Positions 1 to 64,000 of a stretch of 64,000 nucleotides of DNA are shown here, piece after piece. Origin of the DNA: Treponema sp. CETP13 (GTDB taxonomy: Bacteria; Spirochaetota; Spirochaetia; Treponematales; Treponemataceae); assembly GCA_001885315.1 (NCBI GenBank), contig MLPZ01000012.1:124001-188000 (forward strand), read 5' to 3'. The notes beneath the pieces are model-generated. The model ran no database searches. It was not told where the DNA came from and saw only the letters and a list, made by a program, of their open reading frames with translations. How positions within the stretch are numbered: the first letter of the stretch is position 1; the number at the start of each line of letters is the position of its first letter. A program made the translations under genes and the position numbers.

Positions 1-1
1 T

Positions 2-133
2 CTTGTATCTCATTTTAATCCAACAATGGGTGTTACATTTGGTTGGCTATTGTTTTCTATTATTACTTCTGTACGTGCAGTATATCTGTATGTAAAGCGT
101 ATGAAAGCAAAACCTATTATTTGGTCAACATAG
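2..133 (+). CDS. C-terminal end of a membrane protein (partial)
   Basis: An open frame enters from the window edge and ends at TAG 131-133, giving 43 residues. It contains one hydrophobic segment (GVTFGWLLFSIITSV) followed by a basic tail (YVKRMKAKP), as in the last helix of a multi-pass transporter with a cytoplasmic C-terminus. The family cannot be fixed from this fragment; a MATE-type efflux protein is one possibility, but that is a guess. No clear terminator follows before the promoter at 206. Confidence 0.5.
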   Translation, partial: LVSHFNPTMGVTFGWLLFSIITSVRAVYLYVKRMKAKPIIWST

Positions 134-205
134 TATAGATTACATTTTACCCTACAATTAAAGTATTTGACGTAGGTAGAATGTACGCAAATCTTAAAAA
201 TAAGT

Positions 206-234
206 TTGACAGTACATAAAATATGTCATACAAT
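206..234 (+). promoter_or_regulatory. Promoter of the ABC ATPase gene
   Basis: TTGACA (206-211), a 17-base spacer and TACAAT (229-234) match a housekeeping promoter, placing the transcript start near 241. The gene then has a real leader with TAAGGAGG before its ATG. The spacer holds TGACA/TGTCA arms that could bind a regulator. Confidence 0.75.
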
Positions 235-267
235 TAAATATAAAATAATTTAAGGAGGCTTTGGCGT

Positions 268-1401
268 ATGGCTAAAGTTGAATTGAAAGGTATTGGTAAA
301 GTATACGATGGCAATGTCCGTGCAGTAGAAAATGCCAATATAACTGTAGAAGATAAAGAGTTCTGCGTGTTTGTAGGACCTTCTGGTTGTGGTAAATCTA
401 CAACTCTGCGTATGATAGCAGGTCTGGAAGAAATAACTGAAGGTGAGTTATACATCGATGGTGAGCTAATGAATGATGTTCCACCAAAAGATCGTAATAT
501 TGCTATGGTATTCCAGAATTATGCATTATATCCACACATGACTGTTTATGATAACATGGCATTCGGGCTTAAAATCCGTAAAACAGATAAAGCCGAAATC
601 GAACGTCGTGTTAATGAAGCTGCTCATATTCTTGATATTGAGAAGCTTTTAGACAGAAAACCAAAAGCGCTTTCTGGTGGTCAGCGACAGCGAGTTGCAT
701 TAGGTCGTGCAATTGTTCGTAATCCAAAAGTATTTCTTTTTGATGAACCTTTATCAAACCTTGATGCTAAGTTACGTGTTCAGATGCGTTCTGAAATATC
801 AGCATTGCATCATCGATTAGATGCAACAATGATTTATGTAACACATGATCAGATTGAAGCTATGACAATGTCTGATAAGATTGTTGTTATGAAAGATGGT
901 AAAATACAACAAATTGGTTCTCCAATGTATTTGTATAATCATCCATTTAATAAGTTTGTTGCCGGTTTTATTGGTTCACCGCCAATGAATTTCTTAACTG
1001 TTAAAGTTATGGAAAAAGCTGGAAAAATCATTTGTGATGAAGGTACATTTGAACTTACCCCAACAGATGATCAAGCTAAAAAGCTTAAAGCTTATGTTGG
1101 CAAAGACGTTTTCTTTGGTATACGTCCTGAAAATATGGAATATAAAGAAAATGGGGCTTCTAAAAATAATATGCAGATGAAAGTTTCTGTTATTGAACCA
1201 CTTGGAGCCGAAACCCATTTATTCTTAGCTTCTAAGTCTCAGTCTTTAGTAGCACGTACAAGTGCACATGTCGTTGCTAAGATTGGAGATACTGTAAACT
1301 TAGTTCCAGATATGGAGACAGCTAAATTCTTTGATGCAGAAACTGAAAGAAGTATATGCGAAGATGTTGTAGCTAATTCTATTGGTTTAAGCAAAAAATA
1401 A
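268..1401 (+). CDS. Sugar ABC transporter ATP-binding protein (MalK/MsmK/UgpC family)
   Basis: This 377-residue ATPase couples ATP hydrolysis to import by carbohydrate ABC transporters at the inner face of the membrane. Walker A GPSGCGKST is at residues 37-45, the Q-loop around 82, signature LSGGQ at 135-139, Walker B FLFDEP at 156-161 and the switch histidine in THDQ near 193. A C-terminal regulatory (TOBE-type) region of about 140 residues is typical of MalK/UgpC. The start is fixed by TAAGGAGG 11 bases upstream. It stands alone with its own promoter and two terminators, without permeases beside it. Such lone MsmX-type ATPases often serve several sugar transporters; the operon at 60103-63434, which has no ATPase in view, is a likely client (inference). 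Confidence 0.95.
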   Translation: MAKVELKGIGKVYDGNVRAVENANITVEDKEFCVFVGPSGCGKSTTLRMIAGLEEITEGELYIDGELMNDVPPKDRNIAMVFQNYALYPHMTVYDNMAFGLKIRKTDKAEIERRVNEAAHILDIEKLLDRKPKALSGGQRQRVALGRAIVRNPKVFLFDEPLSNLDAKLRVQMRSEISALHHRLDATMIYVTHDQIEAMTMSDKIVVMKDGKIQQIGSPMYLYNHPFNKFVAGFIGSPPMNFLTVKVMEKAGKIICDEGTFELTPTDDQAKKLKAYVGKDVFFGIRPENMEYKENGASKNNMQMKVSVIEPLGAETHLFLASKSQSLVARTSAHVVAKIGDTVNLVPDMETAKFFDAETERSICEDVVANSIGLSKK

Positions 1402-1409
1402 CGAAAATG

Positions 1410-1440
1410 CAGCTACTGATTATTCAGTAGCTGTTTTCAT
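1410..1440. terminator. Intrinsic terminator, probably bidirectional
   Basis: A perfect 10-bp stem CAGCTACTGA/TCAGTAGCTG with a TTAT loop is followed by TTTTCAT on the plus strand. On the minus strand the flank also becomes T-rich. It ends the ATPase transcript and could also serve the convergent nuclease gene. Confidence 0.85.
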
Positions 1441-1449
1441 AGTGTTCTT

Positions 1450-1479
1450 AGACAAACATATACGTGTTTGTCTTTTTTT
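1450..1479 (+). terminator. Second intrinsic terminator after the ATPase gene
   Basis: AGACAAACA (1450-1458) pairs with TGTTTGTCT (1465-1473) across a 6-base loop and runs directly into a T-tract. It overlaps the last codon of the convergent nuclease gene. Confidence 0.8.
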
Positions 1480-3478
1480 ATGCTTTTATAAAATTTACAG
1501 AAAGTTCAGGAATATTTATATCAACAGGTTTTACCAAAAAAGTTTGATTTAAAGCCATCCCTTCTTCTAAAGGTATACGACGTTCAAGTGCTAAAGTAGG
1601 TATAAGAATTGTTGCTTGATTATATTGCTCATTAAGTTCAGCAATAATAGCTTCACCTGTCCAATCAGAATGTTGCTTAAGATAAACGAGTTTCCAATGA
1701 AGACTACTGTTTCTTTCAGCTTTTACAGAGGCTCTGGCAGCAGCATCTCCTGCACTTATTCGTTCCAACATAGTATCATTATCAAGTAGGGGTTTCTCAT
1801 CTAAATATGCGTGTAATTGTTCATGTGATATTAAGTCACCATATCGACGCAAAGGACTGGTAACTTGAGAATACATATAAATACCAAGAGCGGCATGTTT
1901 TGAAGGAGTTACGCTAACATTCCGGCGATGCATACACCGTCTTTTTTTATATTCCCCAGCAAGACCTTCTGGTAAATCAGAAGGAAGGTCTGGTTCAGGC
2001 TGACTTACGTAGGCAAAAGGAATTTGATTTTTAAAGGCAAAAGAGGCAGCTCCTTCTCCAGCAAGCAACATTGCTTCTCTTACCACAAGATTTGATTCAT
2101 GAGGAGTATATGGCTCTATATGAATTTCTGGCTCATTTTCAAGATTACCACCTTTTGGTAATTTTACCCAAATGTTTGCTTCTGGTAAATTTATATTTAC
2201 TGAACCTGCAGCAGTGCGGCGTTCAATGTTCTTTTTTGCAATCGCAAATAATGGGGCAAACTCAGGGGTGTCACGTAGTTTGTCTACTTGTTCGTAAGTA
2301 TATCGTTTTACATGTACAAAGGTTTTAAAAATATTACAATCTTTTATCGATCCATCTTCTGCTAATTGAATTTTAAATGAAAGAGCATGAGACCATGTTT
2401 CTTTTGCATCATCTAAGCTTTTACCAGCAATTAGCGCATTTTCTTCACGTAATCCAAGTGCATAATCTTCTAGCGATTCTTCTGCGAGCATTCGTGCAGC
2501 TCCCTCTGGTAGGTATAATGTTGCTCCTCTATCTCTCGCTGCTTTGTCAATCTCTGAATCTGGTGTAACAGTACATGCTGGATCTGCAATATGAACCCAT
2601 AGAGAGCCATTATCAAAAGCGATTGCATCATCTGGATCAGTACTGTCTGCTGAATCTATAGCAAATGCAATATGATTAATAATAGTTCTTTCTTCTTGTA
2701 CTGGATGTGATAAATGAATATTTGCAGACTTTTTTGACATCCCTAGTCTTGCAGGATGGGGATTTCTCCAAAAAGGCCAAACTCCTGTATCAATAAGTAA
2801 TTTATGCGCTTTTTGTGGACTTTGCTCCATTTGTGCGTCTTTCATAGTTTTTGATTTGTCAGTTTTTCCTAACGCTAGCGTTTCTACATCTCCCATGTAT
2901 ATACCATCATCAGGCAGGTTTAGTTTTTTTTCTTTTAGTCTTTTTATGAATTCTAGATATAATTTTTCAGCATTATCTTTAATAGTTTGTTTTTTTTGAA
3001 TACTTTCTGCTTCTTCTTTTGAGTTTAGAGTAAAGATTGGTGTTTTTTTAGTAAAACTCTGAGATGTTTTCGAGTTTTTATCTAAAAGCTTAAAATAAGG
3101 ATTTCTTAAAAGTTCACAGTATAAATCCCATGCAAGATTTGGAGTGAAGTTATCGATAGTTAAATCGGCAATATCTGTGAGTGAAAAATAAGTTTCATCT
3201 TCATCGGTGAGTAATTCCCATGTTTCCAAAAGTTTTTCTGAAAAAGTAGGGACGGAAGTGTCGTCAACTTCTTTTAAACACCTTGCAGGTAAACTTGTAG
3301 TAGGACCAGAATGTAAAAGAAGGATATCCTTTTCACGTACATTTTGAGTTGCAAATTGTGCAGCTTTGCCAGTCGCTGTTGCAGGAACAGAACAGTATTC
3401 GATAGTTATTTTATCTGCGACAGCTTTTACTATTGCAGGTTGATTCTTGTATAATACTAAATTATTTTTACTAAACAT
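1478..3478 (-). CDS. RNB-domain exoribonuclease (RNase II/R family)
   Basis: This 666-residue protein is a predicted 3'-to-5' exoribonuclease that degrades RNA in the cytoplasm. The RNB signature with its metal-binding aspartates is at residues 275-284 (DSADSTDPDD), and a late motif PLRRYGDLISHEQL matches the family's C-terminal RNB core. The N-terminal 260 residues do not show a clear cold-shock domain by eye, and only about 60 residues follow the RNB domain, so an S1 domain would be short or diverged. It is a single-gene unit. The start codon has no Shine-Dalgarno sequence but sits 6 bases after a TAAAAT -10 box, so the mRNA is probably leaderless. Confidence 0.9.
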   Translation of the reverse strand: MFSKNNLVLYKNQPAIVKAVADKITIEYCSVPATATGKAAQFATQNVREKDILLLHSGPTTSLPARCLKEVDDTSVPTFSEKLLETWELLTDEDETYFSLTDIADLTIDNFTPNLAWDLYCELLRNPYFKLLDKNSKTSQSFTKKTPIFTLNSKEEAESIQKKQTIKDNAEKLYLEFIKRLKEKKLNLPDDGIYMGDVETLALGKTDKSKTMKDAQMEQSPQKAHKLLIDTGVWPFWRNPHPARLGMSKKSANIHLSHPVQEERTIINHIAFAIDSADSTDPDDAIAFDNGSLWVHIADPACTVTPDSEIDKAARDRGATLYLPEGAARMLAEESLEDYALGLREENALIAGKSLDDAKETWSHALSFKIQLAEDGSIKDCNIFKTFVHVKRYTYEQVDKLRDTPEFAPLFAIAKKNIERRTAAGSVNINLPEANIWVKLPKGGNLENEPEIHIEPYTPHESNLVVREAMLLAGEGAASFAFKNQIPFAYVSQPEPDLPSDLPEGLAGEYKKRRCMHRRNVSVTPSKHAALGIYMYSQVTSPLRRYGDLISHEQLHAYLDEKPLLDNDTMLERISAGDAAARASVKAERNSSLHWKLVYLKQHSDWTGEAIIAELNEQYNQATILIPTLALERRIPLEEGMALNQTFLVKPVDINIPELSVNFIKA

Positions 3479-3484
3479 AGTTTT

Positions 3485-3513
3485 ATTTTACCCTAAAGAG
3501 CAATTACGAACAA
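3485..3513 (-). promoter_or_regulatory. Leaderless-type promoter of the RNB nuclease
   Basis: Reading the minus strand: TTGTTC (3513-3508), 17 bases, TAAAAT (3490-3485), 6 bases, then ATG at 3478. The predicted transcript start falls on or next to the ATG. Confidence 0.6.
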
Positions 3514-3609
3514 GGCATCAATAATCTAGTTTTAAAGTTGTTCTTGTTGTAAAAATTAAAAAAAAAAGGTATGTTTTTAACTATAAAACTGAAAATAGAG
3601 GATAATTTT

Positions 3610-4938
3610 ATGATAGTAATGAAATTTGGGGGCTCATCAGTTGCTAATGCAAAACGTATTCAACATGTGGCTTCTATAATTAAAAAATATGCAGATAAAA
3701 AACCTATTGTAGTGCTTTCTGCTATGGGTGATACAACTGATTTTCTTTTAGAATCTGCGGATGTTGCGCTGAATGGAAAAGTTGATATTTCTAAAATCGA
3801 GAAATTACATTATGACACTGCTGATGAACTTGAAATTTCAAAAGAAGCTATTGATTCTTTACTAACTGAATTAAAGGCCTTACTTACAGGCATTTCTATG
3901 TTGAAAGAGCTTACTAAAAGGACTAAAGATTATTTGGTTTCTTTTGGTGAACGTTTGAGTGTAAGAATGGTTGCGTCTTATCTTACTAAAAAAGGAACTC
4001 CAGCACAGTTTTATGATGCTTGGGATATTGGTTTTCTTTCGGATTCTAATTTTATGAATGCAGAATTAGATGATAGTGTTTGGTCTTTAATTCCTCGTGG
4101 TTTAAATGACTATAAATGTAATATAAAAAAAGAAATTCCGATTGTAACAGGATTTTTAGCAAAAGATAAGAATGGGAATATTACGACTCTTGGTCGTGGA
4201 GGCAGTGATCTTTCTGCAACAATGATTGGGGCTGCAATGCATGTAGATGAAGTTCAAACATGGAAAGATGTTGATGGAATCTTGACTGCAGATCCTCGTA
4301 TTGTAAAAGAAGCTAAAAATGTTCCAATCATAACGTATGATGAAGCGTCAGAATTAGCCTATTTTGGTTCACAAGTTTTGCACCCAAGGGCAATGTATCC
4401 TGTTAAAAAAACAAAAACAACTGTTAGAGTTAAAAACTCTTATAATATTGATCACCCTGGGTCTCTTATTGTTCCGGAACATTTAGAGAAGCTAACACCG
4501 GTAAGAGCTATTACTGCAGTGAAGAATATTCAGATGATAGAAATTGTTTCAACGCGTATGCTTGGGGCATCAGGGTTTTTAGCTCATATTTTTAATGTTT
4601 TCTTAAAATGGAATATATCTATAGATGTTATTGCGACTTCTGAAGTTTCTGTCTCTCTTACAGTTGCTGGAAATTTAGATTTGACAGGATTATTGGAGGA
4701 TCTAAGTGGGATTGCAACTTGCTCAGTCCAAAAAGACAAAGCTATAGTGACTATTATTTGTGATGCAGCCCATTCTAGTGCTATAATGGGCGAAGGAATG
4801 AAAAGCTTAGCCGATGTTGGAATAAATCCTGATATAATTTCTCAGGGCGCATCTAAAGTAAATATAAGTATTGTTTGTAATATGAAAGATGTGATTACAT
4901 GTGTAAAAACCTTGCATAAGGCTCATTTTGAGGAATAA
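3610..4938 (+). CDS. lysC: Aspartate kinase
   Basis: Aspartokinase phosphorylates aspartate, the first step towards lysine, diaminopimelate, threonine and methionine. The N-terminus MIVMKFGGSS is the family signature, followed by the SFGER motif and GRGGSDLSATM substrate-binding segment; the last ~150 residues carry the ACT-type regulatory region. I place the start at ATG 3610 (442 residues) because AGAGGA lies at the right distance; an upstream in-frame ATG at 3571 would only add 13 non-conserved residues. It is monofunctional, with no homoserine dehydrogenase fusion. dapB follows 31 bases later, which suggests a lysine/peptidoglycan role. Confidence 0.95.
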   Translation: MIVMKFGGSSVANAKRIQHVASIIKKYADKKPIVVLSAMGDTTDFLLESADVALNGKVDISKIEKLHYDTADELEISKEAIDSLLTELKALLTGISMLKELTKRTKDYLVSFGERLSVRMVASYLTKKGTPAQFYDAWDIGFLSDSNFMNAELDDSVWSLIPRGLNDYKCNIKKEIPIVTGFLAKDKNGNITTLGRGGSDLSATMIGAAMHVDEVQTWKDVDGILTADPRIVKEAKNVPIITYDEASELAYFGSQVLHPRAMYPVKKTKTTVRVKNSYNIDHPGSLIVPEHLEKLTPVRAITAVKNIQMIEIVSTRMLGASGFLAHIFNVFLKWNISIDVIATSEVSVSLTVAGNLDLTGLLEDLSGIATCSVQKDKAIVTIICDAAHSSAIMGEGMKSLADVGINPDIISQGASKVNISIVCNMKDVITCVKTLHKAHFEE

Positions 4939-4969
4939 AGTTTAATTTTTTACGTGGAGGATAATAAGT

Positions 4970-5746
4970 ATGAAAATAGCATTAGTTGGTTATGGAAAAA
5001 TGGGACATATGCTTGAAATTGCAGCAAAATCACTTGGACATGAAGTAGTTGTAACAATAGATAGCTATGCTGATGATGCTTCTGTAAAGGTATCTACTAC
5101 AAAAGGAATTGTCGAAGCTGTAAAAAATAGTGGTGCAGAAGGAATTATTGAATTTACACATCCTTCTTCAGTTATTGAAAATATAAAAGCTCTTGTACCT
5201 TTAAAATTGCCATTGGTGATTGGAACAACGGGGTGGTATGATAAACTAGAAGATGTGAAAAAACTTGTAAAAGCAGAGAATAGTTCTCTTTTTTATTCTC
5301 CTAATTACTCGATTGGAGTAAATATGTTTTATAAGATGGTTGAGCATGCATCTTCTTTAATGTCACAGTATTCTGAGTATGATTGTGCTATTTGGGAAGC
5401 TCATCACAATCAAAAAGCAGATAGCCCTTCTGGAACAGCTCTTGCTGTAGCAAAGTCTGTGATGGCAGGTAATCCTTCTAAAACAGAAATGGTTTTTGAT
5501 GCTTTTCATAAAAAACCAGAACCACAACAATTACATGTATCATCAACTAGATGTGGCTCTATTCCTGGGACTCATAAAGTATTTTTTGATTCTCCTGCCG
5601 ATACAATTGAAATTACTCATCAAGCTCGTAGTAGAGAAGGTTTTGCTATGGGTGCTGTTCGTTGTTTAAATTGGTTAGATGCTGGAATAAATGATGGTTT
5701 TTTAAATGTTGGAAATGTGTACACAATGAAAGATTTTTTAGGTTAA
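4970..5746 (+). CDS. dapB: 4-hydroxy-tetrahydrodipicolinate reductase
   Basis: DapB reduces the dipicolinate-type intermediate with NAD(P)H in the diaminopimelate pathway. At 258 residues it has family length. The N-terminal Rossmann start MKIALVGYGKMG binds the nucleotide, and WEAHHNQKADSPSGTA near residue 140 carries the catalytic histidine and lysine motif of the family. A GTGGAGG Shine-Dalgarno sequence precedes the ATG. It lies 31 bases after aspartokinase and is probably co-transcribed with it. Together with the LysA-like decarboxylase at 54682 it indicates that this organism makes its own diaminopimelate/lysine. Confidence 0.95.
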   Translation: MKIALVGYGKMGHMLEIAAKSLGHEVVVTIDSYADDASVKVSTTKGIVEAVKNSGAEGIIEFTHPSSVIENIKALVPLKLPLVIGTTGWYDKLEDVKKLVKAENSSLFYSPNYSIGVNMFYKMVEHASSLMSQYSEYDCAIWEAHHNQKADSPSGTALAVAKSVMAGNPSKTEMVFDAFHKKPEPQQLHVSSTRCGSIPGTHKVFFDSPADTIEITHQARSREGFAMGAVRCLNWLDAGINDGFLNVGNVYTMKDFLG

Positions 5747-5787
5747 TGTAAATAGCAAATTACAATTAAGCTATTTAAAGGATAAAA

Positions 5788-7074
5788 ATGAATATATTAC
5801 CGCGCGTTTTTTTAAATAAAAACGAAGAAAATGAAATCCGACAAGGATTTCCATGGGTCTTTGATAATGAAATTTCTTTTGTTAAAGAAAACGAATTAGA
5901 TAAAGAAGATAAGGGACATTATGTTCCTCAGCAACTAAAAGAATGTAAGGTAAAAGATGGCTCCCCTGTAGAAGTACTTTCTAAGGGTGGTTTGTTTTTA
6001 GGTTACGGAATAATAAATCGTAATTCTAAAATCGCTGTTCGTATTATGCGTCGTGATAAATTGAACAATCCAGATGGTGACGATTCTGCAGTTAATCCTT
6101 TCCCATACAGTTTTTTTGAACAGAAGATTAAAGATGCCTATTCTATTCGGTATGATTATTATAATCAAAATGATTCTTATCGACTCATTTTTGGAGAAGC
6201 AGATTTTTTACCTGGATTAATAGCAGAGCGATATGTTGATATTAAAAATCAAGTAATTTTAGTTGTTCAATTCTTAGCTTACTGCGTAGAAGCTTATAGA
6301 GAAGAAATATTATCAGCTTTAAAAAATGTTTGTTCTCCGTTTGCAATTTATGAGAGAAGTGATGCAAATGTTCGTGAAAAAGAAGGTTTGGAGCAACGAT
6401 CTGGTTGTGTTTTTGGTAAAGTTGATGACATTATTATAATTAAAGAAAATGGTGTTCAAATTGAAGTGGATTTAGCTCATGGACAAAAAACTGGATATTT
6501 TTTAGATCAGAAATTTAATCGTGCTAGAGTTGCTCAATTGAGCAAAGGATGTCGTGTATTAGATACTTGTACGCATACAGGAGCCTTTGGTTTAAATGCT
6601 GTAAAGGGTGGGGCAAAAGAAGTTATTGCAGTTGATATTTCATCAGATGCAGTTGCTCTTGTAAAGCGCAATATTGCTCTTAATAATGCACAAAATGAAA
6701 TGAGAGCAATAGAAGGCGATGTCTTTGATGTACTTAAAGATTTTGAGATGCAAAAAGAGAAATTCGACTTAATTATTTTAGATCCACCAGCTTTTGCAAA
6801 AAGTGCTAAAGCTGTCTCTAAAGCGTATGGTGGATACAAAGAGATAAATTTACGGGCTTTGCGCTTACTTAATCGTGGTGGGATTCTTGTTACTTGCTCT
6901 TGTTCACATTTTTTTGATTCTGATAAGTTTTATGATATGCTTATGCATGCTGCTATGGACTCAAAGTGTACTGTTCAGGTATTAGAAAAACGCGGGGCTG
7001 GGCCGGATCATCCTGTTTTGCTTGGCTATCCAAAATCAGAATATTTGAAGTGTGCAATTTGTAAGGTTTTGTAA
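5788..7074 (+). CDS. Class I SAM-dependent rRNA methyltransferase (RlmI-like, PUA-containing)
   Basis: The protein (428 residues) has an N-terminal PUA-like RNA-binding region (LNKNEENEIRQGFPWVFDNEI) followed by a Rossmann methyltransferase with VLDTCTHTGAFGLNA (SAM binding) and the catalytic-type motif DLIILDPPAFAKS. This is the arrangement of RlmI-family 23S rRNA cytosine-5 methyltransferases, although the exact target base cannot be assigned here. There is an AAGGA ribosome-binding site. It overlaps or abuts miaA, so two RNA-modification genes are adjacent. A stretch of charged residues (about 35-50) interrupts the PUA region compared with the usual spacing. Confidence 0.88.
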   Translation: MNILPRVFLNKNEENEIRQGFPWVFDNEISFVKENELDKEDKGHYVPQQLKECKVKDGSPVEVLSKGGLFLGYGIINRNSKIAVRIMRRDKLNNPDGDDSAVNPFPYSFFEQKIKDAYSIRYDYYNQNDSYRLIFGEADFLPGLIAERYVDIKNQVILVVQFLAYCVEAYREEILSALKNVCSPFAIYERSDANVREKEGLEQRSGCVFGKVDDIIIIKENGVQIEVDLAHGQKTGYFLDQKFNRARVAQLSKGCRVLDTCTHTGAFGLNAVKGGAKEVIAVDISSDAVALVKRNIALNNAQNEMRAIEGDVFDVLKDFEMQKEKFDLIILDPPAFAKSAKAVSKAYGGYKEINLRALRLLNRGGILVTCSCSHFFDSDKFYDMLMHAAMDSKCTVQVLEKRGAGPDHPVLLGYPKSEYLKCAICKVL

Positions 7075-7090
7075 TAAACGGAGTTTGTCT

Positions 7091-8119
7091 TTGAATCGAG
7101 TAAATTTTCCATCTCAATATAATTGTCTTATTGTTCTAGGACCAACTGCAGTTGGCAAGACAGCTATTGGTGTTCGTTTAGCTGATTATTTTAATGGTGA
7201 AGTATTATCTGCTGATTCTCGACAAGTTTATCGTGGATTAGATATAGGGTCTGGCAAAGATTTAAGCGATTTTGAAATAAATGGGCATACAGTTCCTTGG
7301 CATCTAATGGATATTGCTGAGCTTCCAAAAGAATATTCAGTTTTTAACTACCAAAAAGATTTTTATTGTGCTTTTGCAGATATTATTGGTCGTAAAAAAC
7401 TTCCTGTTGTTATTGGTGGCACGGGAATGTATCTGGATTCAATAATCCGTGGATATGATTTAGTAGATGTCCCTACAAATGAAAGTCTTCGATCTGAATT
7501 AGCTGGAAAATCGATTGAAGAACTTTCTACTATTCTGATTTCTAAAAAAGCAGAATGTGGTGAGACCTTGCATAATGATACAGATATAACAGAACGACAT
7601 AGGCTGTTACGTGCTATTGAAATTTGTGAATTTGAGATTTCTGGGAGTGCAAAGGCTCAACGAGCTAAAATGCCACAGAGACCAGATATTAGACCTCTTA
7701 TAGTTGGTACTACTTTTCCCCGTCCAATGCTTAGAGCGAGCATTCACAGACGTCTCACGGCACGTTTGCATGAGGGTATGCTTGACGAAGTTCAACGTTT
7801 GCATGATGGTACTCAAATTGCAGCTGATGGAACACCTGTAGCTGCTGTTAAGTGGCAAAGATTAGAGAGACTTGGATTGGAATATCGATTTATTTCTCAA
7901 TATCTTCAAGGACAGTTTGAAAATTTAGAGCAGATGAGTGAGAAACTTTTTCGTGCTATTGGGCAATTTGCAAAACGACAAGAAACATGGTATCGAGGTA
8001 TGGTCAAAAAAGGAGTCAACATCAACTGGTTACCTCATGATGGAACAGAAGCTGATTGTGATGTTGACCAACGTGTTCTCTATGCACTTGAATTGATACG
8101 AAAATATAATGAAAAATAA
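7091..8119 (+). CDS. miaA: tRNA dimethylallyltransferase MiaA
   Basis: MiaA transfers an isoprenoid from dimethylallyl diphosphate to A37 of tRNAs reading U-starting codons. The P-loop GPTAVGKT and the motif SADSRQVYRGLDIGSGK are diagnostic. I choose a TTG start at 7091 (342 residues): CGGAG lies 7 bases upstream and this begins 17 bases after the previous stop, whereas the ATG at 7052 would lie inside the methyltransferase gene with no ribosome-binding site. It is in the same direction as the preceding methyltransferase and likely in the same transcript. Confidence 0.92.
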   Translation: MNRVNFPSQYNCLIVLGPTAVGKTAIGVRLADYFNGEVLSADSRQVYRGLDIGSGKDLSDFEINGHTVPWHLMDIAELPKEYSVFNYQKDFYCAFADIIGRKKLPVVIGGTGMYLDSIIRGYDLVDVPTNESLRSELAGKSIEELSTILISKKAECGETLHNDTDITERHRLLRAIEICEFEISGSAKAQRAKMPQRPDIRPLIVGTTFPRPMLRASIHRRLTARLHEGMLDEVQRLHDGTQIAADGTPVAAVKWQRLERLGLEYRFISQYLQGQFENLEQMSEKLFRAIGQFAKRQETWYRGMVKKGVNINWLPHDGTEADCDVDQRVLYALELIRKYNEK

Positions 8120-8172
8120 GAGTATGGTAAAAAAATATACTTGTTTAATGTTTATTTTAGTTAGGCTTTTTT

Positions 8173-9414
8173 ATGAAAGATATAATATCTATTTATAACA
8201 AAAAACGCTCTCTTTTTGCAAATGACAAATTAACACAGATTTCTAATACTCTTTTTTCTAAAATAGCAATTGTTATACCTGTATATAATGAATTCCCTGG
8301 CATCTTTAATACCTTCAACTCACTTTCTAATAGTGTTTACAATGCAGAATTACATTTTAAAAATACTAAACAAACCATTAGGGATAGAGTTACAGTTGTT
8401 GTTGTAATAAATAACCCTATAGAAGCTTCTAAAGAGGCTCTCGAGAATAATGAGATTTTATATCGACTCTTAACACAAGAACATACTGATCAAACAGAAC
8501 CCGTATTAAAAAATAGTTTGGATTTTCCATTTTATTTGCATGTATGTTATTTAAAAAATGATAAAAGAGTAAAAAGTATTTCTAAAAAAAAAATTGGTGT
8601 AGGGTATGCTAGAAGATATGGAATGGACTTATCTCTTGCATATGGAGCCAGTGTAATAGCATGCATGGATGCAGATACATTAGTTAGCAATAATTATATA
8701 GAAACGTTATTTGATTTTGAAAAAAATAAATTTGGTTTTGGAATTTGTAAGTTTGAACACCAAAAGGTCCCAGAAGATATTAGAGATTCCCAAAAAAAAC
8801 AAAAAGCTATTATTGCCTATGAAAAATACATAAAGGCACATTCTGAATGTTTAAAGAATACAGGAACTCCATATTGGGCATATGCCTTAGGGCCAACTAT
8901 TGTCTGTAATGCAGAAAGTTATGCTTCTGTTGGAGGAATGCCTATTAGAAAAGCTGGCGAAGATTTCTATTTTATTCAATCTTTAGAAAAACTTTTTTTA
9001 CAAAGAGGGAATCCTAAATTACAAATTTTAGATTGCACGGTTTATCCTTCTGCTCGGCTTTCAACGAGAGTTCCTTTTGGAACAGGACAAGTATTGGCTG
9101 GGGCAAGTGATGTAAAAAGTATTCCTTCTGTTTATGCAGAAAAAACCTATGAGGCAATTCACACTTTTTTATCTGTTATGAGAGAAACTATAAAATCTGG
9201 GTGTTTTGAGATACAATGGAAACTATTACCTAAAAATGTTATTGATTTTCTAAAAAAAGAAGATTTTGAAGTTGTTTGGCATAAATTAGTACATGAAAAT
9301 AAGAATAATCCTAAAAATTTAGAAATTGCTTTTCACGTATGGTTTGATGGATTAAAAATTATTCGACTTATGCACTTTTTAGAAAAAGACACAAGCCAAA
9401 TATTTGATATATAA
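8173..9414 (+). CDS. Family 2-type glycosyltransferase
   Basis: A 413-residue putative sugar transferase. The fold signature AIVIPVYNE lies near residue 32, the metal/nucleotide-binding DAD triplet is in CMDADTLV near residue 163, and GGMPIRKAGEDFYF resembles the acceptor-side ED motif of GT-A enzymes. No membrane helices are obvious, so it is probably cytoplasmic or peripheral. Only a weak TAGG precedes the ATG. The acceptor is unknown. It follows miaA by 53 bases on the same strand; no linked glycan cluster is visible, but another glycosyltransferase and an aminosugar-type aminotransferase occur at 16.7-20.3 kb. Confidence 0.8.
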   Translation: MKDIISIYNKKRSLFANDKLTQISNTLFSKIAIVIPVYNEFPGIFNTFNSLSNSVYNAELHFKNTKQTIRDRVTVVVVINNPIEASKEALENNEILYRLLTQEHTDQTEPVLKNSLDFPFYLHVCYLKNDKRVKSISKKKIGVGYARRYGMDLSLAYGASVIACMDADTLVSNNYIETLFDFEKNKFGFGICKFEHQKVPEDIRDSQKKQKAIIAYEKYIKAHSECLKNTGTPYWAYALGPTIVCNAESYASVGGMPIRKAGEDFYFIQSLEKLFLQRGNPKLQILDCTVYPSARLSTRVPFGTGQVLAGASDVKSIPSVYAEKTYEAIHTFLSVMRETIKSGCFEIQWKLLPKNVIDFLKKEDFEVVWHKLVHENKNNPKNLEIAFHVWFDGLKIIRLMHFLEKDTSQIFDI

Positions 9415-9428
9415 GAGAATAATCTTAT

Positions 9429-9647
9429 TTATGCGGTAGCTACTGATATATTGTTATGCTCAATTTTTTTTATGTAACCCGTACGAATACAGCTATCAAA
9501 AAGATCTTTGCTGATAAAATCTGTAACTACTTCTTCGTAACCATCACGGTCGCGTACTATGCGGACGACAAAACCATCATCTAATGTTTTTAAAACTGTC
9601 ATAAAGTCATTAGAATTATTGTTTGATTTTAATGCATAACTTTCCAT
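9429..9647 (-). CDS. Small conserved-looking hypothetical protein (72 aa)
   Basis: I do not recognise a family. The gene is supported by a strong GGAGG ribosome-binding site 10 bases before the ATG and by a codon pattern like its neighbours. The product is soluble and acidic-basic mixed, with a compact core (VLKTLDDGFVVRIVRDRDGYEEVVTDFISKDL, shown in parts: VVRIVRDRDG, then VVTDFI) that looks like a small beta-rich domain. Two adjacent palindromes lie in its leader (9661-9675 and 9680-9694), hinting at regulated expression. It is divergent from tatD. Confidence 0.7.
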   Translation of the reverse strand: MESYALKSNNNSNDFMTVLKTLDDGFVVRIVRDRDGYEEVVTDFISKDLFDSCIRTGYIKKIEHNNISVATA

Positions 9648-9660
9648 ATTTTGAGCCTCC

Positions 9661-9694
9661 AGTATTGTTAATACTCTTTAGTAATACTATTACT
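9661..9694. promoter_or_regulatory. Two adjacent palindromes upstream of the 72-aa gene
   Basis: AGTATT-GTT-AATACT (9661-9675) and AGTAATA-C-TATTACT (9680-9694) are both perfect and lie 4 bases apart, between the ribosome-binding site and the upstream region. Their short centres suit protein-binding DNA sites better than RNA hairpins. Confidence 0.4.
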
Positions 9695-9742
9695 AGTTGT
9701 TTTATCGGGGAAATGGAATTGTAACATTAGGTGTTTCTTGTT

Positions 9743-9779
9743 AGATTTGCTTGACGTGGAGCAAATCTATAGATACTGT
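9743..9779 (+). promoter_or_regulatory. tatD promoter with inverted repeat over the -35 box
   Basis: TTGACG (9751-9756), 17 bases, TACTGT (9774-9779), 7 bases, then ATG at 9787: a leaderless-type promoter. A perfect 9-bp inverted repeat AGATTTGCT/AGCAAATCT (9743-9751, 9760-9768) frames the -35 box and could be an operator. Confidence 0.55.
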
Positions 9780-9786
9780 TTAATCT

Positions 9787-10557
9787 ATGGTTTATTGCGA
9801 CGCCCATAATCATATTCAAAATTGCTCTGATTTAATTATACTCGATTCACAAGAGTATAAAGCTTGTTCTTGTGCACTCTCTGTAAAGGAATGGGAGAAA
9901 TTGCATACACAGATAAGTTTAGCTAAAATCTATAAGGGGTTTGGAGTTCATCCGCAAATTGCCCAACAATTAAATAATAGAATCGGTTCTAATTCTCAAA
10001 TTGCAAATTTATTACAATTCGAAGAAAACTTGTTGCAAAATAATGAACTAGATGTTATAGGGGAAATTGGTTTCGATTTATATTCTAAGGATTTAAAAAG
10101 TACTCAAAAACAACAAGAGGAAATTTGGTATGAACAGCTCGAATTTGCACAAAAATACCAAAAAGCTATTGTCGTTCATTGTAGAAAAGCCATGCACTTA
10201 TTATTTAAGGATGTGAAAATTCTTAAAAAAGTTCCTGCTGTTGTTATGCATTCATTTTCAGGTTCTTTAATTGAAGCTCATTCTATTTTGTCAAAAAGAA
10301 TTAATGCCTATTTTTCTTGTGGAAAACAAATTCTAAATAATAATAAGCATGCAATTGAATGTGCTCGTTCTATAGAATTAGAAAGGCTTTTATTAGAAAC
10401 TGACGCTCCATACCAAAGTTTGTATGGTGAAAAATTTACGAGTCTTGATGATATTTTTTATGTATATAAAAAAGCAGCAATGCTAAGAAATATGGATTTA
10501 GATTTATTTAGCAAACAGATATATACTAATTTTACAAAGTGCTTTGAAGTTCTTTAA
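9787..10557 (+). CDS. TatD family metal-dependent hydrolase
   Basis: TatD proteins are TIM-barrel metal-dependent nucleases. This one has 256 residues and the expected metal-ligand motifs in order: DAHNH near residue 5, GEIGFD near 97, VHCRKA near 136, MHSFSGS near 157 and the late ETDAPY near 206. No ribosome-binding site precedes the ATG; a -10 box 7 bases upstream suggests a leaderless transcript. Its 3' end overlaps the convergent Hpt gene by 26 bases. The cellular substrate cannot be read from sequence. Confidence 0.9.
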   Translation: MVYCDAHNHIQNCSDLIILDSQEYKACSCALSVKEWEKLHTQISLAKIYKGFGVHPQIAQQLNNRIGSNSQIANLLQFEENLLQNNELDVIGEIGFDLYSKDLKSTQKQQEEIWYEQLEFAQKYQKAIVVHCRKAMHLLFKDVKILKKVPAVVMHSFSGSLIEAHSILSKRINAYFSCGKQILNNNKHAIECARSIELERLLLETDAPYQSLYGEKFTSLDDIFYVYKKAAMLRNMDLDLFSKQIYTNFTKCFEVL

Positions 10558-10879
10558 GTGCTGTAGAAGTTGCGTCAAAAAGTGTTTGTACTTCTTTTAT
10601 AGCTTCTGATGTGTCACCGTCTTCTCTTCCTGTATACAGGTTCTCAAGATGTTGTGCGGCTTTACCGAGTTTGTTAGCTCCTAAGTTTTTGGCAGCTCCT
10701 TTCATGGCATGAACATATTCAGCACAGGCTTTTTTATCTTCTTTTTTTTCAAGAGTTAAAAGTTCTGAAGATTCAAATTGTTTTTTTTCAAACCAATATG
10801 GAATAAGCATTTTATACAAATCAATGCTATTGTCAAAGCGGGCTATAGCTTCTTCGTAGTCAATTAGATTCTTATACAT
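10532..10879 (-). CDS. Hpt (histidine phosphotransfer) domain protein
   Basis: This 115-residue protein is a stand-alone phosphotransfer domain, the intermediate that moves a phosphoryl group between receiver domains in a multistep phosphorelay. The motif HAMKGAAKNLGA near residue 58, with the phosphorylatable His and following Lys-Gly, is the Hpt signature, and the rest is helical with family length. AAAGGA precedes the ATG. No histidine kinase or response regulator is in the window, so the partners are unknown. It is divergent from lepB and convergent with tatD. Confidence 0.85.
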   Translation of the reverse strand: MYKNLIDYEEAIARFDNSIDLYKMLIPYWFEKKQFESSELLTLEKKEDKKACAEYVHAMKGAAKNLGANKLGKAAQHLENLYTGREDGDTSEAIKEVQTLFDATSTALKELQSTL

Positions 10880-10935
10880 CGTTTTTCCTTTTTTTGGTAT
10901 TTACTACTCTTATTCTAGCTTTAAAATGTGGATTT

Positions 10936-10944
10936 TGCTATACT
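10936..10944 (+). promoter_or_regulatory. Extended -10 promoter of lepB (leaderless type)
   Basis: TGC-TATACT is an extended -10 element ending 6 bases before the lepB ATG (10951). No ribosome-binding site is present, so transcription probably starts at the A of the ATG. Confidence 0.6.
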
Positions 10945-10950
10945 TGATGC

Positions 10951-12756
10951 ATGAATAATAAATTAACTTTAATAACTTACATCTCACTTGTATTTGCCAT
11001 TATTTTTACGTTACTTCAAATACATTTTAGAGCAGACATTTCTATTTTTGCTTTCTTTTTGTCTTTTATTTTTACAGGGGCTCTTGCTTATGTTTCTTTA
11101 GTTCTTGTAAAAAAGAATCTTTCTGTTTCGGGGGTTAAAGCTTTAGCAAAGATGTATGAATATGCTCCTTTTGTATATTTAATTATTTTTATTTTAAGAA
11201 GAGCTGGCAAAGAAGGAACAGCGTATAAATATGATTTAATTACTGTTTTATTATGGGTTGCGATACTTGTTTGTGTGTTTATTATTCGATATCAATTAAA
11301 TGCTAAAAGAGTCTTCGATTTAAATCCCCTTCTTGCAGAGAAGAGGGCAAGTACAACACCTAAAGTTTTACCCCTTGGCTTGCGAATAGTAAAAGAAGTT
11401 ATTGGATGGATAGATGCTCTTGTATGGGCTGTATTTGCTGTTGCACTTATAGAGGTGTTTGTCTTCCAGTTATATGAAATTCCTTCCGAATCAATGGTTC
11501 CAGAATTTTTAGTTAAGGACAGAGTAGCTGTTGTAAAAATTAGTGATGGTCCAAAATTTCCACTTTCACAAGCAGGAATCCCACGTTTTAGAGATTATGA
11601 TAGAGGGGATATTGTTGTATTTAGTAATCCTCATTACAAACAAGATCGAAAGGCTCAGGTTCAAAAGTTTACTTCCCAGTTAGTATATATGTTTACACTT
11701 ATGCAGGTTAATTTAAATGTGGATGAAGAAGGAAATTTAAAAGCAGACCCTCTGGTAAAACGAGTATGTGGAGTTCCTGGTGACCAACTTGTTATGGTTG
11801 ATGGAATCTTATACAACCGAACAAAAGATTCTGATACATTTAGTGTAGTAAAGGATGACGCTCTTTGGGCAGAATGGAATCTTGCTGGTTTGCCTGATTC
11901 AACAAAATCAAAGGTTAATGATATTCGTTTTACACAAACTGAATATCAAGAAATGCTTGATTTCGAAGAAACACGTCGAAATTTAAACATCCAAGAAGCA
12001 GCAACTGAATGTAAAAATCTTGTTGTTCAGTTTGCAAAAATTAAAAAAACAGTTAGTGGTAATGCCAATGGAGCTTTATTAGCTGGTCATGTTGTAGATT
12101 CTCTAAACGTACCAGAATTATATGAAGGTAGTGACTTATATATTTATGATTTTTTTAATAATTTTGATTCAATTACTCGAAAAATGCTTTTTGTAGAAGG
12201 TGGTGATCTATGGTTCTCTGCTTTTATGACAGATTGGATTTCATCTATTGACAATGAAACTTTAATTGGTGGCGACCTATATTCTGATGCAATGTTTCGA
12301 ATGAATTTAATTGCGAAGTTAACTTTTGCTCGGATTGCTCTAAAATATTCAACAGCAATAGCTAATGGCGAAAGTGTTTCTGAATTACAGAAAGACACAG
12401 ATTTTTTAAATGATTTTGAAAAAGCACAAACTGCTGTTATCTATTTGAGCCGAATTAATGATTTACGAAATATGCCTGTATTCCCTGCAAACACAGAAGA
12501 TGGAGAGGCTCAGTATATTCCATCTCATTCATATTTTATGATGGGAGATAATAGATTTAATTCTCTTGATATGCGTCATTCGTATGAATATAAACTTGTT
12601 GCTATTACTAAGGATGATAAATATTCATTGCGATACAATTCCAATATGTCTCCTCAATATGTACCGGATTCTCAAATCTTGGGAACAACTGTTTTACGAA
12701 TATTCCCTTTTAATCGTTTCGGAATTCCTGGATTAACTGCTGAAAAATCACAATAA
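10951..12756 (+). CDS. lepB: Signal peptidase I, unusually long
   Basis: LepB cleaves signal peptides of exported proteins at the outer face of the inner membrane. The catalytic serine is S181 in SESMVPEF, the general base lysine K270 in LVKRVCGVPGD, and GDNRFNSLDMR starts at 532. It has 601 residues, whereas typical enzymes have about 170-330. There are about four membrane segments before the catalytic domain (near 8-24, 32-54, 70-83, 97-113) plus the usual one at 152-170, and a roughly 230-residue insertion between the lysine box and GDNR. A terminator follows at 12784. Spirochaetal enzymes may share the insertion; this was not checked. Confidence 0.92.
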   Translation: MNNKLTLITYISLVFAIIFTLLQIHFRADISIFAFFLSFIFTGALAYVSLVLVKKNLSVSGVKALAKMYEYAPFVYLIIFILRRAGKEGTAYKYDLITVLLWVAILVCVFIIRYQLNAKRVFDLNPLLAEKRASTTPKVLPLGLRIVKEVIGWIDALVWAVFAVALIEVFVFQLYEIPSESMVPEFLVKDRVAVVKISDGPKFPLSQAGIPRFRDYDRGDIVVFSNPHYKQDRKAQVQKFTSQLVYMFTLMQVNLNVDEEGNLKADPLVKRVCGVPGDQLVMVDGILYNRTKDSDTFSVVKDDALWAEWNLAGLPDSTKSKVNDIRFTQTEYQEMLDFEETRRNLNIQEAATECKNLVVQFAKIKKTVSGNANGALLAGHVVDSLNVPELYEGSDLYIYDFFNNFDSITRKMLFVEGGDLWFSAFMTDWISSIDNETLIGGDLYSDAMFRMNLIAKLTFARIALKYSTAIANGESVSELQKDTDFLNDFEKAQTAVIYLSRINDLRNMPVFPANTEDGEAQYIPSHSYFMMGDNRFNSLDMRHSYEYKLVAITKDDKYSLRYNSNMSPQYVPDSQILGTTVLRIFPFNRFGIPGLTAEKSQ

Positions 12757-12783
12757 AAAAGACTTCATACCAGAAAAGTACAC

Positions 12784-12828
12784 CCCCTAAATTTTGACAA
12801 GTAAAGTTAAATCTTAGGGGATTTTTTT
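12784..12828 (+). terminator. Intrinsic terminator after lepB
   Basis: CCCCTAA (12784-12790) pairs with TTAGGGG (12814-12820), extended by ATTT/AAAT with one bulged C, and is followed by a T-run at 12822-12828. Confidence 0.85.
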
Positions 12829-14536
12829 ATTGTGTAAGATTAATCGTTTGTGTAATTTCTTTTGTTGAAATAGCAACCTTTTGGGGATCAGGAATCCAAG
12901 GATACTTTTGTATTAATCTTTCTGCTATTTGAGCCCCTTTGTCTTTTTGTGTTGATTGCTCAAATGCTGCCTTAATATCTGATTCTAATTGTTTATTATC
13001 AATTAATAGTTTTCTTTCTGGTTCTCTATCTATTTTTACAATCTTCCAGTTGTTCCTTTTTAAATATTCCAAATAGAGTGTGTCTTTTTGAAATGTAACT
13101 GTATATTCGTGATTAGCGTTAGAATTAATAAGATAATATGTTGCAACAAAAGTTGCTTTATCCCCAATTTCTGCTATATAACTCGGAAGAGAAGTGTTTA
13201 AGTCTTGGGTTTTTCTTTCTGTTTCAGGTTTTACTTTGGGGATTATTTTAAGATGAGATAACCCATAAATAGCATTATCAGATGGATTTGTAGTATTTAA
13301 CCATTGTTGAGGAGTAAGATAAGGTGTCACGTGTTCATAGGCAACACGCATTTGTTGCGTAACAAATATTGTTGATAGGCTCTCTGAAAAGTTTTTAACG
13401 GCTTTTGTTGTCCCTGTACTTTCTACTTTATCTATATTTATTGTGCTTATTCCTTCATACAAAGTTTCTACTACTTGTGATGCACTCATTCCTTGAGTAG
13501 TTGGTTTTGAAAGATTCCCTTTTATAATTGAATTTGCAATGCTTATAAGAATGAGTATCATCATGATAGAAATAATAATAGCTATTAGATGTTTTCTAAC
13601 AAAGCGTTTTCTTTTTATGGCGTTTTCTTGATATTTTGCAAATTTTTTTACATTTTGTTGTATTTTTGTCTTTTGTTCTTGGCTAAAATTTAGTTTTTTG
13701 TATGTATTTGCAAGATGATGAAGGCTGCCTTGTATAAAAGGTTTTGATTCTCTGTTGCCATTTTTTAAGGTTTTACTACTATTTCTTTCTTTTGAGGTTG
13801 CTCTTCTTCGTATAAAAGCTTGTTGTGAAAGATTTGTGTTTACTATCTGTAATGCAATTTCATTATTTTGAGGAATCTGGAGTATTTTTTCTAAGGGAAT
13901 AAAACGTTGATCATAGTAATCTTCGGCGCGTTTTTCGCTGTTTAATTCTGTGTAGGGGAGTGAACCAGAAAATGTATAGTATACCATACAAGCAAGAGAA
14001 AAACGCCATTCTGATTTTATATTGTTGAGTGCAAGATTTAAATAGCAACCATAATATTTTGAATAATCAGAAGAAGATAACGCACTTAAAGATCTCTTAA
14101 ATAGGGTATCTGGTAAAAATAAAAAACTATTATTATTAGAAACAATAATATTTAGAGGCCCGTTAGCAACTATCGTAATATCATCCTGTAAAAAAGAAGC
14201 TTCAATTGCACTATTAAGTTTTTCAAGTATTTCTACTAGTCTATTAAAATTAAGAGAATCTGTTGGTTTGTTATTAAAAAGGCTTGCTAGTGTCACCCCT
14301 TCGAAAGCTGGTCCTGTAACAATCATCTCTTCATGAGCGTTTTTTTCACTTTGTATAGCTTCTATTTCGGAAAATTGATAAGGAGAGAATTCCCATGTTT
14401 TAACATTGGTTTGTTTTGCAATCCAACCATTCTCATGAAGAGTTTCTGACATATGCGACTGGGCAAAAGAGCGACTACTCATACCTGTATGTATGAGTAG
14501 CTGTTCTTTGTGTATTTCTACTAATTGCGTTTCCAT
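12827..14536 (-). CDS. Membrane protein with degenerate protein-kinase-like domain
   Basis: The N-terminal ~240 residues resemble a protein kinase fold in outline: NGPLNIIVSNNNSFLFLPD (125-143) aligns in position with a catalytic-loop/activation segment, and WRFSLACMVYYTFSGSLPY (177-195) resembles the helix F segment of Ser/Thr kinases. The HRD and DFG motifs are not seen, so it would be a pseudokinase. A basic linker is followed by one membrane segment (317-338) and a ~230-residue outer domain of unknown kind. It lies 24 bases downstream of hflC. AAGGAG sits 15 bases before the ATG, farther than usual. The kinase relation is by eye and needs structure-based searching. Confidence 0.55.
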   Translation of the reverse strand: METQLVEIHKEQLLIHTGMSSRSFAQSHMSETLHENGWIAKQTNVKTWEFSPYQFSEIEAIQSEKNAHEEMIVTGPAFEGVTLASLFNNKPTDSLNFNRLVEILEKLNSAIEASFLQDDITIVANGPLNIIVSNNNSFLFLPDTLFKRSLSALSSSDYSKYYGCYLNLALNNIKSEWRFSLACMVYYTFSGSLPYTELNSEKRAEDYYDQRFIPLEKILQIPQNNEIALQIVNTNLSQQAFIRRRATSKERNSSKTLKNGNRESKPFIQGSLHHLANTYKKLNFSQEQKTKIQQNVKKFAKYQENAIKRKRFVRKHLIAIIISIMMILILISIANSIIKGNLSKPTTQGMSASQVVETLYEGISTINIDKVESTGTTKAVKNFSESLSTIFVTQQMRVAYEHVTPYLTPQQWLNTTNPSDNAIYGLSHLKIIPKVKPETERKTQDLNTSLPSYIAEIGDKATFVATYYLINSNANHEYTVTFQKDTLYLEYLKRNNWKIVKIDREPERKLLIDNKQLESDIKAAFEQSTQKDKGAQIAERLIQKYPWIPDPQKVAISTKEITQTINLTQ

Positions 14537-14560
14537 ACTGGCGCAAGATTCTCCTTGGTA

Positions 14561-15565
14561 TTAACGATTCCCTTCTGGAGAATAAAGATAGTCAAAATAT
14601 TGTGTTCCAGTAGAATAGGTACTGTTAAATTTAGGGAGTGTTTGCTTGTAACTTTCCATACTTTTCCAGAAGGTATAAAATTCTGGATCTTTATTGTATG
14701 CTTCAGCATAGATTGCAGCAGCTTCTGCATCAGCTTTACCTTTAATTTCTTCTGCTTGACGATAAGCATCAGATTGAATTGCCTTTTTATCTTTGTCAAG
14801 TTTTCCTAACCAATCGGCTTTTTTACCTTGACCAAAAGAGCGGTAAGCTTGAGCAACTTGATTCCTGTCTGCAATCATACGATTATAAACACTTTCGGTT
14901 AACTCATCAGAGTATTTTATTTGTCGAGGAAGAATATCTATCAATTCAATACCATATTCATCCATCATCTTTTTAGCCACTTGAACCATCTCTAAAGTTA
15001 ATTCTCGTCGACCTTTTTTTACACTTTCAGATACTGTAGCAGCGTTGATAAGTGAGCTAATCTGAGCTGCAGTTTCATCGCTTTCGTTTCCACTTGCGCC
15101 AGCTAAAGAAAACTCTGTAGATTCTTGTTCGTTTATAATATTTGATGAACGAACAACTTCACTCAGAGGGTTTCCTGTAATAACAGTACGCGAAGCCGAA
15201 TCAATAATATCACTCATTCGATTAAATGCAGCATCCAGAGTTTTAAATGATTGATAAAATTGAGCAGGGTCTTCAATTCTCCATCTACTTGTTGTGTCAA
15301 CAATTATAAACTGGTTTTCTGCCGTTGGGATACGTTGAGCATCTCCATCTAACGAAAGTATAAGTTTTGGATACGTTGTTACTTGGTCGATATACGGTAT
15401 TTTAAAATATAATCCAGCATTAGTTTGTGTCTGAACAATTTGACCAAAACGAGTTACAACGACTTGTGTTCCTTCGTTAATTATGTAAAAAGGTCCCATC
15501 ATAAAAAAAGATATAATGAGTATAATGATTACGGTAATCCATATGTAAAACTTTTTAGTTTTCAT
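14561..15565 (-). CDS. hflC: HflC, SPFH-family membrane protease regulator
   Basis: HflC pairs with HflK in a large periplasmic complex around the FtsH protease. The 334-residue protein has an N-terminal membrane anchor (8-28), the SPFH/band-7 domain with GTQVVVTRFGQIV, and a C-terminal helical region rich in Ala/Glu/Gln. A ~40-residue segment near 140-185 (containing SLAGASGNESDE) looks like an insertion. Its start overlaps the hflK stop as TAATG, so translation is coupled. The pseudokinase-like gene follows. Confidence 0.93.
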   Translation of the reverse strand: MKTKKFYIWITVIIILIISFFMMGPFYIINEGTQVVVTRFGQIVQTQTNAGLYFKIPYIDQVTTYPKLILSLDGDAQRIPTAENQFIIVDTTSRWRIEDPAQFYQSFKTLDAAFNRMSDIIDSASRTVITGNPLSEVVRSSNIINEQESTEFSLAGASGNESDETAAQISSLINAATVSESVKKGRRELTLEMVQVAKKMMDEYGIELIDILPRQIKYSDELTESVYNRMIADRNQVAQAYRSFGQGKKADWLGKLDKDKKAIQSDAYRQAEEIKGKADAEAAAIYAEAYNKDPEFYTFWKSMESYKQTLPKFNSTYSTGTQYFDYLYSPEGNR

Positions 15566-16581
15566 TAGTTTGACCCTCCTGTACTAGAGTTAGAGCCTGC
15601 AGCGGCTCCTGTTGCTGTAGAAGTTGCTGAATCTGTAGAAATATTATTTACAGGTATAATATTTTCAAGTTGTGTATCGATAAGAGTTTGATTATCTTTT
15701 GCAGAATAAACTTCTTGCATTGTTTCAAGATATATTCGTTCTCTAGTGACTTTTGGTGCTTTTATATATTCTTGGTAAACTGCATTGAATCGTGCTACAT
15801 CACCTTTCGCTTCATTTACACGCTCAGTAGCATACCCTTCGGCTTGCTGAATGGTTTGCTCAGCTTCACCTTGAGCAAGCGGAATTTGTGAGTTATATGA
15901 TTCTTTTCCTTCGTTTATATAACGTTCCATATCTTGGCTTGCACGGTTCACATCTTCAAAAGAATCTTGAACTCCTTCTGGAGGTACAATATTTTGTAAT
16001 TTAACAGCAATGATATTTATTCCAAGTCCTAGTGACTCGAAATTTTCATTCATTGTTGCTAATGCTTCTGTTTCTATCTCTGATCGTGCTGAACCCATTA
16101 CATTAAGAATTGCTCTGTCTCCAACAAGAGTATTTATAACTGATTGAGAAATATCTCGAATTGTTTGTGTTCTCTCTTGTACATTAAAAAGCCAAGCAGC
16201 TGGATCGACAATCCTGTATTGGATTATCCACTCGACGTCTATAATATTTAAATCACCCGTGAGCATTGTGCTTTCTTTTTTTACACTTGTTTTAGTTGAG
16301 TTATTGTTATAAGTGGAAAATCCAAATTGTTCAGTTTGAACAACTTTTACTGGTACCATGTAACTTTTATCTATTCCAAATGGAATTTTATAATGAAGTC
16401 CAGATCCCATTGTTGTGTAATATTTGCCAAAACGAGTTATAACAGCCTGTTCTGTTTCGTCGACAGTAAAAAAACTAGTTCCTATACTTAAACCAGCTAT
16501 AATTAGTACCAAAATAAGAATGATAAGAGCTGGTGTTGCTCGAAATTTTTTCTTTTGTTTTGGAGCCATTCCGTCTGCCAT
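15565..16581 (-). CDS. hflK: HflK, SPFH-family membrane protease regulator
   Basis: A 338-residue partner of HflC: basic N-terminus, one membrane segment (16-37), then a band-7 domain beginning ETEQAVITRFGKYY, and a long helix ending in a Ser/Gly/Thr-rich tail (GAAAGSNSSTGGSN). The start is set by GGAGG 8 bases upstream. It is the first gene of the hflK-hflC-pseudokinase operon, in the usual hflKC order. A palindrome TTTCTG-AA-CAGAAA at 16628-16641 lies in the divergent region shared with the DegT aminotransferase gene. Confidence 0.93.
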   Translation of the reverse strand: MADGMAPKQKKKFRATPALIILILVLIIAGLSIGTSFFTVDETEQAVITRFGKYYTTMGSGLHYKIPFGIDKSYMVPVKVVQTEQFGFSTYNNNSTKTSVKKESTMLTGDLNIIDVEWIIQYRIVDPAAWLFNVQERTQTIRDISQSVINTLVGDRAILNVMGSARSEIETEALATMNENFESLGLGINIIAVKLQNIVPPEGVQDSFEDVNRASQDMERYINEGKESYNSQIPLAQGEAEQTIQQAEGYATERVNEAKGDVARFNAVYQEYIKAPKVTRERIYLETMQEVYSAKDNQTLIDTQLENIIPVNNISTDSATSTATGAAAGSNSSTGGSN

Positions 16582-16675
16582 AGTAGCCTCCTGATTAATT
16601 CAATTGTACTTAACTTAAAAGATATAGTTTCTGAACAGAAAAAACAAGGTAAATATGTAATAAAAGTTTTTTCTG

Positions 16676-16684
16676 TGGTACAAT
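16676..16684 (+). promoter_or_regulatory. Extended -10 promoter of the DegT aminotransferase (leaderless type)
   Basis: TGG-TACAAT ends 7 bases before ATG 16692. No Shine-Dalgarno sequence is present. Confidence 0.6.
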
Positions 16685-16691
16685 TGCTTCT

Positions 16692-17936
16692 ATGGATATA
16701 CAATTTTCGCCACCAGATATTCGTCAAGAAGATATTGATGAAGTCGTTGCAACTCTTAAATCTGGATGGATTACCACGGGTCCTAGAACAAAAAAATTTG
16801 AAGAAAATCTTTCAAGTTTTTGTAATACAAAGAAAACTGCTACATTTAGTTCGGCAACAACGGCGCTTGAATCTGTCTTAAGACTTCTTAAAATAGGCAA
16901 AGGAGATGAGGTAATAACATGTGCTTATACGTATACAGCTTCTGCAAGTGTTGTATGTCATGTTGGCGCAAAATTAGTTTTAGCAGATACGATACCTAAT
17001 TCTTTTATAATAGATCCAAAGGATGTTGCAAAAAAAATTAACAAACATACAAAAGCTATAATTCCAGTAGATATTGGTGGACTCCCAGCTGATTATGATG
17101 AACTTTTCTCTGTTGTTGAAGATGCGCGGCGCTTTTTTAAACCAACGTCGACTTTTCAAAAAGAACTTGGACGTATAGCAATTATTGCTGACGCAGCTCA
17201 TTCTCTTGGTTCAATATATAAAGGTAAAAGAAGCGGTTCTATTGCGGACTTTTCTGCTTTTTCGTTTCATGCTGTAAAAAACCTTACCACTGCAGAGGGG
17301 GGAGCTATTACTTGGAACATTAATAACTGGCAAAATAATAATTGCGTAAAAAATTCAAAAACAGCTGAATGTTCATACGATAATGAATCGATCTACAGAA
17401 GTTTTATGTTAGGCTCTTTGCACGGGCAAAGTAAGGATGCTTTTTCTAAATTACAAAAAGGTTCATGGGAATATGATATAATTGAACCTGCATACAAATG
17501 TAATATGACAGACATTCAAGCAGCTCTTGGACTTTCGCAATTAAAAAGATATTCAAAAATTTTACAACGCCGTCATGAAATAATTCGTTATTATAATAAA
17601 GCTTTCTCAGATTTGCCAGTATCCAGTCTTGAGCATTTTTGTGAAAATAAAACCTCGAGTGGTCATCTATATTTATTGCGTCTGCTTGGTAAAAGTGAAA
17701 CTGAGCGAAATCAACTAATTAATGATTTAGCCTCGTTGGGAATAGCAACAAATGTTCACTATAAACCACTCCCTTTATACACTGCGTATAAAAAGATGGG
17801 TTTTTCTATTTTGAATTTTCCGAATTCATATAATCAGTATAAAAATGAGATTACTTTACCCTTAAATACATGCTTAAAAGATGAAGAAGTCGAATATATT
17901 TCACAAAGTGTTATAAAACTAATAAAAAAAATGTAA
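16692..17936 (+). CDS. DegT/DnrJ/EryC1/StrS family PLP aminotransferase
   Basis: Family members transaminate nucleotide-linked keto-sugars for cell-surface glycans. Over 414 residues the protein shows IQFSPPDIRQEDIDEV at the start, the cofactor-binding DAAHSLGS near residue 167, the lysine motif FSFHAVKNLTTAEGG near 188-202 (Schiff-base lysine) and the late NVHYKPLPLY motif near 350. The sugar product is unknown. The gene is leaderless by its promoter. It is convergent with the DEAD-box helicase; a glycosyltransferase follows that gene, which loosely suggests a surface-glycan function. Confidence 0.9.
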   Translation: MDIQFSPPDIRQEDIDEVVATLKSGWITTGPRTKKFEENLSSFCNTKKTATFSSATTALESVLRLLKIGKGDEVITCAYTYTASASVVCHVGAKLVLADTIPNSFIIDPKDVAKKINKHTKAIIPVDIGGLPADYDELFSVVEDARRFFKPTSTFQKELGRIAIIADAAHSLGSIYKGKRSGSIADFSAFSFHAVKNLTTAEGGAITWNINNWQNNNCVKNSKTAECSYDNESIYRSFMLGSLHGQSKDAFSKLQKGSWEYDIIEPAYKCNMTDIQAALGLSQLKRYSKILQRRHEIIRYYNKAFSDLPVSSLEHFCENKTSSGHLYLLRLLGKSETERNQLINDLASLGIATNVHYKPLPLYTAYKKMGFSILNFPNSYNQYKNEITLPLNTCLKDEEVEYISQSVIKLIKKM

Positions 17937-17955
17937 AATCTAATAGAAAAAAATA

Positions 17956-19161
17956 TTAAATTTCTGGATCTACGATTTTTCCACCTCTTAACTCTTTAGG
18001 ATATACAGTTATTCCGAGTTTTTTTTCTATTTTTGCTAATTGACGCATTTCGTATTCATCACCTATAACAACATTACTTCCTTTTTGACCAGCACGAGCT
18101 GTTCGACCACTTCGATGAATAAAAAAGTCTTCATTTGATGGAACGTCCATATGTATTACATGAGTAATATTTTGTATATCCAGACCTCTTGCCGCTAAAT
18201 CACTTGTAATAAGAACTGGGCATTTTCCACTTTTAAAACGATCTATAGCTTGTTTCCGTTTCAGTTTATCTGTTTTTGCATGTAACCCTGAACAATTTAT
18301 TTTTTTAAATTGTAGTTTTGAAACAATATTGTCAACATCACTGACTCTTCCTGTAAAAACAAGAATTTTTTGTTGTGTTTTACCTGGCTTGCCTTTAATA
18401 CCAGTATTTAAAGCGTTTAGTAAACTTCGTAACGTATCAATTTTTTGGCGCCGTTCAGCATGAATTGCCCAATGGGTAATTTGTGTTTTTAAAACATCTT
18501 CTTCTTTCAGAAGGATTGTATTAATAGGCTTTGTATATACATTTTCTAGTATGGATAAAATATTTTGCTTTATTGTGGCGGAACACGCAATAAGGTTTGT
18601 TTGAACAGTGTTTTGTTGAGTTGTAATTCTAGTTATTAAATCTTCTGTATCATCTCTTAGTTCAGGGGAAAGAAGCCGATCAACTTCGTCCAAAACCAAA
18701 GCGTGTACATGTTCAATTTTAAGTTTTTTTAAATGGATAAGTTCAAGAATTCGATTTGGGGCTCCGACAACAAAGTCAGGTTTTTCTTTTAGCGCTTCCA
18801 TTTGTCGTTTAAGAGGACTTCCGCCAAGAAGTAATACGGCTTTATAATTACTTGTTTGTTGAATTTCCACTTTTATTTGGCTTGCAAGCTCATGGGTAGG
18901 GGCAACAATTACTACTTTAACTGCTTTAGTTTGTGAGGTTGGAGCTTGTTTACTCTGTATTTGTTTCATTTCATCAAGCTTTTCAAAAATCGGAAGTAAA
19001 TATGCGAGTGTTTTACCACTTCCTGTTTCAGAGCGAAATAACAACCCACCATCGAGTTTTCTTATGGCTGGGATTACTTTTTGTTGTACCGATGTTGCAT
19101 TTGTAATTCCACGTTTAGTTAAAAAATTAATATACTGTGAAGAGAGTGAAAGTTCATTCAT
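17956..19161 (-). CDS. DEAD-box-type RNA helicase
   Basis: An ATP-dependent RNA helicase of 401 residues with a minimal two-domain core. The Q-motif glutamine is in SVQQKVIP, motif I is SETGSGKT near 38-45, motif II reads DEVD instead of DEAD, motif III is SAT, and motif VI is HRSGRTARAGQ. There is almost no C-terminal extension. The start is 9 bases after a TGC-TATACT element, so the leader would be only a few bases. It is divergent from the glycosyltransferase at 19212, the two starts being only 50 bases apart. Confidence 0.93.
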   Translation of the reverse strand: MNELSLSSQYINFLTKRGITNATSVQQKVIPAIRKLDGGLLFRSETGSGKTLAYLLPIFEKLDEMKQIQSKQAPTSQTKAVKVVIVAPTHELASQIKVEIQQTSNYKAVLLLGGSPLKRQMEALKEKPDFVVGAPNRILELIHLKKLKIEHVHALVLDEVDRLLSPELRDDTEDLITRITTQQNTVQTNLIACSATIKQNILSILENVYTKPINTILLKEEDVLKTQITHWAIHAERRQKIDTLRSLLNALNTGIKGKPGKTQQKILVFTGRVSDVDNIVSKLQFKKINCSGLHAKTDKLKRKQAIDRFKSGKCPVLITSDLAARGLDIQNITHVIHMDVPSNEDFFIHRSGRTARAGQKGSNVVIGDEYEMRQLAKIEKKLGITVYPKELRGGKIVDPEI

Positions 19162-19170
19162 AATTAGAAA

Positions 19171-19203
19171 AGTATAGCATATCGGTTACAAATATGCTAT
19201 TAT
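19171..19203. promoter_or_regulatory. Back-to-back extended -10 promoters between helicase and glycosyltransferase
   Basis: On the minus strand TGC-TATACT (19179-19171) lies 9 bases before the helicase ATG; on the plus strand TGC-TATTAT (19195-19203) lies 8 bases before ATG 19212. Both genes would start with little or no leader. Confidence 0.55.
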
Positions 19204-19211
19204 ATGTTCTT

Positions 19212-20348
19212 ATGAAATTAGGAATTGATATTATAGGATCTGATCATGGTCGTTCTGGTATTGGTTCATATGTGCAAGCATTGGTTAAGAACCTTCCAGA
19301 TGATGCAAGCATTTCTTATGAACTTTTTGGAGCAGAAGTAGATCGGTACACTTTTAAGTCTAATAATGAACATATTAGATATAAAGGTCTAAGTTTGCCT
19401 GATAGCATATCAGGTGATCGTTTATGGCACATGTTCCGTATGAAAAAATTTATCCAAAACAATAATTATGATGCCCTTTTATGTGTTGCTGGCTCTAAAA
19501 TCCTTCCAGGAAAGATGACTGTTCCAACTATTGCGGTCATAAATGGTGTTGTTTCTAATATAATTAATAGTAAAAATGATATTTGGACAAGAAAAATGCT
19601 CTTGTCTAATTTAAAAAAAGTTACAAAAATTATTGCTGCAAGTCAATTTATTCGAAAAGATTTAATAAATCTTGGGATAGAAAAAAATAGAATAGAAGTT
19701 GTGCATAATGGAATCGATCATAGCATGTTTTATCCTAGAGAAAATTTAAATAATGAGACCGTTCTTATTAAACCTTTTGCTATTAAGCGACCCTATATAA
19801 TATATGCCTCTCGATTGTCAAATGAAGGTAAAAAACATGTGGAATTAATAAATGCTTTTAATATGTTTAAGAAAAATACCGGTTTGCCTCATCGCTTGGT
19901 TCTTGCGGGAAATGATGATTTAAATTCTGAAAAGATTCACTTAGCTGCAAGTTTATCTCCGTATGCATCTGATATTTTTTTAACAGGCTATTTCCCGCAC
20001 GAAAATTTACCGGAATTGTATTGTAGTGCAGATGCCTGTATTTTTCCCTCTATCATAGAAGGAGTTGGGCTTCCTGTTTTAGAAGCAATGGCTTCAGGTG
20101 TTCCTGTCGCAGTTGCTAAAGCCGGAGCTCTTCCAGAAATTGCTGGAGATGGTGCTCTTTATTTTAATCCAGATGATACGGAAGAGTTTGCACACGTTAT
20201 AGAGGAAATTCTAACAAATCAAAAAAAACGTCAGTCTCTAATTGAATTTAGTACACAATGGACAGAGCGTTTTTCATGGAAACGAACCGGTGAAAAAACA
20301 CTTCAAGTTATAAAAAATGCAGTAGAAGAATTCGCTAAGAGTAAATAG
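19212..20348 (+). CDS. Glycosyltransferase (GT-B, family 4-like)
   Basis: A 378-residue GT-B enzyme that would transfer a sugar from a nucleotide donor. The N-terminal domain starts MKLGIDIIGSDHGRSGIG; the C-terminal domain has the donor-binding segment PSIIEGVGLPVLEAMASGVPV with the family's EX7E glutamates (near 291 and 299). I use ATG 19212 rather than the in-frame ATG at 19194, because the latter lies in the -10 box region and would not be transcribed from this promoter. The terminator at 20371 follows. The target glycan is unknown. Confidence 0.9.
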   Translation: MKLGIDIIGSDHGRSGIGSYVQALVKNLPDDASISYELFGAEVDRYTFKSNNEHIRYKGLSLPDSISGDRLWHMFRMKKFIQNNNYDALLCVAGSKILPGKMTVPTIAVINGVVSNIINSKNDIWTRKMLLSNLKKVTKIIAASQFIRKDLINLGIEKNRIEVVHNGIDHSMFYPRENLNNETVLIKPFAIKRPYIIYASRLSNEGKKHVELINAFNMFKKNTGLPHRLVLAGNDDLNSEKIHLAASLSPYASDIFLTGYFPHENLPELYCSADACIFPSIIEGVGLPVLEAMASGVPVAVAKAGALPEIAGDGALYFNPDDTEEFAHVIEEILTNQKKRQSLIEFSTQWTERFSWKRTGEKTLQVIKNAVEEFAKSK

Positions 20349-20370
20349 AATGTTAGAAATAGAAAGGAAT

Positions 20371-20431
20371 AAAAAAGCTATTCTTTATAGATAATCTCTT
20401 AATAAAGTGAAACAGCTAGAATAGCTTTTTT
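20371..20431. terminator. Bidirectional terminator between glycosyltransferase and clpX
   Basis: A 14-bp perfect stem AAAAAAGCTATTCT/AGAATAGCTTTTTT (20371-20384, 20418-20431) encloses 33 bases. Its A-start and T-end let it act on both converging transcripts. Confidence 0.8.
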
Positions 20432-20440
20432 AGATTTTTT

Positions 20441-21688
20441 TTATGCAGATTTGTCAAGTAATAGTTTAGTATCTGATGGAGTATTGTCTTCCACCATATC
20501 TTTTGTAACTGTTAGTTTCGTATTCTTTTTAATAGATGGTGCTTCATACATTACATCTAGAAGCATTCTTTCTACTATAGAACGCAAACCACGGGCTCCA
20601 GTTTTATTTTTTATTGCTATATTTGCTATTGCTTTAATGGATTCAGGAGTAAACTCTAACTCAACATTGTCTAAAGCAAAACTTGCAGTAAATTGCTTTG
20701 TAATTGCGTTTTTAGGCTCTGTTAAAATTTTAACTAAATCATCACTTGTAAGCTCTTTTAATGCGACTGAAAGTGGTAGTCGTCCAATAATTTCAGGAAT
20801 AAGACCAAACTTAACTAAATCATCTGGAATAACTTTGTTTAAAAGATTTTCAGTTTCGGATTCTGTACGTGTTAAATTAGTAGTATCAAATCCAATAACA
20901 TGCTGATTTAGACGTTCTTCAATAATCTTATCTAGTCCTACAAAAGCACCACCACAAATGAACAAAATATTTGAGGTATCAATTTCAAGCATTTCTTGAT
21001 TTGGATGCTTTCTACCTCCTTGAGGAGGTACACTTGCTTTTGTGCCTTCTATAATTTTTAAAAGTGCTTGTTGAACACCTTCGCCTGAAACATCACGTGT
21101 GATAGAAGCATTTTCACTTTTTCGAGCAATTTTATCTATTTCATCAATAAAGATAATCCCTTGTTCTGCGGCCTTTATATTGCCATCCGCAGCGTTTATA
21201 AGTTTTAAAAGAACATTTTCTACATCTTCTCCAACATATCCAGCTTCTGTAAGTGTTGTTGCGTCGGCAATAGCAAAAGGTACATTCAGTTTAGTCGCAA
21301 GTGTTTTTGCAAGTAATGTCTTTCCAGAGCCTGTAGGGCCAATGAGTAAAATATTTGATTTTTCAATTTCAATAGCATCATTTGCTTTTTGGCGTTCTAT
21401 AGACATTCTTTTATAATGATTGTAGACAGCGACTGCAAGAGCTTTTTTGGCAAAATTTTGACCAATAACATATTGATCTAGATATTCTTTAAATTCTTTA
21501 GGAACTGGGACATCTTCAAGTGCGATTGGTTTGACATCACCTTTCCCGTCTTTTTCTAAAATGGATTCACAGACAGCAATACACTGATTACATATACATA
21601 TTCCATGAGGTCCTTCGACGAGTTTTCGCGTGTCAGACGGAGGATTTCCACAAAAGGAACAAATTTGGTTATTATTTTTTTTTGCCAT
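20441..21688 (-). CDS. clpX: ClpX, ATPase subunit of ClpXP protease
   Basis: ClpX unfolds proteins and feeds them to ClpP. The 415-residue protein begins with a zinc-binding domain (CSFCGNPP ... CICNQC, residues 10-38), followed by the AAA+ domain with Walker A GPTGSGKT near 113, Walker [10 protein letters not shown] near 174 and the pore and sensor regions. The C-terminal small domain has [11 protein letters not shown]. The start overlaps the clpP stop by one base (TAATG). The order tig-clpP-clpX is common in bacteria. Confidence 0.97.
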
Positions 21689-22293
21689 TAGTTATCTCCT
21701 CGTTTTGGCATAACCTTATCAATGATACCGTAATCTTTAGCTTCTAAAGCACTCATATAAAAATCACGTTCCATGTCTGAAGCAATTTTTTCTTTATCTT
21801 TTCCTGTATGTTGTGCAAAATAATCGATAGATAGTTGTTTTAAACGATTAATTTCTTTAGCTTGAATGGAAATGTCAGTTGCCTGTCCTTGTGCGCCTCC
21901 CCATGGTTGGTGAATCATAATTCTTGCAGAAGGGAGTGCATATCGTTTTCCTTTAGAACCACCGACAAGTAGAAAAGCACCCATGCTTGCAGCTTGCCCC
22001 ATACAAATTGTTTGTACATCACATTTTATATATTGCATTGTATCATATATTGCAAGACCTGCAGTTACAGATCCTCCAGGAGAGTTAATATAAATTGAAA
22101 TGTCTTTTTCTGGATTTTGAGATTCTAAAAAAAGCAATTGCGCTACGACAAGATCTGCAGAAGCATCATTTATTTCTCCGTCAATAAAAATAATACGGTC
22201 TTTTAAAAGACGTGAGAAAATATCATAAGAACGTTCTCCGTTTCCTGTCTTTTCGATAACGTAGGGAACTAGGGTATTCATCTTTTCATTCAT
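21688..22293 (-). CDS. clpP: ClpP, proteolytic subunit of ClpXP
   Basis: A 201-residue serine peptidase forming the ClpP barrel. The catalytic serine is in [10 protein letters not shown] near residue 101 and the histidine in MIHQPWGG near 126; SPGGSVTAG forms the oxyanion region. An AGGAC ribosome-binding site precedes the ATG. A terminator-like hairpin separates it from tig, so it may be expressed partly by read-through, or from a promoter in this short gap that I cannot see. Confidence 0.97.
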
Positions 22294-22310
22294 TTTTTAA
22301 GTCCTTATAC

Positions 22311-22340
22311 AAAAAAATAACCGGCCACAGTTCGGGCCGG
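22311..22340 (-). terminator. Terminator or attenuator between tig and clpP
   Basis: On the minus strand a GC-only 6-bp stem (CCGGCC/GGCCGG, 22340-22335 and 22326-22321) is followed by TTATTTTTTT. It would reduce read-through from tig into clpP. Confidence 0.75.
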
Positions 22341-22356
22341 CCTGTATGTTACTAAT

Positions 22357-23724
22357 TTACTGTTGTTTGAATAAATCGGCAAATTTAATTTTATCACCTT
22401 TTGTAATTTTTACTTCCGCAAATAATTCATCGTATAGCTTTTGTTCTTTCATATCTTCGATCAAATACTGTTTTTGATCAGCACTATCGTAGTATTTTTT
22501 TACTTCATCTAAAGGAGCTCCGGCCTCTTGAGCAACTTGTTCGATGCGAGTAGTGATTTCTTTTTCATCAATTTCATATGTTCTTTCTTGTAATAGGCTT
22601 TCAACAATAATTCTGCTTTTAAGTAAATTTCCTGTATCACCAGCCATTTGCTTTATCATATCTTCTTTTGTCTGACCTGTCGAAACAAGCATTTTTTCAA
22701 GTTGTTCAGGTGTTGTTTGAAATTGTTGAGCCATCATTCTCCAACGACTTTCGTTTTCTGCTGCAACTAAAGAATCAGGAACCTCGAAAGGGTATTTTTC
22801 AATGAGTTTATTAATAAGTTCTTTAGATTTTATTTCTCTAATTTTTTTATCAGCTGCTGTTTTAAGATTTTTCTTAATGTCAGCTTTCATATCTTCTAAA
22901 GTTTTATATTTATCATTTACATCTTGTGCTAATTCATCATCTAAAGCAGGAATATTTTTGATTTTAACTGCTTTAACTGTTACTTTGATGTTTTTAGTTG
23001 TTCCTTTAAGAGTTTCTTCTTCTTCTTTATCACTGTATTTTTTGGTTATTTCTTTTGTTTCACCTTTTTTCATACCAATAACATCTGAATCAATTTTGTA
23101 GAAATTCTCATTTGTTCCGATTGTGAAAGTAAAATCTTCACGTTTTGTTCTGTCTACTTCTTTACCATCTTTTGCAATTTCAACAAAATCTACTGTTACG
23201 ATATTTCCTTTTGCTGCAGCTTCATCATCTTTGCAATCAAGGACAGTTGCATTTCGTTCTTGTATGTCTGTTAATTCTTTGTCAAGTTCGGCTTTGCCAA
23301 TTGTAACTTGAGGTTCTTTAATTTCAATGTCGTTAAATTTTTCTATTTTTACTTTTGGTAAAATATCATACTTGACAGTAAAAGAAAAATCTTTAGTTGT
23401 ATCTAAAGTTGGAGCCGTGTCCATAGTTGGTTGTGCATAAGGAAGGGGACGGTTTGCAGGATCTTCTTTTTCAATTTCATCGAAAGCAATTCCAAGAGCC
23501 TTTTCAACAAGGGTCCCAGCACATTCACCTTTTAAAGAATCACCAAATTTTGATTCAATAATACTTTGTGGTGCTTTACCTTTACGAAATCCTGGTATTT
23601 GTAATGTTTTTGAGTATTTTGCTAGTGTTTCTGAATAAGCATTTCCAACTTCATCTTTTGATATTGTTACCGTAAGACTGACAGCTGACTTCTCAAGTGA
23701 TTTAAGTTCTTTTGTTACCTTCAC
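22357..23724 (-). CDS. tig: Trigger factor
   Basis: Trigger factor is the ribosome-bound chaperone and prolyl isomerase. The 455-residue protein has the ribosome-binding signature GFRKGKAP near residue 45, the FKBP-type middle domain, and a helical C-terminal arm. The start codon is GTG at 23722-23724, with AAAGGA 9 bases upstream. A ~20-residue stretch near 85-110 (PLPYAQPTMDTAPTLDTTKD) separates the ribosome-binding domain from its last strands and looks slightly extended. It is upstream of clpP and clpX in the same direction. Confidence 0.95.
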   Translation of the reverse strand: MKVTKELKSLEKSAVSLTVTISKDEVGNAYSETLAKYSKTLQIPGFRKGKAPQSIIESKFGDSLKGECAGTLVEKALGIAFDEIEKEDPANRPLPYAQPTMDTAPTLDTTKDFSFTVKYDILPKVKIEKFNDIEIKEPQVTIGKAELDKELTDIQERNATVLDCKDDEAAAKGNIVTVDFVEIAKDGKEVDRTKREDFTFTIGTNENFYKIDSDVIGMKKGETKEITKKYSDKEEEETLKGTTKNIKVTVKAVKIKNIPALDDELAQDVNDKYKTLEDMKADIKKNLKTAADKKIREIKSKELINKLIEKYPFEVPDSLVAAENESRWRMMAQQFQTTPEQLEKMLVSTGQTKEDMIKQMAGDTGNLLKSRIIVESLLQERTYEIDEKEITTRIEQVAQEAGAPLDEVKKYYDSADQKQYLIEDMKEQKLYDELFAEVKITKGDKIKFADLFKQQ

Positions 23725-23810
23725 GTTTATTTCCTTTTCCCGTTAACTATTTTACGGGCTATTAAAAATTTTTGCCGCATTTCTTGAATGCCGCTGCTGT
23801 AGAAAAATAA

Positions 23811-23843
23811 AAAAAAAGCGATTCAGATTTCTCCGAATCGCTT
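23811..23843 (-). terminator. Terminator after tRNA-Gly
   Basis: On the minus strand AAGCGATTC (23843-23835) pairs with GAATCGCTT (23824-23816), then a long T-run. It ends the tRNA transcript before tig. Confidence 0.85.
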
Positions 23844-23849
23844 TGCTAA

Positions 23850-23921
23850 AGCGGGAAACGGGAGTCGGACCCGCGACATCGACCTTGGCAAGGTCGCGCT
23901 CTACCACTGAGCTATTCCCGC
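23850..23921 (-). tRNA. tRNA-Gly (anticodon GCC)
   Basis: A 72-base cloverleaf with acceptor GCGGGAA/TTCCCGC, D-arm GCTC/GAGC, anticodon loop TTGCCAA on stem CGACC/GGTCG, and a T-arm with GTCCGAC loop. The discriminator is T. CCA is not encoded. No separate promoter is visible; a hairpin (23932-23951) and T-run lie directly before it, so it may depend on read-through from tRNA-Leu. Confidence 0.95.
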
Positions 23922-23951
23922 AAAAAAATAACGATTCACCTAAGTGAAACG
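23922..23951 (-). terminator. Hairpin with T-run between tRNA-Leu and tRNA-Gly
   Basis: On the minus strand TTCAC-TTAG-GTGAA followed by TCGTTATTTTTTT ends exactly at the first base of tRNA-Gly. It may be a leaky terminator or a processing element. Confidence 0.5.
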
Positions 23952-23984
23952 CCAGATGTTCTTTGCGCATGACAAAAAAAGTCG

Positions 23985-24065
23985 TGCGAGAGGAGGGACT
24001 TGAACCCTCACGCCTAGGGCACTAGATCCTAAGTCTAGCGTGTCTGCCAATTTCACCACTCTCGC
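23985..24065 (-). tRNA. tRNA-Leu (anticodon TAG)
   Basis: An 81-base class II tRNA with acceptor GCGAGAG/CTCTCGC, anticodon TAG on stem CTAGA/TCTAG, a short variable arm typical of leucine tRNAs, T-arm loop TTCAAGT and discriminator A. CCA is not encoded. Its promoter lies at 24107-24135. Confidence 0.95.
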
Positions 24066-24106
24066 CCTTGACATTCATTACCAGAACTAACTGTATAACG
24101 ATACTT

Positions 24107-24135
24107 ACTATATCAAACACGCTATTTAGTGTCAA
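24107..24135 (-). promoter_or_regulatory. Promoter of tRNA-Leu
   Basis: On the minus strand TTGACA (24135-24130), 17 bases, TATAGT (24112-24107). Confidence 0.8.
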
Positions 24136-24190
24136 TAGTTAATATATAAAAATATTAAAAAAAATTGTATTTATTACTATTTATATTTAG

Positions 24191-24225
24191 TAATAAAAAG
24201 ACTAAACTTAAGTTTAGCCTTTTTT
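24191..24225. terminator. Terminator after tRNA-Lys
   Basis: The palindrome CTAAAC-TTAA-GTTTAG (24202-24217) is followed by TCTTTTTATTA on the minus strand, ending the tRNA-Lys transcript; the plus side is also T-rich. Confidence 0.75.
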
Positions 24226-24297
24226 GAGCCATGCCGGTTTCGAACCGGCGACAAGCAGATTAAGAGTCTGCTGCTCTACCAGCTGAGCTAAAGGCCC
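24225..24297 (-). tRNA. tRNA-Lys (anticodon CTT)
   Basis: A 73-base cloverleaf with anticodon loop CTCTTAA on stem GCAGA/TCTGC, D-arm GCTC/GAGC, T-arm GCCGG-TTCGAAA-CCGGC and discriminator A. The acceptor stem GGGCCTT/ATGGCTC has a G2-U71 wobble and a U6-U67 mismatch. CCA is not encoded. Confidence 0.93.
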
Positions 24298-24319
24298 TTG
24301 TTATTTTAGTAACTTGTAT

Positions 24320-24348
24320 AAAATATCAGGCTCACCATTTTTTGTCAA
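24320..24348 (-). promoter_or_regulatory. Promoter of tRNA-Lys
   Basis: On the minus strand TTGACA (24348-24343), 17 bases, TATTTT (24325-24320). Confidence 0.8.
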
Positions 24349-24433
24349 TCACTTATAATTTGTTTTTTTACAATTCATTAATATTTAAAAATACCAAATA
24401 TATAGTTTGTTAATTTATAATTTTGTAGTAATA

Positions 24434-24439
24434 TATATT
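24434..24439 (+). promoter_or_regulatory. Putative -10 box of folC (leaderless type)
   Basis: TATATT ends 6 bases before ATG 24446; no ribosome-binding site is seen. The region is so AT-rich that the exact hexamer is uncertain. Confidence 0.4.
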
Positions 24440-24445
24440 TATAAT

Positions 24446-25852
24446 ATGAAACAAGATAATGGAATAAATGAATTAGAATCATGGTTGGATTCAACCCTCA
24501 ATTTTGAAAAACGTCCTGTAAAAGGCATTTTTTGGCTTAAAACTATGGAATTTCTTTGCAATAGATTTAATAATCCTCAAAATGCGTATCTTTCTTTTCA
24601 TGTAGCTGGCTCGAAAGGAAAAGGATCTGTATCATGTTTTATTTCAAGCATACTTGAATCTGCTGGTAAGACATGTGGATTATATACTTCCCCTCATATT
24701 CTAGATTTACGTGAGAGAGTTTCTTTAGCACATTCTTTTTTCCCTGATGAGATTTACAAAAAATGCACCGAAAAACTTATTTGTAGGGTAAATTCAATTA
24801 TTCCAGAGATGTTACCTGGAGGGCGAGAAGGTACTTGGTTTGAGTATTTGACACTTTTTGCTTTCTTGTGTTTTAGAGAAGCAAATGTTGATTGTGCCGT
24901 TTTTGAAACAGGCATGGGAGGCCGTCTTGATGCTACGAATGTTATTTCTCCTGAATTTTGTTGTTTAACTCCAATAGAACTTGAACATTGTGAATTTTTA
25001 GGTAATACACTTGAAAAAATAGCTGCTGAAAAAGCTGGTATAATAAAAAAAGGGATTCCTGTTTTTTCATCAGCTCAAAAACCAGAAGTACGAGATGTTT
25101 TTCGTGTTCAGGCAGCCAAAATGCAAGCTCCCTTATATTTTATTGATGAAATTATTGACTCTATAAGAATTGAGAATATTCAGTTAAAAACCTGTGCTAA
25201 TGTAGAAATGAAAGCTGAAATTAATTGTTCTAAGTATTTTTCGCGTCCTTTAAAAATAAATTTATTAATGCCAGGAGAATTCCAAGTTTGGAACGCAGCA
25301 TTAGCTGCTGTTGCAGTAAAAAATAGATTTCCTGAAATTTCTGAAACTCAAATTGAACAAGGTATATCATCTGCCAAATTACCAGGTCGTTTTGAGGTTG
25401 CTCATTACGAAATAAAGGGGCATCCACTAACTATTGTTTATGATGGTGCACATACGGTCAACAGTCTTTCATTTACTTTAAAAAACTTTTCTTATTATTT
25501 TGGAATTGGAGCTAATATTCTTTTTGCCTGTGCTGCTGATAAAAATGTAAAAGAAATGGCGAGCCTAATTTGTGATAGTCAGTGTTCTTTTAATTCAATA
25601 ATGTTAACACGACCTGGAAATATTAAACAATCGAATTATGAAGATCTCTTAAAATATTTTTCTCGAGTAAATGTTTCGAAAAATAATAAAAGTTTAAAAA
25701 TTTTAAGCGGAAATCCTCATTATTCACAAGCAATTGCAGAAGCAATAGAAACTTCTTCTTTTCAGAATAGAAAATTACTTGTTTGTGGTTCATTTTATCT
25801 TGTTGCTGAGGTCAAAAAATATCTGGAAAAAATAACTGTTCCGGTAATGTAA
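24446..25852 (+). CDS. folC: Folylpolyglutamate synthase / dihydrofolate synthase
   Basis: FolC adds glutamate to folates and may also make dihydrofolate. The Mur-ligase-type ATP loop AGSKGKGSVSC lies near residue 50, followed by YTSPHILDLRERVS and ETGMGGRLDATN, all family signatures; the C-terminal domain contains VYDGAHTVNS. The start is ATG 24446 (468 residues): a TATATT element lies 6 bases upstream, whereas the longer TTG-started frame at 24407 runs through the promoter. The 3' end overlaps the convergent pseudouridine synthase gene by 41 bases. Confidence 0.92.
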   Translation: MKQDNGINELESWLDSTLNFEKRPVKGIFWLKTMEFLCNRFNNPQNAYLSFHVAGSKGKGSVSCFISSILESAGKTCGLYTSPHILDLRERVSLAHSFFPDEIYKKCTEKLICRVNSIIPEMLPGGREGTWFEYLTLFAFLCFREANVDCAVFETGMGGRLDATNVISPEFCCLTPIELEHCEFLGNTLEKIAAEKAGIIKKGIPVFSSAQKPEVRDVFRVQAAKMQAPLYFIDEIIDSIRIENIQLKTCANVEMKAEINCSKYFSRPLKINLLMPGEFQVWNAALAAVAVKNRFPEISETQIEQGISSAKLPGRFEVAHYEIKGHPLTIVYDGAHTVNSLSFTLKNFSYYFGIGANILFACAADKNVKEMASLICDSQCSFNSIMLTRPGNIKQSNYEDLLKYFSRVNVSKNNKSLKILSGNPHYSQAIAEAIETSSFQNRKLLVCGSFYLVAEVKKYLEKITVPVM

Positions 25853-26561
25853 TGTTTATTTTTTTTTCTGGGGTATTAAATGTGAGGCCTGTTGCAAAAA
25901 AACACATGGGAATATTTTCTATAGGTTTTCCGTATAATTTATCACCTATGATTGGTAGATTTAGAAATGTAAGATGTGCACGGACTTGATGACGATATCC
26001 TTGGTTAATTTTGCACGTAACGCGAAGAACTTGTGTGTGTGTTTGTATATTTTCATAGCTGTAAATATTATGTGAAGGTAATTGAGATTTGTTGAGGGGC
26101 ACAATATCGAGTATATTAGTTGTATAGACTTTTGTACCTGACTTTTTAAGTGCTGCGCGACCAGAGTCTTTTGTTACCGGCTCGACCTTCGCTTTGTGCG
26201 GACCAAATGGACGGAATCGTGTACTGATCGAAAAAGGTGGTTTTTTAAATGAACTTGATAAACAAAAAGCAGTATAAAATTTAACAAATTTGCCTTCTGT
26301 TTGATCTTTTTGAATAAGGTCAAATGTTTCTTGATTTTTTGCTGCTAGCAACAAACCTCTTGTTGCCGTATCAATCCTATGTACAAGGCCATATTCGATT
26401 TGTTTTTTCCCCTGTACAGATAAAATATCTGGGCAAATTTCTATCATTTTTGAAAGTGCTGTTATTTTTGTATCATTTGCATTTATTGGGGCAGAAGGCA
26501 TTCCTGCAGGTTTGTCATAAACGATAACATTCGAGTCTTGATATATTATTGGAGTGTACAT
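25812..26561 (-). CDS. RluA-family RNA pseudouridine synthase
   Basis: A 249-residue enzyme converting uridine to pseudouridine in rRNA or tRNA. The catalytic aspartate is in the family motif HRIDTATRGLLL near residue 63, with VYDKPAGMPS upstream and GYRHQVRAHL near residue 205. There is no S4 domain. The start overlaps the preceding synthase gene by 16 bases, so the two are translationally linked. Target sites cannot be assigned. Confidence 0.9.
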   Translation of the reverse strand: MYTPIIYQDSNVIVYDKPAGMPSAPINANDTKITALSKMIEICPDILSVQGKKQIEYGLVHRIDTATRGLLLAAKNQETFDLIQKDQTEGKFVKFYTAFCLSSSFKKPPFSISTRFRPFGPHKAKVEPVTKDSGRAALKKSGTKVYTTNILDIVPLNKSQLPSHNIYSYENIQTHTQVLRVTCKINQGYRHQVRAHLTFLNLPIIGDKLYGKPIENIPMCFFATGLTFNTPEKKINITLPEQLFFPDIF

Positions 26562-27541
26562 TTATCATATTTCCCATGGAGAATCTTTAATACTTTTTTA
26601 AATCTAATAGGAACTGGAGATTTAAAAATCCTAAATGAATCTCCTTCTGTTAGTTGAATTCCAAGCGTTCTTGCATGAAGCATTAATGTGGCAGATGCAA
26701 ACAATGAATCTTTTTTCCCGTAAATAGGGTCACCTAAAATAGGACAGCCTATGTATTTCATGTGTACTCGAATTTGATGAGTTCGCCCAGTTTTAAGACG
26801 TATTCTCATGAGTGAATAAGGGCCATATATTGCAATACAATGATATAAAGAATGAGCAAATTTCCCTTTCTTTGGATCTGTTCCTGTTGTAAACTTTTTA
26901 CGGTTTCGACTATCACGCACAATTTGTGTTTTAATGGAGCCGTTTTTTTTAGGGGGGTGACCACATACAATGCAAATGTAATCTTTTTGTACTTGGCGAG
27001 TCTTAAAACGATTTTGTAGCCATGCTTCTTCATTACGATTCTTTGCTGTTATAAGGCACCCAGAAGTATCCTTATCAAGACGATGTACTATTCCTGGCCG
27101 AAAGGCTTGAGTTACAACAGTAGTCTCTACAGAAGTATTTTTTTTCTCAGTATATAGAGTGTTTTTTATTGTTCCTCGTCCCCAGTGATATAAAAGTGCA
27201 TTGACGAGAGTTTTGTCCCAATTGCCCGTAGCGGGATGAACAACCATACCTTGTTTTTTATTTACAATAGTTACGTTTTCATCCTCATATATTATATTAA
27301 GAGGTATGTTTTGTGGCATTATATCTTGAGGTATTGGATCTTCCCAGGTTAGTTCAATAAATTCTCCACCACTAAGTTTTGCAGATAATTTTGCAGCTTT
27401 TTTATTAATTAATATTGATTTTATTCCTGTTTTTAGTCGAGATCGAGATATTCCTTGTACAGAAGCTGCATACGTGTCTAGGCGAATCGGAAACTGTATA
27501 TTATCACTTGCGTTTGGGACATTAAATTGAATCTCATTCAT
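26546..27541 (-). CDS. RluD-type RNA pseudouridine synthase with S4 domain
   Basis: A 331-residue enzyme with an N-terminal S4-like RNA-binding region (about 13-65) and a catalytic domain holding HRLDKDTSGCLI near residue 154, NKKQGMVVHPATGNW near 93 and GRTHQIRVHMKYIG near 252. This is RluD/RluC architecture, suggesting a 23S rRNA target (inference). GAGG lies before the ATG, inside the end of the upstream gene (8-base overlap). Two RluA-family genes in tandem suggest duplication with divergence. Confidence 0.92.
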   Translation of the reverse strand: MNEIQFNVPNASDNIQFPIRLDTYAASVQGISRSRLKTGIKSILINKKAAKLSAKLSGGEFIELTWEDPIPQDIMPQNIPLNIIYEDENVTIVNKKQGMVVHPATGNWDKTLVNALLYHWGRGTIKNTLYTEKKNTSVETTVVTQAFRPGIVHRLDKDTSGCLITAKNRNEEAWLQNRFKTRQVQKDYICIVCGHPPKKNGSIKTQIVRDSRNRKKFTTGTDPKKGKFAHSLYHCIAIYGPYSLMRIRLKTGRTHQIRVHMKYIGCPILGDPIYGKKDSLFASATLMLHARTLGIQLTEGDSFRIFKSPVPIRFKKVLKILHGKYDKCTLQ

Positions 27542-28103
27542 TTAAAGCCTCAGCTGGAATTTCTGTTTTGTCTTTTGTTGTGTTTGAAGGATCGGTCTCT
27601 GTAACTTTTGATTCTGGAATAATGACGATTGTTCCATTTTTAATGTCATTACTAGCTCTTTCTTCCTTTTGTTCTTTTTGTTCTTTTATAGTGCAAATAA
27701 TAAAATCTGTTATTCCGACGAAAAGACTAAAACCACAAGAGTATTTAAGAATTGCTATTTGTTCATCGGTACTAAGGTCTGCATCATCAGAAGAACTCGG
27801 AAAGGGGTTTGGAAAGTAGGTACTATCAAATCCACTGTCATAATATCTATAAAGTGAATAGATAAAAGTGCAGGACAATGTGGTAAATGGCAGCGAACCA
27901 AATGTAATAATTTCTGCACGTCGTAAATCATGAGCCCAGTCAGGAATGTTGTCTTTAGTGTAAGGTTCAAAGTTTATTGTAATTTCATCTGTATCTTCTT
28001 TGTCAGAAGAAGTTGTCTCTGCAAAAAAAAACTGTGTAGGTAAACAAAAGATTATGAGAAATACTAAAATTTTTATTTTTTTTAGATGTTTTGTAAATTT
28101 CAC
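27534..28103 (-). CDS. Exported hypothetical protein with two further hydrophobic segments
   Basis: No family recognised. The 189-residue product starts with a basic stretch and signal peptide (MKFTKHLKKIKILVFLIIFC, then a likely cut after FFFAE), and has two more hydrophobic stretches (about 69-84 and 119-137), so it may be an inner-membrane protein with both ends facing the periplasm. The C-terminus is charged and low-complexity. The start codon is GTG with AAAAGGA upstream. It lies between YggS and the S4-containing pseudouridine synthase in a tight operon. Confidence 0.7.
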   Translation of the reverse strand: MKFTKHLKKIKILVFLIIFCLPTQFFFAETTSSDKEDTDEITINFEPYTKDNIPDWAHDLRRAEIITFGSLPFTTLSCTFIYSLYRYYDSGFDSTYFPNPFPSSSDDADLSTDEQIAILKYSCGFSLFVGITDFIICTIKEQKEQKEERASNDIKNGTIVIIPESKVTETDPSNTTKDKTEIPAEALNE

Positions 28104-28114
28104 GTAATTTCCTT

Positions 28115-28819
28115 TTATTGTGAATAGTTTCGGCTACCAAAAAGAGCTGTTCCAATACGAACTAAAGTAGAGCCTTCTTCTATTGCAATTTGAAAATCGT
28201 TACTCATTCCCATACTTAATTCATGTAAGTCTAATTCAGGATATTTTTGTTGTAATTCTATAGAAAGCGTTTTCAGGTGTTTAAATGAATCTCTAATTAT
28301 ATTTTTATCAGTTGTAAACGGTGCCATTGTCATAAATCCACACGGAATTATATGACTCATGTTTTTTGACGCTTCTATAGCTTCTTCTAAAAGTTCTTGA
28401 TTTGTAAACCCACTCTTGCTTTCTTCTCCTGTATGTACTTCAAAAAGAACTTTTACTGTTTGATTAATTGCGCTAGATCTTTTTTGAATTTCTTGTAGCA
28501 GTTTAATTCTATCAACTGATTGAATACAGGACACATAAGGCACAATTTGCTTTACCTTATTAGATTGTAATTGACCAATTAACTCTAATTCTATATTTTT
28601 ATTTTCTTTTAAAAGTTCTGGGAATTTTTTTAGAGCTTCTTGCACTCTGTTTTCACCAAAAAGGGTTGCTCCTGCTTTTATCGCCATACGAATTTCATCT
28701 ACAGTATGAAATTTACTAACGGCCATTAATTTTATGTCAGCAGGGTTGCGTCCCACTTTTTCTGCGGTAGAGTCGATCGTTTGTCTAATCTTTTTATAGT
28801 TTTCTGCTATATTTGTCAT
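28115..28819 (-). CDS. YggS/PLPBP family PLP-binding homeostasis protein
   Basis: A 234-residue single-domain PLP-binding TIM barrel that buffers pyridoxal phosphate and influences amino-acid metabolism. The cofactor lysine is in LMAVSKFHT near residue 35, followed by FGENRVQEA; LSMGMSNDFQIAIEEGSTLVRIG (about 203-225) is the phosphate-binding end. GGGGG precedes the ATG. It lies within the minus-strand block running from 33.7 to 25.8 kb. Confidence 0.93.
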   Translation of the reverse strand: MTNIAENYKKIRQTIDSTAEKVGRNPADIKLMAVSKFHTVDEIRMAIKAGATLFGENRVQEALKKFPELLKENKNIELELIGQLQSNKVKQIVPYVSCIQSVDRIKLLQEIQKRSSAINQTVKVLFEVHTGEESKSGFTNQELLEEAIEASKNMSHIIPCGFMTMAPFTTDKNIIRDSFKHLKTLSIELQQKYPELDLHELSMGMSNDFQIAIEEGSTLVRIGTALFGSRNYSQ

Positions 28820-28848
28820 ATATCCCCCTGTAATGCTTTAGCAATAGT

Positions 28849-29733
28849 TTACCAAGATTCAACTTTTAAATTTTGAATTTCTGCGCTTATGTCTGAGAGG
28901 TTTAACAATGTTTGTAGGGAAAGCGTTTCTGCTCGTGCAGATGGTGCTATTTTAGCTTTTTCAAGTACAGCAGAAGCTAAATCCCCATCCTTATAAAAAC
29001 GTGAAAGATTATTTTTTATTGTTTTCCTGCGAGATATAAATAAACTTCGTTGTAAATTCATAAAGTGTTTAGGATGTGTACAACCTGGGAAATTTTCTTT
29101 TTTATTCATTACAACAGCTCGTGAATTTACATTTGGACGAGGCCAAAAGGATCCACCTGATAAATCCATAAGAGGATAAATATCATAAGCCCACTGACAA
29201 AGTATTGAAAATGAAGAATAATTTTTAGAGCTTGGTTTAGCTTCCATTCTAAGAGCTACTTCCTTTTGTACTGTTACTACCGATTTATTAAATCGAACCC
29301 CATTGTTTATTAAATCGCCAATAATTATGGCTCCTACATTGTAAGGTAAATTGCCAAAAAATCTATCTGGAATGCCATGTTTTTGAAACTCAGTTTTCCA
29401 TGTTTTCAAAAAATCGCCTGTCACAAGTGAAAAATGGTTGGATTTTATTTCGTCAGTAAAAATAGTTGCTAGGGCTTGTGAAAAACCACGATCAATTTCA
29501 AAAGCGGTGACTGTGGCAGAACGTTTAAGTAATTCTGAAGTAAGAGCTCCTAAGCCTGGACCAACTTCCCAAACACTTGTATTTTCTTTAATTTCTGTAG
29601 CTTCTGCAAGTTTTTCACGTGCTGTTTGGTTTATTAAAAAATTTTGCCCAAATTTTTTTTGCATACCCATGTCATTTTCTTCAAGAAAAGCATTTAAGGC
29701 GGATGGAGAATTGTAATCAGGGGTATGAGACAT
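28849..29733 (-). CDS. rsmA: 16S rRNA dimethyladenosine transferase RsmA (KsgA)
   Basis: RsmA dimethylates two adjacent adenosines near the 3' end of 16S rRNA during small-subunit assembly. In 294 residues it has KKFGQNFLIN near 26, the SAM-binding EVGPGLGALT near 55 and the catalytic NLPYN near 128. AGGA precedes the ATG. It lies 34 bases after the ComEC-like gene. Confidence 0.95.
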   Translation of the reverse strand: MSHTPDYNSPSALNAFLEENDMGMQKKFGQNFLINQTAREKLAEATEIKENTSVWEVGPGLGALTSELLKRSATVTAFEIDRGFSQALATIFTDEIKSNHFSLVTGDFLKTWKTEFQKHGIPDRFFGNLPYNVGAIIIGDLINNGVRFNKSVVTVQKEVALRMEAKPSSKNYSSFSILCQWAYDIYPLMDLSGGSFWPRPNVNSRAVVMNKKENFPGCTHPKHFMNLQRSLFISRRKTIKNNLSRFYKDGDLASAVLEKAKIAPSARAETLSLQTLLNLSDISAEIQNLKVESW

Positions 29734-29767
29734 CTAAAACTTCCTAAAAAATTATTTGGTCAGTGTA

Positions 29768-31153
29768 TTAAAAAGTAATGCTTGGAAATTGTGAAAAAAA
29801 CAGGACAATATGTTCTAAAATAGTATAAAAAAATTGAACTGCAAATCCAAGAGGACTCATTAAAATAGGCACTACCATTCCTAGTATTATACAACAAAGT
29901 CCAAAAACAAGGAAGATACTTGCAAGGGGAGAGACGATAACAGAAGAAATTAACCCTATAGGCATTATACTTCCAAAAAGTCCAATAGTTACGGGTGCAG
30001 TACAAATTTGAGCTCCTTCTGCAGCAGTAAACCCCGAGGCTATCTCAGGTGGTAAAAAACGATTGTTAAATGTAGAAAATATTTTTTCACCAATAATAAT
30101 ACCTATAAGTGCTCCATAACTTAGTATAAAAGCTGGGGAGAAAGAATCTTGAGGGAAAAATGAAATCTGAAGTAAAAAAGCTAGAGAAAGTGTAGCCGAA
30201 AAACGAGGAGTCATAAAACATAATGAAACGAACATACTTATAAAAGTACATACCAAAGCTCTAAATAAAGAGGGTGAAAATCCGGCAAACCATACAAAAC
30301 AAATTACGATTATTGGGGATATAAATTTTGAAAACCTTTTTCCACCTGTTATACTTCCCAATAATTTTGCTATTCCAGCAAATAATGAGAGATGCATTCC
30401 TGATAATGCTAAAATATGAGAAAGCCCAGCTTTTTTAAATGATTCAGCTAGTATAGAATTAGTATATTCACGAGTTCCAGAAAGAAGAGCAAGTAGTAAT
30501 CCTCCAGCGTCTCCCCATAAAAAAAGAACTTTTCTAAATGCTAGTCTAAAATGTGCTCGTATTTTTGTTAATTTAGAAGTCCATCCACAATGCTCTATTT
30601 TTTTAGCCATAAAAACGTTAGTTGTATAAGGAGATGAAAATACAGATTTTGATTTGGAGTAATTGTATTTTGGATCCGGTTTTAGCCAACTTGTAATGAC
30701 TCTTAATCTTGCTCCTGTTTCAAAAATTGGTAAGTCCTGTTTGTTTATCGAGTTTGGTACAATTATATCTGTATTATAAAATTGTAAAGGGGGCATCTTG
30801 CTTTTTTCCTTTTTGGAATAGAGTTTCCCCGGATATAGAGCTTCTACTTGTGCTGCATTAACTATCAGTAATATATTACCTCTAGCTTGCGATGTTAGGT
30901 AATTTTTGGTAATGCTTGTTGAAGCTCGTGTTACCTTTAATTGCATAGAGTAATATTTCCCGGTACTCGTTTTGACTGGATTAGAGTCTATAATACCTTC
31001 AACATATTTTATTGAAGAGCATGGAATAAGCGATGAAAATTGTTTTCGATTAACTGGGGTTAAAATCCCAGTATAAATTAACCCCCCCATAAAAAGAGCT
31101 AGTATTTCTACAGGAACTAATGAGAAAAATTTAAATTTTTTTGTACTAAGCAT
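29768..31153 (-). CDS. Short ComEC/Rec2-family membrane protein
   Basis: ComEC forms the inner-membrane DNA channel of natural transformation. This 461-residue protein has N-terminal membrane segments, a soluble OB-type region, and the competence core with HILALSGMHLSLFAGI near 255, PSLFRALVCTF near 305 and further helices to the end. It stops without the C-terminal metallo-beta-lactamase-like domain found in full-length ComEC (about 750-800 residues). Its ATG directly follows the TAA of the upstream exported-protein gene. Whether it supports DNA uptake is unknown. Confidence 0.85.
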   Translation of the reverse strand: MLSTKKFKFFSLVPVEILALFMGGLIYTGILTPVNRKQFSSLIPCSSIKYVEGIIDSNPVKTSTGKYYSMQLKVTRASTSITKNYLTSQARGNILLIVNAAQVEALYPGKLYSKKEKSKMPPLQFYNTDIIVPNSINKQDLPIFETGARLRVITSWLKPDPKYNYSKSKSVFSSPYTTNVFMAKKIEHCGWTSKLTKIRAHFRLAFRKVLFLWGDAGGLLLALLSGTREYTNSILAESFKKAGLSHILALSGMHLSLFAGIAKLLGSITGGKRFSKFISPIIVICFVWFAGFSPSLFRALVCTFISMFVSLCFMTPRFSATLSLAFLLQISFFPQDSFSPAFILSYGALIGIIIGEKIFSTFNNRFLPPEIASGFTAAEGAQICTAPVTIGLFGSIMPIGLISSVIVSPLASIFLVFGLCCIILGMVVPILMSPLGFAVQFFYTILEHIVLFFSQFPSITF

Positions 31154-32362
31154 TTACCATTTGAGCTTTACTAATGCGTCTCTGGCAGCTGTAAGAACAT
31201 CTTCAGAATAGTCAAGATAGGTCGTATATAAAAGGTTGTCAAAAGCAATATGATTTCCTAAGTCGCCCAGAGTCTGTGTAACAGCAATCATTATAGGTTC
31301 GCTGTAGGTTCCATTCTCTTCAAACTGAGTATTCATTTCACCCAAGTAACTTGTTAACGTAATACTTGCTTTTGTAGGAGCGAGTTTTGCATATCCCAGA
31401 ATTACTTGAATAAACTGTTCGTTCGTCAACAATTTATTATTGTATTCTTCAATTGCAATTTTGTAGAATTTATCCACAAGCGATGATGCACGAGTCCATG
31501 AAAAGAGAACGAGTTTATCAAGTGTTGTAAGTTGTAATGCAATAAGTTCAGGTGTTGTTTCAGAAATGGAATCTACTTTATTTATAGCTGCTTTAAATGC
31601 ATTTTCCGCAATTTCAGCTTTAAAAAAATCAGAATTTGTATCATTTGTTATAATTAAGTTTAAAATAAGTTGAATATCTTTTATTGAATTGTTTTCGATA
31701 ATTTTTAAAACATCCTTTTTGTAATCTGGTGCAAGATTATCAATGCCTTTTTTAGCAATTTTTTTTATAATATCACTGGAAGTATTTGAATAACATTTAA
31801 ACAAAATAGGAAAAAAGGTTTCATTTTTTGACTCCGCAGCTATAGTAAGTGTTTGCTCGAGTTGTTCTCCTTCATAATTATTCCCAGCAATAACAACAGT
31901 CTCAATGTAATCAGCAAGTTTTTCAGTCACTTCAATAGGTTGAGGAGAAACTTTTGTAAGAGCGATTAAAATTGGAATTTTTGAATTTTGATCTATAACA
32001 TTCATATACATTGATTCTAAAAGTTCAAAATCTTCTTTTTGTAATGGATTGCATCGTTTTACTACTGCTACTACTAAATCTTCAAATTCTGTATCAGAAG
32101 AAAAATATGGACCACATGTAATAATATATTCACAGGCGAGTCTTATTAGAGAATGATATTGGTCAGAATCTTGTGGTAATGAGTTTATAACTGAAATCTT
32201 GTCTTTAAAATTACCCCGTAAAAAAGCTTTTTGAAATGTTGCAACCTGATCTGTCTGAAGATCTGTCGAATTTTGATCTGTGTTCTGAGCTGTTGCTAGC
32301 GCAACAAAAAAACTTAAAATGCATATTGCACATATTTTATTAAATACATTTTTTTTCTTCAT
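31154..32362 (-). CDS. Exported helical-repeat hypothetical protein
   Basis: No precise family recognised. The 402-residue protein has a signal peptide (about 1-25, ending FVALATAQ) and then an all-helical pattern of ~35-residue units of the kind seen in HEAT/ARM solenoids, for example LIRLACEYIITCG, ILIALTKVSPQP and the last unit HIAFDNLLYTTYLDYSEDVLTAARDA (split: HIAFDNLL, then VLTAARDALVKL). It is probably a periplasmic protein-binding scaffold (inference). GAGGGG precedes the ATG. It lies between the PilZ and ComEC genes. Confidence 0.65.
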   Translation of the reverse strand: MKKKNVFNKICAICILSFFVALATAQNTDQNSTDLQTDQVATFQKAFLRGNFKDKISVINSLPQDSDQYHSLIRLACEYIITCGPYFSSDTEFEDLVVAVVKRCNPLQKEDFELLESMYMNVIDQNSKIPILIALTKVSPQPIEVTEKLADYIETVVIAGNNYEGEQLEQTLTIAAESKNETFFPILFKCYSNTSSDIIKKIAKKGIDNLAPDYKKDVLKIIENNSIKDIQLILNLIITNDTNSDFFKAEIAENAFKAAINKVDSISETTPELIALQLTTLDKLVLFSWTRASSLVDKFYKIAIEEYNNKLLTNEQFIQVILGYAKLAPTKASITLTSYLGEMNTQFEENGTYSEPIMIAVTQTLGDLGNHIAFDNLLYTTYLDYSEDVLTAARDALVKLKW

Positions 32363-32412
32363 AAATTATTCCCCTCAAGTGATTAAATAAATGTTTAATG
32401 TATATCATTATC

Positions 32413-33660
32413 CTATTTAAGATCAGGTTTAAATAATGTAGTGTCAAATTCTAAATCTGACTGATTTAAGGGCTCTATTCCTTCGTTGTTTTCAAATTCT
32501 GTTTGCTTTTGCTTTTCATGTGTCTCTTCTGGGTTTTCACTGGTCTCTTCTGTAGTTTTCATTTCTTCAGCCATTTCATTTGTCTTTTCTGTAGTTTTCA
32601 TTTCTTCTGTTTCTTCATTATTTTCTTGGCTTGTATCATTTGTTGCAAACTGAACTGCTTCGTAAATAGCTCTTTCATTTTCAGGAATGATATTATAAAC
32701 AAAAGTAAGTATTATATTTCTCATGTTTGAATCAATTACTAGGCATTTAAAATGCATTCGAGATTGATTTAGTTCTTTATTATACTCAACTCCCTTAATT
32801 ATACCGTACATTACAACATCTTGTTCGTCAATAACAAATTGTAATTTTAATGAAAATCCAGGTTTTGCTTTCCCACCCGTTCTAATAAGAGCTCCGTCTT
32901 CAGAAAGGTCTTCTATTAGACACTTTAGCCCTTGTAATGATTCAACTGATTTTTTATTCATTTCACCTGTTTTATCAATGTATATCTGTCCAAACATAGA
33001 GGTTTGGACTCGAATAGATTGACGCTTTTGAATACGGGTTAATATATCTGTATGTTCGAGACATAATGCTGCTACTCCGTTAAATTGTATTGCTTTCTTT
33101 ACAAAAGTATCAAAAACATAGCCAGCATCATTTTGGCGATTTAGATATACACTGATTTTTTGATTAATCCAATTATTTTCTGTAAAAAGTAGTTCATTTT
33201 TGCTTATAGGCATACTTATAATAATGTCTCGCCCGATATTTATTATTTTAGACTTAAATACACCGTGGTTAGGGTATATAATTCGTATAAGTTGTCCCTG
33301 TTTTAGCGATTTTGTTGTTTTTAGTTGATTATTTTTTTTTAAATCTAATTCTATTTTTGTTCGATATTTATATAGTTTATTTAAAAATAATTGGGTATGA
33401 GGTGATTTTTCAGATTTTGTTTTTCGAGCTTTTATAAGAATTTCAGAAATACAACGATCTAATGATGGCAAAGATAAATAAAGAGCATTAGGATTAGACA
33501 AATTAGTTTTTTTAACAAGAGACCATAAAAGATTTATTTCTGAAATTTTAAATCCAGTATCTACCCCTGTTAAATAAAATTTTATTTTTGGGGAGAAAAA
33601 CTTAAGCACTCGTACTAATACGATTAGGAATAGTACAGTAACAAGTAAAACTTCTAACAT
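32413..33660 (-). CDS. PilZ-domain protein (c-di-GMP receptor candidate)
   Basis: A 415-residue protein with one N-terminal membrane segment (1-20), a YcgR-like middle region (about 115-205) and a PilZ domain. The c-di-GMP motifs are RQSIR at 213-217 and DLSEDG at 251-256, so ligand binding is likely. The C-terminal 75 residues are acidic low complexity with an imperfect 13-residue repeat (EEMKTTE), encoded by a 21-bp direct repeat at 32548-32568 and 32587-32607. The ATG is 6 bases after a TATAAT box without a ribosome-binding site. A diguanylate cyclase lies at 55991. Confidence 0.88.
   Translation of the reverse strand: MLEVLLVTVLFLIVLVRVLKFFSPKIKFYLTGVDTGFKISEINLLWSLVKKTNLSNPNALYLSLPSLDRCISEILIKARKTKSEKSPHTQLFLNKLYKYRTKIELDLKKNNQLKTTKSLKQGQLIRIIYPNHGVFKSKIINIGRDIIISMPISKNELLFTENNWINQKISVYLNRQNDAGYVFDTFVKKAIQFNGVAALCLEHTDILTRIQKRQSIRVQTSMFGQIYIDKTGEMNKKSVESLQGLKCLIEDLSEDGALIRTGGKAKPGFSLKLQFVIDEQDVVMYGIIKGVEYNKELNQSRMHFKCLVIDSNMRNIILTFVYNIIPENERAIYEAVQFATNDTSQENNEETEEMKTTEKTNEMAEEMKTTEETSENPEETHEKQKQTEFENNEGIEPLNQSDLEFDTTLFKPDLK
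32548..32607 (-). repeat. 39-bp-period tandem repeat in the PilZ gene tail
   Basis: Two identical 21-bp copies start 39 bp apart, encoding repeated EEMKTTE segments. Such in-frame repeats can vary in copy number between strains. Confidence 0.7.
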
Positions 33661-33666
33661 ATTAAC

Positions 33667-33695
33667 ATTATACCTTTTATATAATATAATACCAA
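33667..33695 (-). promoter_or_regulatory. Leaderless-type promoter of the PilZ gene
   Basis: On the minus strand TTGGTA (33695-33690), 17 bases, TATAAT (33672-33667), 6 bases, ATG at 33660. Confidence 0.65.
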
Positions 33696-33700
33696 ATATT

Positions 33701-34405
33701 ATGGTAAAAAAAAATGTTTTTGTTTATAAAATTTGTGAGTATTTATTTTTTATTCTTTTTTTTATAATTTACCCACTTTTTCAAAAAAGAGGAACAGAAA
33801 TTTTTTCATTATCTTGGTCTTCTATTGTTATTACAGGTTTGCTTTGTTTTTGGCTTTTTATTACATCTAAACAAGATTTTCAGGTACCAGTACCTTTTAG
33901 AAAACTACCAAAAAATAGTTTGTCTATAGCTCGTTTTTCTATTATTACTCTATTTTTACTATTTGTAAATATGCTTTTTTGGATTAGTATTTCATATTTT
34001 ATTAATCCAGATTTTCAGAGTGCATTTTTATTTAATGTTAAACTATCTAATTTAAATCAAATATTTTGTCTAATACTACAGGTTACAAGTGTTGCTTTTT
34101 TTGAAGAGTTTTTGTTTAGGCAATTCTTACCATTAAGGGCTTCTTCGTTATTAAAATATGGTGTAGTAGAAAAATCCTTTCTAAAAAAACACTGGTTTTG
34201 TGTGCGTATATTACTAGTTGAAATATTACCAATACTTTTTTTTGCTCTTGGACATTCATATTTAGGATTTACTGGTTTTTGTAATTCCCTTATTGCTGGT
34301 CTGTGTCTAAGAGTGCTGTATAAAAAAGCACATTCTGTAATTCCTGGTTCAATCGTTCATGCTATATATAATTTAGTATTAATGTTTTTGTATTTTATTA
34401 GATAA
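33701..34405 (+). CDS. CPBP family intramembrane metalloprotease
   Basis: A 234-residue multi-pass protein (about seven helices) of the CAAX/bacteriocin-processing (Abi) family. Conserved motifs are FFEEFLFRQ near 138-146 (EExxxR), FALGH near 180 and HAIYN near 221 (HxxxN), all carrying the expected catalytic residues. Substrates are unknown. The ATG lies 10 bases after a TATAAT box (33685-33690) and has no ribosome-binding site. It is divergent from the PilZ gene and convergent with the thiamine pyrophosphokinase gene. Confidence 0.88.
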   Translation: MVKKNVFVYKICEYLFFILFFIIYPLFQKRGTEIFSLSWSSIVITGLLCFWLFITSKQDFQVPVPFRKLPKNSLSIARFSIITLFLLFVNMLFWISISYFINPDFQSAFLFNVKLSNLNQIFCLILQVTSVAFFEEFLFRQFLPLRASSLLKYGVVEKSFLKKHWFCVRILLVEILPILFFALGHSYLGFTGFCNSLIAGLCLRVLYKKAHSVIPGSIVHAIYNLVLMFLYFIR

Positions 34406-34424
34406 CATATTGAAATATTGTTAA

Positions 34425-35165
34425 TTATCTTTCCGAGAACTCTTCATAAGATGAGAAAAATAAAAAATACCCTTTTTTTATATAAAGAGTTGCTCTTGTA
34501 TCATTTTTTAGTAGCCGATTGCTTAAACTATACATCGACTTGTCCCAACGAATATTGTCTAATGGCCATCGTAAGTTAGTGCTTTTTATAGAATATTTTT
34601 TTAAAGGACATTTGTTTTTATTTAAAATAGGAAAGATAGAGAAAGATAGATCGGTACATATTTCATATTTGTTTGATTGAACTAGCATTTGTATATACTG
34701 ATGTTTGCACAACCAATATTGTGGGGTGTTTTTTTCATTAAAGAGATTTATATTTGCAAAAAAGTGATCAGGACGACCCGCATCACCTCCTATGACGACG
34801 ATTGTCTTAGAATCTTTAACAGAAGCTTCGTATAATGCAATTTGTGTATCTGTAAAATCTTTATCCAATGGCCATTGGTGAACTATTGTTGTTGGATATT
34901 TTTTTTGCAACTCGAGAGAAATATTTTTCAGGTATTCTGTTTTCTTGTGCTCTTTTGTTTGATTAGGATTTTTTATGTCATATAAACTATCAAAGTCGCC
35001 ACATAGTATATCTGGTTTAAAACCACATTCCAAACAAAAAGAAAGACCTCTGTCTGCAGCTATAATAAATGATTTTGAATCTCTTTCAAGATGTAATTTT
35101 TTTTGTAAAAATTGAAAAGTGTTCGATTTTGAAGGGTGTTCCCCTCCTGTAAAAATAAGAACCAT
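34425..35165 (-). CDS. Thiamine pyrophosphokinase
   Basis: This enzyme transfers pyrophosphate from ATP to thiamine to make the cofactor. Family motifs are AADRGLSFCLE near 37, PDILCGDFDSL near 51, DKDFTDTQIAL near 100 and GGDAGRPDHFFANINL near 125. I start at ATG 35165 (246 residues), with GGGAG 5 bases upstream; a TTG at 35177 is a possible alternative. The last ~60 residues diverge from the usual thiamine-binding domain. A -10 box (TATAAT, 35182-35177) lies close upstream. Confidence 0.9.
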   Translation of the reverse strand: MVLIFTGGEHPSKSNTFQFLQKKLHLERDSKSFIIAADRGLSFCLECGFKPDILCGDFDSLYDIKNPNQTKEHKKTEYLKNISLELQKKYPTTIVHQWPLDKDFTDTQIALYEASVKDSKTIVVIGGDAGRPDHFFANINLFNEKNTPQYWLCKHQYIQMLVQSNKYEICTDLSFSIFPILNKNKCPLKKYSIKSTNLRWPLDNIRWDKSMYSLSNRLLKNDTRATLYIKKGYFLFFSSYEEFSER

Positions 35166-35196
35166 TATATCTCCCAATTATACGATGTCTTTCTAT

Positions 35197-35225
35197 TTGA
35201 AAAGAGTAAACATATTCTATATAAT
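35197..35225 (+). promoter_or_regulatory. Leaderless-type promoter of the CCA-adding enzyme gene
   Basis: TTGAAA (35197-35202), 17 bases, TATAAT (35220-35225), 8 bases, ATG 35234. Confidence 0.7.
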
Positions 35226-35233
35226 ATCATAAA

Positions 35234-36715
35234 ATGAAAAAAATAAGAATACCAATTGAATTACAAAAAATGAATCGCATTTTTATCGAAGCCGGTTATG
35301 AAGCTTGGCTTGTTGGTGGGGCTGTTCGAGATTTAGTGTGTGGGAAAAATGCGTCAGATTGGGATATAGCTACTAATGCACAACCAGAAGATATTATAAA
35401 AATTTTTAATAAAGTTATTCCAACCGGCATTGAGCATGGTACAGTTACCGTTATTTTTATGCGACATCATATAGAAGTAACTACTTTTAGAACGGAAGCA
35501 GATTATAAAGATGGACGCCATCCCAATAAAATAAGTTACGCAACAACCATTAAAGATGATTTGTCTCGCCGAGATTTTACAATGAATGCAATAGCGGCTT
35601 CGCTAATTGATGGGCATCTATGTGATCCTTTTAATGGCCGTAAGGATATTAAAAAAGGTATAATTAGAACTGTAGGAAATCCTCTTGAACGTTTTAGCGA
35701 AGATGGATTGAGACCTGTACGTGCTTTGCGTTTTGCTAGTCAATTAGGCTTTAAAATTGAGCAAAAAACATTTGATGCAATTGAACAAACAGCAGATATT
35801 ACTGCAAAAATAAGTATCGAGCGATTTAGAGATGAGTTCATAAAAATTTTATCGAGCGAAATACCTTCGGTTGGTTTAAAATTGATGGAGAAAAGTGGAA
35901 CTCTTAAACAGTTTTTACCAGAGTTAGCCTCTTGCAGAAATGTAAAGCAAGCTGATGCTCGAGGGCATCATTGTTTTGATGTACTTGATCACCTTTTTTA
36001 TGCTTGTGACAGTGCTCGTTTTTATCCAGTAGAACAAGCTACTTCGGCTAAGAAAGATGGATCAGCTGTTTTTTTTAGTGTTCGAATACGATTAGCTGCT
36101 TTATTCCATGACATAGGGAAACCTATTGTTAGAAGGGTAGAAGAGCGCGAAAATATCGGGACTTGTTATACTTTCTACAATCATGAAAAAGAGAGTGTGA
36201 AAATTGCAAATTGTATTATGGAAAGATTACGGTTTCCTAAAACCATTATTCAATATATATGCCATCTTATAAAAGAGCATATGTTCTACTATGAATCTTC
36301 ATGGAGTGATGCTGCAATTAGGAGATTTATAGTACGTGTTATGCCTCCTGTGGCAATTCTTCCTGATAAAAATGAATTGTTTGTGTTAAATCAGACTCTA
36401 GATGATCTTTTTGATTTAAGAATAGCAGATGTAAGTGGAATGACTAATACTCCAGCTTTAATGCATAAAGGCTCTTGGGCAGAAAATTTGATTGAATTTC
36501 GGAATCGCATTGATTTAGCTATACAAGCAAAAAGTGCATTTACCTTGCGAGATTTAGACATCTCAGGCAGAGATCTTATTGCCGCTGGAATTCCACCAGG
36601 CAAGAAGCTCGGAGTTATTTTAAATAAGTTGTTAGAATCAGTTATTGAAGAACCCAAAATGAATAAAAAAGAAACTTTAGTAAAAATAGCTAAAAAGTTG
36701 GCATATATTTCTTAA
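35234..36715 (+). CDS. cca: CCA-adding tRNA nucleotidyltransferase with HD domain
   Basis: The enzyme builds or repairs the 3' CCA end of tRNAs. In 493 residues it has the class II polymerase motif LVGGAVRDLVCGK with catalytic DWDIAT near 46-51, RRDFTMNAIA near 117, the RNA-binding helices after 150, and an HD phosphohydrolase domain with LFHDIGKP near 293. The final ~70 residues carry the C-terminal ISGRDLIAAGIPPGKKLG element. Since none of the four tRNA genes here encodes CCA, the enzyme should be essential. Two bases separate its end from the convergent LPG-synthase-like gene. Confidence 0.94.
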   Translation: MKKIRIPIELQKMNRIFIEAGYEAWLVGGAVRDLVCGKNASDWDIATNAQPEDIIKIFNKVIPTGIEHGTVTVIFMRHHIEVTTFRTEADYKDGRHPNKISYATTIKDDLSRRDFTMNAIAASLIDGHLCDPFNGRKDIKKGIIRTVGNPLERFSEDGLRPVRALRFASQLGFKIEQKTFDAIEQTADITAKISIERFRDEFIKILSSEIPSVGLKLMEKSGTLKQFLPELASCRNVKQADARGHHCFDVLDHLFYACDSARFYPVEQATSAKKDGSAVFFSVRIRLAALFHDIGKPIVRRVEERENIGTCYTFYNHEKESVKIANCIMERLRFPKTIIQYICHLIKEHMFYYESSWSDAAIRRFIVRVMPPVAILPDKNELFVLNQTLDDLFDLRIADVSGMTNTPALMHKGSWAENLIEFRNRIDLAIQAKSAFTLRDLDISGRDLIAAGIPPGKKLGVILNKLLESVIEEPKMNKKETLVKIAKKLAYIS

Positions 36716-36717
36716 AA

Positions 36718-37746
36718 TTAGTTATAGTTGTCTGTAGTTGTTTGATTTGTGTTGTCTTTTTGAAATTTATGAAATGTTATATATGAAATAAGGCCTGTAA
36801 GTAATACTGGTATATAAAAATTGGCTAGACGAGTTATTATTGTAATTGGGCCTATATAACTAAAAACAATAGAAGTATAGAGGATATTAAATAATCCCTC
36901 ATTTATTCCCATTGCACCGGGAATTGGAACAAATCCAACTGCTATATAAAGCATGGATTGTAATAAAATGATTTTTATTATACTTCCGGGTGTTATATTT
37001 AGAGAGAGGCAGACGAAATAGGGAATTGCATTGTAACAACCCATTTTTAGAAAGCTACGTATGGTTATTTTAGCAACTGAAGGAACGTGAGTTTTTATAT
37101 ATGTAGCATTTCTAGCATACTCTTGTATTTTTGTTACAGCGGAGTTTCTTTTTTCTATATTTTTTTTAAATATTATTTTGAGTAAGTTTTCTATGAATTT
37201 ACTATGAAAAACAGCTATGAATAGAAATGAAATAAATGCAAAGCTAAAAATTAAGCCTAGAACAAACATTCCAATGAATGCTTTTGACAGTTGGATTTTT
37301 GTTATGTAGCAATATAGTAATCCTAACAACGCATATATATAGGCTGCAGATTGCGCTCCAATGACTTCTATCAATAAAGCAAGTGATGAATGTTCTACTT
37401 TGTGGCCCTTTTTATGCATTAAAACTAATTGCATAGGTTGCCCCCCCACAGAGGAAGGGGTAATTGCACTAAAAAAAAATCCTGTTGAGGTATAACAAAA
37501 ACTTTCAAGGAAGGGTATTGATTTATCTTCACAAACTTTCATAGTTCTTCTAACATTTAAGGCTTCAAAAATTAAATATCCACCCATACAAAGTAGTGCT
37601 ATAAAAAAGAAGTGTATTTGTACATCAGAAATAGCAGTTGTCAACTCTGTAAAATCAAGAGTGCGAAAAACAAAAAAATAAGTAAGAAATATTCCTATTA
37701 TTATACTTATTATATTTACAAGTATTTTTTTAGTTTTTTTTCTCAT
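36718..37746 (-). CDS. Lysylphosphatidylglycerol synthase-like transmembrane protein (UPF0104 type)
   Basis: A 342-residue protein with about eight membrane segments and the family motif FFFSAITPSSVGGQPMQ near 92-108, plus FVPIPGAMGINEG near 275. The domain is the flippase-like membrane half of MprF; there is no aminoacyl-transferase domain, so lipid lysinylation itself is not implied. Function is unknown beyond a likely lipid transport role (inference). It starts 2 bases after the trpS stop with no ribosome-binding site, so it is probably translationally coupled to trpS. Confidence 0.82.
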   Translation of the reverse strand: MRKKTKKILVNIISIIIGIFLTYFFVFRTLDFTELTTAISDVQIHFFFIALLCMGGYLIFEALNVRRTMKVCEDKSIPFLESFCYTSTGFFFSAITPSSVGGQPMQLVLMHKKGHKVEHSSLALLIEVIGAQSAAYIYALLGLLYCYITKIQLSKAFIGMFVLGLIFSFAFISFLFIAVFHSKFIENLLKIIFKKNIEKRNSAVTKIQEYARNATYIKTHVPSVAKITIRSFLKMGCYNAIPYFVCLSLNITPGSIIKIILLQSMLYIAVGFVPIPGAMGINEGLFNILYTSIVFSYIGPITIITRLANFYIPVLLTGLISYITFHKFQKDNTNQTTTDNYN

Positions 37747-37748
37747 TG

Positions 37749-38813
37749 CTATATTTTCATGTTCATAGCTGTACGTACCTCGTCTAGGGTTTGTATTGCC
37801 ATTGCTCGAGCTTTTTCGGTTCCATCAAATAAAACTTTTCGTATATATTCTGGATCCTTTTCTAGTTCAGCTCTTTTTTTGCGTAAAGGGCGTAATTCTT
37901 CGTTGATAGCTTCTGTTAATGTTTTTTTGAGCAATCCACCACCACCTTCACCGATGTGCTGTGCAATTACTCTTTGATCCTCGTGAGTACAAAGACTTAT
38001 AAGATCGAGTAAGTTAGCTACTTCTGGACGATTTTCAGGATCATAGGTGATATTTCTTTCTGCATCAGTTTTTGCTTTTTTTATTAATTTTGCAGTTTCA
38101 TCTTCTGTATTTGACAAGAAAATTGCATTGTTGCGACTTTTACTCATCTTTTGATTACCATCGAGCCCTAAAATATGCGGAGTTTTACTTAACAACACTG
38201 AAGTTTCAGGAAATATGGGATTCTTGGGACAAAATTTTTCGTTAAAGCGGCGTGCTATTAAACGAGTTAATTCAATATGAGGTAATTGATCTTTACCAGC
38301 TGGAACAACATCACCTTTGCAAAAAAGAATATCGCAAGCTTGATGAACTGGATATGTATACATACCTGCATTTACATTTTTAATTCCAGCAGATTGGATT
38401 TCTTCTTTTACTGTAGGATTTCGACTTAGCTCTGCATTAGAAATAAGAGTTAAAAAAGGAATTAATAATTGATTTGCCTCTGGAATATAGCTATGTGGGT
38501 AAATAATAACATTATCTGATGGTTCTATTCCTGCCGCTATATAATCTATGACAAGTTGTTTTGTGTTTTGTGAAATTTTATCAAAGGCATCATGATCTGT
38601 TAAAACTTGGTAATCTGCAATAAGAATACAGGTAGGGACTCCCATTTTAGAAAGTTTTACACGGTTTTGTAACGATCCAAAATAATGTCCAATATGGAGT
38701 CTTCCAGTTGGGCGATCTCCTGTTAAGACTCTGTGTTTCTTCGGATTTAATTTTAAGTCTTCTTCAAGTTTCTTGCTGCGCTCAACTGCAGCAGTATAAG
38801 TGTCATTAGCCAT
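37749..38813 (-). CDS. trpS: Tryptophanyl-tRNA synthetase
   Basis: TrpRS charges tRNA-Trp. The class I signatures are RPTGRLHIGHYFGS (HIGH) near residue 30 and KMSKSRNN near 200. I place the start at ATG 38813 (354 residues) because GGAG lies 6 bases upstream; the ATG at 38831 would add six residues without support. The intergenic region to the divergent beta-barrel gene contains the A14 tract. Confidence 0.95.
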   Translation of the reverse strand: MANDTYTAAVERSKKLEEDLKLNPKKHRVLTGDRPTGRLHIGHYFGSLQNRVKLSKMGVPTCILIADYQVLTDHDAFDKISQNTKQLVIDYIAAGIEPSDNVIIYPHSYIPEANQLLIPFLTLISNAELSRNPTVKEEIQSAGIKNVNAGMYTYPVHQACDILFCKGDVVPAGKDQLPHIELTRLIARRFNEKFCPKNPIFPETSVLLSKTPHILGLDGNQKMSKSRNNAIFLSNTEDETAKLIKKAKTDAERNITYDPENRPEVANLLDLISLCTHEDQRVIAQHIGEGGGGLLKKTLTEAINEELRPLRKKRAELEKDPEYIRKVLFDGTEKARAMAIQTLDEVRTAMNMKI

Positions 38814-38855
38814 ATTTGCTCCGTTTTGCATATTTAAATAATATAAGTATTATAT

Positions 38856-38881
38856 AAAAAAAAAAAAAATTATACTATACT
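38856..38881 (+). promoter_or_regulatory. A14 tract and -10 boxes upstream of the beta-barrel gene
   Basis: Fourteen consecutive A residues (38856-38869) lie directly before overlapping TATACT boxes (38871-38876 and 38876-38881). No good -35 box is seen; the tract occupies the spacer, where length changes would alter promoter strength. Confidence 0.5.
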
Positions 38882-38912
38882 TTCTGGTGTAATAAATTTT
38901 GAAGGTGTTTTA

Positions 38913-40673
38913 ATGAATAAATATGATAAGCAAATTGGTTTAATTTTTTTCTTGTGGTGTTTTCTTGCTGTACTTCCAGCAAAATCTTTTGAAAATGAAC
39001 AAAAAATATATTCATCATCTGATGATGTTTATTCAGATATAGAGATTTTATATATTGCCAGTGGTATTTCTTTGCCATCTTCTTCTGGCCCCTGGAGTAG
39101 TGGAGAACTTCGAGATATGGTTGAGCTTATAGATATAAAAAATCTTTCAGGTTCTATGCGGGCTCTTTATCGCTCTATATGTGATCAATTGTATGAAGAA
39201 CAAGAAATAATAAGAGAAGAAACATTAGCTTTTTCTTCAGATATAATTTTTGCGCCAGAAGTGTATGCCCAAACAAATAGTGATGATTTTGACAGCGAAA
39301 GTGATTGGAATTATGGGTACGAAGAGCGTAGTGCAATGTTAAACATTCCTTTAGAGGGATGGTTTTCTTCTATTTTTTATATGCGCTCGGATCTTTCATT
39401 AGGCATTGATTCTGGAGGAATAGATAGTGAGGATAAAGATACGTCAGACGATTTTTATTCCACTATGCTTGCAAGTAATCTCTATCCTGTATTTCCTGCA
39501 TCTGTAAGCAATTTAAATGCAAATTTCCCATTTCGCTCTTCGGTGTCCTTTGGCGGTAATCATTGGAATATTGCTTTAGGACGGGATACTGTGGAATGGG
39601 GAGTTGGCGAATCTGGAAATTTAACATTTGGTGGAAATATGAAATATGAAAATTATCTTAGATATTCAGCATATTATGATACATTTAAGTTCACAACTTT
39701 ATCTGTTTTTTATCCTCATCCAGAAACAGTTGATGGAGGATCTGACCAGAATAGTTTATATACTGGTTTAAAATTTTTTCTTGCACATAGAATTGAATTT
39801 AAAGCTTTTGACAATAAATTATCTCTAGCATTAAGCGAAGCAATTATGTATCAATCTGCTGATAATACAATAGATCTTAGTTTTTATAATCCTGCCAATG
39901 TTTTTCATAATTATTTTATACGTGCTAATGCAAATTCCCTTATATCCTTGGATTGGGATTATGCAATTACAGCTGGTTGGACAACGTATGGGCAGTTTTT
40001 GGTAGATGAATACCATGTTCCAGGAGAACCAGATCCAAATGATGGAGAAGATGGAGCGTATCCTGATGCGTGGGGTGCTTTAGCGGGTGTAAAAAACACA
40101 AGAGCATTTAGGCAGGGAATACTAAAAAATGTTTTTGAAGTTGTTCTAGCTTCTCCCTATCTATATTTGAGAGAATCCTATGAAGATGGTGAAGAGGGAA
40201 AATATGGAGTTTCATTTTATGGTGATTATAGAGATTATACTTCTGATGGAATTGAATATAATTCCTATTGTACTGGATATGCATATGGTGGGGATTGCTT
40301 AACTTGTACTCTTAAATCGACTTATATAGTTCCAGACAAATGGAGTGCTGGAGCTGAGCTGTTTTATATGATACATGGCATAATAGATTCTGATGAAGCA
40401 TATCATGTTCTAACAGGAGGGGAGAGTATAGCTTCTTTTTTAGCAACTTATTATCCTGATTATACTGGTAACGAAGACTGGTCTGAAGAAAAATATACAA
40501 CAGGAGAACTAGAGTATACGGTGCGTAGTTCAATATTAGGTTCTAGACAAGTAAAAGAAAATCTAAAGGTGTATGGGAACTTAGATTTTTATCTTATTAA
40601 AAATAAAGACAATGAAGCCTCTGATTGGGTAAGTGATGTTCAGTTAGTTTTGGGTGCAAAGTATTTATTTTAG
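38913..40673 (+). CDS. Predicted outer-membrane beta-barrel protein (Wzi-like features)
   Basis: A 586-residue exported protein with a signal peptide (about 1-25, ...LAVLPAKS) followed by a short helical domain and then many aromatic, alternating strands. It ends in LGAKYLF, and a terminal phenylalanine is typical of barrel proteins recognised by BamA. GRDTVEWGVGESGNLTFGG near 223-241 resembles the Wzi capsule-assembly family and an internal SFYNPANVFHNYF fits too; this assignment is tentative. GAAGG precedes the ATG. It is a single gene between trpS and tRNA-Asn, with the A14 tract in its promoter. Confidence 0.7.
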   Translation: MNKYDKQIGLIFFLWCFLAVLPAKSFENEQKIYSSSDDVYSDIEILYIASGISLPSSSGPWSSGELRDMVELIDIKNLSGSMRALYRSICDQLYEEQEIIREETLAFSSDIIFAPEVYAQTNSDDFDSESDWNYGYEERSAMLNIPLEGWFSSIFYMRSDLSLGIDSGGIDSEDKDTSDDFYSTMLASNLYPVFPASVSNLNANFPFRSSVSFGGNHWNIALGRDTVEWGVGESGNLTFGGNMKYENYLRYSAYYDTFKFTTLSVFYPHPETVDGGSDQNSLYTGLKFFLAHRIEFKAFDNKLSLALSEAIMYQSADNTIDLSFYNPANVFHNYFIRANANSLISLDWDYAITAGWTTYGQFLVDEYHVPGEPDPNDGEDGAYPDAWGALAGVKNTRAFRQGILKNVFEVVLASPYLYLRESYEDGEEGKYGVSFYGDYRDYTSDGIEYNSYCTGYAYGGDCLTCTLKSTYIVPDKWSAGAELFYMIHGIIDSDEAYHVLTGGESIASFLATYYPDYTGNEDWSEEKYTTGELEYTVRSSILGSRQVKENLKVYGNLDFYLIKNKDNEASDWVSDVQLVLGAKYLF

Positions 40674-40680
40674 ATAGTGA

Positions 40681-40709
40681 TATGTAAAGGTCATTTGTAC
40701 CTTTACATA
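40681..40709. other. Inverted repeat after the beta-barrel gene
   Basis: TATGTAAAGGT (40681-40691) pairs with ACCTTTACATA (40699-40709), an 11-bp perfect stem. On the plus strand it is followed by A residues, so it is not a standard terminator; it may protect the mRNA 3' end. Confidence 0.5.
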
Positions 40710-40743
40710 AAAAAAGACTTACAAGAAAATCTTGTAAGTCTTT
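40708..40743 (-). terminator. Terminator after tRNA-Asn
   Basis: A 14-bp perfect stem (40743-40730 with 40726-40713) and 3-base loop are followed on the minus strand by TTTTTAT. Confidence 0.88.
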
Positions 40744-40745
40744 AG

Positions 40746-40818
40746 CTCGCCCCGCCAGGCTTGAACTGGCGACAGATGGATTAACAGTCCATTGCTCTAC
40801 CAACTGAGCTAGGGGCGA
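40746..40818 (-). tRNA. tRNA-Asn (anticodon GTT)
   Basis: A 73-base cloverleaf with acceptor TCGCCCC/GGGGCGA, anticodon loop CTGTTAA on stem ATGGA/TCCAT, T-arm GCCAG-TTCAAGC-CTGGC and discriminator G. CCA is not encoded. It has its own promoter and terminator. Confidence 0.95.
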
Positions 40819-40869
40819 ATAAAACATTCTGTTAAATGTTGTATCTGCTTTGTTGCGTCAACGTAGAAT

Positions 40870-40898
40870 ATATTATAAAATTGTATAAAATTTGTCAA
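40870..40898 (-). promoter_or_regulatory. Promoter of tRNA-Asn
   Basis: On the minus strand TTGACA (40898-40893), 17 bases, TAATAT (40875-40870). Confidence 0.8.
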
Positions 40899-40937
40899 CT
40901 AGCAAAACTAAAAAAAAACTAAAAAAATAATTTTTTT

Positions 40938-41570
40938 TTATGAATTATAAATGTTAGCATTTGTGAATATACAATCAACGGGTACATCGGTGATTTCCAT
41001 AGGAATAAAAGGTCGTATTTGGAAATCATAACATAGTCCACATATATACGGTATTTTTTCATGTTTTGACGATGAAAAATTTTCGAGTAACGAGTTTAAA
41101 TATCTATCATAATAACCTTTCCCATGTCCTAAACGGTCACCCGTTGTTGTAAAAGCGAGTCCAGGTACAAAAACAAGTATTTGTTCATCCTTTTGCAGAT
41201 GAAATAGTTTTGCTGACTCTAAGGGCTCAGAAACAGAGAATTTACCTTTTGATACTTGATTTAGAATTGGTATTTTGGGATCTAAATAATAAAAAAGTAT
41301 TTGAGTTTTATTAATTACTTTTGGTATAGCAACTTTTTTACCGTCAAGAATTGCATTTTCAATAATTAGTTCAGTTTGTATTTCATTAGGTAAAGACATA
41401 AAAATAAGTATAGTATCAGCTTTTTTGTATCTTTCATCCATCGTTACAAGATTAGCTGTTTTTATACTCGCTGTTAGAACGTCATCTTTGTTTTGTGAAA
41501 AAGAAAATGTCATTTCACGCATTTCTTTTCTTAATAAATCTTTCGTTTTTCTGTTTGTTTCTCTACTCAT
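40938..41570 (-). CDS. 5-formyltetrahydrofolate cyclo-ligase
   Basis: This enzyme uses ATP to convert 5-formyl-THF to 5,10-methenyl-THF. The 210-residue protein has the N-terminal RKEMREMTFSF region, the folate-binding segment with FVPGLAFTTTGDRLGHGKGYYDRYL near 133-157 (split here as FVPGLAFTTTGDRLGHG and KGYYDRYL), and a C-terminal PVDCIFTNA. AAAGGA precedes the ATG. It is the last gene of the operon containing the redox-sensor-like module, 11 bases downstream of the hydrogenase-like gene. Confidence 0.92.
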   Translation of the reverse strand: MSRETNRKTKDLLRKEMREMTFSFSQNKDDVLTASIKTANLVTMDERYKKADTILIFMSLPNEIQTELIIENAILDGKKVAIPKVINKTQILFYYLDPKIPILNQVSKGKFSVSEPLESAKLFHLQKDEQILVFVPGLAFTTTGDRLGHGKGYYDRYLNSLLENFSSSKHEKIPYICGLCYDFQIRPFIPMEITDVPVDCIFTNANIYNS

Positions 41571-41581
41571 TTTGTCCTTTA

Positions 41582-42892
41582 TTATTTACGAAATAAAAGT
41601 TTTTCGTATTGTGATTTCATAATAAATATACAATCATCAATCTTTGCATTTCCTCTAACAATATCTTCTGCTAATGCGCGGCAATTTGGAGATCCACACG
41701 AGCCACAATCAAAACCTGGTAACAAGTCTAGAATTGATTCTATTTCTTCCATCATTTTTCTGGCTTTTGAAAAATCAGTACTCAATAAACGCGATGGACG
41801 AGGTATAATAGGCCTTGTATGAAGATAAGGAGTAATATCAAAATATTCTAAAGTTTCTATATTTGAATTTTTTTTTAAAAACTCCTTATTAACATAAATG
41901 TTATCTCTAAGTAATGCTTCTGCTACAGGTTGAGGGTTTATTGTTAAAGGGCCTCCTAAACAACCACCTGGGCATATATTCAATTCAATAAAATCATAAT
42001 TTCCAAGAGTTCCATCTTCAATATTTTCTAACATTTCTATGGTTTGTTTAATACCACTTGCGTTAAGCCATTTTAGTTTATGCTTAGAATCTGAAAATAA
42101 GGAATCTATACAGCGTGATTCACCAGAATTGCTACACCAAAGAGTATATATTGAATTTTGAATTTTGTCAGATTGTAAAGTATTTTTTTTTATAGAATTT
42201 TTATTTAAAGCTCCTAAAATAGGAAGATACAAATCTTCTAGACTTAAAACTTTATCAATTGCAGATTTATCATAACCTAAAGGAAATCGTGTAACGGTCA
42301 TTTTTGCAGGACAAGAAGATATATAAAATATGCCAACATTAGAATTGTTTAAATATTTAATTTTTCTTGCACAAGCTTCTTCAGGAGAGATAATTGGAAT
42401 TAAATGTTCAATAAGTGAAGGGAAACGTACTTGAATCAGTTTTACTACAGCAGGACAATTTGAAGAAATAATAGGACGCAAAGGATTTTGCTTTAAAAAA
42501 TTTTTTTTTAACCAAGCTACACTAGCTTTTGTAATTTGTTCGGTGGCATCCTCCAAATGATATACTTTTGAGAATCCTAAATTTAGCAAAGCTTGATCAA
42601 TATTTTCTTTTGAGAAACGTTCATTAAATTGAGTGAATAAAGTAGGAGGGACTAGAATTACTGGTTCCTTATATTTTTGAATATCATCTAAAGAATTTGA
42701 AACAGCATATTTAGCCCTGTTAGGGCAGACACGAATACATTCACCACAGTCAATGCATTTTTCTTCGAGGATATAAGCTTTCCCATCATGAACTCGAATA
42801 GCTTCAACCGGGCATGATGTTACACAGATTGTGCAGCCTTTACAACGTTCATCTTTTAATTCTACGGAATGATATTCTGATATACCGTTCAA
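41582..42892 (-). CDS. Iron-sulfur protein with [FeFe]-hydrogenase-like C-terminal domain
   Basis: Order of domains in 436 residues: a 2[4Fe-4S] ferredoxin (CKGCTICVTSCP, CIDCGECIRVCP, residues 17-56), a hydrogenase large-subunit-like region (about 75-345), and a four-cysteine Fe-S domain near 394-420 (GFDCGSCGSPNC). The H-cluster motifs are altered: TSCCP-type loop reads SSNCPAVVK, the second SSCPAKM, the third NICPGGCLGGP. It therefore keeps several cysteines but is unlikely to be a normal hydrogenase. Proteins of this type, linked to anti-sigma and DRTGG genes as here, are thought to sense redox state or hydrogen and regulate hydrogenase genes (inference). Confidence 0.85.
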   Translation of the reverse strand: MNGISEYHSVELKDERCKGCTICVTSCPVEAIRVHDGKAYILEEKCIDCGECIRVCPNRAKYAVSNSLDDIQKYKEPVILVPPTLFTQFNERFSKENIDQALLNLGFSKVYHLEDATEQITKASVAWLKKNFLKQNPLRPIISSNCPAVVKLIQVRFPSLIEHLIPIISPEEACARKIKYLNNSNVGIFYISSCPAKMTVTRFPLGYDKSAIDKVLSLEDLYLPILGALNKNSIKKNTLQSDKIQNSIYTLWCSNSGESRCIDSLFSDSKHKLKWLNASGIKQTIEMLENIEDGTLGNYDFIELNICPGGCLGGPLTINPQPVAEALLRDNIYVNKEFLKKNSNIETLEYFDITPYLHTRPIIPRPSRLLSTDFSKARKMMEEIESILDLLPGFDCGSCGSPNCRALAEDIVRGNAKIDDCIFIMKSQYEKLLFRK

Positions 42893-42908
42893 ATGATTTC
42901 TCCGCTGT

Positions 42909-43340
42909 TTATTTTACCATTGACAACTTATCCAGGAAAATCTTCATGGTTACTGTTGTTCCCAATCCTATTTTTGTTTTAATGTCTATGAAATCTGAAT
43001 TTTTTTTCATATTTGAAAGTCCCATTCCTGCCCCAAATCCTAATTCTTGTGCTGCTTTAGAGGCTGTAGACCATCCTTCTGTCATAGCGAGTTCAACATT
43101 AGGAATTCCTGGTCCCTTGTCGCTCATAATAATAGTTATTTCTTTATCATCAATACTAATATCAGCGACTCCTCCTCCGGCATGTACTACCATATTTATT
43201 TCAGCTTCATACATCGCTACAGCAGTGCGTTTTACCAATAGTGGAGGAATTCCCAGTTGTTTTAGTTTTTTTTTCATTTCAGAAGAAGCATGTCCAGCTT
43301 GGTTATAATCATCTCCTGAAATAGTGTAATGAAAATCCAT
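42909..43340 (-). CDS. Anti-sigma-factor-type ATP-binding protein (RsbW-like HATPase)
   Basis: A 143-residue GHKL ATPase domain of the anti-sigma/serine kinase type. The N-box helix reads VAMYEAEINMVVHAGGG near 41-57, the G1 box is DKGPGIPN near 73-80 and the G2 box GFGAGMGLSNMKK near 100-112. It lies 3 bases after the DRTGG gene and 16 before the hydrogenase-like gene. With them it forms a probable sensory operon; no sigma factor is in the window, so its partner is unknown. Confidence 0.88.
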   Translation of the reverse strand: MDFHYTISGDDYNQAGHASSEMKKKLKQLGIPPLLVKRTAVAMYEAEINMVVHAGGGVADISIDDKEITIIMSDKGPGIPNVELAMTEGWSTASKAAQELGFGAGMGLSNMKKNSDFIDIKTKIGLGTTVTMKIFLDKLSMVK

Positions 43341-43343
43341 TTA

Positions 43344-43700
43344 TTAAATTTTCCTTACACCACTGCCCACAAGTCCTGCGGCATAAAGCTTTCCGCTAGC
43401 TACAAAAAGAGTGTCTTTAGAAGAGAGAAGAACAATATCCATTTCTTTTGCTAATTCAATCATATCTTGTGAAGGATGTTTTCCTCTAACAAAACAAATA
43501 GCACCAATGTCCATAAGACTTGCAGTTCTAATTACCTGTATATTTATTAAACCTGTAAGTAATAAAACTTGATCTTTTACAAATGCCATGACATCACTCA
43601 TAAGATCACTACCACATGCAGAATAAAGCTCTGTGTTTGCTAAATCGTTATGGCAAATTATTTCTGCATCTAAGATTTTTGCTATTTCATTTATTATCAT
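43344..43700 (-). CDS. DRTGG-domain protein
   Basis: A 118-residue soluble protein with the DRTGG-type fold seen also in pyrophosphatases and phosphotransacetylase regulators: MIINEIAKILDAEIICHNDL at the start and a later VLLLTGLINIQVIRTA segment. I start at ATG 43700 because a TTGCAA-N17-TATTAT promoter ends 6 bases upstream; the longer frame to 43838 would lie before the promoter and overlap the DOMON gene. It heads the DRTGG / anti-sigma / Fe-S / folate operon. Confidence 0.82.
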   Translation of the reverse strand: MIINEIAKILDAEIICHNDLANTELYSACGSDLMSDVMAFVKDQVLLLTGLINIQVIRTASLMDIGAICFVRGKHPSQDMIELAKEMDIVLLSSKDTLFVASGKLYAAGLVGSGVRKI

Positions 43701-43706
43701 ATTTTG

Positions 43707-43735
43707 ATAATAACATAGGATTTTGTTTTTTGCAA
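43707..43735 (-). promoter_or_regulatory. Leaderless-type promoter of the DRTGG operon
   Basis: On the minus strand TTGCAA (43735-43730), 17 bases ending in TGT, TATTAT (43712-43707), 6 bases, ATG 43700. Confidence 0.7.
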
Positions 43736-43767
43736 AAAAAAAGGATATTGTAAGACTTTTTTGTCTC

Positions 43768-44276
43768 TTAAAGTTGAATATTGCCGCTTGCTTTTTTATT
43801 GTGTTTTGAAGTGAATTTATCTCTTGAGGAGGAGGCAAAAAGAACTTTTATCATCTGTCCTTTTACTAATTGTTTGTCATAAACATCTCCACTGGAAAGA
43901 GGAATTGAAAAAGAAACTGTAGTCGTTCCATTCTTTTCGGAACCAGATAGTATTGTTATATTGTTTGTTCCCCCTAGATTGACATCATTTTTGTGTCCAA
44001 ATAAGCTTGTTCCATAATCGTCTTCGGCAGAAACTATGCCATCTTTATCTACGGAAAATAAAAGGATGTCAGCATCTTTCATCATTTTTGTAGGTTCAAA
44101 TCCTACAGAAACCCAACCTGTAGTAGGTGCTGAAAGTGTCATGATAAGATTTGATTCTTGAATTTCCCAGCTAAAATCGAAATCTTTGGTTTTTAAATTT
44201 GTTGGTTCTGCAGACATATTTAGTGGAAAAAAAACAAAAAAAACATTGCCAAAAATAACTTACAATATTTTTTCAT
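43768..44276 (-). pseudogene. Exported DOMON-domain protein, split by a homopolymer frameshift
   Basis: A good start exists at ATG 44276: GGAG lies 6 bases upstream and the product begins MKKYCKLFLAMFFLFFF, a signal peptide. This frame stops at 44220. The DOMON domain (about 145 residues, with TTGWVSVGFEP and KDADILLF) continues in another frame from about 44217. The two T8 runs (44243-44236 and 44234-44227) lie between; adding one T to either would fuse signal peptide and domain into one ~165-residue protein ending SGNIQL. DOMON domains bind haem or sugars outside the membrane. It lies 20 bases after deoC. It may be a phase-variable gene, a recent mutation or a sequence error. Confidence 0.75.
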
Positions 44277-44296
44277 AGCTAACTCCTCTATATAAT

Positions 44297-45019
44297 TTAG
44301 CCTTCTAATTCTTTTGCAATAGTAACTCCTGCAGAGCAACCTAAACGGGTGGCTCCAGCTTTTACCATTGCTTCTGCTTCTTTAAGACTGTGAATTCCTC
44401 CTGCAGCTTTTATTCCTAAATCGGAACCAACTGTTTTGTGCATAAGAGCGACATCTTCTGTTGTAGCTCCTGCGGAAATTAAATTACCATTAGCATCTTT
44501 TCCAGGTGTTCCAAAACCTGTGGAAGTTTTTACAAAATCTGCCCCAGCATTTTTTACACAAAGGCATGCTTTGACTATTTCGTCTTTGGTAAGATAACAA
44601 TTTTCTAAAATTACTTTTACAAGTACTGTTTTATCTATTTTTTTGCTTGTTGTTTTTGCAATTTCCACGACGGATTTTATGTCAGCTTCGACAATATTCC
44701 AATCGCCTTCTTTTGCTGCTCCAATATTCATGACCATGTCAATTTCGTCAGCTCCATCTGCTATTGCGATAGCAGTTTCTGAGGCTTTTGTTTCTGATGA
44801 AGTTGCTCCAAGTGGAAAACCTATTACAGTACAAATAGCTATTTTATAATCAACTGAATTTTGTTTCGTAAAAAATGATTTAGCATGTTTAACCCAGACA
44901 GGGTTTATACATACAGAAGCAAAATGATATTGAATTGCTTCTGAACAAATTTTATCAATATCTTTAGATGTTGCGAACGGTTTTAAAATTGTATGATCAA
45001 TTAGGTTTAATATATTCAT
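44297..45019 (-). CDS. deoC: Deoxyribose-phosphate aldolase
   Basis: DeoC splits deoxyribose-5-phosphate into acetaldehyde and glyceraldehyde-3-phosphate in nucleoside breakdown. The 240-residue TIM barrel has [10 protein letters not shown] near 6, [14 protein letters not shown] near 92 and the Schiff-base lysine in [10 protein letters not shown] near 160, plus KAAGGIHS. The promoter TTGTCA-N17-TATACT leaves only about 2-3 bases of leader before the ATG. The DOMON gene follows by 20 bases. It is divergent from the ferredoxin gene. Confidence 0.95.
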
Positions 45020-45028
45020 ATAAACATG

Positions 45029-45057
45029 AGTATATCATAGAATTTTTTACCTGACAA
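45029..45057 (-). promoter_or_regulatory. Promoter of deoC (nearly leaderless)
   Basis: On the minus strand TTGTCA (45057-45052), 17 bases ending in TGA, TATACT (45034-45029), 9 bases, ATG 45019. Confidence 0.7.
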
Positions 45058-45108
45058 TCTTGTTTTTCCTTGAGTTTTATTTTGATTTGTGATAAATTAC
45101 GAATATCT

Positions 45109-45117
45109 TGATATAAT
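45109..45117 (+). promoter_or_regulatory. Extended -10 promoter of the ferredoxin gene
   Basis: TGA-TATAAT (45109-45117) ends 11 bases before ATG 45129. A GAGG follows directly, but might fall at the very 5' end of the transcript. Confidence 0.6.
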
Positions 45118-45119
45118 GA

Positions 45120-45299
<180 letters not shown>

Positions 45300-45364
45300 A
45301 TAAATTTATTCTTTTTAGTAATTTTATCAAATTAATCTATAGTATTTTTTTGATAGGTTGCAAT

Positions 45365-45389
45365 GCTCCGGTGTCCCGGAGCTTTTTTT
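45365..45389 (+). terminator. Terminator after the ferredoxin gene
   Basis: GCTCCGG (45365-45371), loop TGTC, CCGGAGC (45376-45382), then seven T residues. Confidence 0.9.
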
Positions 45390-45432
45390 ATAAAATGTAT
45401 TTTTAATACTTTTGTAAAATTTGTATGCAGTG

Positions 45433-45438
45433 TATAAT
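45433..45438 (+). promoter_or_regulatory. -10 box of the 45445 operon (leaderless type)
   Basis: TATAAT ends 6 bases before ATG 45445; a weak TTTGTA lies 17 bases further upstream. Confidence 0.6.
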
Positions 45439-45444
45439 CATATT

Positions 45445-45846
45445 ATGAAATTTTCATTTAAATCTAATCGTTTTGTAAAAGTTATCAGTACAGTTTTTTG
45501 TATTGCTGTCGCTTGTATCATTTTAAGTTATCTTTTTGTTTATCCATTATGGTTTTTTGCAGATAAAAAACCTCATGCCTTTTCTATAACTATATTTGTA
45601 ATTTTTATTTTATTCTTAGCTTATAAAGTAGTGTATAAAATTAAAGCATATCTAACTTTTGAAAATCCTGACATAATAGAAAAGAAAAAACGAATTCGTC
45701 GACTTGTAAAAGGGCTCTTTTTTTGGGGAATACTTATTCTATCTTTTTTGATTATTGTGTCCCTTGTGCTTAATGGATATAGGGCGTTCAGTTTTATACC
45801 TCTTGTTTTAGGAATAGTTTTTTGTGGTTTTTTACAAAAAAAATAA
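45445..45846 (+). CDS. Small membrane protein, unknown function
   Basis: A 133-residue protein with four predicted membrane segments (about 13-31, 42-60, 85-105 and 112-128) and a basic loop containing IIEKKKRIRRLVK. No family recognised. I use ATG 45445, set by the TATAAT box; a longer TTG-started frame from 45421 would start before the promoter. Its stop overlaps the start of the M23 peptidase gene (TAATG), so the two are translationally coupled and probably act together at the cell envelope. Confidence 0.75.
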   Translation: MKFSFKSNRFVKVISTVFCIAVACIILSYLFVYPLWFFADKKPHAFSITIFVIFILFLAYKVVYKIKAYLTFENPDIIEKKKRIRRLVKGLFFWGILILSFLIIVSLVLNGYRAFSFIPLVLGIVFCGFLQKK

Positions 45847-46790
45847 TGGAATTTATATATCAAAATAAATATAAAAAACTCATATTTTTATTTGCTTTGA
45901 TAGTCTATTTTTATTTGCCTTCTGCTCTTTTTTCTACAGGTATTTTAAGTTCCATTCCACAAAAAAAATTCCCGCAATTAGAATCCTTAACTGTAAATGA
46001 TTCATTATTTAAACAGTTTAGTGAAATCGTACAACAAAATTATCGTAATATTGCAGCAAAAAAGGATGTAGAATTCCAAATCTATGCGTATAAGGTCAAA
46101 GAAAATGAGGATTTACTAGCAATTGCTGCTCGTTGTAGTATCCCTTATGAAACGATAGCAACTTTAAATCATATCGCTTATATTGATGATAACATAGTTG
46201 GAAAAACCGTGTATCTTTGTACCTGTCCGGGGGTCTTTGTTGCAGATAATAAGAAAACGCAACTTGATTCTATTTTGGGAGTTTCAGACTTTGAAAAGTA
46301 TGTGAAATCATGTTATAATATAGAAGCCGAACAGTTTACTTTTTATGAAAATGCTCGTTTAAATGCAACTCAAAGAGCTTTTTTTACAGATTCAGGGTTC
46401 TTTTCACCTATTAGAAATGGGGTTCTTAGTTCTCCGTATGGTTTTAGGAAAAGTCCTTTTACAGGGAAAAAACAATTCCATCAAGGGATTGATATTGCAG
46501 TACCCGAAGGGGCTAAGGTTTATGCGTGTAAAAGTGGAACTGTACAGAATGTTGGATATTCAAGCATATATGGAAACTATATAAAGCTCAAACATGATGG
46601 GGATAAAACAAGTTTATACGCACATCTTTCAAAAGTAAATGTTACAGAAAAGGAAGAAGTTCATGGTGGGGATTGTATAGGTCTGGTTGGTTCAACAGGA
46701 TTATCTACAGGTTCTCATCTTCATTTTGAGATTCGATTTGGAACATCTTCAGAAAATCCAGAAGATGTTTCTTCACGTTTTAAATATTAA
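45846..46790 (+). CDS. M23 family peptidase with LysM-like domain
   Basis: A predicted peptidoglycan endopeptidase of 314 residues. It has an N-terminal membrane anchor or signal (about 12-34), a LysM-like module near 80-128 (YKVKENEDLLAIAARCSIP), and a LytM domain with zinc ligands in HQGIDIAVP near 215 and HLHFEIR near 297. All expected residues (H, D, H, H) are visible, so it should be active. ATG 45846 overlaps the previous stop. The next gene starts 20 bases downstream. Confidence 0.92.
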   Translation: MEFIYQNKYKKLIFLFALIVYFYLPSALFSTGILSSIPQKKFPQLESLTVNDSLFKQFSEIVQQNYRNIAAKKDVEFQIYAYKVKENEDLLAIAARCSIPYETIATLNHIAYIDDNIVGKTVYLCTCPGVFVADNKKTQLDSILGVSDFEKYVKSCYNIEAEQFTFYENARLNATQRAFFTDSGFFSPIRNGVLSSPYGFRKSPFTGKKQFHQGIDIAVPEGAKVYACKSGTVQNVGYSSIYGNYIKLKHDGDKTSLYAHLSKVNVTEKEEVHGGDCIGLVGSTGLSTGSHLHFEIRFGTSSENPEDVSSRFKY

Positions 46791-46810
46791 GGTAAAAGGA
46801 ACTTGATAAC

Positions 46811-47872
46811 ATGGTTGTGTCAATACAAAAAAAACAATTAATAGTTTCTCTAATTGTATTTTTATTTTGTATACTATTGTCATCTGCTGAAAATTTTCGT
46901 GTTCATAAAACTGTAATAGTTAATATACAAAATCAAATAGATAGCTCTGAAGTTCAACTTGGAATAAATGATTCTTTAGCTATCTTTTTACCAGAAGATA
47001 CTGAGTTTTTAAAAGGTTTAGAATTTGAGATCACAATTCCACAAGTAGCTGCATATAACCAAGGGGCCATTGCTTGGTCTTTATATGATAACATTTCTCC
47101 ACAACCTAACGTTGATGTTATTGATTATAGTGGAAATAAGTTATATTTAAATACGTTTCCAGGAACCTTAAGCTATAATGTTAAAATTCCCTTTGTGACT
47201 GATCACGGTTTAGAATCTTCTCCTTATACTACCATTCTTAAACAATTATATTCGCAAAAATCAGATTTTGTTTTTTTACGTTTTCAACTTGCAATGAAGG
47301 GTACATCTCCTGATTTGTATAATGCAATGTTTACTGTACAAGTTAAGCCTGTGTTATATGATGAAGGGCTATTAAATTTAAATATTAGTTATCCAAAACA
47401 CGAAATAAATTCAGAAGATACGGATGAAGATCTTATAGAGAATTTAGATGTACCTGAAAAATCAGTAATCTATGTTGATGATGAACCTGTAACAGAATTA
47501 ATCAACGGAGAAACAAAAAAATCATTGCGTTTAGCTACAGGGACTCATCATTTATCAATTGTGTCTGATAACTATCGCAATGAAGTAAGAACTTTTACGA
47601 TTGAGCAGGCTAAAATTTCTGCATTGGATATTGTCATGCATAACATAATGCCTCTTGTTGTAATCTCAGCTCCTTCTTCTGCAAAAATTTTTATGGATGA
47701 AGACGAAGTCCTTTTAAGTGATAAAGAAATTCCTCTTTTACCGGGGGAACATCAAATTAAATTTATCATTGATGATTATGAATTAGTAAAAAAAATTGTG
47801 GTTGAAAATGGGAAAACATATTCTATTAATCTTTCTATGAATATTGATGTTTCTGAAAAAAGTGATGAATAA
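46811..47872 (+). CDS. Exported protein with PEGA-like repeats
   Basis: A 353-residue exported protein. A signal peptide ends near SSAENF; residues ~30-195 form a beta-rich domain I do not recognise, and the C-terminal ~130 residues hold two PEGA-like repeats: KSVIYVDDEPVTELINGE with RLATGTHHLSIVSDNY, then SSAKIFMDEDEV with LLPGEHQIKFIIDDYE. Such surface repeats occur in many spirochaete envelope proteins. It is the last gene of the three-gene envelope operon with the M23 peptidase, and its N-terminal ATG 46811 is preceded by AAAAGGAA. Confidence 0.78.
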   Translation: MVVSIQKKQLIVSLIVFLFCILLSSAENFRVHKTVIVNIQNQIDSSEVQLGINDSLAIFLPEDTEFLKGLEFEITIPQVAAYNQGAIAWSLYDNISPQPNVDVIDYSGNKLYLNTFPGTLSYNVKIPFVTDHGLESSPYTTILKQLYSQKSDFVFLRFQLAMKGTSPDLYNAMFTVQVKPVLYDEGLLNLNISYPKHEINSEDTDEDLIENLDVPEKSVIYVDDEPVTELINGETKKSLRLATGTHHLSIVSDNYRNEVRTFTIEQAKISALDIVMHNIMPLVVISAPSSAKIFMDEDEVLLSDKEIPLLPGEHQIKFIIDDYELVKKIVVENGKTYSINLSMNIDVSEKSDE

Positions 47873-47910
47873 AAGATATTTTTGAATTACAGATTAAGTT
47901 TTGTTCTATC

Positions 47911-48012
47911 TCACCCGATATATAATATGTCGGGTGAACTAATCCCCTCCCACCCATTGTTTGCCCGACTGCCTGATGGGCATGGCCGGTTTCGTAAACC
48001 GGCCTTTTTTTT
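47911..48012 (+). ncRNA. Candidate structured RNA or 3' UTR element with terminator
   Basis: A GC-rich stretch in an AT-rich intergenic region. It starts with a perfect inverted repeat TCACCCGA/TCGGGTGA (47911-47918, 47930-47937) whose loop contains TATAAT, followed by possible stems GGGTG/CACCC and TGCCC/GGGCA, and ends in a strong terminator. GTCGGG (47929-47934) can instead pair with CCCGAC (47964-47969). It may be an ~80-base RNA from the internal TATAAT, or a folded end of the upstream operon. No known family is recognised. Confidence 0.35.
47984..48012 (+). terminator. Strong intrinsic terminator
   Basis: GGCCGGTTT (47984-47992), loop CGT, AAACCGGCC (47996-48004), then eight T residues. 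Confidence 0.93.
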
Positions 48013-48020
48013 GTATTAAA

Positions 48021-48614
48021 CTATTTTTTTAATCCTGTTAAAAATTTAATAAAGTAAAATAAACCTATAATGATAAAAATAATACCTATAATCGAAAGGA
48101 AAGTTGTAACTACGATATTGTTTCCAGATTGATAAGTTGCTGTTTCTAATATAAGAAAAAGTATTCCGATTAATAAAAAAAGAGATAAGAGAGCATTCTT
48201 TTTATGTTTGTTTTTTTTCTGGTTTTCCCTAATACTAAACGAGTTAGAAAAAAATAGTTTAATCGAATTGATTATGCGTTTAATAAATGAAGGGTTTCTA
48301 AGTTTTTCTAAAGTTGAATAAGCGTCTAATAATTCTTCTCGTGAAAAATCTTGACGGACAACGTTTTCTTCAATTTCTATTTCGAGCTGGGAAATTTTAT
48401 CCGGTGAAGAAGTTATAGTGATAGGTATGGTTTCCCAACCAAGTGCTATGGCAGCTCTTAAACGGCGCTCTCCGGCTATTAATTCATAATTTTCTGAGAC
48501 TACTATTGGATTGAGCAATCCATAGCGTTTTAAACTATCCATAAGTGGCTGAAGATCACCTACATCTTGACGAATCCTTTTTTTTACTTTTATTTGTGCA
48601 ATTTTAGCATTCAT
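48021..48614 (-). CDS. ParB/Noc-like N-terminal-domain protein with membrane anchor
   Basis: A 197-residue protein with an N-terminal ParB-type domain: LMDSLKRYGLLNPIVVS, the GERRLRAA box at 48-55 and ENVVRQDFSREELLDAY at 83-99, which correspond to the CTP/phosphate-binding motifs of ParB. The helix-turn-helix and dimer domains are missing; instead there are two membrane segments (about 141-157 and 166-190) after a basic linker. It has GAGGAG 7 bases before the ATG and lies 19 bases after pbp1A. Its role is unknown; membrane-bound CTP-switch or DNA tethering is an inference. Confidence 0.85.
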   Translation of the reverse strand: MNAKIAQIKVKKRIRQDVGDLQPLMDSLKRYGLLNPIVVSENYELIAGERRLRAAIALGWETIPITITSSPDKISQLEIEIEENVVRQDFSREELLDAYSTLEKLRNPSFIKRIINSIKLFFSNSFSIRENQKKNKHKKNALLSLFLLIGILFLILETATYQSGNNIVVTTFLSIIGIIFIIIGLFYFIKFLTGLKK

Positions 48615-48633
48615 AAAAAAACTCCTCTTAAAA

Positions 48634-51267
48634 TTAATCGAGTAAATTGTTAATCAGAGGCTTTTTAGCTTCTTGAAGCTCTTTTGTTGTTTCGTTGTCT
48701 GCAGTAATAGTGTTTTCTGAATCATCTAGATTTTTTGAACTGTCTGATGTTTCTGAGTCTTCTGTGTTTTCACTGGAAATTTCGTTTTTATTAGAAATTA
48801 TATCTTGTTTTAAGAAAGATAAATCAACTGTAAGAGGGGTGTTATCGATATCAGGATTTAGAATCGTTCCGGTTAAGAATTTTTCATATTCTAAACGTTG
48901 CGCTCCAATCTGTGCTGCTGTAATACGATTTGAATGTAATTCGCAAATTGTATCTGGTTGAGTTCCTGTAAGGTATATTCCATCAATTCTATTATCTCCA
49001 CAGGCATCTGTCAAAATCTGTCCAGATACAGAACAAACGGTTGCTTCAACTATTCCAGTTGTTGGTTTTTTAAATTCTTTATATGGAAGTCCTTCATTTG
49101 CAGCACTCATAAAATCACCCCAAGCTTGACCGGCAAGTGTTGAACCTGTAAGTTGTAATCCAAGAGATTGGCCAGTTTGATCAAAACCGAACCAAAATGC
49201 AGAGGTGTAATAAGGTGTAAAACCAACAGCCCAAGCTGCTTCCCAGTTTTGTGTGGTTCCTGTTTTACCTCCTGCAGGCATCGTAAAGCGATTTCCATTC
49301 TCATCTTTATATCTAAATTTTGTGCCCCAGCCAGATCCCCAAGCAAGACTTCCTGTCTTAACTGTGTTTTGTAGTAAATCTGTCATAATATAGGCAGTTT
49401 GAGGTGATATAACTTGTATGTCATTTCCTAAATCTTGTTCTTTTTGGCGTAATTCTTTTTCTGGATTTAAAATTATAGTACCTTTTTTATCTTCTATCGA
49501 TCGAATTGCTATAGGAGTTACACGTTTTCCTTCGTTTGCAAAAACAGCAAATGCTTGGGCGGCTTCTATAGGATGAATTGCGCATGTTCCAAGTCCAATT
49601 GGGTATCCAGGTACAAAGGCTCTATCATCAATTTCATCCTCAGGAATATTATATAGATTTGTCATTCTATCAATAGCTACATCAAATCCAATTGCATCAA
49701 GGATTTTTAAGGAAGGCACATTCATTGAATGTGCAAGTGCATACCATAATTGGACAGGACCTTTCCAAACTCCTTCAAAATCAAGAGGTATGTAAGGGTC
49801 TCCACTTTCTGTATGAAATACAATAGGAGTATCATAAATAATAGATGTTTCTGTAAATTTTCGGCTATCTATTGCTGCTGAATAGTACAATGGCTTAATT
49901 GAAGACCCAGGTTGCATTAGTCCTTGAGTACAACGAATAAGCTGGTTTGTTTCGCTAAATTTTGATCCTCCAATTAAAGCTGTAATGTACCCTGTATTGT
50001 TTTCGAGAGAAATCATTGTTCCTTCAATTGTTGTTTTTGCACTTTCATCAACAACTTCTGAATTTAAACGATTGACAACTCCTACTTTTAAATTTTCAAC
50101 TCCAAACATAAGAGTCATCATGTCAACAACGGGATTTAAAACTTCTTTATAGTAGGTTTTTGAAGTCAATTCGTTACGTTGTTCCGATACTTTTAGGTCT
50201 GGAATGTTAAACACTAATGACATAAGCTCTGTCATTGGGATATATGTTTTTGAGGCATCACTAGAGCGAGCTTCACTTGAATTTAGATATGAGCGATTGG
50301 CATAGTCAATCCATTTTTTCATTGTTTTTTGAGCTGCTAATTGATGGCTCATATTTAAGGTTGTATTAACTGTATACCCATCTGTATAAATATTTGTATT
50401 TCCATACAATTTTTTTAGTAATTCTCGACGAACATATTCACTAAACCAAGGAGTTGGATCTTCACGCATTGCATATGCAGAAGTATTAGTTCTCGTGTAG
50501 TCAAAATTAGCCCAGTATTCATCAAAAGATTCGTCAGCTTCTTCTTGGGTAAGATACTTTAAATTTACCATATAATCGAGAACATATTTTTGCCGTTCCA
50601 TGGCTATGTTAGGATGTTCAAAGGGATTGTAATATGCGGGGTTTGATAACTGAATCACCAAAATTGCTGCTTCAGCCGGAGTTATTTCTGTAGCAGAATG
50701 TCCAAAATAATATTTTGAAGCAGCCCCAACACCGTTTGTTCCACCTCCAAAATATACTTTGTTAATATATAATTCTAAAATTTCATTTTTTGAAAATCTT
50801 CTTTCCATTTGAATAGCCCACCAGAGCTCTTTGATTTTGCGGCTTATAGAAATTTCAGTACGGTCACAATATAACGTTCCACCTATTTGTTGGGTTAGGG
50901 TAGATCCTCCTCCGAGATTTAGACCGGTTAATTTTCCAACAACAGCTCTAAAAATAGCTTTTAAACTAAAACCTGGATGCTCATAGAAAATGTTATCTTC
51001 GCGGGATATTAAAGCTGCTATCATTGTTTGAGGAAGCTTAGTAAGAGAAACAATTTCTCTTTTTTCATTACCAGAAAACTCTGTAATGAATTCTCCATTT
51101 ATATCTAGTAGCTTTGTTGGAAGTGATGTATCAAAGCTTGTAAATTGTTCTGTGTTTTTTGTATTAATTGTTGCACCAACAAGTATTCCAAGGGATATAC
51201 CAAAAAATACGACGAAAAATGATGCAATAGAAAAAAGGATAACAATTTTTCTTTTTGTTTTTTCCAT
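48634..51267 (-). CDS. Class A penicillin-binding protein (PBP1A type)
   Basis: A bifunctional cell-wall synthase of 877 residues. After a membrane anchor (8-32) comes the transglycosylase domain with catalytic glutamate in SREDNIFYEHPGF near 90 and GGGSTLTQQIGG near 118; the transpeptidase domain has SSIK (QPGSSIKPLYYSA), SMN (AHSMNVPS) and KTG (GGKTGTTQNW). The tail after about 820 is acidic and Ser/Thr rich. The promoter TTGACA-N17-TAATCT ends 6 bases before the ATG, making the mRNA leaderless. The ParB-like protein follows in the same unit. Confidence 0.95.
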   Translation of the reverse strand: MEKTKRKIVILFSIASFFVVFFGISLGILVGATINTKNTEQFTSFDTSLPTKLLDINGEFITEFSGNEKREIVSLTKLPQTMIAALISREDNIFYEHPGFSLKAIFRAVVGKLTGLNLGGGSTLTQQIGGTLYCDRTEISISRKIKELWWAIQMERRFSKNEILELYINKVYFGGGTNGVGAASKYYFGHSATEITPAEAAILVIQLSNPAYYNPFEHPNIAMERQKYVLDYMVNLKYLTQEEADESFDEYWANFDYTRTNTSAYAMREDPTPWFSEYVRRELLKKLYGNTNIYTDGYTVNTTLNMSHQLAAQKTMKKWIDYANRSYLNSSEARSSDASKTYIPMTELMSLVFNIPDLKVSEQRNELTSKTYYKEVLNPVVDMMTLMFGVENLKVGVVNRLNSEVVDESAKTTIEGTMISLENNTGYITALIGGSKFSETNQLIRCTQGLMQPGSSIKPLYYSAAIDSRKFTETSIIYDTPIVFHTESGDPYIPLDFEGVWKGPVQLWYALAHSMNVPSLKILDAIGFDVAIDRMTNLYNIPEDEIDDRAFVPGYPIGLGTCAIHPIEAAQAFAVFANEGKRVTPIAIRSIEDKKGTIILNPEKELRQKEQDLGNDIQVISPQTAYIMTDLLQNTVKTGSLAWGSGWGTKFRYKDENGNRFTMPAGGKTGTTQNWEAAWAVGFTPYYTSAFWFGFDQTGQSLGLQLTGSTLAGQAWGDFMSAANEGLPYKEFKKPTTGIVEATVCSVSGQILTDACGDNRIDGIYLTGTQPDTICELHSNRITAAQIGAQRLEYEKFLTGTILNPDIDNTPLTVDLSFLKQDIISNKNEISSENTEDSETSDSSKNLDDSENTITADNETTKELQEAKKPLINNLLD

Positions 51268-51273
51268 TAATAC

Positions 51274-51302
51274 AGATTAGTAAATAGTGGTCTTTTTGTC
51301 AA
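51274..51302 (-). promoter_or_regulatory. Leaderless-type promoter of pbp1A
   Basis: On the minus strand TTGACA (51302-51297), 17 bases, TAATCT (51279-51274), 6 bases, ATG 51267. The -35 box overlaps the stop codon region of the ThrE-type gene. Confidence 0.75.
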
Positions 51303-51784
51303 CGAGTTTTAATTCTTATCCGACGAATAATCCGTGCAGATGATGAGGCAAGAGCAATACCGAGAGCTATGGCGCCAGCTTCACCCAGTGTTTGGTAGCC
51401 AAGTGTTCCTGCCTTAGTTAAGTTCCCTGTAAGGGCAGCTTCCATAGTGTTAAACATTCCGCCTCCTGGGACAAGAGGAAGAAGCCCTGGTAGAATGAAA
51501 ATTGTGGCAGGCTTTTTTTGGTAACTGGCAAGAATTTCAGCAACAATGGAAACAGTAAAAGCTCCAGTAAAATATCCTCCAAATAACGAACCAGTTAATC
51601 CAAATATTGATAAGTATAAAATCCAACCAATCGATCCTAGTAAAGCGCAAAATAGTATGTCCCTATGAAAAGCGTTTAAGCAAACAGAAAAACAAGCAGA
51701 GGCTCCTGCACTCCATAGGGCAGCAAGAAGAATATTTATAGCTACAGAGTTTGTAGATATTGCTCCTGAAAAGGCTTCTGTCAT
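51299..51784 (-). CDS. Threonine/serine exporter family protein, small subunit (ThrE C-terminal half)
   Basis: A 161-residue membrane protein with about five helices and the family segment ILPGLLPLVPGGGMFNTMEAAL near 100-120 (short form PLVPGG). It corresponds to the C-terminal half of the ThrE-type exporter, here a separate gene overlapping the N-terminal-half gene by 4 bases. Together they should export threonine and serine or a related small molecule (inference). Confidence 0.88.
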   Translation of the reverse strand: MTEAFSGAISTNSVAINILLAALWSAGASACFSVCLNAFHRDILFCALLGSIGWILYLSIFGLTGSLFGGYFTGAFTVSIVAEILASYQKKPATIFILPGLLPLVPGGGMFNTMEAALTGNLTKAGTLGYQTLGEAGAIALGIALASSSARIIRRIRIKTR

Positions 51785-52656
51785 AGAAATACTCCTGTTA
51801 ATAATAATCCTGCTGCAGTTCCTGCTGACAATCCTGCTGCAATCATAAAAGCTTCAAACAAACGCGCTGTGCCAGAAACTAAATCTCCTGCTATCATATC
51901 TCTCATTGCATTTGTAATTGCAATGCCGGGAACAACAAGCATGAGAACAGATACTATTATTTGCATGTATGAGACCGGTATTTGATTAGGAGAAAAAATA
52001 AGAGAAATTATATTAGTTGCTAAAAATGCTAAAAAAGCAGTAAAAAAACCACTAACAAGAGATACAGTGAAAGTATTTCGAGTAACCTTTTCTAAAGCTA
52101 TTAGAACTATTCTTAATAAAAAACCAATGACAAATGCAATTGTTGCGTCATAAAAATTTCCACCAAACATAAGAGCAAAAAAAGCTGCACTAAATCCACT
52201 CATTAAAATTATGAGTTTTTTTGTAAAACAAGGGGCTTTTTCAATAGTTAAAAGTTTATTTTTTATTTCTTGAATTGAAAGGTTTGATGGTTGTACAGGA
52301 GCCCCTGATCCAATTTTTGTGCAAGAAGTCGTCTGAAGCATACTACCAGTTATTTCTCTTGATAGTGTATTGATACGATCGACTTTTTCTAAATTTGTTC
52401 CTCTAATAGTTATTCGATGTACAGAAGTGTGAGTGTTATTTTCTGAATCTTTAAATGAGACCATAATAACTGTTGGGGTTACAAATGCAGAAACAGTCAA
52501 AGCTCCAAGAGATCTAGCTATACGTACAATTGTTTCTTCTGTTCGATATGTTTCTCCACCGTTCTCTAAAACAAGTGCTCCAGCTCGTAGACAAATATCA
52601 ATAATGTCTTCGCTACAGTTCATGTTTGTTTTTTTGATACTATAAGAGTTAGTCAT
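51781..52656 (-). CDS. Threonine/serine exporter family protein, large subunit (ThrE N-terminal half)
   Basis: The soluble N-terminal domain includes LRAGALVLENGGETYRTEETIVRIA and a later SVHRI, followed by about five membrane helices, as in the N-terminal half of ThrE (DUF1212). The start is unsure: ATG 52656 (291 residues) begins 5 bases after argS; ATG 52623 is the alternative. An upstream frame to 52788 would run through the end of argS and is unlikely. Overlaps the second exporter gene by 4 bases. Confidence 0.85.
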   Translation of the reverse strand: MTNSYSIKKTNMNCSEDIIDICLRAGALVLENGGETYRTEETIVRIARSLGALTVSAFVTPTVIMVSFKDSENNTHTSVHRITIRGTNLEKVDRINTLSREITGSMLQTTSCTKIGSGAPVQPSNLSIQEIKNKLLTIEKAPCFTKKLIILMSGFSAAFFALMFGGNFYDATIAFVIGFLLRIVLIALEKVTRNTFTVSLVSGFFTAFLAFLATNIISLIFSPNQIPVSYMQIIVSVLMLVVPGIAITNAMRDMIAGDLVSGTARLFEAFMIAAGLSAGTAAGLLLTGVFL

Positions 52657-52661
52657 ATATA

Positions 52662-54455
52662 CTACATTGTTTCTAAAAACGGAACAAGAATTAAATTCAT
52701 TCCATTTTTTAATACAGTTAAAGTACATTTCGCTAGTTCGAGACGCGCAGAAATAAGAACAGAATTTTCTGCAGCTAAAATAGGACAATCATGATAAAAG
52801 CGACTAAAACTTTTTGCAACATCGTGCAAATAACTTGCAACACAAGATGGATCAAAATTTTCTGCAGCTTTTAGGAGTACTTTTTGAAAGTCAGAAAGTG
52901 TTTTGATAAGTTCCCATTCTGTTTTATCTGTTAATAAAGAAAATGCACTCTTACGTTCTTCTTCAGAAAGGCTTCGGGCGCTTTGTATACCTTGTTCTTT
53001 TGCTTTTCGTAGAATAGATGAAATACGTGCTCCCATGTACTGCAGATATGGTCCTGTATTTCCATTAAAAGAAAGGCTTTCTTTTGGATTAAAAATCATA
53101 TCCTTTGTAGGTGTGTTTTGTAACAAGAAATAATGGAGTGCTCCAATGGCTATTTTTTCAGCAACGACAGGAGCATCACCGACACACTTTTCTCTTCCTT
53201 TTGCTTTTATTTCTTCTAGAGCTCCGTTTCGTAATTCATCTATTAAGTCGTCTGCATCTACTACTGTTCCTTCTCTGCTTTTCATCTTTCCTTCTGGAAG
53301 ATTTACCATTCCATATGAAAGGTGATAAAGACGCTTTGCCCAATCAAATCCAAGTTTCTGTAAAATATAAAAAAGTACAGTAAAGTGATAGATTTGTTCA
53401 GAACCAACGACATATACTAGTTGATTAAAATCCCAATCGTTGTGTCGAGTAACTGCAAGCCCTATATCTTGTGTCATGTAAAGAGCTGTGCCGTCTTTTC
53501 GTAATAAAACTTTTTTGTCAAGTTTTATTTCTCCCAAATCAACCCAAACAGATCCATCTTTTTCTTTATAAAATAATCCATTTTCAAGGCCTTTTAATAT
53601 TATTTCTTTACCTTTTAGGTAGGTTTCACTTTCATAATACAGTTTATCAAAACTTACGCCTGTACGTGCATATGTTTTTTTTACACCACCTATTGCCCAT
53701 TGGTTCATCTTTTCCCAAAGGGCATGAATTTTTTTATCTCCTTTTTCCCATGCTAAAAGCATGTTCTGAGCTTCTTGCTCAGCTTCTGGATGTGTTTTAG
53801 AGTAATTATTAAATTCTACATAGCAGTCTCCAACAAAACGATCGCTTTTAAGACCTAGTTTTTCTGGAGTATCACCATTTTTTTCATGAAAAAGTTTATA
53901 AGCTAACATACTTTTACAGATATGCACTCCGCGGTTGTTTATGTTATTAACCTTAAAGACTTCCGCTCCTTGATTTTTCATAATGCGTGCACAACTTTCA
54001 CCTAATGCATCATTTCGCAAATGTCCTAAGTGCAAAGGTTTGTTAGTATTTGGGCTTGAAAACTCTATCATAACACGACGCCCATTTAATGCTGATATAC
54101 CGTCAGGAGCTTTTTTACCATAATCATCGCCTTCCGAAATAATTTTTTCTAAAATTGTTTCGGCAACAGTTTCTTTATTAAATTTAATATTTACATAAGG
54201 TCCAACGGCGATAAATGTGCCGATATTTGTAGGTTTAATAAGAGAGACAACTTCTTTTGAAATTGCAGGAGGACCCATTCTAAAGTCTTTTGCAAATGGA
54301 AACATTGGGATTCCTAAGTCTCCCATTTCTGTTTTTGGGGGTGTTTCAAGGGTAAGGTCACTTGCTTCAATTGATAAATCTATATTTTTTGTTTTTGCAA
54401 ATTCTGTTAACGCTTTTGCAGTTAAAACAGCACTTTGTGTTCGTAAATCTGACAT
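52662..54455 (-). CDS. argS: Arginyl-tRNA synthetase
   Basis: ArgRS charges tRNA-Arg. Length 597 residues. The N-terminal Add-1 domain is followed by the class I HIGH motif in SSPNTNKPLHLGHLRND near 133-149 and KMSKS as EGKMKSREGT near 400; the C-terminal anticodon-binding domain begins TPTKDMIFNPKES. TAGGAG lies 8 bases before the ATG and a clear promoter lies at 54479-54507. The exporter pair follows without a terminator. Confidence 0.96.
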   Translation of the reverse strand: MSDLRTQSAVLTAKALTEFAKTKNIDLSIEASDLTLETPPKTEMGDLGIPMFPFAKDFRMGPPAISKEVVSLIKPTNIGTFIAVGPYVNIKFNKETVAETILEKIISEGDDYGKKAPDGISALNGRRVMIEFSSPNTNKPLHLGHLRNDALGESCARIMKNQGAEVFKVNNINNRGVHICKSMLAYKLFHEKNGDTPEKLGLKSDRFVGDCYVEFNNYSKTHPEAEQEAQNMLLAWEKGDKKIHALWEKMNQWAIGGVKKTYARTGVSFDKLYYESETYLKGKEIILKGLENGLFYKEKDGSVWVDLGEIKLDKKVLLRKDGTALYMTQDIGLAVTRHNDWDFNQLVYVVGSEQIYHFTVLFYILQKLGFDWAKRLYHLSYGMVNLPEGKMKSREGTVVDADDLIDELRNGALEEIKAKGREKCVGDAPVVAEKIAIGALHYFLLQNTPTKDMIFNPKESLSFNGNTGPYLQYMGARISSILRKAKEQGIQSARSLSEEERKSAFSLLTDKTEWELIKTLSDFQKVLLKAAENFDPSCVASYLHDVAKSFSRFYHDCPILAAENSVLISARLELAKCTLTVLKNGMNLILVPFLETM

Positions 54456-54478
54456 TAAAGACTCCTATTTTTATTCAT

Positions 54479-54507
54479 ACTGTATCAGAAAATGGATTTC
54501 GTCGCAA
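54479..54507 (-). promoter_or_regulatory. Promoter of argS
   Basis: On the minus strand TTGCGA (54507-54502), 17 bases ending in TGA, TACAGT (54484-54479), leaving a leader of about 17 bases with TAGGAG. Confidence 0.7.
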
Positions 54508-54567
54508 GAAAATAAATAGCCTATTTTATTATCAGATTTTAATGTCGATGTAGTATTGTATAAATCG

Positions 54568-54637
54568 TTGAAATTAAAAAATAATACTTGTATAGCTTGC
54601 ACGTTGTATATATATTCATTATAATTGTATATATATT
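54568..54637 (+). promoter_or_regulatory. Tandem promoters and 13-bp direct repeat before the lysA-like gene
   Basis: P1 is TTGAAA (54568-54573)-N17-TATAGC (54591-54596); P2 is TTGCAC (54597-54602)-N17-TATAAT (54620-54625). The 13-bp repeat TTGTATATATATT occurs at 54604-54616 and 54625-54637, 21 bp apart, in the P2 spacer and at its start. Confidence 0.55.
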
Positions 54638-54681
54638 ACGTTTATTTAAAATAAGTAATCAAGTACATTTTAGGAGCTTTT

Positions 54682-55998
54682 ATGTCGTATAAACCATTTC
54701 CCCTTACTAAAAAACAAATTGAAGATATTTCCATAAAATATGAGACCCCTTTTTATATTTATGACGAGAAAGCAATTAGAAAGAATGCAAAAAAATTAGT
54801 AAAAGCATTTAGTGTTCTCCCTGGATTTAAGGAATATTTTGCAGTAAAAGGTTGTCCAAACCCATATATTTTAAAAATTCTTAGAGATGAGGGTTTTGGT
54901 GGTGATTGTTCAAGCTTACCTGAGATTATTCTCTGTGAAAAATCAGGGATTAGAGGTGAAAATGTTATGTTTACAAGTAACGAAACACCAGCGAAAGAAT
55001 ATATCTATGCAAATGCTCGTGGTGCAATATTAAATCTTGATGATATTAGCCATGTAGATTTTGTAAAAAAGGCTCTTGAAGGGTTTCCTGAATTGATTTG
55101 TTTTCGGTATAATCCTGGTCCTTTAAAAGAAGGCAATGCAATTATAGGAAAACCAGAAGAAGCAAAATATGGTTTAACACGGGAACAACTTTTTGAAGGA
55201 TATGCAAAGGCAAAAGAATACGGAGCAACTCGTTTTGGTTTACACACAATGGTTGCTTCTAATGAGCTAGGAAACGATTATTTTATTGAAACAGCACGCC
55301 TTTTATACGAATTAGCAGTTGAACTTAAAGAAAAACTTAATATAACTTTAGAGTTTATTAATATGGGTGGTGGAATAGGTATTCCGTATAATCCTGGCGA
55401 GAAAGAAGTTGACTATACATATATAGCAAATGGAATAAAAAAAGTATACGATCAAATTGTTGTACCTAATTTTGATTCTGATATAAAATTTTTTATGGAA
55501 TGTTCTCGTGTTATCACAGGTCCGTATGGTTGGTTAGTAACAAAAGCTATCCATGAAAAACATATTTATAGAGATTACATTGGTGTAGATGCTACTATGG
55601 CAGATTTAATGCGTCCTGGAATGTATGGGGCCTATCATCATGTAAGTGTAGTTGGTAAAGATAATGTAACAGATGAGAATGGTAATCTGATTCCTGATTC
55701 TGATGCTCATGTTTATGATGTTGTTGGTTCTCTTTGTGAAAATTGTGATAAATTTGCAATTCAACGAAAATTGCCTAAAATTGAAATTGGCGATTTCGTT
55801 GTTGTGCATGATGCAGGTGCTCATGGACGGGCAATGGGATTTAATTATAATGGAAAACTTCGCTGTGGTGAATTGTTATTGCGCACAAATGGGGACATTA
55901 TTCAGATACGACGTAAAGAGAACTATGATGATTATTTTGCTACATTAGATTTTAAAGGATTAGCTACATTTGCAGGTTCTGAGCCTCAGATTAAATAA
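54682..55998 (+). CDS. lysA: Diaminopimelate decarboxylase-family PLP enzyme
   Basis: A 438-residue fold-type III PLP decarboxylase. The cofactor lysine is in FAVKGCPNPYILK near residue 56; GGDCSSLPEI, the phosphate-binding MGGGIGIPY near 230 and a late VGSLCENCDKF (with the specificity cysteine region) fit the LysA/ornithine decarboxylase family, best LysA. It would make lysine from meso-diaminopimelate, the last step after lysC and dapB. TAGGAG precedes the ATG. The 3' end overlaps the GGDEF gene by 8 bases. Confidence 0.85.
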   Translation: MSYKPFPLTKKQIEDISIKYETPFYIYDEKAIRKNAKKLVKAFSVLPGFKEYFAVKGCPNPYILKILRDEGFGGDCSSLPEIILCEKSGIRGENVMFTSNETPAKEYIYANARGAILNLDDISHVDFVKKALEGFPELICFRYNPGPLKEGNAIIGKPEEAKYGLTREQLFEGYAKAKEYGATRFGLHTMVASNELGNDYFIETARLLYELAVELKEKLNITLEFINMGGGIGIPYNPGEKEVDYTYIANGIKKVYDQIVVPNFDSDIKFFMECSRVITGPYGWLVTKAIHEKHIYRDYIGVDATMADLMRPGMYGAYHHVSVVGKDNVTDENGNLIPDSDAHVYDVVGSLCENCDKFAIQRKLPKIEIGDFVVVHDAGAHGRAMGFNYNGKLRCGELLLRTNGDIIQIRRKENYDDYFATLDFKGLATFAGSEPQIK

Positions 55999-57121
55999 AA
56001 ATATTTTCTTTAAATTCTATTGCAATAGCTCTACTATATAGTCCTAGGCTGTGAATGGTTGTTCTATTACGACCATTTTGCTTAGACTCATATAAAGCTT
56101 TGTCAGCTTTCTCAATTATTTCTTTTTCATTTAAGGTATTTTTAAAATCAATATGGTATCCTCCAATACTAATAGTAACTGCAAGGTTTTCTCCTTTTTC
56201 GGTTACTATAAGATTGGAAACTGCAATACGTATTCGTTCTGCTATTGTATATAAATCACTTTTACTACAGTTAGTAATAAGAATAATAAATTCTTCTCCT
56301 CCAAAACGGGCAACACAATCTTCTATACGTGTAAGTTCTCTTAGTTTATCTGCAACAGTTAAAAGAACTTTATCTCCTGCAAGATGGCCCCAAGTATCAT
56401 TAAAATGCTTAAATAAATCGATATCAAGCATAAGTACACCTGCTTTCATTTTTTCTCGCTGAGAAAGGGCGATACAATTTTTTAATCGAATATTAAAATA
56501 ATCTGGAGTATAAAGGTTTGTTTTAGGCTCAGTAATTGAGCTTTCATAATGTAAACCATTCTGAATGGTTAAGGCTAAAATACCAAAAAGATGCAAAATA
56601 TATTGTCGTTCAACTTCTGTATATGTACCACCAATAGTTTTTTCAGAAAGAATAATTACACCATAAACACCACCAATGCCTTTTAATGGCATAATTATAA
56701 CAGGTTCTTTTTCTGTAAGTTCTTTAGGTATAGAAACATTTTCACCCAATTCTTCTACGATTTTTGTATAATCATAAGAATAGGTGTCTGATGTTTCAAA
56801 ATAATTAACTAAAATAGAATATGTTTTATATGAAAATGTTTCGTTAGAAGCTTTCATACTTCTATAACAGTATTGTCGCAATTCAGTTTTTCTTGGAGGC
56901 TGCATAATAAAAGCCATAAATTGTGGTATAAAAGAGTCTAAGAGTCTCTTAATTATAAAACTAAACATTGCATCAATTTGGGTATATGAAATAAGACAAT
57001 AAACATCTTCAAATAAGCGCTCATAATTTCGGTTTTCTTTTTTTAATCTTTCTAACTCTTTAAAATATCCACTATTCTGCATTTGATTAAATTGAGCAAG
57101 GATTGATGTAGAATTGTCCAT
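55991..57121 (-). CDS. Diguanylate cyclase (GAF-like + GGDEF)
   Basis: A 376-residue enzyme that would make c-di-GMP. The first ~190 residues form a GAF-like sensor domain without membrane segments, followed by the GGDEF domain with active-site GGEEF near 269. An inhibitory I-site (RIED, five residues before GGEEF) is intact, so feedback control is likely. It starts 4 bases after nudC and is probably in its transcript. The PilZ protein at 32413 is a candidate receptor. Confidence 0.93.
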   Translation of the reverse strand: MDNSTSILAQFNQMQNSGYFKELERLKKENRNYERLFEDVYCLISYTQIDAMFSFIIKRLLDSFIPQFMAFIMQPPRKTELRQYCYRSMKASNETFSYKTYSILVNYFETSDTYSYDYTKIVEELGENVSIPKELTEKEPVIIMPLKGIGGVYGVIILSEKTIGGTYTEVERQYILHLFGILALTIQNGLHYESSITEPKTNLYTPDYFNIRLKNCIALSQREKMKAGVLMLDIDLFKHFNDTWGHLAGDKVLLTVADKLRELTRIEDCVARFGGEEFIILITNCSKSDLYTIAERIRIAVSNLIVTEKGENLAVTISIGGYHIDFKNTLNEKEIIEKADKALYESKQNGRNRTTIHSLGLYSRAIAIEFKENIFI

Positions 57122-57125
57122 TATT

Positions 57126-57902
57126 TTATGTTTCCTTTATTAATCTATAAGAAATAGACCCTTTGTTTGGAATTGTTGGAAGCGCATTTTTTGAAAACCA
57201 TTTTGCTTCTAAAATTTCATCTTCTTGTATTTTTAGTATACCTGATTTCCAATCAGCTGTATATCCTATCATTAGTTGGAAAGGGAATGGCCAACTTTGT
57301 GTCGCAAAATAACGTATATTTTTTACTTTTAAATTGGTTTCTTCAAAAACTTCTCTTTCTACACATTCTTCGGCTGTTTCTCCTAGCTCCATAAAACCTG
57401 CAACACAAGCGTAGATATTACTTATGCGTTTTTTATGACGAACTAGTAAAATTTTGTCATCCTTTCGGATGGTTACAATTATTGCAGGCATTATTTTAGG
57501 ATATGATATATAGTTGCAGTTTGGACAACATTTTGCTGTTTCAGAAGTAGAATAAGTTAATTTAGATCCACATCTGCAACAAAATTGTGTCATTTTTGTC
57601 CAATTTAATAAGCCTGCACCCCTAGCAGCTTTTGCCGAATAAAAACAGTTTTGTGCGAAGATGTTTCTTAGTGGAGTGAATTCATAACCCTCTGGTATGT
57701 CAATATTTGTATCTAAAAAAGCTGCTACATAATTGTAATCTGTTTCATAAAATTGAATAGAAAAAAAGGAGAGTTTATTCCATTCAATAAATTGAGAATA
57801 ATTAGGCAAGTCTAGGCTATTTTTTTTTACCAAAATATTGTTATTTTGAAAAATAAAAATAAGGCTGTTATTTGATGATTTTTCATGTGTAGGAATTATC
57901 AT
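57126..57902 (-). CDS. nudC: NAD+ diphosphatase / RNA decapping enzyme NudC
   Basis: NudC hydrolyses NADH and removes NAD caps from RNA. The 258-residue protein has a zinc ribbon with four cysteines (CCRCG ... CCPNC, near 96-118), the Nudix box GFMELGETAEECVEREVFEE near 161-180 and the family marker TQSWPFPFQLM (usual SQPWPFPxS, here changed at several positions). A TGG-TATTTT box lies 6 bases before the ATG. It is divergent from the M28 peptidase gene. Confidence 0.93.
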   Translation of the reverse strand: MIIPTHEKSSNNSLIFIFQNNNILVKKNSLDLPNYSQFIEWNKLSFFSIQFYETDYNYVAAFLDTNIDIPEGYEFTPLRNIFAQNCFYSAKAARGAGLLNWTKMTQFCCRCGSKLTYSTSETAKCCPNCNYISYPKIMPAIIVTIRKDDKILLVRHKKRISNIYACVAGFMELGETAEECVEREVFEETNLKVKNIRYFATQSWPFPFQLMIGYTADWKSGILKIQEDEILEAKWFSKNALPTIPNKGSISYRLIKET

Positions 57903-57908
57903 AGATGT

Positions 57909-57917
57909 AAAATACCA
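57909..57917 (-). promoter_or_regulatory. Extended -10 promoter of nudC (leaderless type)
   Basis: On the minus strand TGG-TATTTT (57917-57909) ends 6 bases before ATG 57902. Confidence 0.5.
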
Positions 57918-58001
57918 TATTTTTTTGAATAAACAAAGAGTTTTTTGACTTTTTTTAAGATATATTTTATTGCAATATGTGTTAAAACTTAAAAAATAGA
58001 G

Positions 58002-58007
58002 TATAGT
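58002..58007 (+). promoter_or_regulatory. -10 box of the M28 peptidase gene (leaderless type)
   Basis: TATAGT ends 6 bases before ATG 58014; no ribosome-binding site and no strong -35 box. Confidence 0.5.
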
Positions 58008-58013
58008 AAACTT

Positions 58014-59024
58014 ATGGTTAAATTGCCTTTAGAATTTTTTGAGTTTATTAAACAATCATGTAATCGATTTGAGTTCTTACAAAAATGGTTACAGAAAATG
58101 GATATTCCTTTTTCTGTTGTAAGAATTGGGGATTTAAATCATATTTTTGTTCAGTTCCCGAGCTCCCATCATTCTCCTGTTTTTTATACTAAAACAGTAA
58201 TTGTGCATTATGATAGAGCTTTATTAAAAACCTCTAATCCAAAGGAGTATAATCCAGGAGCAAATGATAACAGTGCAGCTGTGTATCAAACTCTTTTATG
58301 GATAAATAGACTTATACACGGATCTATTGATAAAAAAAATGATACAATAAAAACGAAAAACACTTTACCCTATAATGTTCGAGTAATATTTTCTGATGGA
58401 GAAGAACATGCAGGGAAAGAAGCTGGTTCCTTTGGGTTAGCTGAATATTTTTTAAAGAATAAAATGGCAGGGAAAAATGCCACAATAAAAAATGATATTT
58501 ATGTATTAGATGGGTGTGGTCGCGGCGAAGTTCTTACCGTTTCTACAGCTGGAAAATTTCAAAAAGCTTCAAGATATTTCTCTACCCAATATAGTACTTT
58601 ATTTGAAAAATGTTGTAATCTTGCTCGCAAAGCAAGTTCCGAGAGTTGGGTTACTCTTCCTGTTCCTTATGGTGATAATGCTGGATTTATTGCAAATGGG
58701 ATTCCTGCAATAATGATTACAATGCTTCCCAAAGAAGAATCTACGTTGTATATGCGACAATTACAAAAAGATAGAAAATTTTCTGAAGCGGTTATGAATC
58801 ATAGTATAATAATGCATGGAGGAGGGGTTAGCGCTGAAGGTCTTAAAAAATTGCGGTCTAATGGAACAGATCCAGCAAAAGCTCTTTTGTTGAGCGAGAA
58901 GCTACCAAAAACTTGGCGTATGATGCATACTCAATTTGATACTGCAGATATGCTCAGTGAAGAAGCTTTTTCTGTTATGGAGCGTTTTTTGGATATTCTT
59001 GCCCTTAGTTTTATGCCTGTATAG
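58014..59024 (+). CDS. M28-type zinc peptidase
   Basis: A 336-residue predicted aminopeptidase or amidohydrolase. The zinc ligands of the family are visible in order: VIVHYDR near 70, NPGANDNSAAV near 82-92, DGEEHAGKEAG near 130-140, VLDGCGRGE near 163 and a final MHTQFDT near 310. There is no signal peptide, so it is probably cytoplasmic. The leader is absent according to the promoter. It is convergent with the DUF368 gene, end to end with no gap. Confidence 0.85.
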   Translation: MVKLPLEFFEFIKQSCNRFEFLQKWLQKMDIPFSVVRIGDLNHIFVQFPSSHHSPVFYTKTVIVHYDRALLKTSNPKEYNPGANDNSAAVYQTLLWINRLIHGSIDKKNDTIKTKNTLPYNVRVIFSDGEEHAGKEAGSFGLAEYFLKNKMAGKNATIKNDIYVLDGCGRGEVLTVSTAGKFQKASRYFSTQYSTLFEKCCNLARKASSESWVTLPVPYGDNAGFIANGIPAIMITMLPKEESTLYMRQLQKDRKFSEAVMNHSIIMHGGGVSAEGLKKLRSNGTDPAKALLLSEKLPKTWRMMHTQFDTADMLSEEAFSVMERFLDILALSFMPV

Positions 59025-59936
59025 TTAATCTTCTTTTTTGCATGAAAAATAAGCAAGTATAAATCCTGCAATAAAAACAAGAATAGAGACGGCAAATTCT
59101 ATCCCAGAAGCAATTCCAGGGAAGATAATAGTTATCGATCCAATAACTAATCCCATAATAGCACCATAGGTTTGAGAATAAAACTTAGACATAATAAATC
59201 TAATTAGTTTAGCACCACCAAGTAATCCAAGAATAATTCCAATTGTTAAAAATATTAATAAAATAATATTTAAATTTGCAACAGCCGTGATAACAGTTGA
59301 GTACATTCCAATTGCAAGCAACAAAAAAGAGCCTGAAATTCCAGGAATAATCATGGCTATAGCAGCTAGAGATCCTGCAATAAGCAATTTAATGCAAAGA
59401 ATAAGTGAGAATACAGTTTGAGGTGAAGAGTTTTGAACAGGATTAAAAAATAACATTATAAGCATAATTATAAGAGCAACAAAAAAACTTACAGCAGTAG
59501 ATACTATGGGTGCAGTCGAGTTTTCAAAAAAGTCTTGTTTTAGATCTTCTAAATCATCTTCTACTAAAACATTGTTTTGCTGTTTTTGTGTAAGATTTTC
59601 GGAAATATTCGATTTTTTTGAATTTCGAATTTTTTTCCAAATAAAAGGGATACTTCCTGCAATCAAGCCCATAAAAAACCAGTTAGTAGGTATGCGATAA
59701 TTTTGAAGTAGTGTAGTAATAATATTTGTAAATGCAAATATTCCTATTATAAGTCCCACCAATAAAGGAACAATAAATTTCCATCGAGAAAATATTTTTT
59801 TTATGTTAATAGTTATTAGTTCTATAATACGATCATAGACGCCAAAAACAACAGCCAATGTGCCACCAGAAACGCCTGGAATAACATTAGATATCCCTAA
59901 TAGTATGCCTATTGCTATTAATTTTATAAATTCCAT
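59025..59936 (-). CDS. DUF368/PopT family membrane protein (undecaprenyl phosphate translocase candidate)
   Basis: A 303-residue protein with about eight membrane helices and the family motif GISNVIPGVSGGTLAVVFGVYD near 13-34 and its repeat AAIAMIIPGISGSFLLLAIG in the second half. DUF368 proteins include PopT, which recycles undecaprenyl phosphate across the membrane for cell-wall synthesis. A ~45-residue charged loop (about 115-160, KKIRNSKKSNISENLTQKQ ...) interrupts the two halves. I start at ATG 59936, 5 bases after a TACTAT box; the longer frame to 60050 runs through the promoter. Confidence 0.88.
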   Translation of the reverse strand: MEFIKLIAIGILLGISNVIPGVSGGTLAVVFGVYDRIIELITINIKKIFSRWKFIVPLLVGLIIGIFAFTNIITTLLQNYRIPTNWFFMGLIAGSIPFIWKKIRNSKKSNISENLTQKQQNNVLVEDDLEDLKQDFFENSTAPIVSTAVSFFVALIIMLIMLFFNPVQNSSPQTVFSLILCIKLLIAGSLAAIAMIIPGISGSFLLLAIGMYSTVITAVANLNIILLIFLTIGIILGLLGGAKLIRFIMSKFYSQTYGAIMGLVIGSITIIFPGIASGIEFAVSILVFIAGFILAYFSCKKED

Positions 59937-59941
59937 ATTTG

Positions 59942-59970
59942 ATAGTACCTGAAAATTAAGTATGTGACAA
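59942..59970 (-). promoter_or_regulatory. Leaderless-type promoter of the DUF368 gene
   Basis: On the minus strand TTGTCA (59970-59965), 17 bases, TACTAT (59947-59942), 5 bases, ATG 59936. Confidence 0.7.
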
Positions 59971-59985
59971 TATAAAAAAAAATAT

Positions 59986-60014
59986 TTGACAAATTTTGAA
60001 AACAGGTTTACTGT
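59986..60014 (+). promoter_or_regulatory. Promoter of the sugar ABC operon
   Basis: TTGACA (59986-59991), 17 bases, TACTGT (60009-60014). Transcription should start near 60021, leaving an ~82-base leader with TAGGAGG. Confidence 0.8.
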
Positions 60015-60022
60015 AGTTATAA

Positions 60023-60036
60023 GTGTTACGCAACAC
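60023..60036. promoter_or_regulatory. Probable LacI-family operator
   Basis: GTGTTACGCAACAC is a near-perfect palindrome with the central CG typical of LacI-family sites, placed right at the start of transcription. The LacI-family gene at 63441 closes the same operon and is the obvious candidate regulator. Confidence 0.6.
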
Positions 60037-60102
60037 CATAAGAAAAACAAAGAGTTGTGTATGCACTAAAAATAAAATTGTTCTTTTTTTTAGGAGGAAT
60101 AC

Positions 60103-61365
60103 ATGAAAAAAAGATTGATTGCATGTGCTGCTGCTGTGGCGATGCTCATGGTGCCTGTATTTGCAGGTGGGTCAAAAGATGATGCTAAGGCAAAAGAGTC
60201 CGATACTCTTCGTATTTTTAACGGTAAAGTTGAAATTGATGAACAACTAAAAGCTTTTGCTGCTGCATATTCAGAAAAGACTGGTATAAGTGTTGAAGTA
60301 GAGTCTATTGGTGGTGGAGCTGATATTGGAGCAACTTTAAAAGGTTATAAAGCTTCTGATAATATGCCTGATACTTTTATGATTGCAGGACCTGCTGATT
60401 ATGAGCTTTGGAAAGAGGATATGATAACTCTTGATGATGAGCCATGGGTAAAAGAAACAAACGCTGCATATACTGCTGACGGTCATGTTTATGGTTTCCC
60501 ATATGCTGTAGAAGGTTATGGATTAGCTTATAATCCTGATCTTTTAGCTAAAGCAGGTATTGATCCTTCTACTTTAACTACAATTGATGCTTATGAAGCT
60601 GCTTTTAAAAAGTTAGATGGTATGAAAGACAAACTTGGAATCGATGCCGTTGTTTCTATGGCAGCAAGTGCTTCAGGTGGAATGACTTGGGTAACTGGTC
60701 TTCATAATGTTGGTATTTATCTTTCTACAGGTCTAAAAGCAGGGGATACGAGTGTTATCGATGCTATGCTTGATGGAAAAGTTGATTCAGATCGTCTTGC
60801 ACAGTATGCCGATTATGTAAAACTTTTATTTGATTATTCTGATCCTGTTGTTTTGACAACTGGTGGTTATGATCAACAAGTTGGTGCTTTTGCACAAGGT
60901 AAAACTGTTTTCTGTCATCAAGGTAACTGGATTGATGGTAACTTAAAGGATGCAACTTTTAAAGCCGCTTTTGCTCCTCATGCTTTCAGTCATGAAGTTA
61001 CAGATGGTATTCAAGTAGGTGCTCCTTCTTGGTGGTGTGTAACAAAAGGTGGAAACGAAAAAGCAGCTAAAGACTTCTTAACTGCTTTTGCACTTTCAGA
61101 TGAGGGAAGAAAAGCTCGTATTACAGATATGAGTATGATTTCTCCTTATACTTCTGATACCCTAAAGCCAAAAACTCCTCTTTCTGAATCAGTTCAAAAT
61201 TGGGTTGCTGCTGGTAAAACCTATTCTTGGGAACAATACAAAATGCCTGATGGTTTTGGTATGAATACACTTGGTCCTATCTATGAACTTCTTGCTAACG
61301 GAACAATAACAACTGATCAGTTTGTTCAAATGTTCACAGATGCTGTTGCAACAATAGCTGAATAA
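60103..61365 (+). CDS. Carbohydrate ABC transporter substrate-binding protein
   Basis: A 420-residue extracytoplasmic binding protein of the family 1 (MalE-like) type, which captures sugar for the permeases encoded downstream. The signal peptide (1-22, ending VPVFAGG) has no cysteine, so it is not a lipoprotein, unusual for Gram-positive-type systems but common in treponemes. Motifs include ADYELWKEDMITLDDEPWV, GFPYAVEGYGLAYNP and PSWWCVTKGGN. TAGGAGG lies before the ATG. The ligand is unknown. Hairpins that may lower downstream expression follow. Confidence 0.94.
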   Translation: MKKRLIACAAAVAMLMVPVFAGGSKDDAKAKESDTLRIFNGKVEIDEQLKAFAAAYSEKTGISVEVESIGGGADIGATLKGYKASDNMPDTFMIAGPADYELWKEDMITLDDEPWVKETNAAYTADGHVYGFPYAVEGYGLAYNPDLLAKAGIDPSTLTTIDAYEAAFKKLDGMKDKLGIDAVVSMAASASGGMTWVTGLHNVGIYLSTGLKAGDTSVIDAMLDGKVDSDRLAQYADYVKLLFDYSDPVVLTTGGYDQQVGAFAQGKTVFCHQGNWIDGNLKDATFKAAFAPHAFSHEVTDGIQVGAPSWWCVTKGGNEKAAKDFLTAFALSDEGRKARITDMSMISPYTSDTLKPKTPLSESVQNWVAAGKTYSWEQYKMPDGFGMNTLGPIYELLANGTITTDQFVQMFTDAVATIAE

Positions 61366-61383
61366 CTATTATTAGTTGCTTTA

Positions 61384-61450
61384 ACAGCATACCATGCTGT
61401 AGAGTCTTGTTTTTGTTTAGCTATAAAACAATTCCCTACAGCATTTTTTT
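61384..61450 (+). terminator. Alternative hairpins / attenuator between binding protein and permease genes
   Basis: ACAGCAT-ACC-ATGCTGT (61384-61400) forms one hairpin. ATGCTGTAG (61394-61402) can instead pair with CTACAGCAT (61436-61444), which is followed by a T-run (61445-61450). The two structures exclude each other. Confidence 0.65.
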
Positions 61451-61488
61451 AATTAAATGTCTGTACTTTTACGGAAAAAGGTTGTTTT

Positions 61489-62583
61489 ATGAATGATACA
61501 AGAAAAAAAACATTAGCTATAATTTTTTTTATAGTTGGAGTTGTACTTAGTATTTTTTCTATTTCGTTATGTGTTATTAGATATAGAATGGATTCTTTTT
61601 CATTGCTTTTCGATAACCGTGGAATATTTCTTTTCTTTTCTTTGTTAATTTTAGTTGCTGGATTTTATTTATATCCAACTCAAAAACATAGAAGTATTAT
61701 TAATGTTTTATTTTTGCTTCCAGTTTTAATTCCATTTGCGATGACAGTAGTCATTCCTTTTATTTTAGGAGTGTTCTTCTCTTTTACAGATTGGAACGGA
61801 GTTAAGTTTTCTAACTTTGTAAATTTTGAAAATTATGCCGGGGTATTTACCGACAAAACATATGTATATTCGATTTTATTAACAATAGTTTTTGCAATTA
61901 TTAATGTTCTGTTAATAAATGTTCTTGGGTTTTTACTTTCTTTGTTGGTAACACAAAAAATAAACGGTGCAAATATATATAGAGCAGGTTTTTTTGTTCC
62001 TAATTTAATTGGTGGTATCGTATTAGGTTATGTCTGGCAATTTATTTTTAATTATATGTTTACAAATATTGGATCGGTAATAGGAATCTCAGTTATGGCA
62101 AAATCAATGTTATCTGGGCCTTATTCTGCATTGGCGGCAATTATTATTGTAAGTACATGGCAGTATGCCGGATATATTATGATGATATATGTAACGGCTC
62201 TTCAAGGAATCCCTTCTTCTGTTATAGAAGCTTCTGTTATAGATGGGGCAAGTGGATGGAGAAGAATGTTAAGCATTATTATTCCAATGTGTGCTCAAGC
62301 CTTCACAATTTGTCTTTTCCTTACTTTGGTTAACTCTTTTAAGCAGTTTGATCTTAACTTAACCTTAACAAATGGTGGGCCTGCATTATTAAAAGAAACG
62401 ATTGGTGGAAGATTATATGCGACAAACAGTACTGAATTACAGGCTTTAAATATTTATAAAACAGCTATTGTAAAAAATAAGTGGGCTTTGGGTCAAGCAA
62501 AAGCAGTTATCTTCTTTGTGCTTCTTGCTATTGTTTCGCTTGTACAAGTTACTGTAAATAAAAAACGTGAGGAAGAACTATAA
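61489..62583 (+). CDS. Sugar ABC transporter permease (MalF type)
   Basis: An inner-membrane permease of 364 residues. Two extra N-terminal helices precede the usual six-helix core, as in MalF. The EAA loop that docks the ATPase is EASVIDGASGWRRMLSIIIP near 245-264. Only AAGG precedes the ATG. The stop overlaps the next gene's start (TAATG). No ATPase is in this operon, so the MsmK-type protein at 268 may supply it. Confidence 0.93.
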   Translation: MNDTRKKTLAIIFFIVGVVLSIFSISLCVIRYRMDSFSLLFDNRGIFLFFSLLILVAGFYLYPTQKHRSIINVLFLLPVLIPFAMTVVIPFILGVFFSFTDWNGVKFSNFVNFENYAGVFTDKTYVYSILLTIVFAIINVLLINVLGFLLSLLVTQKINGANIYRAGFFVPNLIGGIVLGYVWQFIFNYMFTNIGSVIGISVMAKSMLSGPYSALAAIIIVSTWQYAGYIMMIYVTALQGIPSSVIEASVIDGASGWRRMLSIIIPMCAQAFTICLFLTLVNSFKQFDLNLTLTNGGPALLKETIGGRLYATNSTELQALNIYKTAIVKNKWALGQAKAVIFFVLLAIVSLVQVTVNKKREEEL

Positions 62584-63434
62584 TGACACAAGCTTACATA
62601 AAGAACAAACTTTTAGGTATTTTAGGATTTATTTTATTTATAATTGTTTTGACTCCATTTTTAATTGTGTTATTAAATTCAGCAAAGCCAGCTATTTCTA
62701 TTATAAGTTCTCCTTTAGCGCTGCCAGAACATTGGAGCTTATTGTTTAAAAATATACATAGTGTTGTCAAAAATCCAAACATGAGGTACTGGAACGCTTT
62801 TTTTAATTCCATTTTTATTACTGCTGTTTCACTCATCTTAATAGTTTTATTTTCTTCGATGGCAGCTTGGGTTCTGGTTAGAAATAAAACAAAATGGTCG
62901 ACAATTATTTTTTTGTGTATTGTTGCTGCTATGACTATTCCTTTTCAAGCAGTTATGCTCCCTTTGCTTTCTTGGTTTAGGCAGTTTGGTGATTTTACTG
63001 GTATAAAATTGTTAACAAATCATCAAGGATTGATTTTTGCATATATTGGATTTGGTTCTTCAATGTCTGTATTTATTCTTCATGGTTTTACAAAAGGAAT
63101 TCCTTTTGAACTAGAAGAAGCTGCTATTATTGATGGTTGCACAACAGAAGGTGTCTTTGGCCATGTTGTTTTCCCGTTATTACAACCAGTACAAATTACT
63201 GTTTTAATTTTGAATGGTATCTGGATATGGAATGATTATCTGTTACCTTCGCTAGTTTTAGGAGGAAAAGTTAAAACTCTTCCAATAGCCGTTATGACAT
63301 TTGTCGGTTCTTATGTAAAACAATGGGATCTTATTCTTACTTCAACCTTACTTGCAATGTTACCAGTAATTATTTTATTTATATTTGCACAAAAATATAT
63401 AATTAAAGGCATGGTAGAAGGATCAATCAAATAA
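62583..63434 (+). CDS. Sugar ABC transporter permease (MalG type)
   Basis: The second permease, 283 residues with six helices. The EAA loop is EEAAIIDGCTTEGVFGHVVF near 178-197, and WIWNDYLLP near 219 is a MalG-type motif. ATG overlaps the stop of the first permease, coupling their translation and so keeping a 1:1 ratio. The LacI-family gene begins 6 bases downstream. Confidence 0.94.
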   Translation: MTQAYIKNKLLGILGFILFIIVLTPFLIVLLNSAKPAISIISSPLALPEHWSLLFKNIHSVVKNPNMRYWNAFFNSIFITAVSLILIVLFSSMAAWVLVRNKTKWSTIIFLCIVAAMTIPFQAVMLPLLSWFRQFGDFTGIKLLTNHQGLIFAYIGFGSSMSVFILHGFTKGIPFELEEAAIIDGCTTEGVFGHVVFPLLQPVQITVLILNGIWIWNDYLLPSLVLGGKVKTLPIAVMTFVGSYVKQWDLILTSTLLAMLPVIILFIFAQKYIIKGMVEGSIK

Positions 63435-63440
63435 ATTATC

Positions 63441-64000
63441 ATGGCAACAATTAAGGATATTGCTGAATTAGCGGGTGTGAGTCCAACAACCGTTTCAAAT
63501 GTTATACATAATAAAAAAGGTAAAATATCAACTGCTAAGTTAGAACTTATAAAACATTATATTGATGAGCTAAATTATATTCCAAACGTAGGGGCTATGA
63601 TTCTAGCAGGGCAAAATACAAAAATTATTGGAGTTATCACGGACTATAGTAGAAAATATTCTACAGAAGTTTTAGAGGATCCTTTTATGTCAGCTATTTT
63701 AGCTGCAATTGAAAATGAGATTAGATGTCGTGGTTATTATACAATGTTGCATGTGGCGCAAGGGGAACAAGAAGTTGTTTCTCTTGCTGAGACATGGAAA
63801 GTTTCTGGTTTACTTATAATGGGACTCGAATCAGAGGAGTGTATAGAAATATTAGAAAAAGCAAGAGTTCCGATCGTTTTTATTGATTGTTATCTCAAAG
63901 ATACCTTAAAAGTACAATCTAAAAAAATAGTTAACCAATATTATAATATTGGACTTGAAGATAAACAGGGTGGATACATAATTACAAAATATTTAATATC
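63441..64000 (+). CDS. LacI-family transcriptional regulator (partial, cut by window end)
   Basis: At least 186 residues are visible. The N-terminal helix-turn-helix is MATIKDIAELAGVSPTTVSN, followed by the hinge helix region (MILAGQNT) and a periplasmic-binding-protein-like sensor starting KIIGVITDY with VSGLLIMGLE near residue 120. No ribosome-binding site is seen and it starts 6 bases after the permease gene, so it is likely expressed with the transport operon. It is the natural candidate to bind the palindrome at 60023 and respond to the transported sugar or a derivative. Confidence 0.95.
   Translation, partial: MATIKDIAELAGVSPTTVSNVIHNKKGKISTAKLELIKHYIDELNYIPNVGAMILAGQNTKIIGVITDYSRKYSTEVLEDPFMSAILAAIENEIRCRGYYTMLHVAQGEQEVVSLAETWKVSGLLIMGLESEECIEILEKARVPIVFIDCYLKDTLKVQSKKIVNQYYNIGLEDKQGGYIITKYLI

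Follow-up and report, generated by a model that had tools for sequence, protein, structure and literature searches.

ParB-type nucleotide switches are known from DNA segregation and a few offshoots, and in ParB itself the nucleotide brings two N-domains together. Class A penicillin-binding proteins (PBPs) have membrane or cytosolic partners such as MacP and GpsB; we know of no such partner with a ParB fold. Noc, the ParB paralogue of nucleoid occlusion in Bacillus, joins a ParB-fold CTP domain to a membrane-binding amphipathic helix that CTP is thought to free (PMC8429893). Its helix is N-terminal, its DNA-binding and C-terminal domains are kept, and it binds DNA. In PadC of Myxococcus xanthus, a ParB-like domain acts as a scaffold: it has a Phe (F348) at the site of the GERR Glu, lacks box III (ENLQR), and binds CTP without hydrolysing it (PMC8494293), and the protein recruits ParA to bactofilin structures (PMC9712426). 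The locus described here encodes a short ParB-fold protein directly behind PBP1A, a class A PBP.

A short ParB-fold protein encoded behind PBP1A

The window, by which we mean the whole 64,000-nucleotide stretch analysed, comes from Treponema sp. CETP13 (contig MLPZ01000012.1, positions 124,001 to 188,000), and its relevant features are listed in Table 1. PBP1A scores 187.5 bits for Transgly, 73.9 bits for Transpeptidase and 559.6 bits for TIGR02074. After its stop codon a gap of exactly 19 bases leads to the ParB-like gene on the same strand, and the AGGAG lies shortly 5' of the ATG; an earlier note on this DNA, which gave no strand for the frame (it is minus), had described this spacing behind a cell-wall synthase correctly. 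It was also right that the protein keeps the GERRLRAA and ENVVR boxes of ParB (residues 48–55 and 83–87) and has lost the DNA-binding and dimerisation domains. ParB_N scores 49.6 bits against a Pfam cut-off of 26.3, no second Pfam domain rises above cut-off, neither an HTH nor a C-terminal dimerisation domain is found in the window protein, and the DNA-binding domain that Noc uses for NBS is absent from both the Pfam assignment and the AlphaFold2 model. A chance ORF or artefact is ruled out by 41 orthologues with in-frame conservation (E ≤ 1.6e-25) among 58 other genomes.

Table 1 Positions of the ParB-like gene, its protein segments and the neighbouring genes in the window
Feature	Position	Strand	Basis or remark
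LysM/M23 peptidase (wall hydrolase type)	45822..46790	plus	part of a likely ancestral gene row
PEGA-domain secreted protein	46811..47872	plus	convergent with the PBP1A operon in the window
ParB-fold membrane protein gene (P0001)	48021..48614	minus	ATG start, ORF of 197 aa
Predicted transmembrane helix 2, residues 167–193	48036..48116	minus	hydropathy and AlphaFold2 model
Predicted transmembrane helix 1, residues 137–163	48126..48206	minus	hydropathy and AlphaFold2 model
C-terminal amphipathic helix, residues about 110–131	48222..48287	minus	hydrophobic moment, AlphaFold2 model
ParB_N nucleotide-binding domain, residues 1–106	48297..48614	minus	Pfam PF02195, AlphaFold2 model, Foldseek and VIA
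Ribosome-binding site AGGAG, inside the 19-base gap after PBP1A	48622..48626	minus	sequence
PBP1A, class A penicillin-binding protein, 877 aa (P0002)	48634..51267	minus	Pfam, TIGR02074

Structure prediction, which the earlier note had suggested, returned a ParB-type fold that matches Noc, ParB and PadC. The AlphaFold2 model was built from six sequences and is only moderate overall (mean pLDDT 74.6, pTM 0.40), being best at residues 1–10 and 21–70; it contains the ParB fold, the amphipathic helix and the two long helices that follow. Foldseek places the model nearest to Noc, ParB, KorB and PadC (best E 6e-6, to Noc), and VIA matches the same four proteins at Z 10–12 over about 85 residues. VIA also matches plant sulfiredoxin (Z 12.1) and SerK (Z 9.0) over residues 1–84, and its matches for hairpin residues 139–197 were set aside as generic helix matches. 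Four other family members score 34.1, 42.5, 40.5 and 48 bits for ParB_N, and the family profile gives 61 bits for ParB against 25 for Srx. The ParB fold of the window protein is thus well supported. Single-domain ParB-fold proteins were found to be mostly long in a 2025 survey (PMC12704722); in the present family, by contrast, the fold makes up a bacterial membrane module that is short and stands alone.

Behind this domain, the window protein has two hydrophobic segments with a Kyte-Doolittle peak of 2.87, which form the predicted hairpin. The earlier note, which spoke of two membrane helices, overlooked the conserved amphipathic helix that separates the hairpin from the ParB domain. It also missed that most orthologues carry this helix alone. 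In the window protein itself the helix is weak by its hydrophobic moment (p 0.03 in a fixed frame, p 0.12 in a free scan).

These features set the protein apart from each of its described relatives. It shares with canonical ParB the N-terminal nucleotide-binding domain with boxes II and III; its family, however, lacks the ParA motif, the HTH and the dimerisation domain at the C-terminus, and the gene is not beside parA. Whereas Noc has its helix at the N-terminus and binds DNA, the window protein has a C-terminal helix and hairpin and no DNA-binding domain. PadC lacks both the GERR Glu and the ENLQR box, while the window protein keeps both; across the family box III never varies, and a membrane helix serves as the anchor. 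It would resemble MacP and GpsB as a small membrane-proximal partner on the cytoplasmic side. The host genome encodes just one other ParB_N protein, a canonical ParB (frame of 311 codons) that carries LGKGL as its ParA motif, together with QPR and GERR, and adjoins a gene recognised by eye as ParA-type. The ParA-binding motif [LFI]G[KR]G[LFI], present in that protein, occurs in 0/102 family members. Because a separate canonical ParB lies beside a ParA-type gene, segregation is not the likely job of the window protein, as the earlier note had also suggested.

Distribution of the family and its tie to PBP1A

Family searches covered Spirochaetota genomes, and we speak of a Spirochaetota family in that sense only. 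Orthologues at E ≤ 1.6e-25 are present in 42 of the 59 genomes nearest to the window, its own included, and when a profile built from them (A1) was run on 296 Spirochaetota genomes, 156 had a clear member (E ≤ 1e-28), as counted from the result table. Below these the values drop to 5.5e-22, and all other best matches, at about 1e-20 to 1e-13, are at the level of canonical ParB. We analysed 102 members: the window protein with 41 others from its order, 23 from further families in the class, and 37 from outside the class; the latter two sets, 60 in all, were hand-picked for breadth. A contig scan with P0001 gave six loci, five of them in the family and one (L039) by eye a ParB-domain methyltransferase fusion. 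One genome (G048, locus L081) carries a second ParB-like protein of 287 aa that is weakly similar to the family (E 3e-9).

A typical member has about 126–150 residues, most often near 130, in which the ParB N-domain is followed by a short C-terminal amphipathic helix, with the HTH and dimerisation domains absent. The helix is basic and aromatic-rich, of the type NPGFFRRIWNAIKAFFKRLF. The best tail helix beats shuffles of its own tail (p < 0.05) in 40/42 proteins of the order, 13/23 from the rest of the class and 30/37 of other classes, by a hydrophobic-moment scan in which the discriminant D and its thresholds come from a rough custom script. This helix, common to the family, is predicted to bind membranes. 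An alignable two-helix hairpin after it is found in 12/102 members, all in the window's family (f1), which rules out that two transmembrane helices define the system. The hairpin needs four changes on a tree of 125 columns with mostly weak branches, and may still have a single origin. Membrane contact through the amphipathic helix is likely old and the hairpin a later addition, one that fits a need for the protein to sit at the membrane. Predicted membrane attachment is well supported for the family; the anchor of the earlier note holds in its hairpin form for the window protein, and 90/102 members are without it.

The tie to PBP1A extends well beyond the window, so that it is no oddity of Treponema. 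In 38 of 42 order loci (37/41 and the window) the gene immediately upstream, on the same strand, is PBP1A, the exceptions being one contig edge (L077) and three genomes of family f1 (L052, L066, L069) in which the ParB-like gene stands apart from a PBP1A encoded elsewhere. The 23 loci chosen from ten other families of class Spirochaetia all show the same arrangement, which brings the adjacency to 13 families of the class. Seven of these 23 loci are Borreliaceae-like (L115–L121); one, L116, reads pgi (assigned by eye), ParB-like gene, PBP, PilZ (assigned by Pfam), which we take to match BB_0730 to BB_0733 of B. burgdorferi. No open-access paper was found on BB0731 or BB0732. The gap from PBP1A to the ParB-like gene has a median of 27.5 bases and is ≤60 bases in 55/60 loci. 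A gap of 173 bases is seen in L038, and in a marine MAG contig (L036) a gcvH-like gene, assigned by eye, lies in between. As a control, no single family accounts for the gene on the far side of the ParB-like gene in more than 8/63 loci, with a gene caller that put PBP1A at –1 in 54/63, an undercount relative to the locus analysis.

Outside class Spirochaetia the adjacency is 0/37, so PBP1A is not always the neighbour and cannot be the only partner. In two loci of other classes (L135, L136) a PBP lies 3.9 kb upstream of the ParB-like gene, with apparent glycine-cleavage genes (by eye) between the two. Neighbours otherwise vary and include NfeD and a 644-aa protein with no Pfam match. In six loci from a separate spirochaete group (L144, L145, L164–L167) the ParB-like gene is directly followed by a gene for a protein of 627–676 aa that looks exported, and the one tested for Pfam domains (L167:6395-8329) had no match; this protein is a possible alternative partner.

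PBP1A is also found without the ParB-like gene, in 17 genomes (including part of genus g4, G019, G319, G042, G056, three of f3 and G309), and can thus work without it. By tblastn no gene remnant was found behind PBP1A in these 17 loci where sequence exists, one of them (L186) ending at a contig edge, apart from two weak 29-residue matches (L172, L173; E 0.003–0.006). In family f13, both are missing: PBP1A in 0/7 genomes tested (1e-30) and the ParB-like protein in 0/12. This family may be the Sphaerochaetaceae, which are not known to have PBPs. Sphaerochaeta coccoides has only one transpeptidase (PMC4423922). The link to PBP1A is strong by position but, given the absences and the unlinked loci, neither strict nor universal. 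The earlier note had named orthologues without the hairpin or without PBP1A beside them as evidence against its idea; such cases restrict what it proposed without refuting it. The combination of a ParB domain with a PBP1A neighbour recurs through the class, as that note had proposed to look for, and the membrane hairpin does not.

The genes around the pair offer some further context. M23, PEGA, PBP1A and ParB-like genes are colinear in 18/41 order and 7/23 class loci, a row that is likely ancestral. In the window the M23 and PEGA genes (45822-47872) adjoin the operon but face it, whereas in many relatives they are co-directional and upstream. A hairpin with a T-run lies on the plus strand at 47984-48004, between the PEGA and ParB-like genes. 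Upstream of PBP1A, after 31 bases, are two genes for ThrE-type threonine/serine exporters (51299-52656); none of the 64 loci from relatives in the class has the smaller of the two, and the operon is thus variable on its upstream side. The C-terminus of PBP1A in the class very often reads N-x-L-L-D/E, and NNLLD in the window (C-terminus at 48634-48660). A strict pattern stands at the very end in 33/60 linked loci. The motif terminates an acidic tail expected outside the membrane, and resembles a short signal for binding or processing.

The nucleotide pocket

The pocket residues R13, R15, G48, R50, R51, E80, E83, N84 and R87 are invariant in all 102 members. They include those that correspond to the phosphate-holding residues of ParB, G48, R50 and R51 in the GxRR P-motif and E83, N84 and R87 in box III, and both motifs (GxRR and ENxxR) are kept in 102/102. 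Of the CTP-pocket residues whose loss the earlier note had named as speaking against it, those for phosphate are thus kept.

The residues of hydrolysis give a different picture. CTP hydrolysis requires E78 and E111 in ParB of B. subtilis (PMC8494293) and Q52 in ParB of M. xanthus (PMC12462528), for which the equivalents in the window protein are E49, E83 and K11, the last read from profile alignment and motif position, not from superposition. The E111 equivalent is kept in 102/102. Residue 49 is Glu in only 17/102 and is lost in the other 85, where it is Tyr (36), Gln (12), His (11), Phe (9), Arg (7), Gly (6), Ala (3) or Leu (1). Residue 11 is the Gln of QPR in a single member, family members mostly having basic residues before the Arg. 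The family as a whole therefore lacks the three-residue set of a hydrolysing ParB-type CTPase, and the window protein has K, E and E at these sites. With two of the three residues mostly replaced, most members are predicted to bind nucleotide in the manner of PadC: judged from these residues, they probably bind a nucleotide with little turnover, and the window protein would be intermediate. ParB-fold proteins include CTP, ATP and GTP binders, 17 of 28 purified ones bound none, and the type of nucleotide is not predictable from sequence, according to the survey (PMC12704722). A CTP switch, as the earlier note had it, is thus a conjecture for a family that keeps the phosphate-binding residues in every member and has mostly lost two of the three residues for hydrolysis.

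A possible role beside PBP1A

We tentatively favour, at a little below an even chance, a membrane-attached single-domain ParB-fold protein that acts with PBP1A as a nucleotide sensor or scaffold; we infer the bound nucleotide, the dimerisation and the action on PBP1A. For it speak the ParB fold with its kept pocket, the predicted membrane helix, the PBP1A adjacency in the class beside a changing gene on the far side, the M23 and PEGA genes as a wall-related setting, the joint absence of both proteins from f13 and the separate canonical ParB of the host. Against it stand the loci outside the class, the 17 genomes with PBP1A alone, the three unlinked f1 genomes, the replaced hydrolysis residues, the very short cytoplasmic part of PBP1A and the weak amphipathic helix of the window protein. 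Nucleotide would be bound as in ParB, with CTP the first guess, and its binding would make two ParB-like domains engage face to face. The engaged dimer would bring two amphipathic helices next to each other and so increase their affinity for the membrane, and the paired C-terminal helices would keep it on the cytoplasmic membrane's inner face. MinD follows the same logic, in which nucleotide-driven dimerisation pairs amphipathic helices, and the resemblance would be one of logic with an unrelated fold. In the hairpin forms of the window's group of genera, anchoring would be permanent and independent of nucleotide-driven helix pairing. The dimer may then contact the short cytoplasmic tail of PBP1A or its membrane helix; only about seven cytoplasmic residues precede that helix, so contact would be made through this tail or within the membrane. 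PBP1A would be placed or switched according to nucleotide state, and, as the pocket residues make weak or no hydrolysis probable for most members, the protein would be a sensor of nucleotide level or a scaffold more than a timer.

A membrane scaffold of the PadC or Noc type, with a client other than PBP1A (a ParA-like ATPase, the nucleoid or a bactofilin), is unlikely but a serious candidate; co-transcription with PBP1A would then merely tie the level of the protein to envelope growth. The absence of PBP1A from beside the gene in other classes speaks for it, as do the loss of the GERR Glu in most members, which PadC shares (F348; PMC8494293), and the precedent of Noc as a ParB-fold protein with an amphipathic helix (PMC8429893). 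Against such clients speak the lack of a ParA-binding motif in every family member, a window protein that has neither HTH nor bactofilin domain, and the persistence of PBP1A next to the gene in 13 families of the class. The fold may also have been kept as a protein-protein module, its ligand lost or irrelevant. The many purified ParB-fold proteins without NTP binding (17/28; PMC12704722) and the frequent replacement of the Q52 and E78 equivalents point that way; we nevertheless think it improbable, as G48, R50, R51, E83, N84 and R87 are invariant beyond what a structural role alone would be expected to require.

Gene order could also be old and carry no functional tie to PBP1A. Several lineages have cleanly lost the gene that follows PBP1A, three f1 genomes have it unlinked, and the order of the M23 and PEGA neighbours is partly conserved, all of which would suit such a passenger; yet the pairing with PBP1A lasts where the neighbour on the far side keeps changing, and a passenger is quite improbable. 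An enzyme of the same fold, using ATP as sulfiredoxin or the free-serine kinase does, is barely credible. The catalytic Cys of sulfiredoxin sits at the second position of GxRR, where 0/102 members have Cys; the ParB feature ENxxR is invariant, the family profile favours ParB over Srx, and the VIA matches to plant sulfiredoxin and SerK that suggest such an enzyme are expected from the shared fold.

The earlier note knew of no described system of this kind, and we likewise found no description of a ParB-like/PBP1A system in the open-access literature that our search covered. Excerpts of a Borrelia partition paper (PMC9712426) contain none, and the words "spirochaet", "spirochet", "penicillin" and "Borrelia" are absent from the main text of the survey (PMC12704722). 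Nor did that open-access search find a ParB-type switch acting on the cell wall. The fold is already known; what appears undescribed is its stand-alone membrane form and the tie of that form to PBP1A. It is possible, if doubtful, that a spirochaete membrane ParB-fold switch gates or places the main bifunctional wall synthase and so ties peptidoglycan synthesis to the pool of cytidine or other nucleotides. If this were true, placing or controlling wall synthesis would be a new job for the ParB nucleotide-binding domain, and a conserved small membrane protein behind PBP1A, from free-living forms to Borreliaceae-like genomes, is a concrete and easily tested candidate for it.
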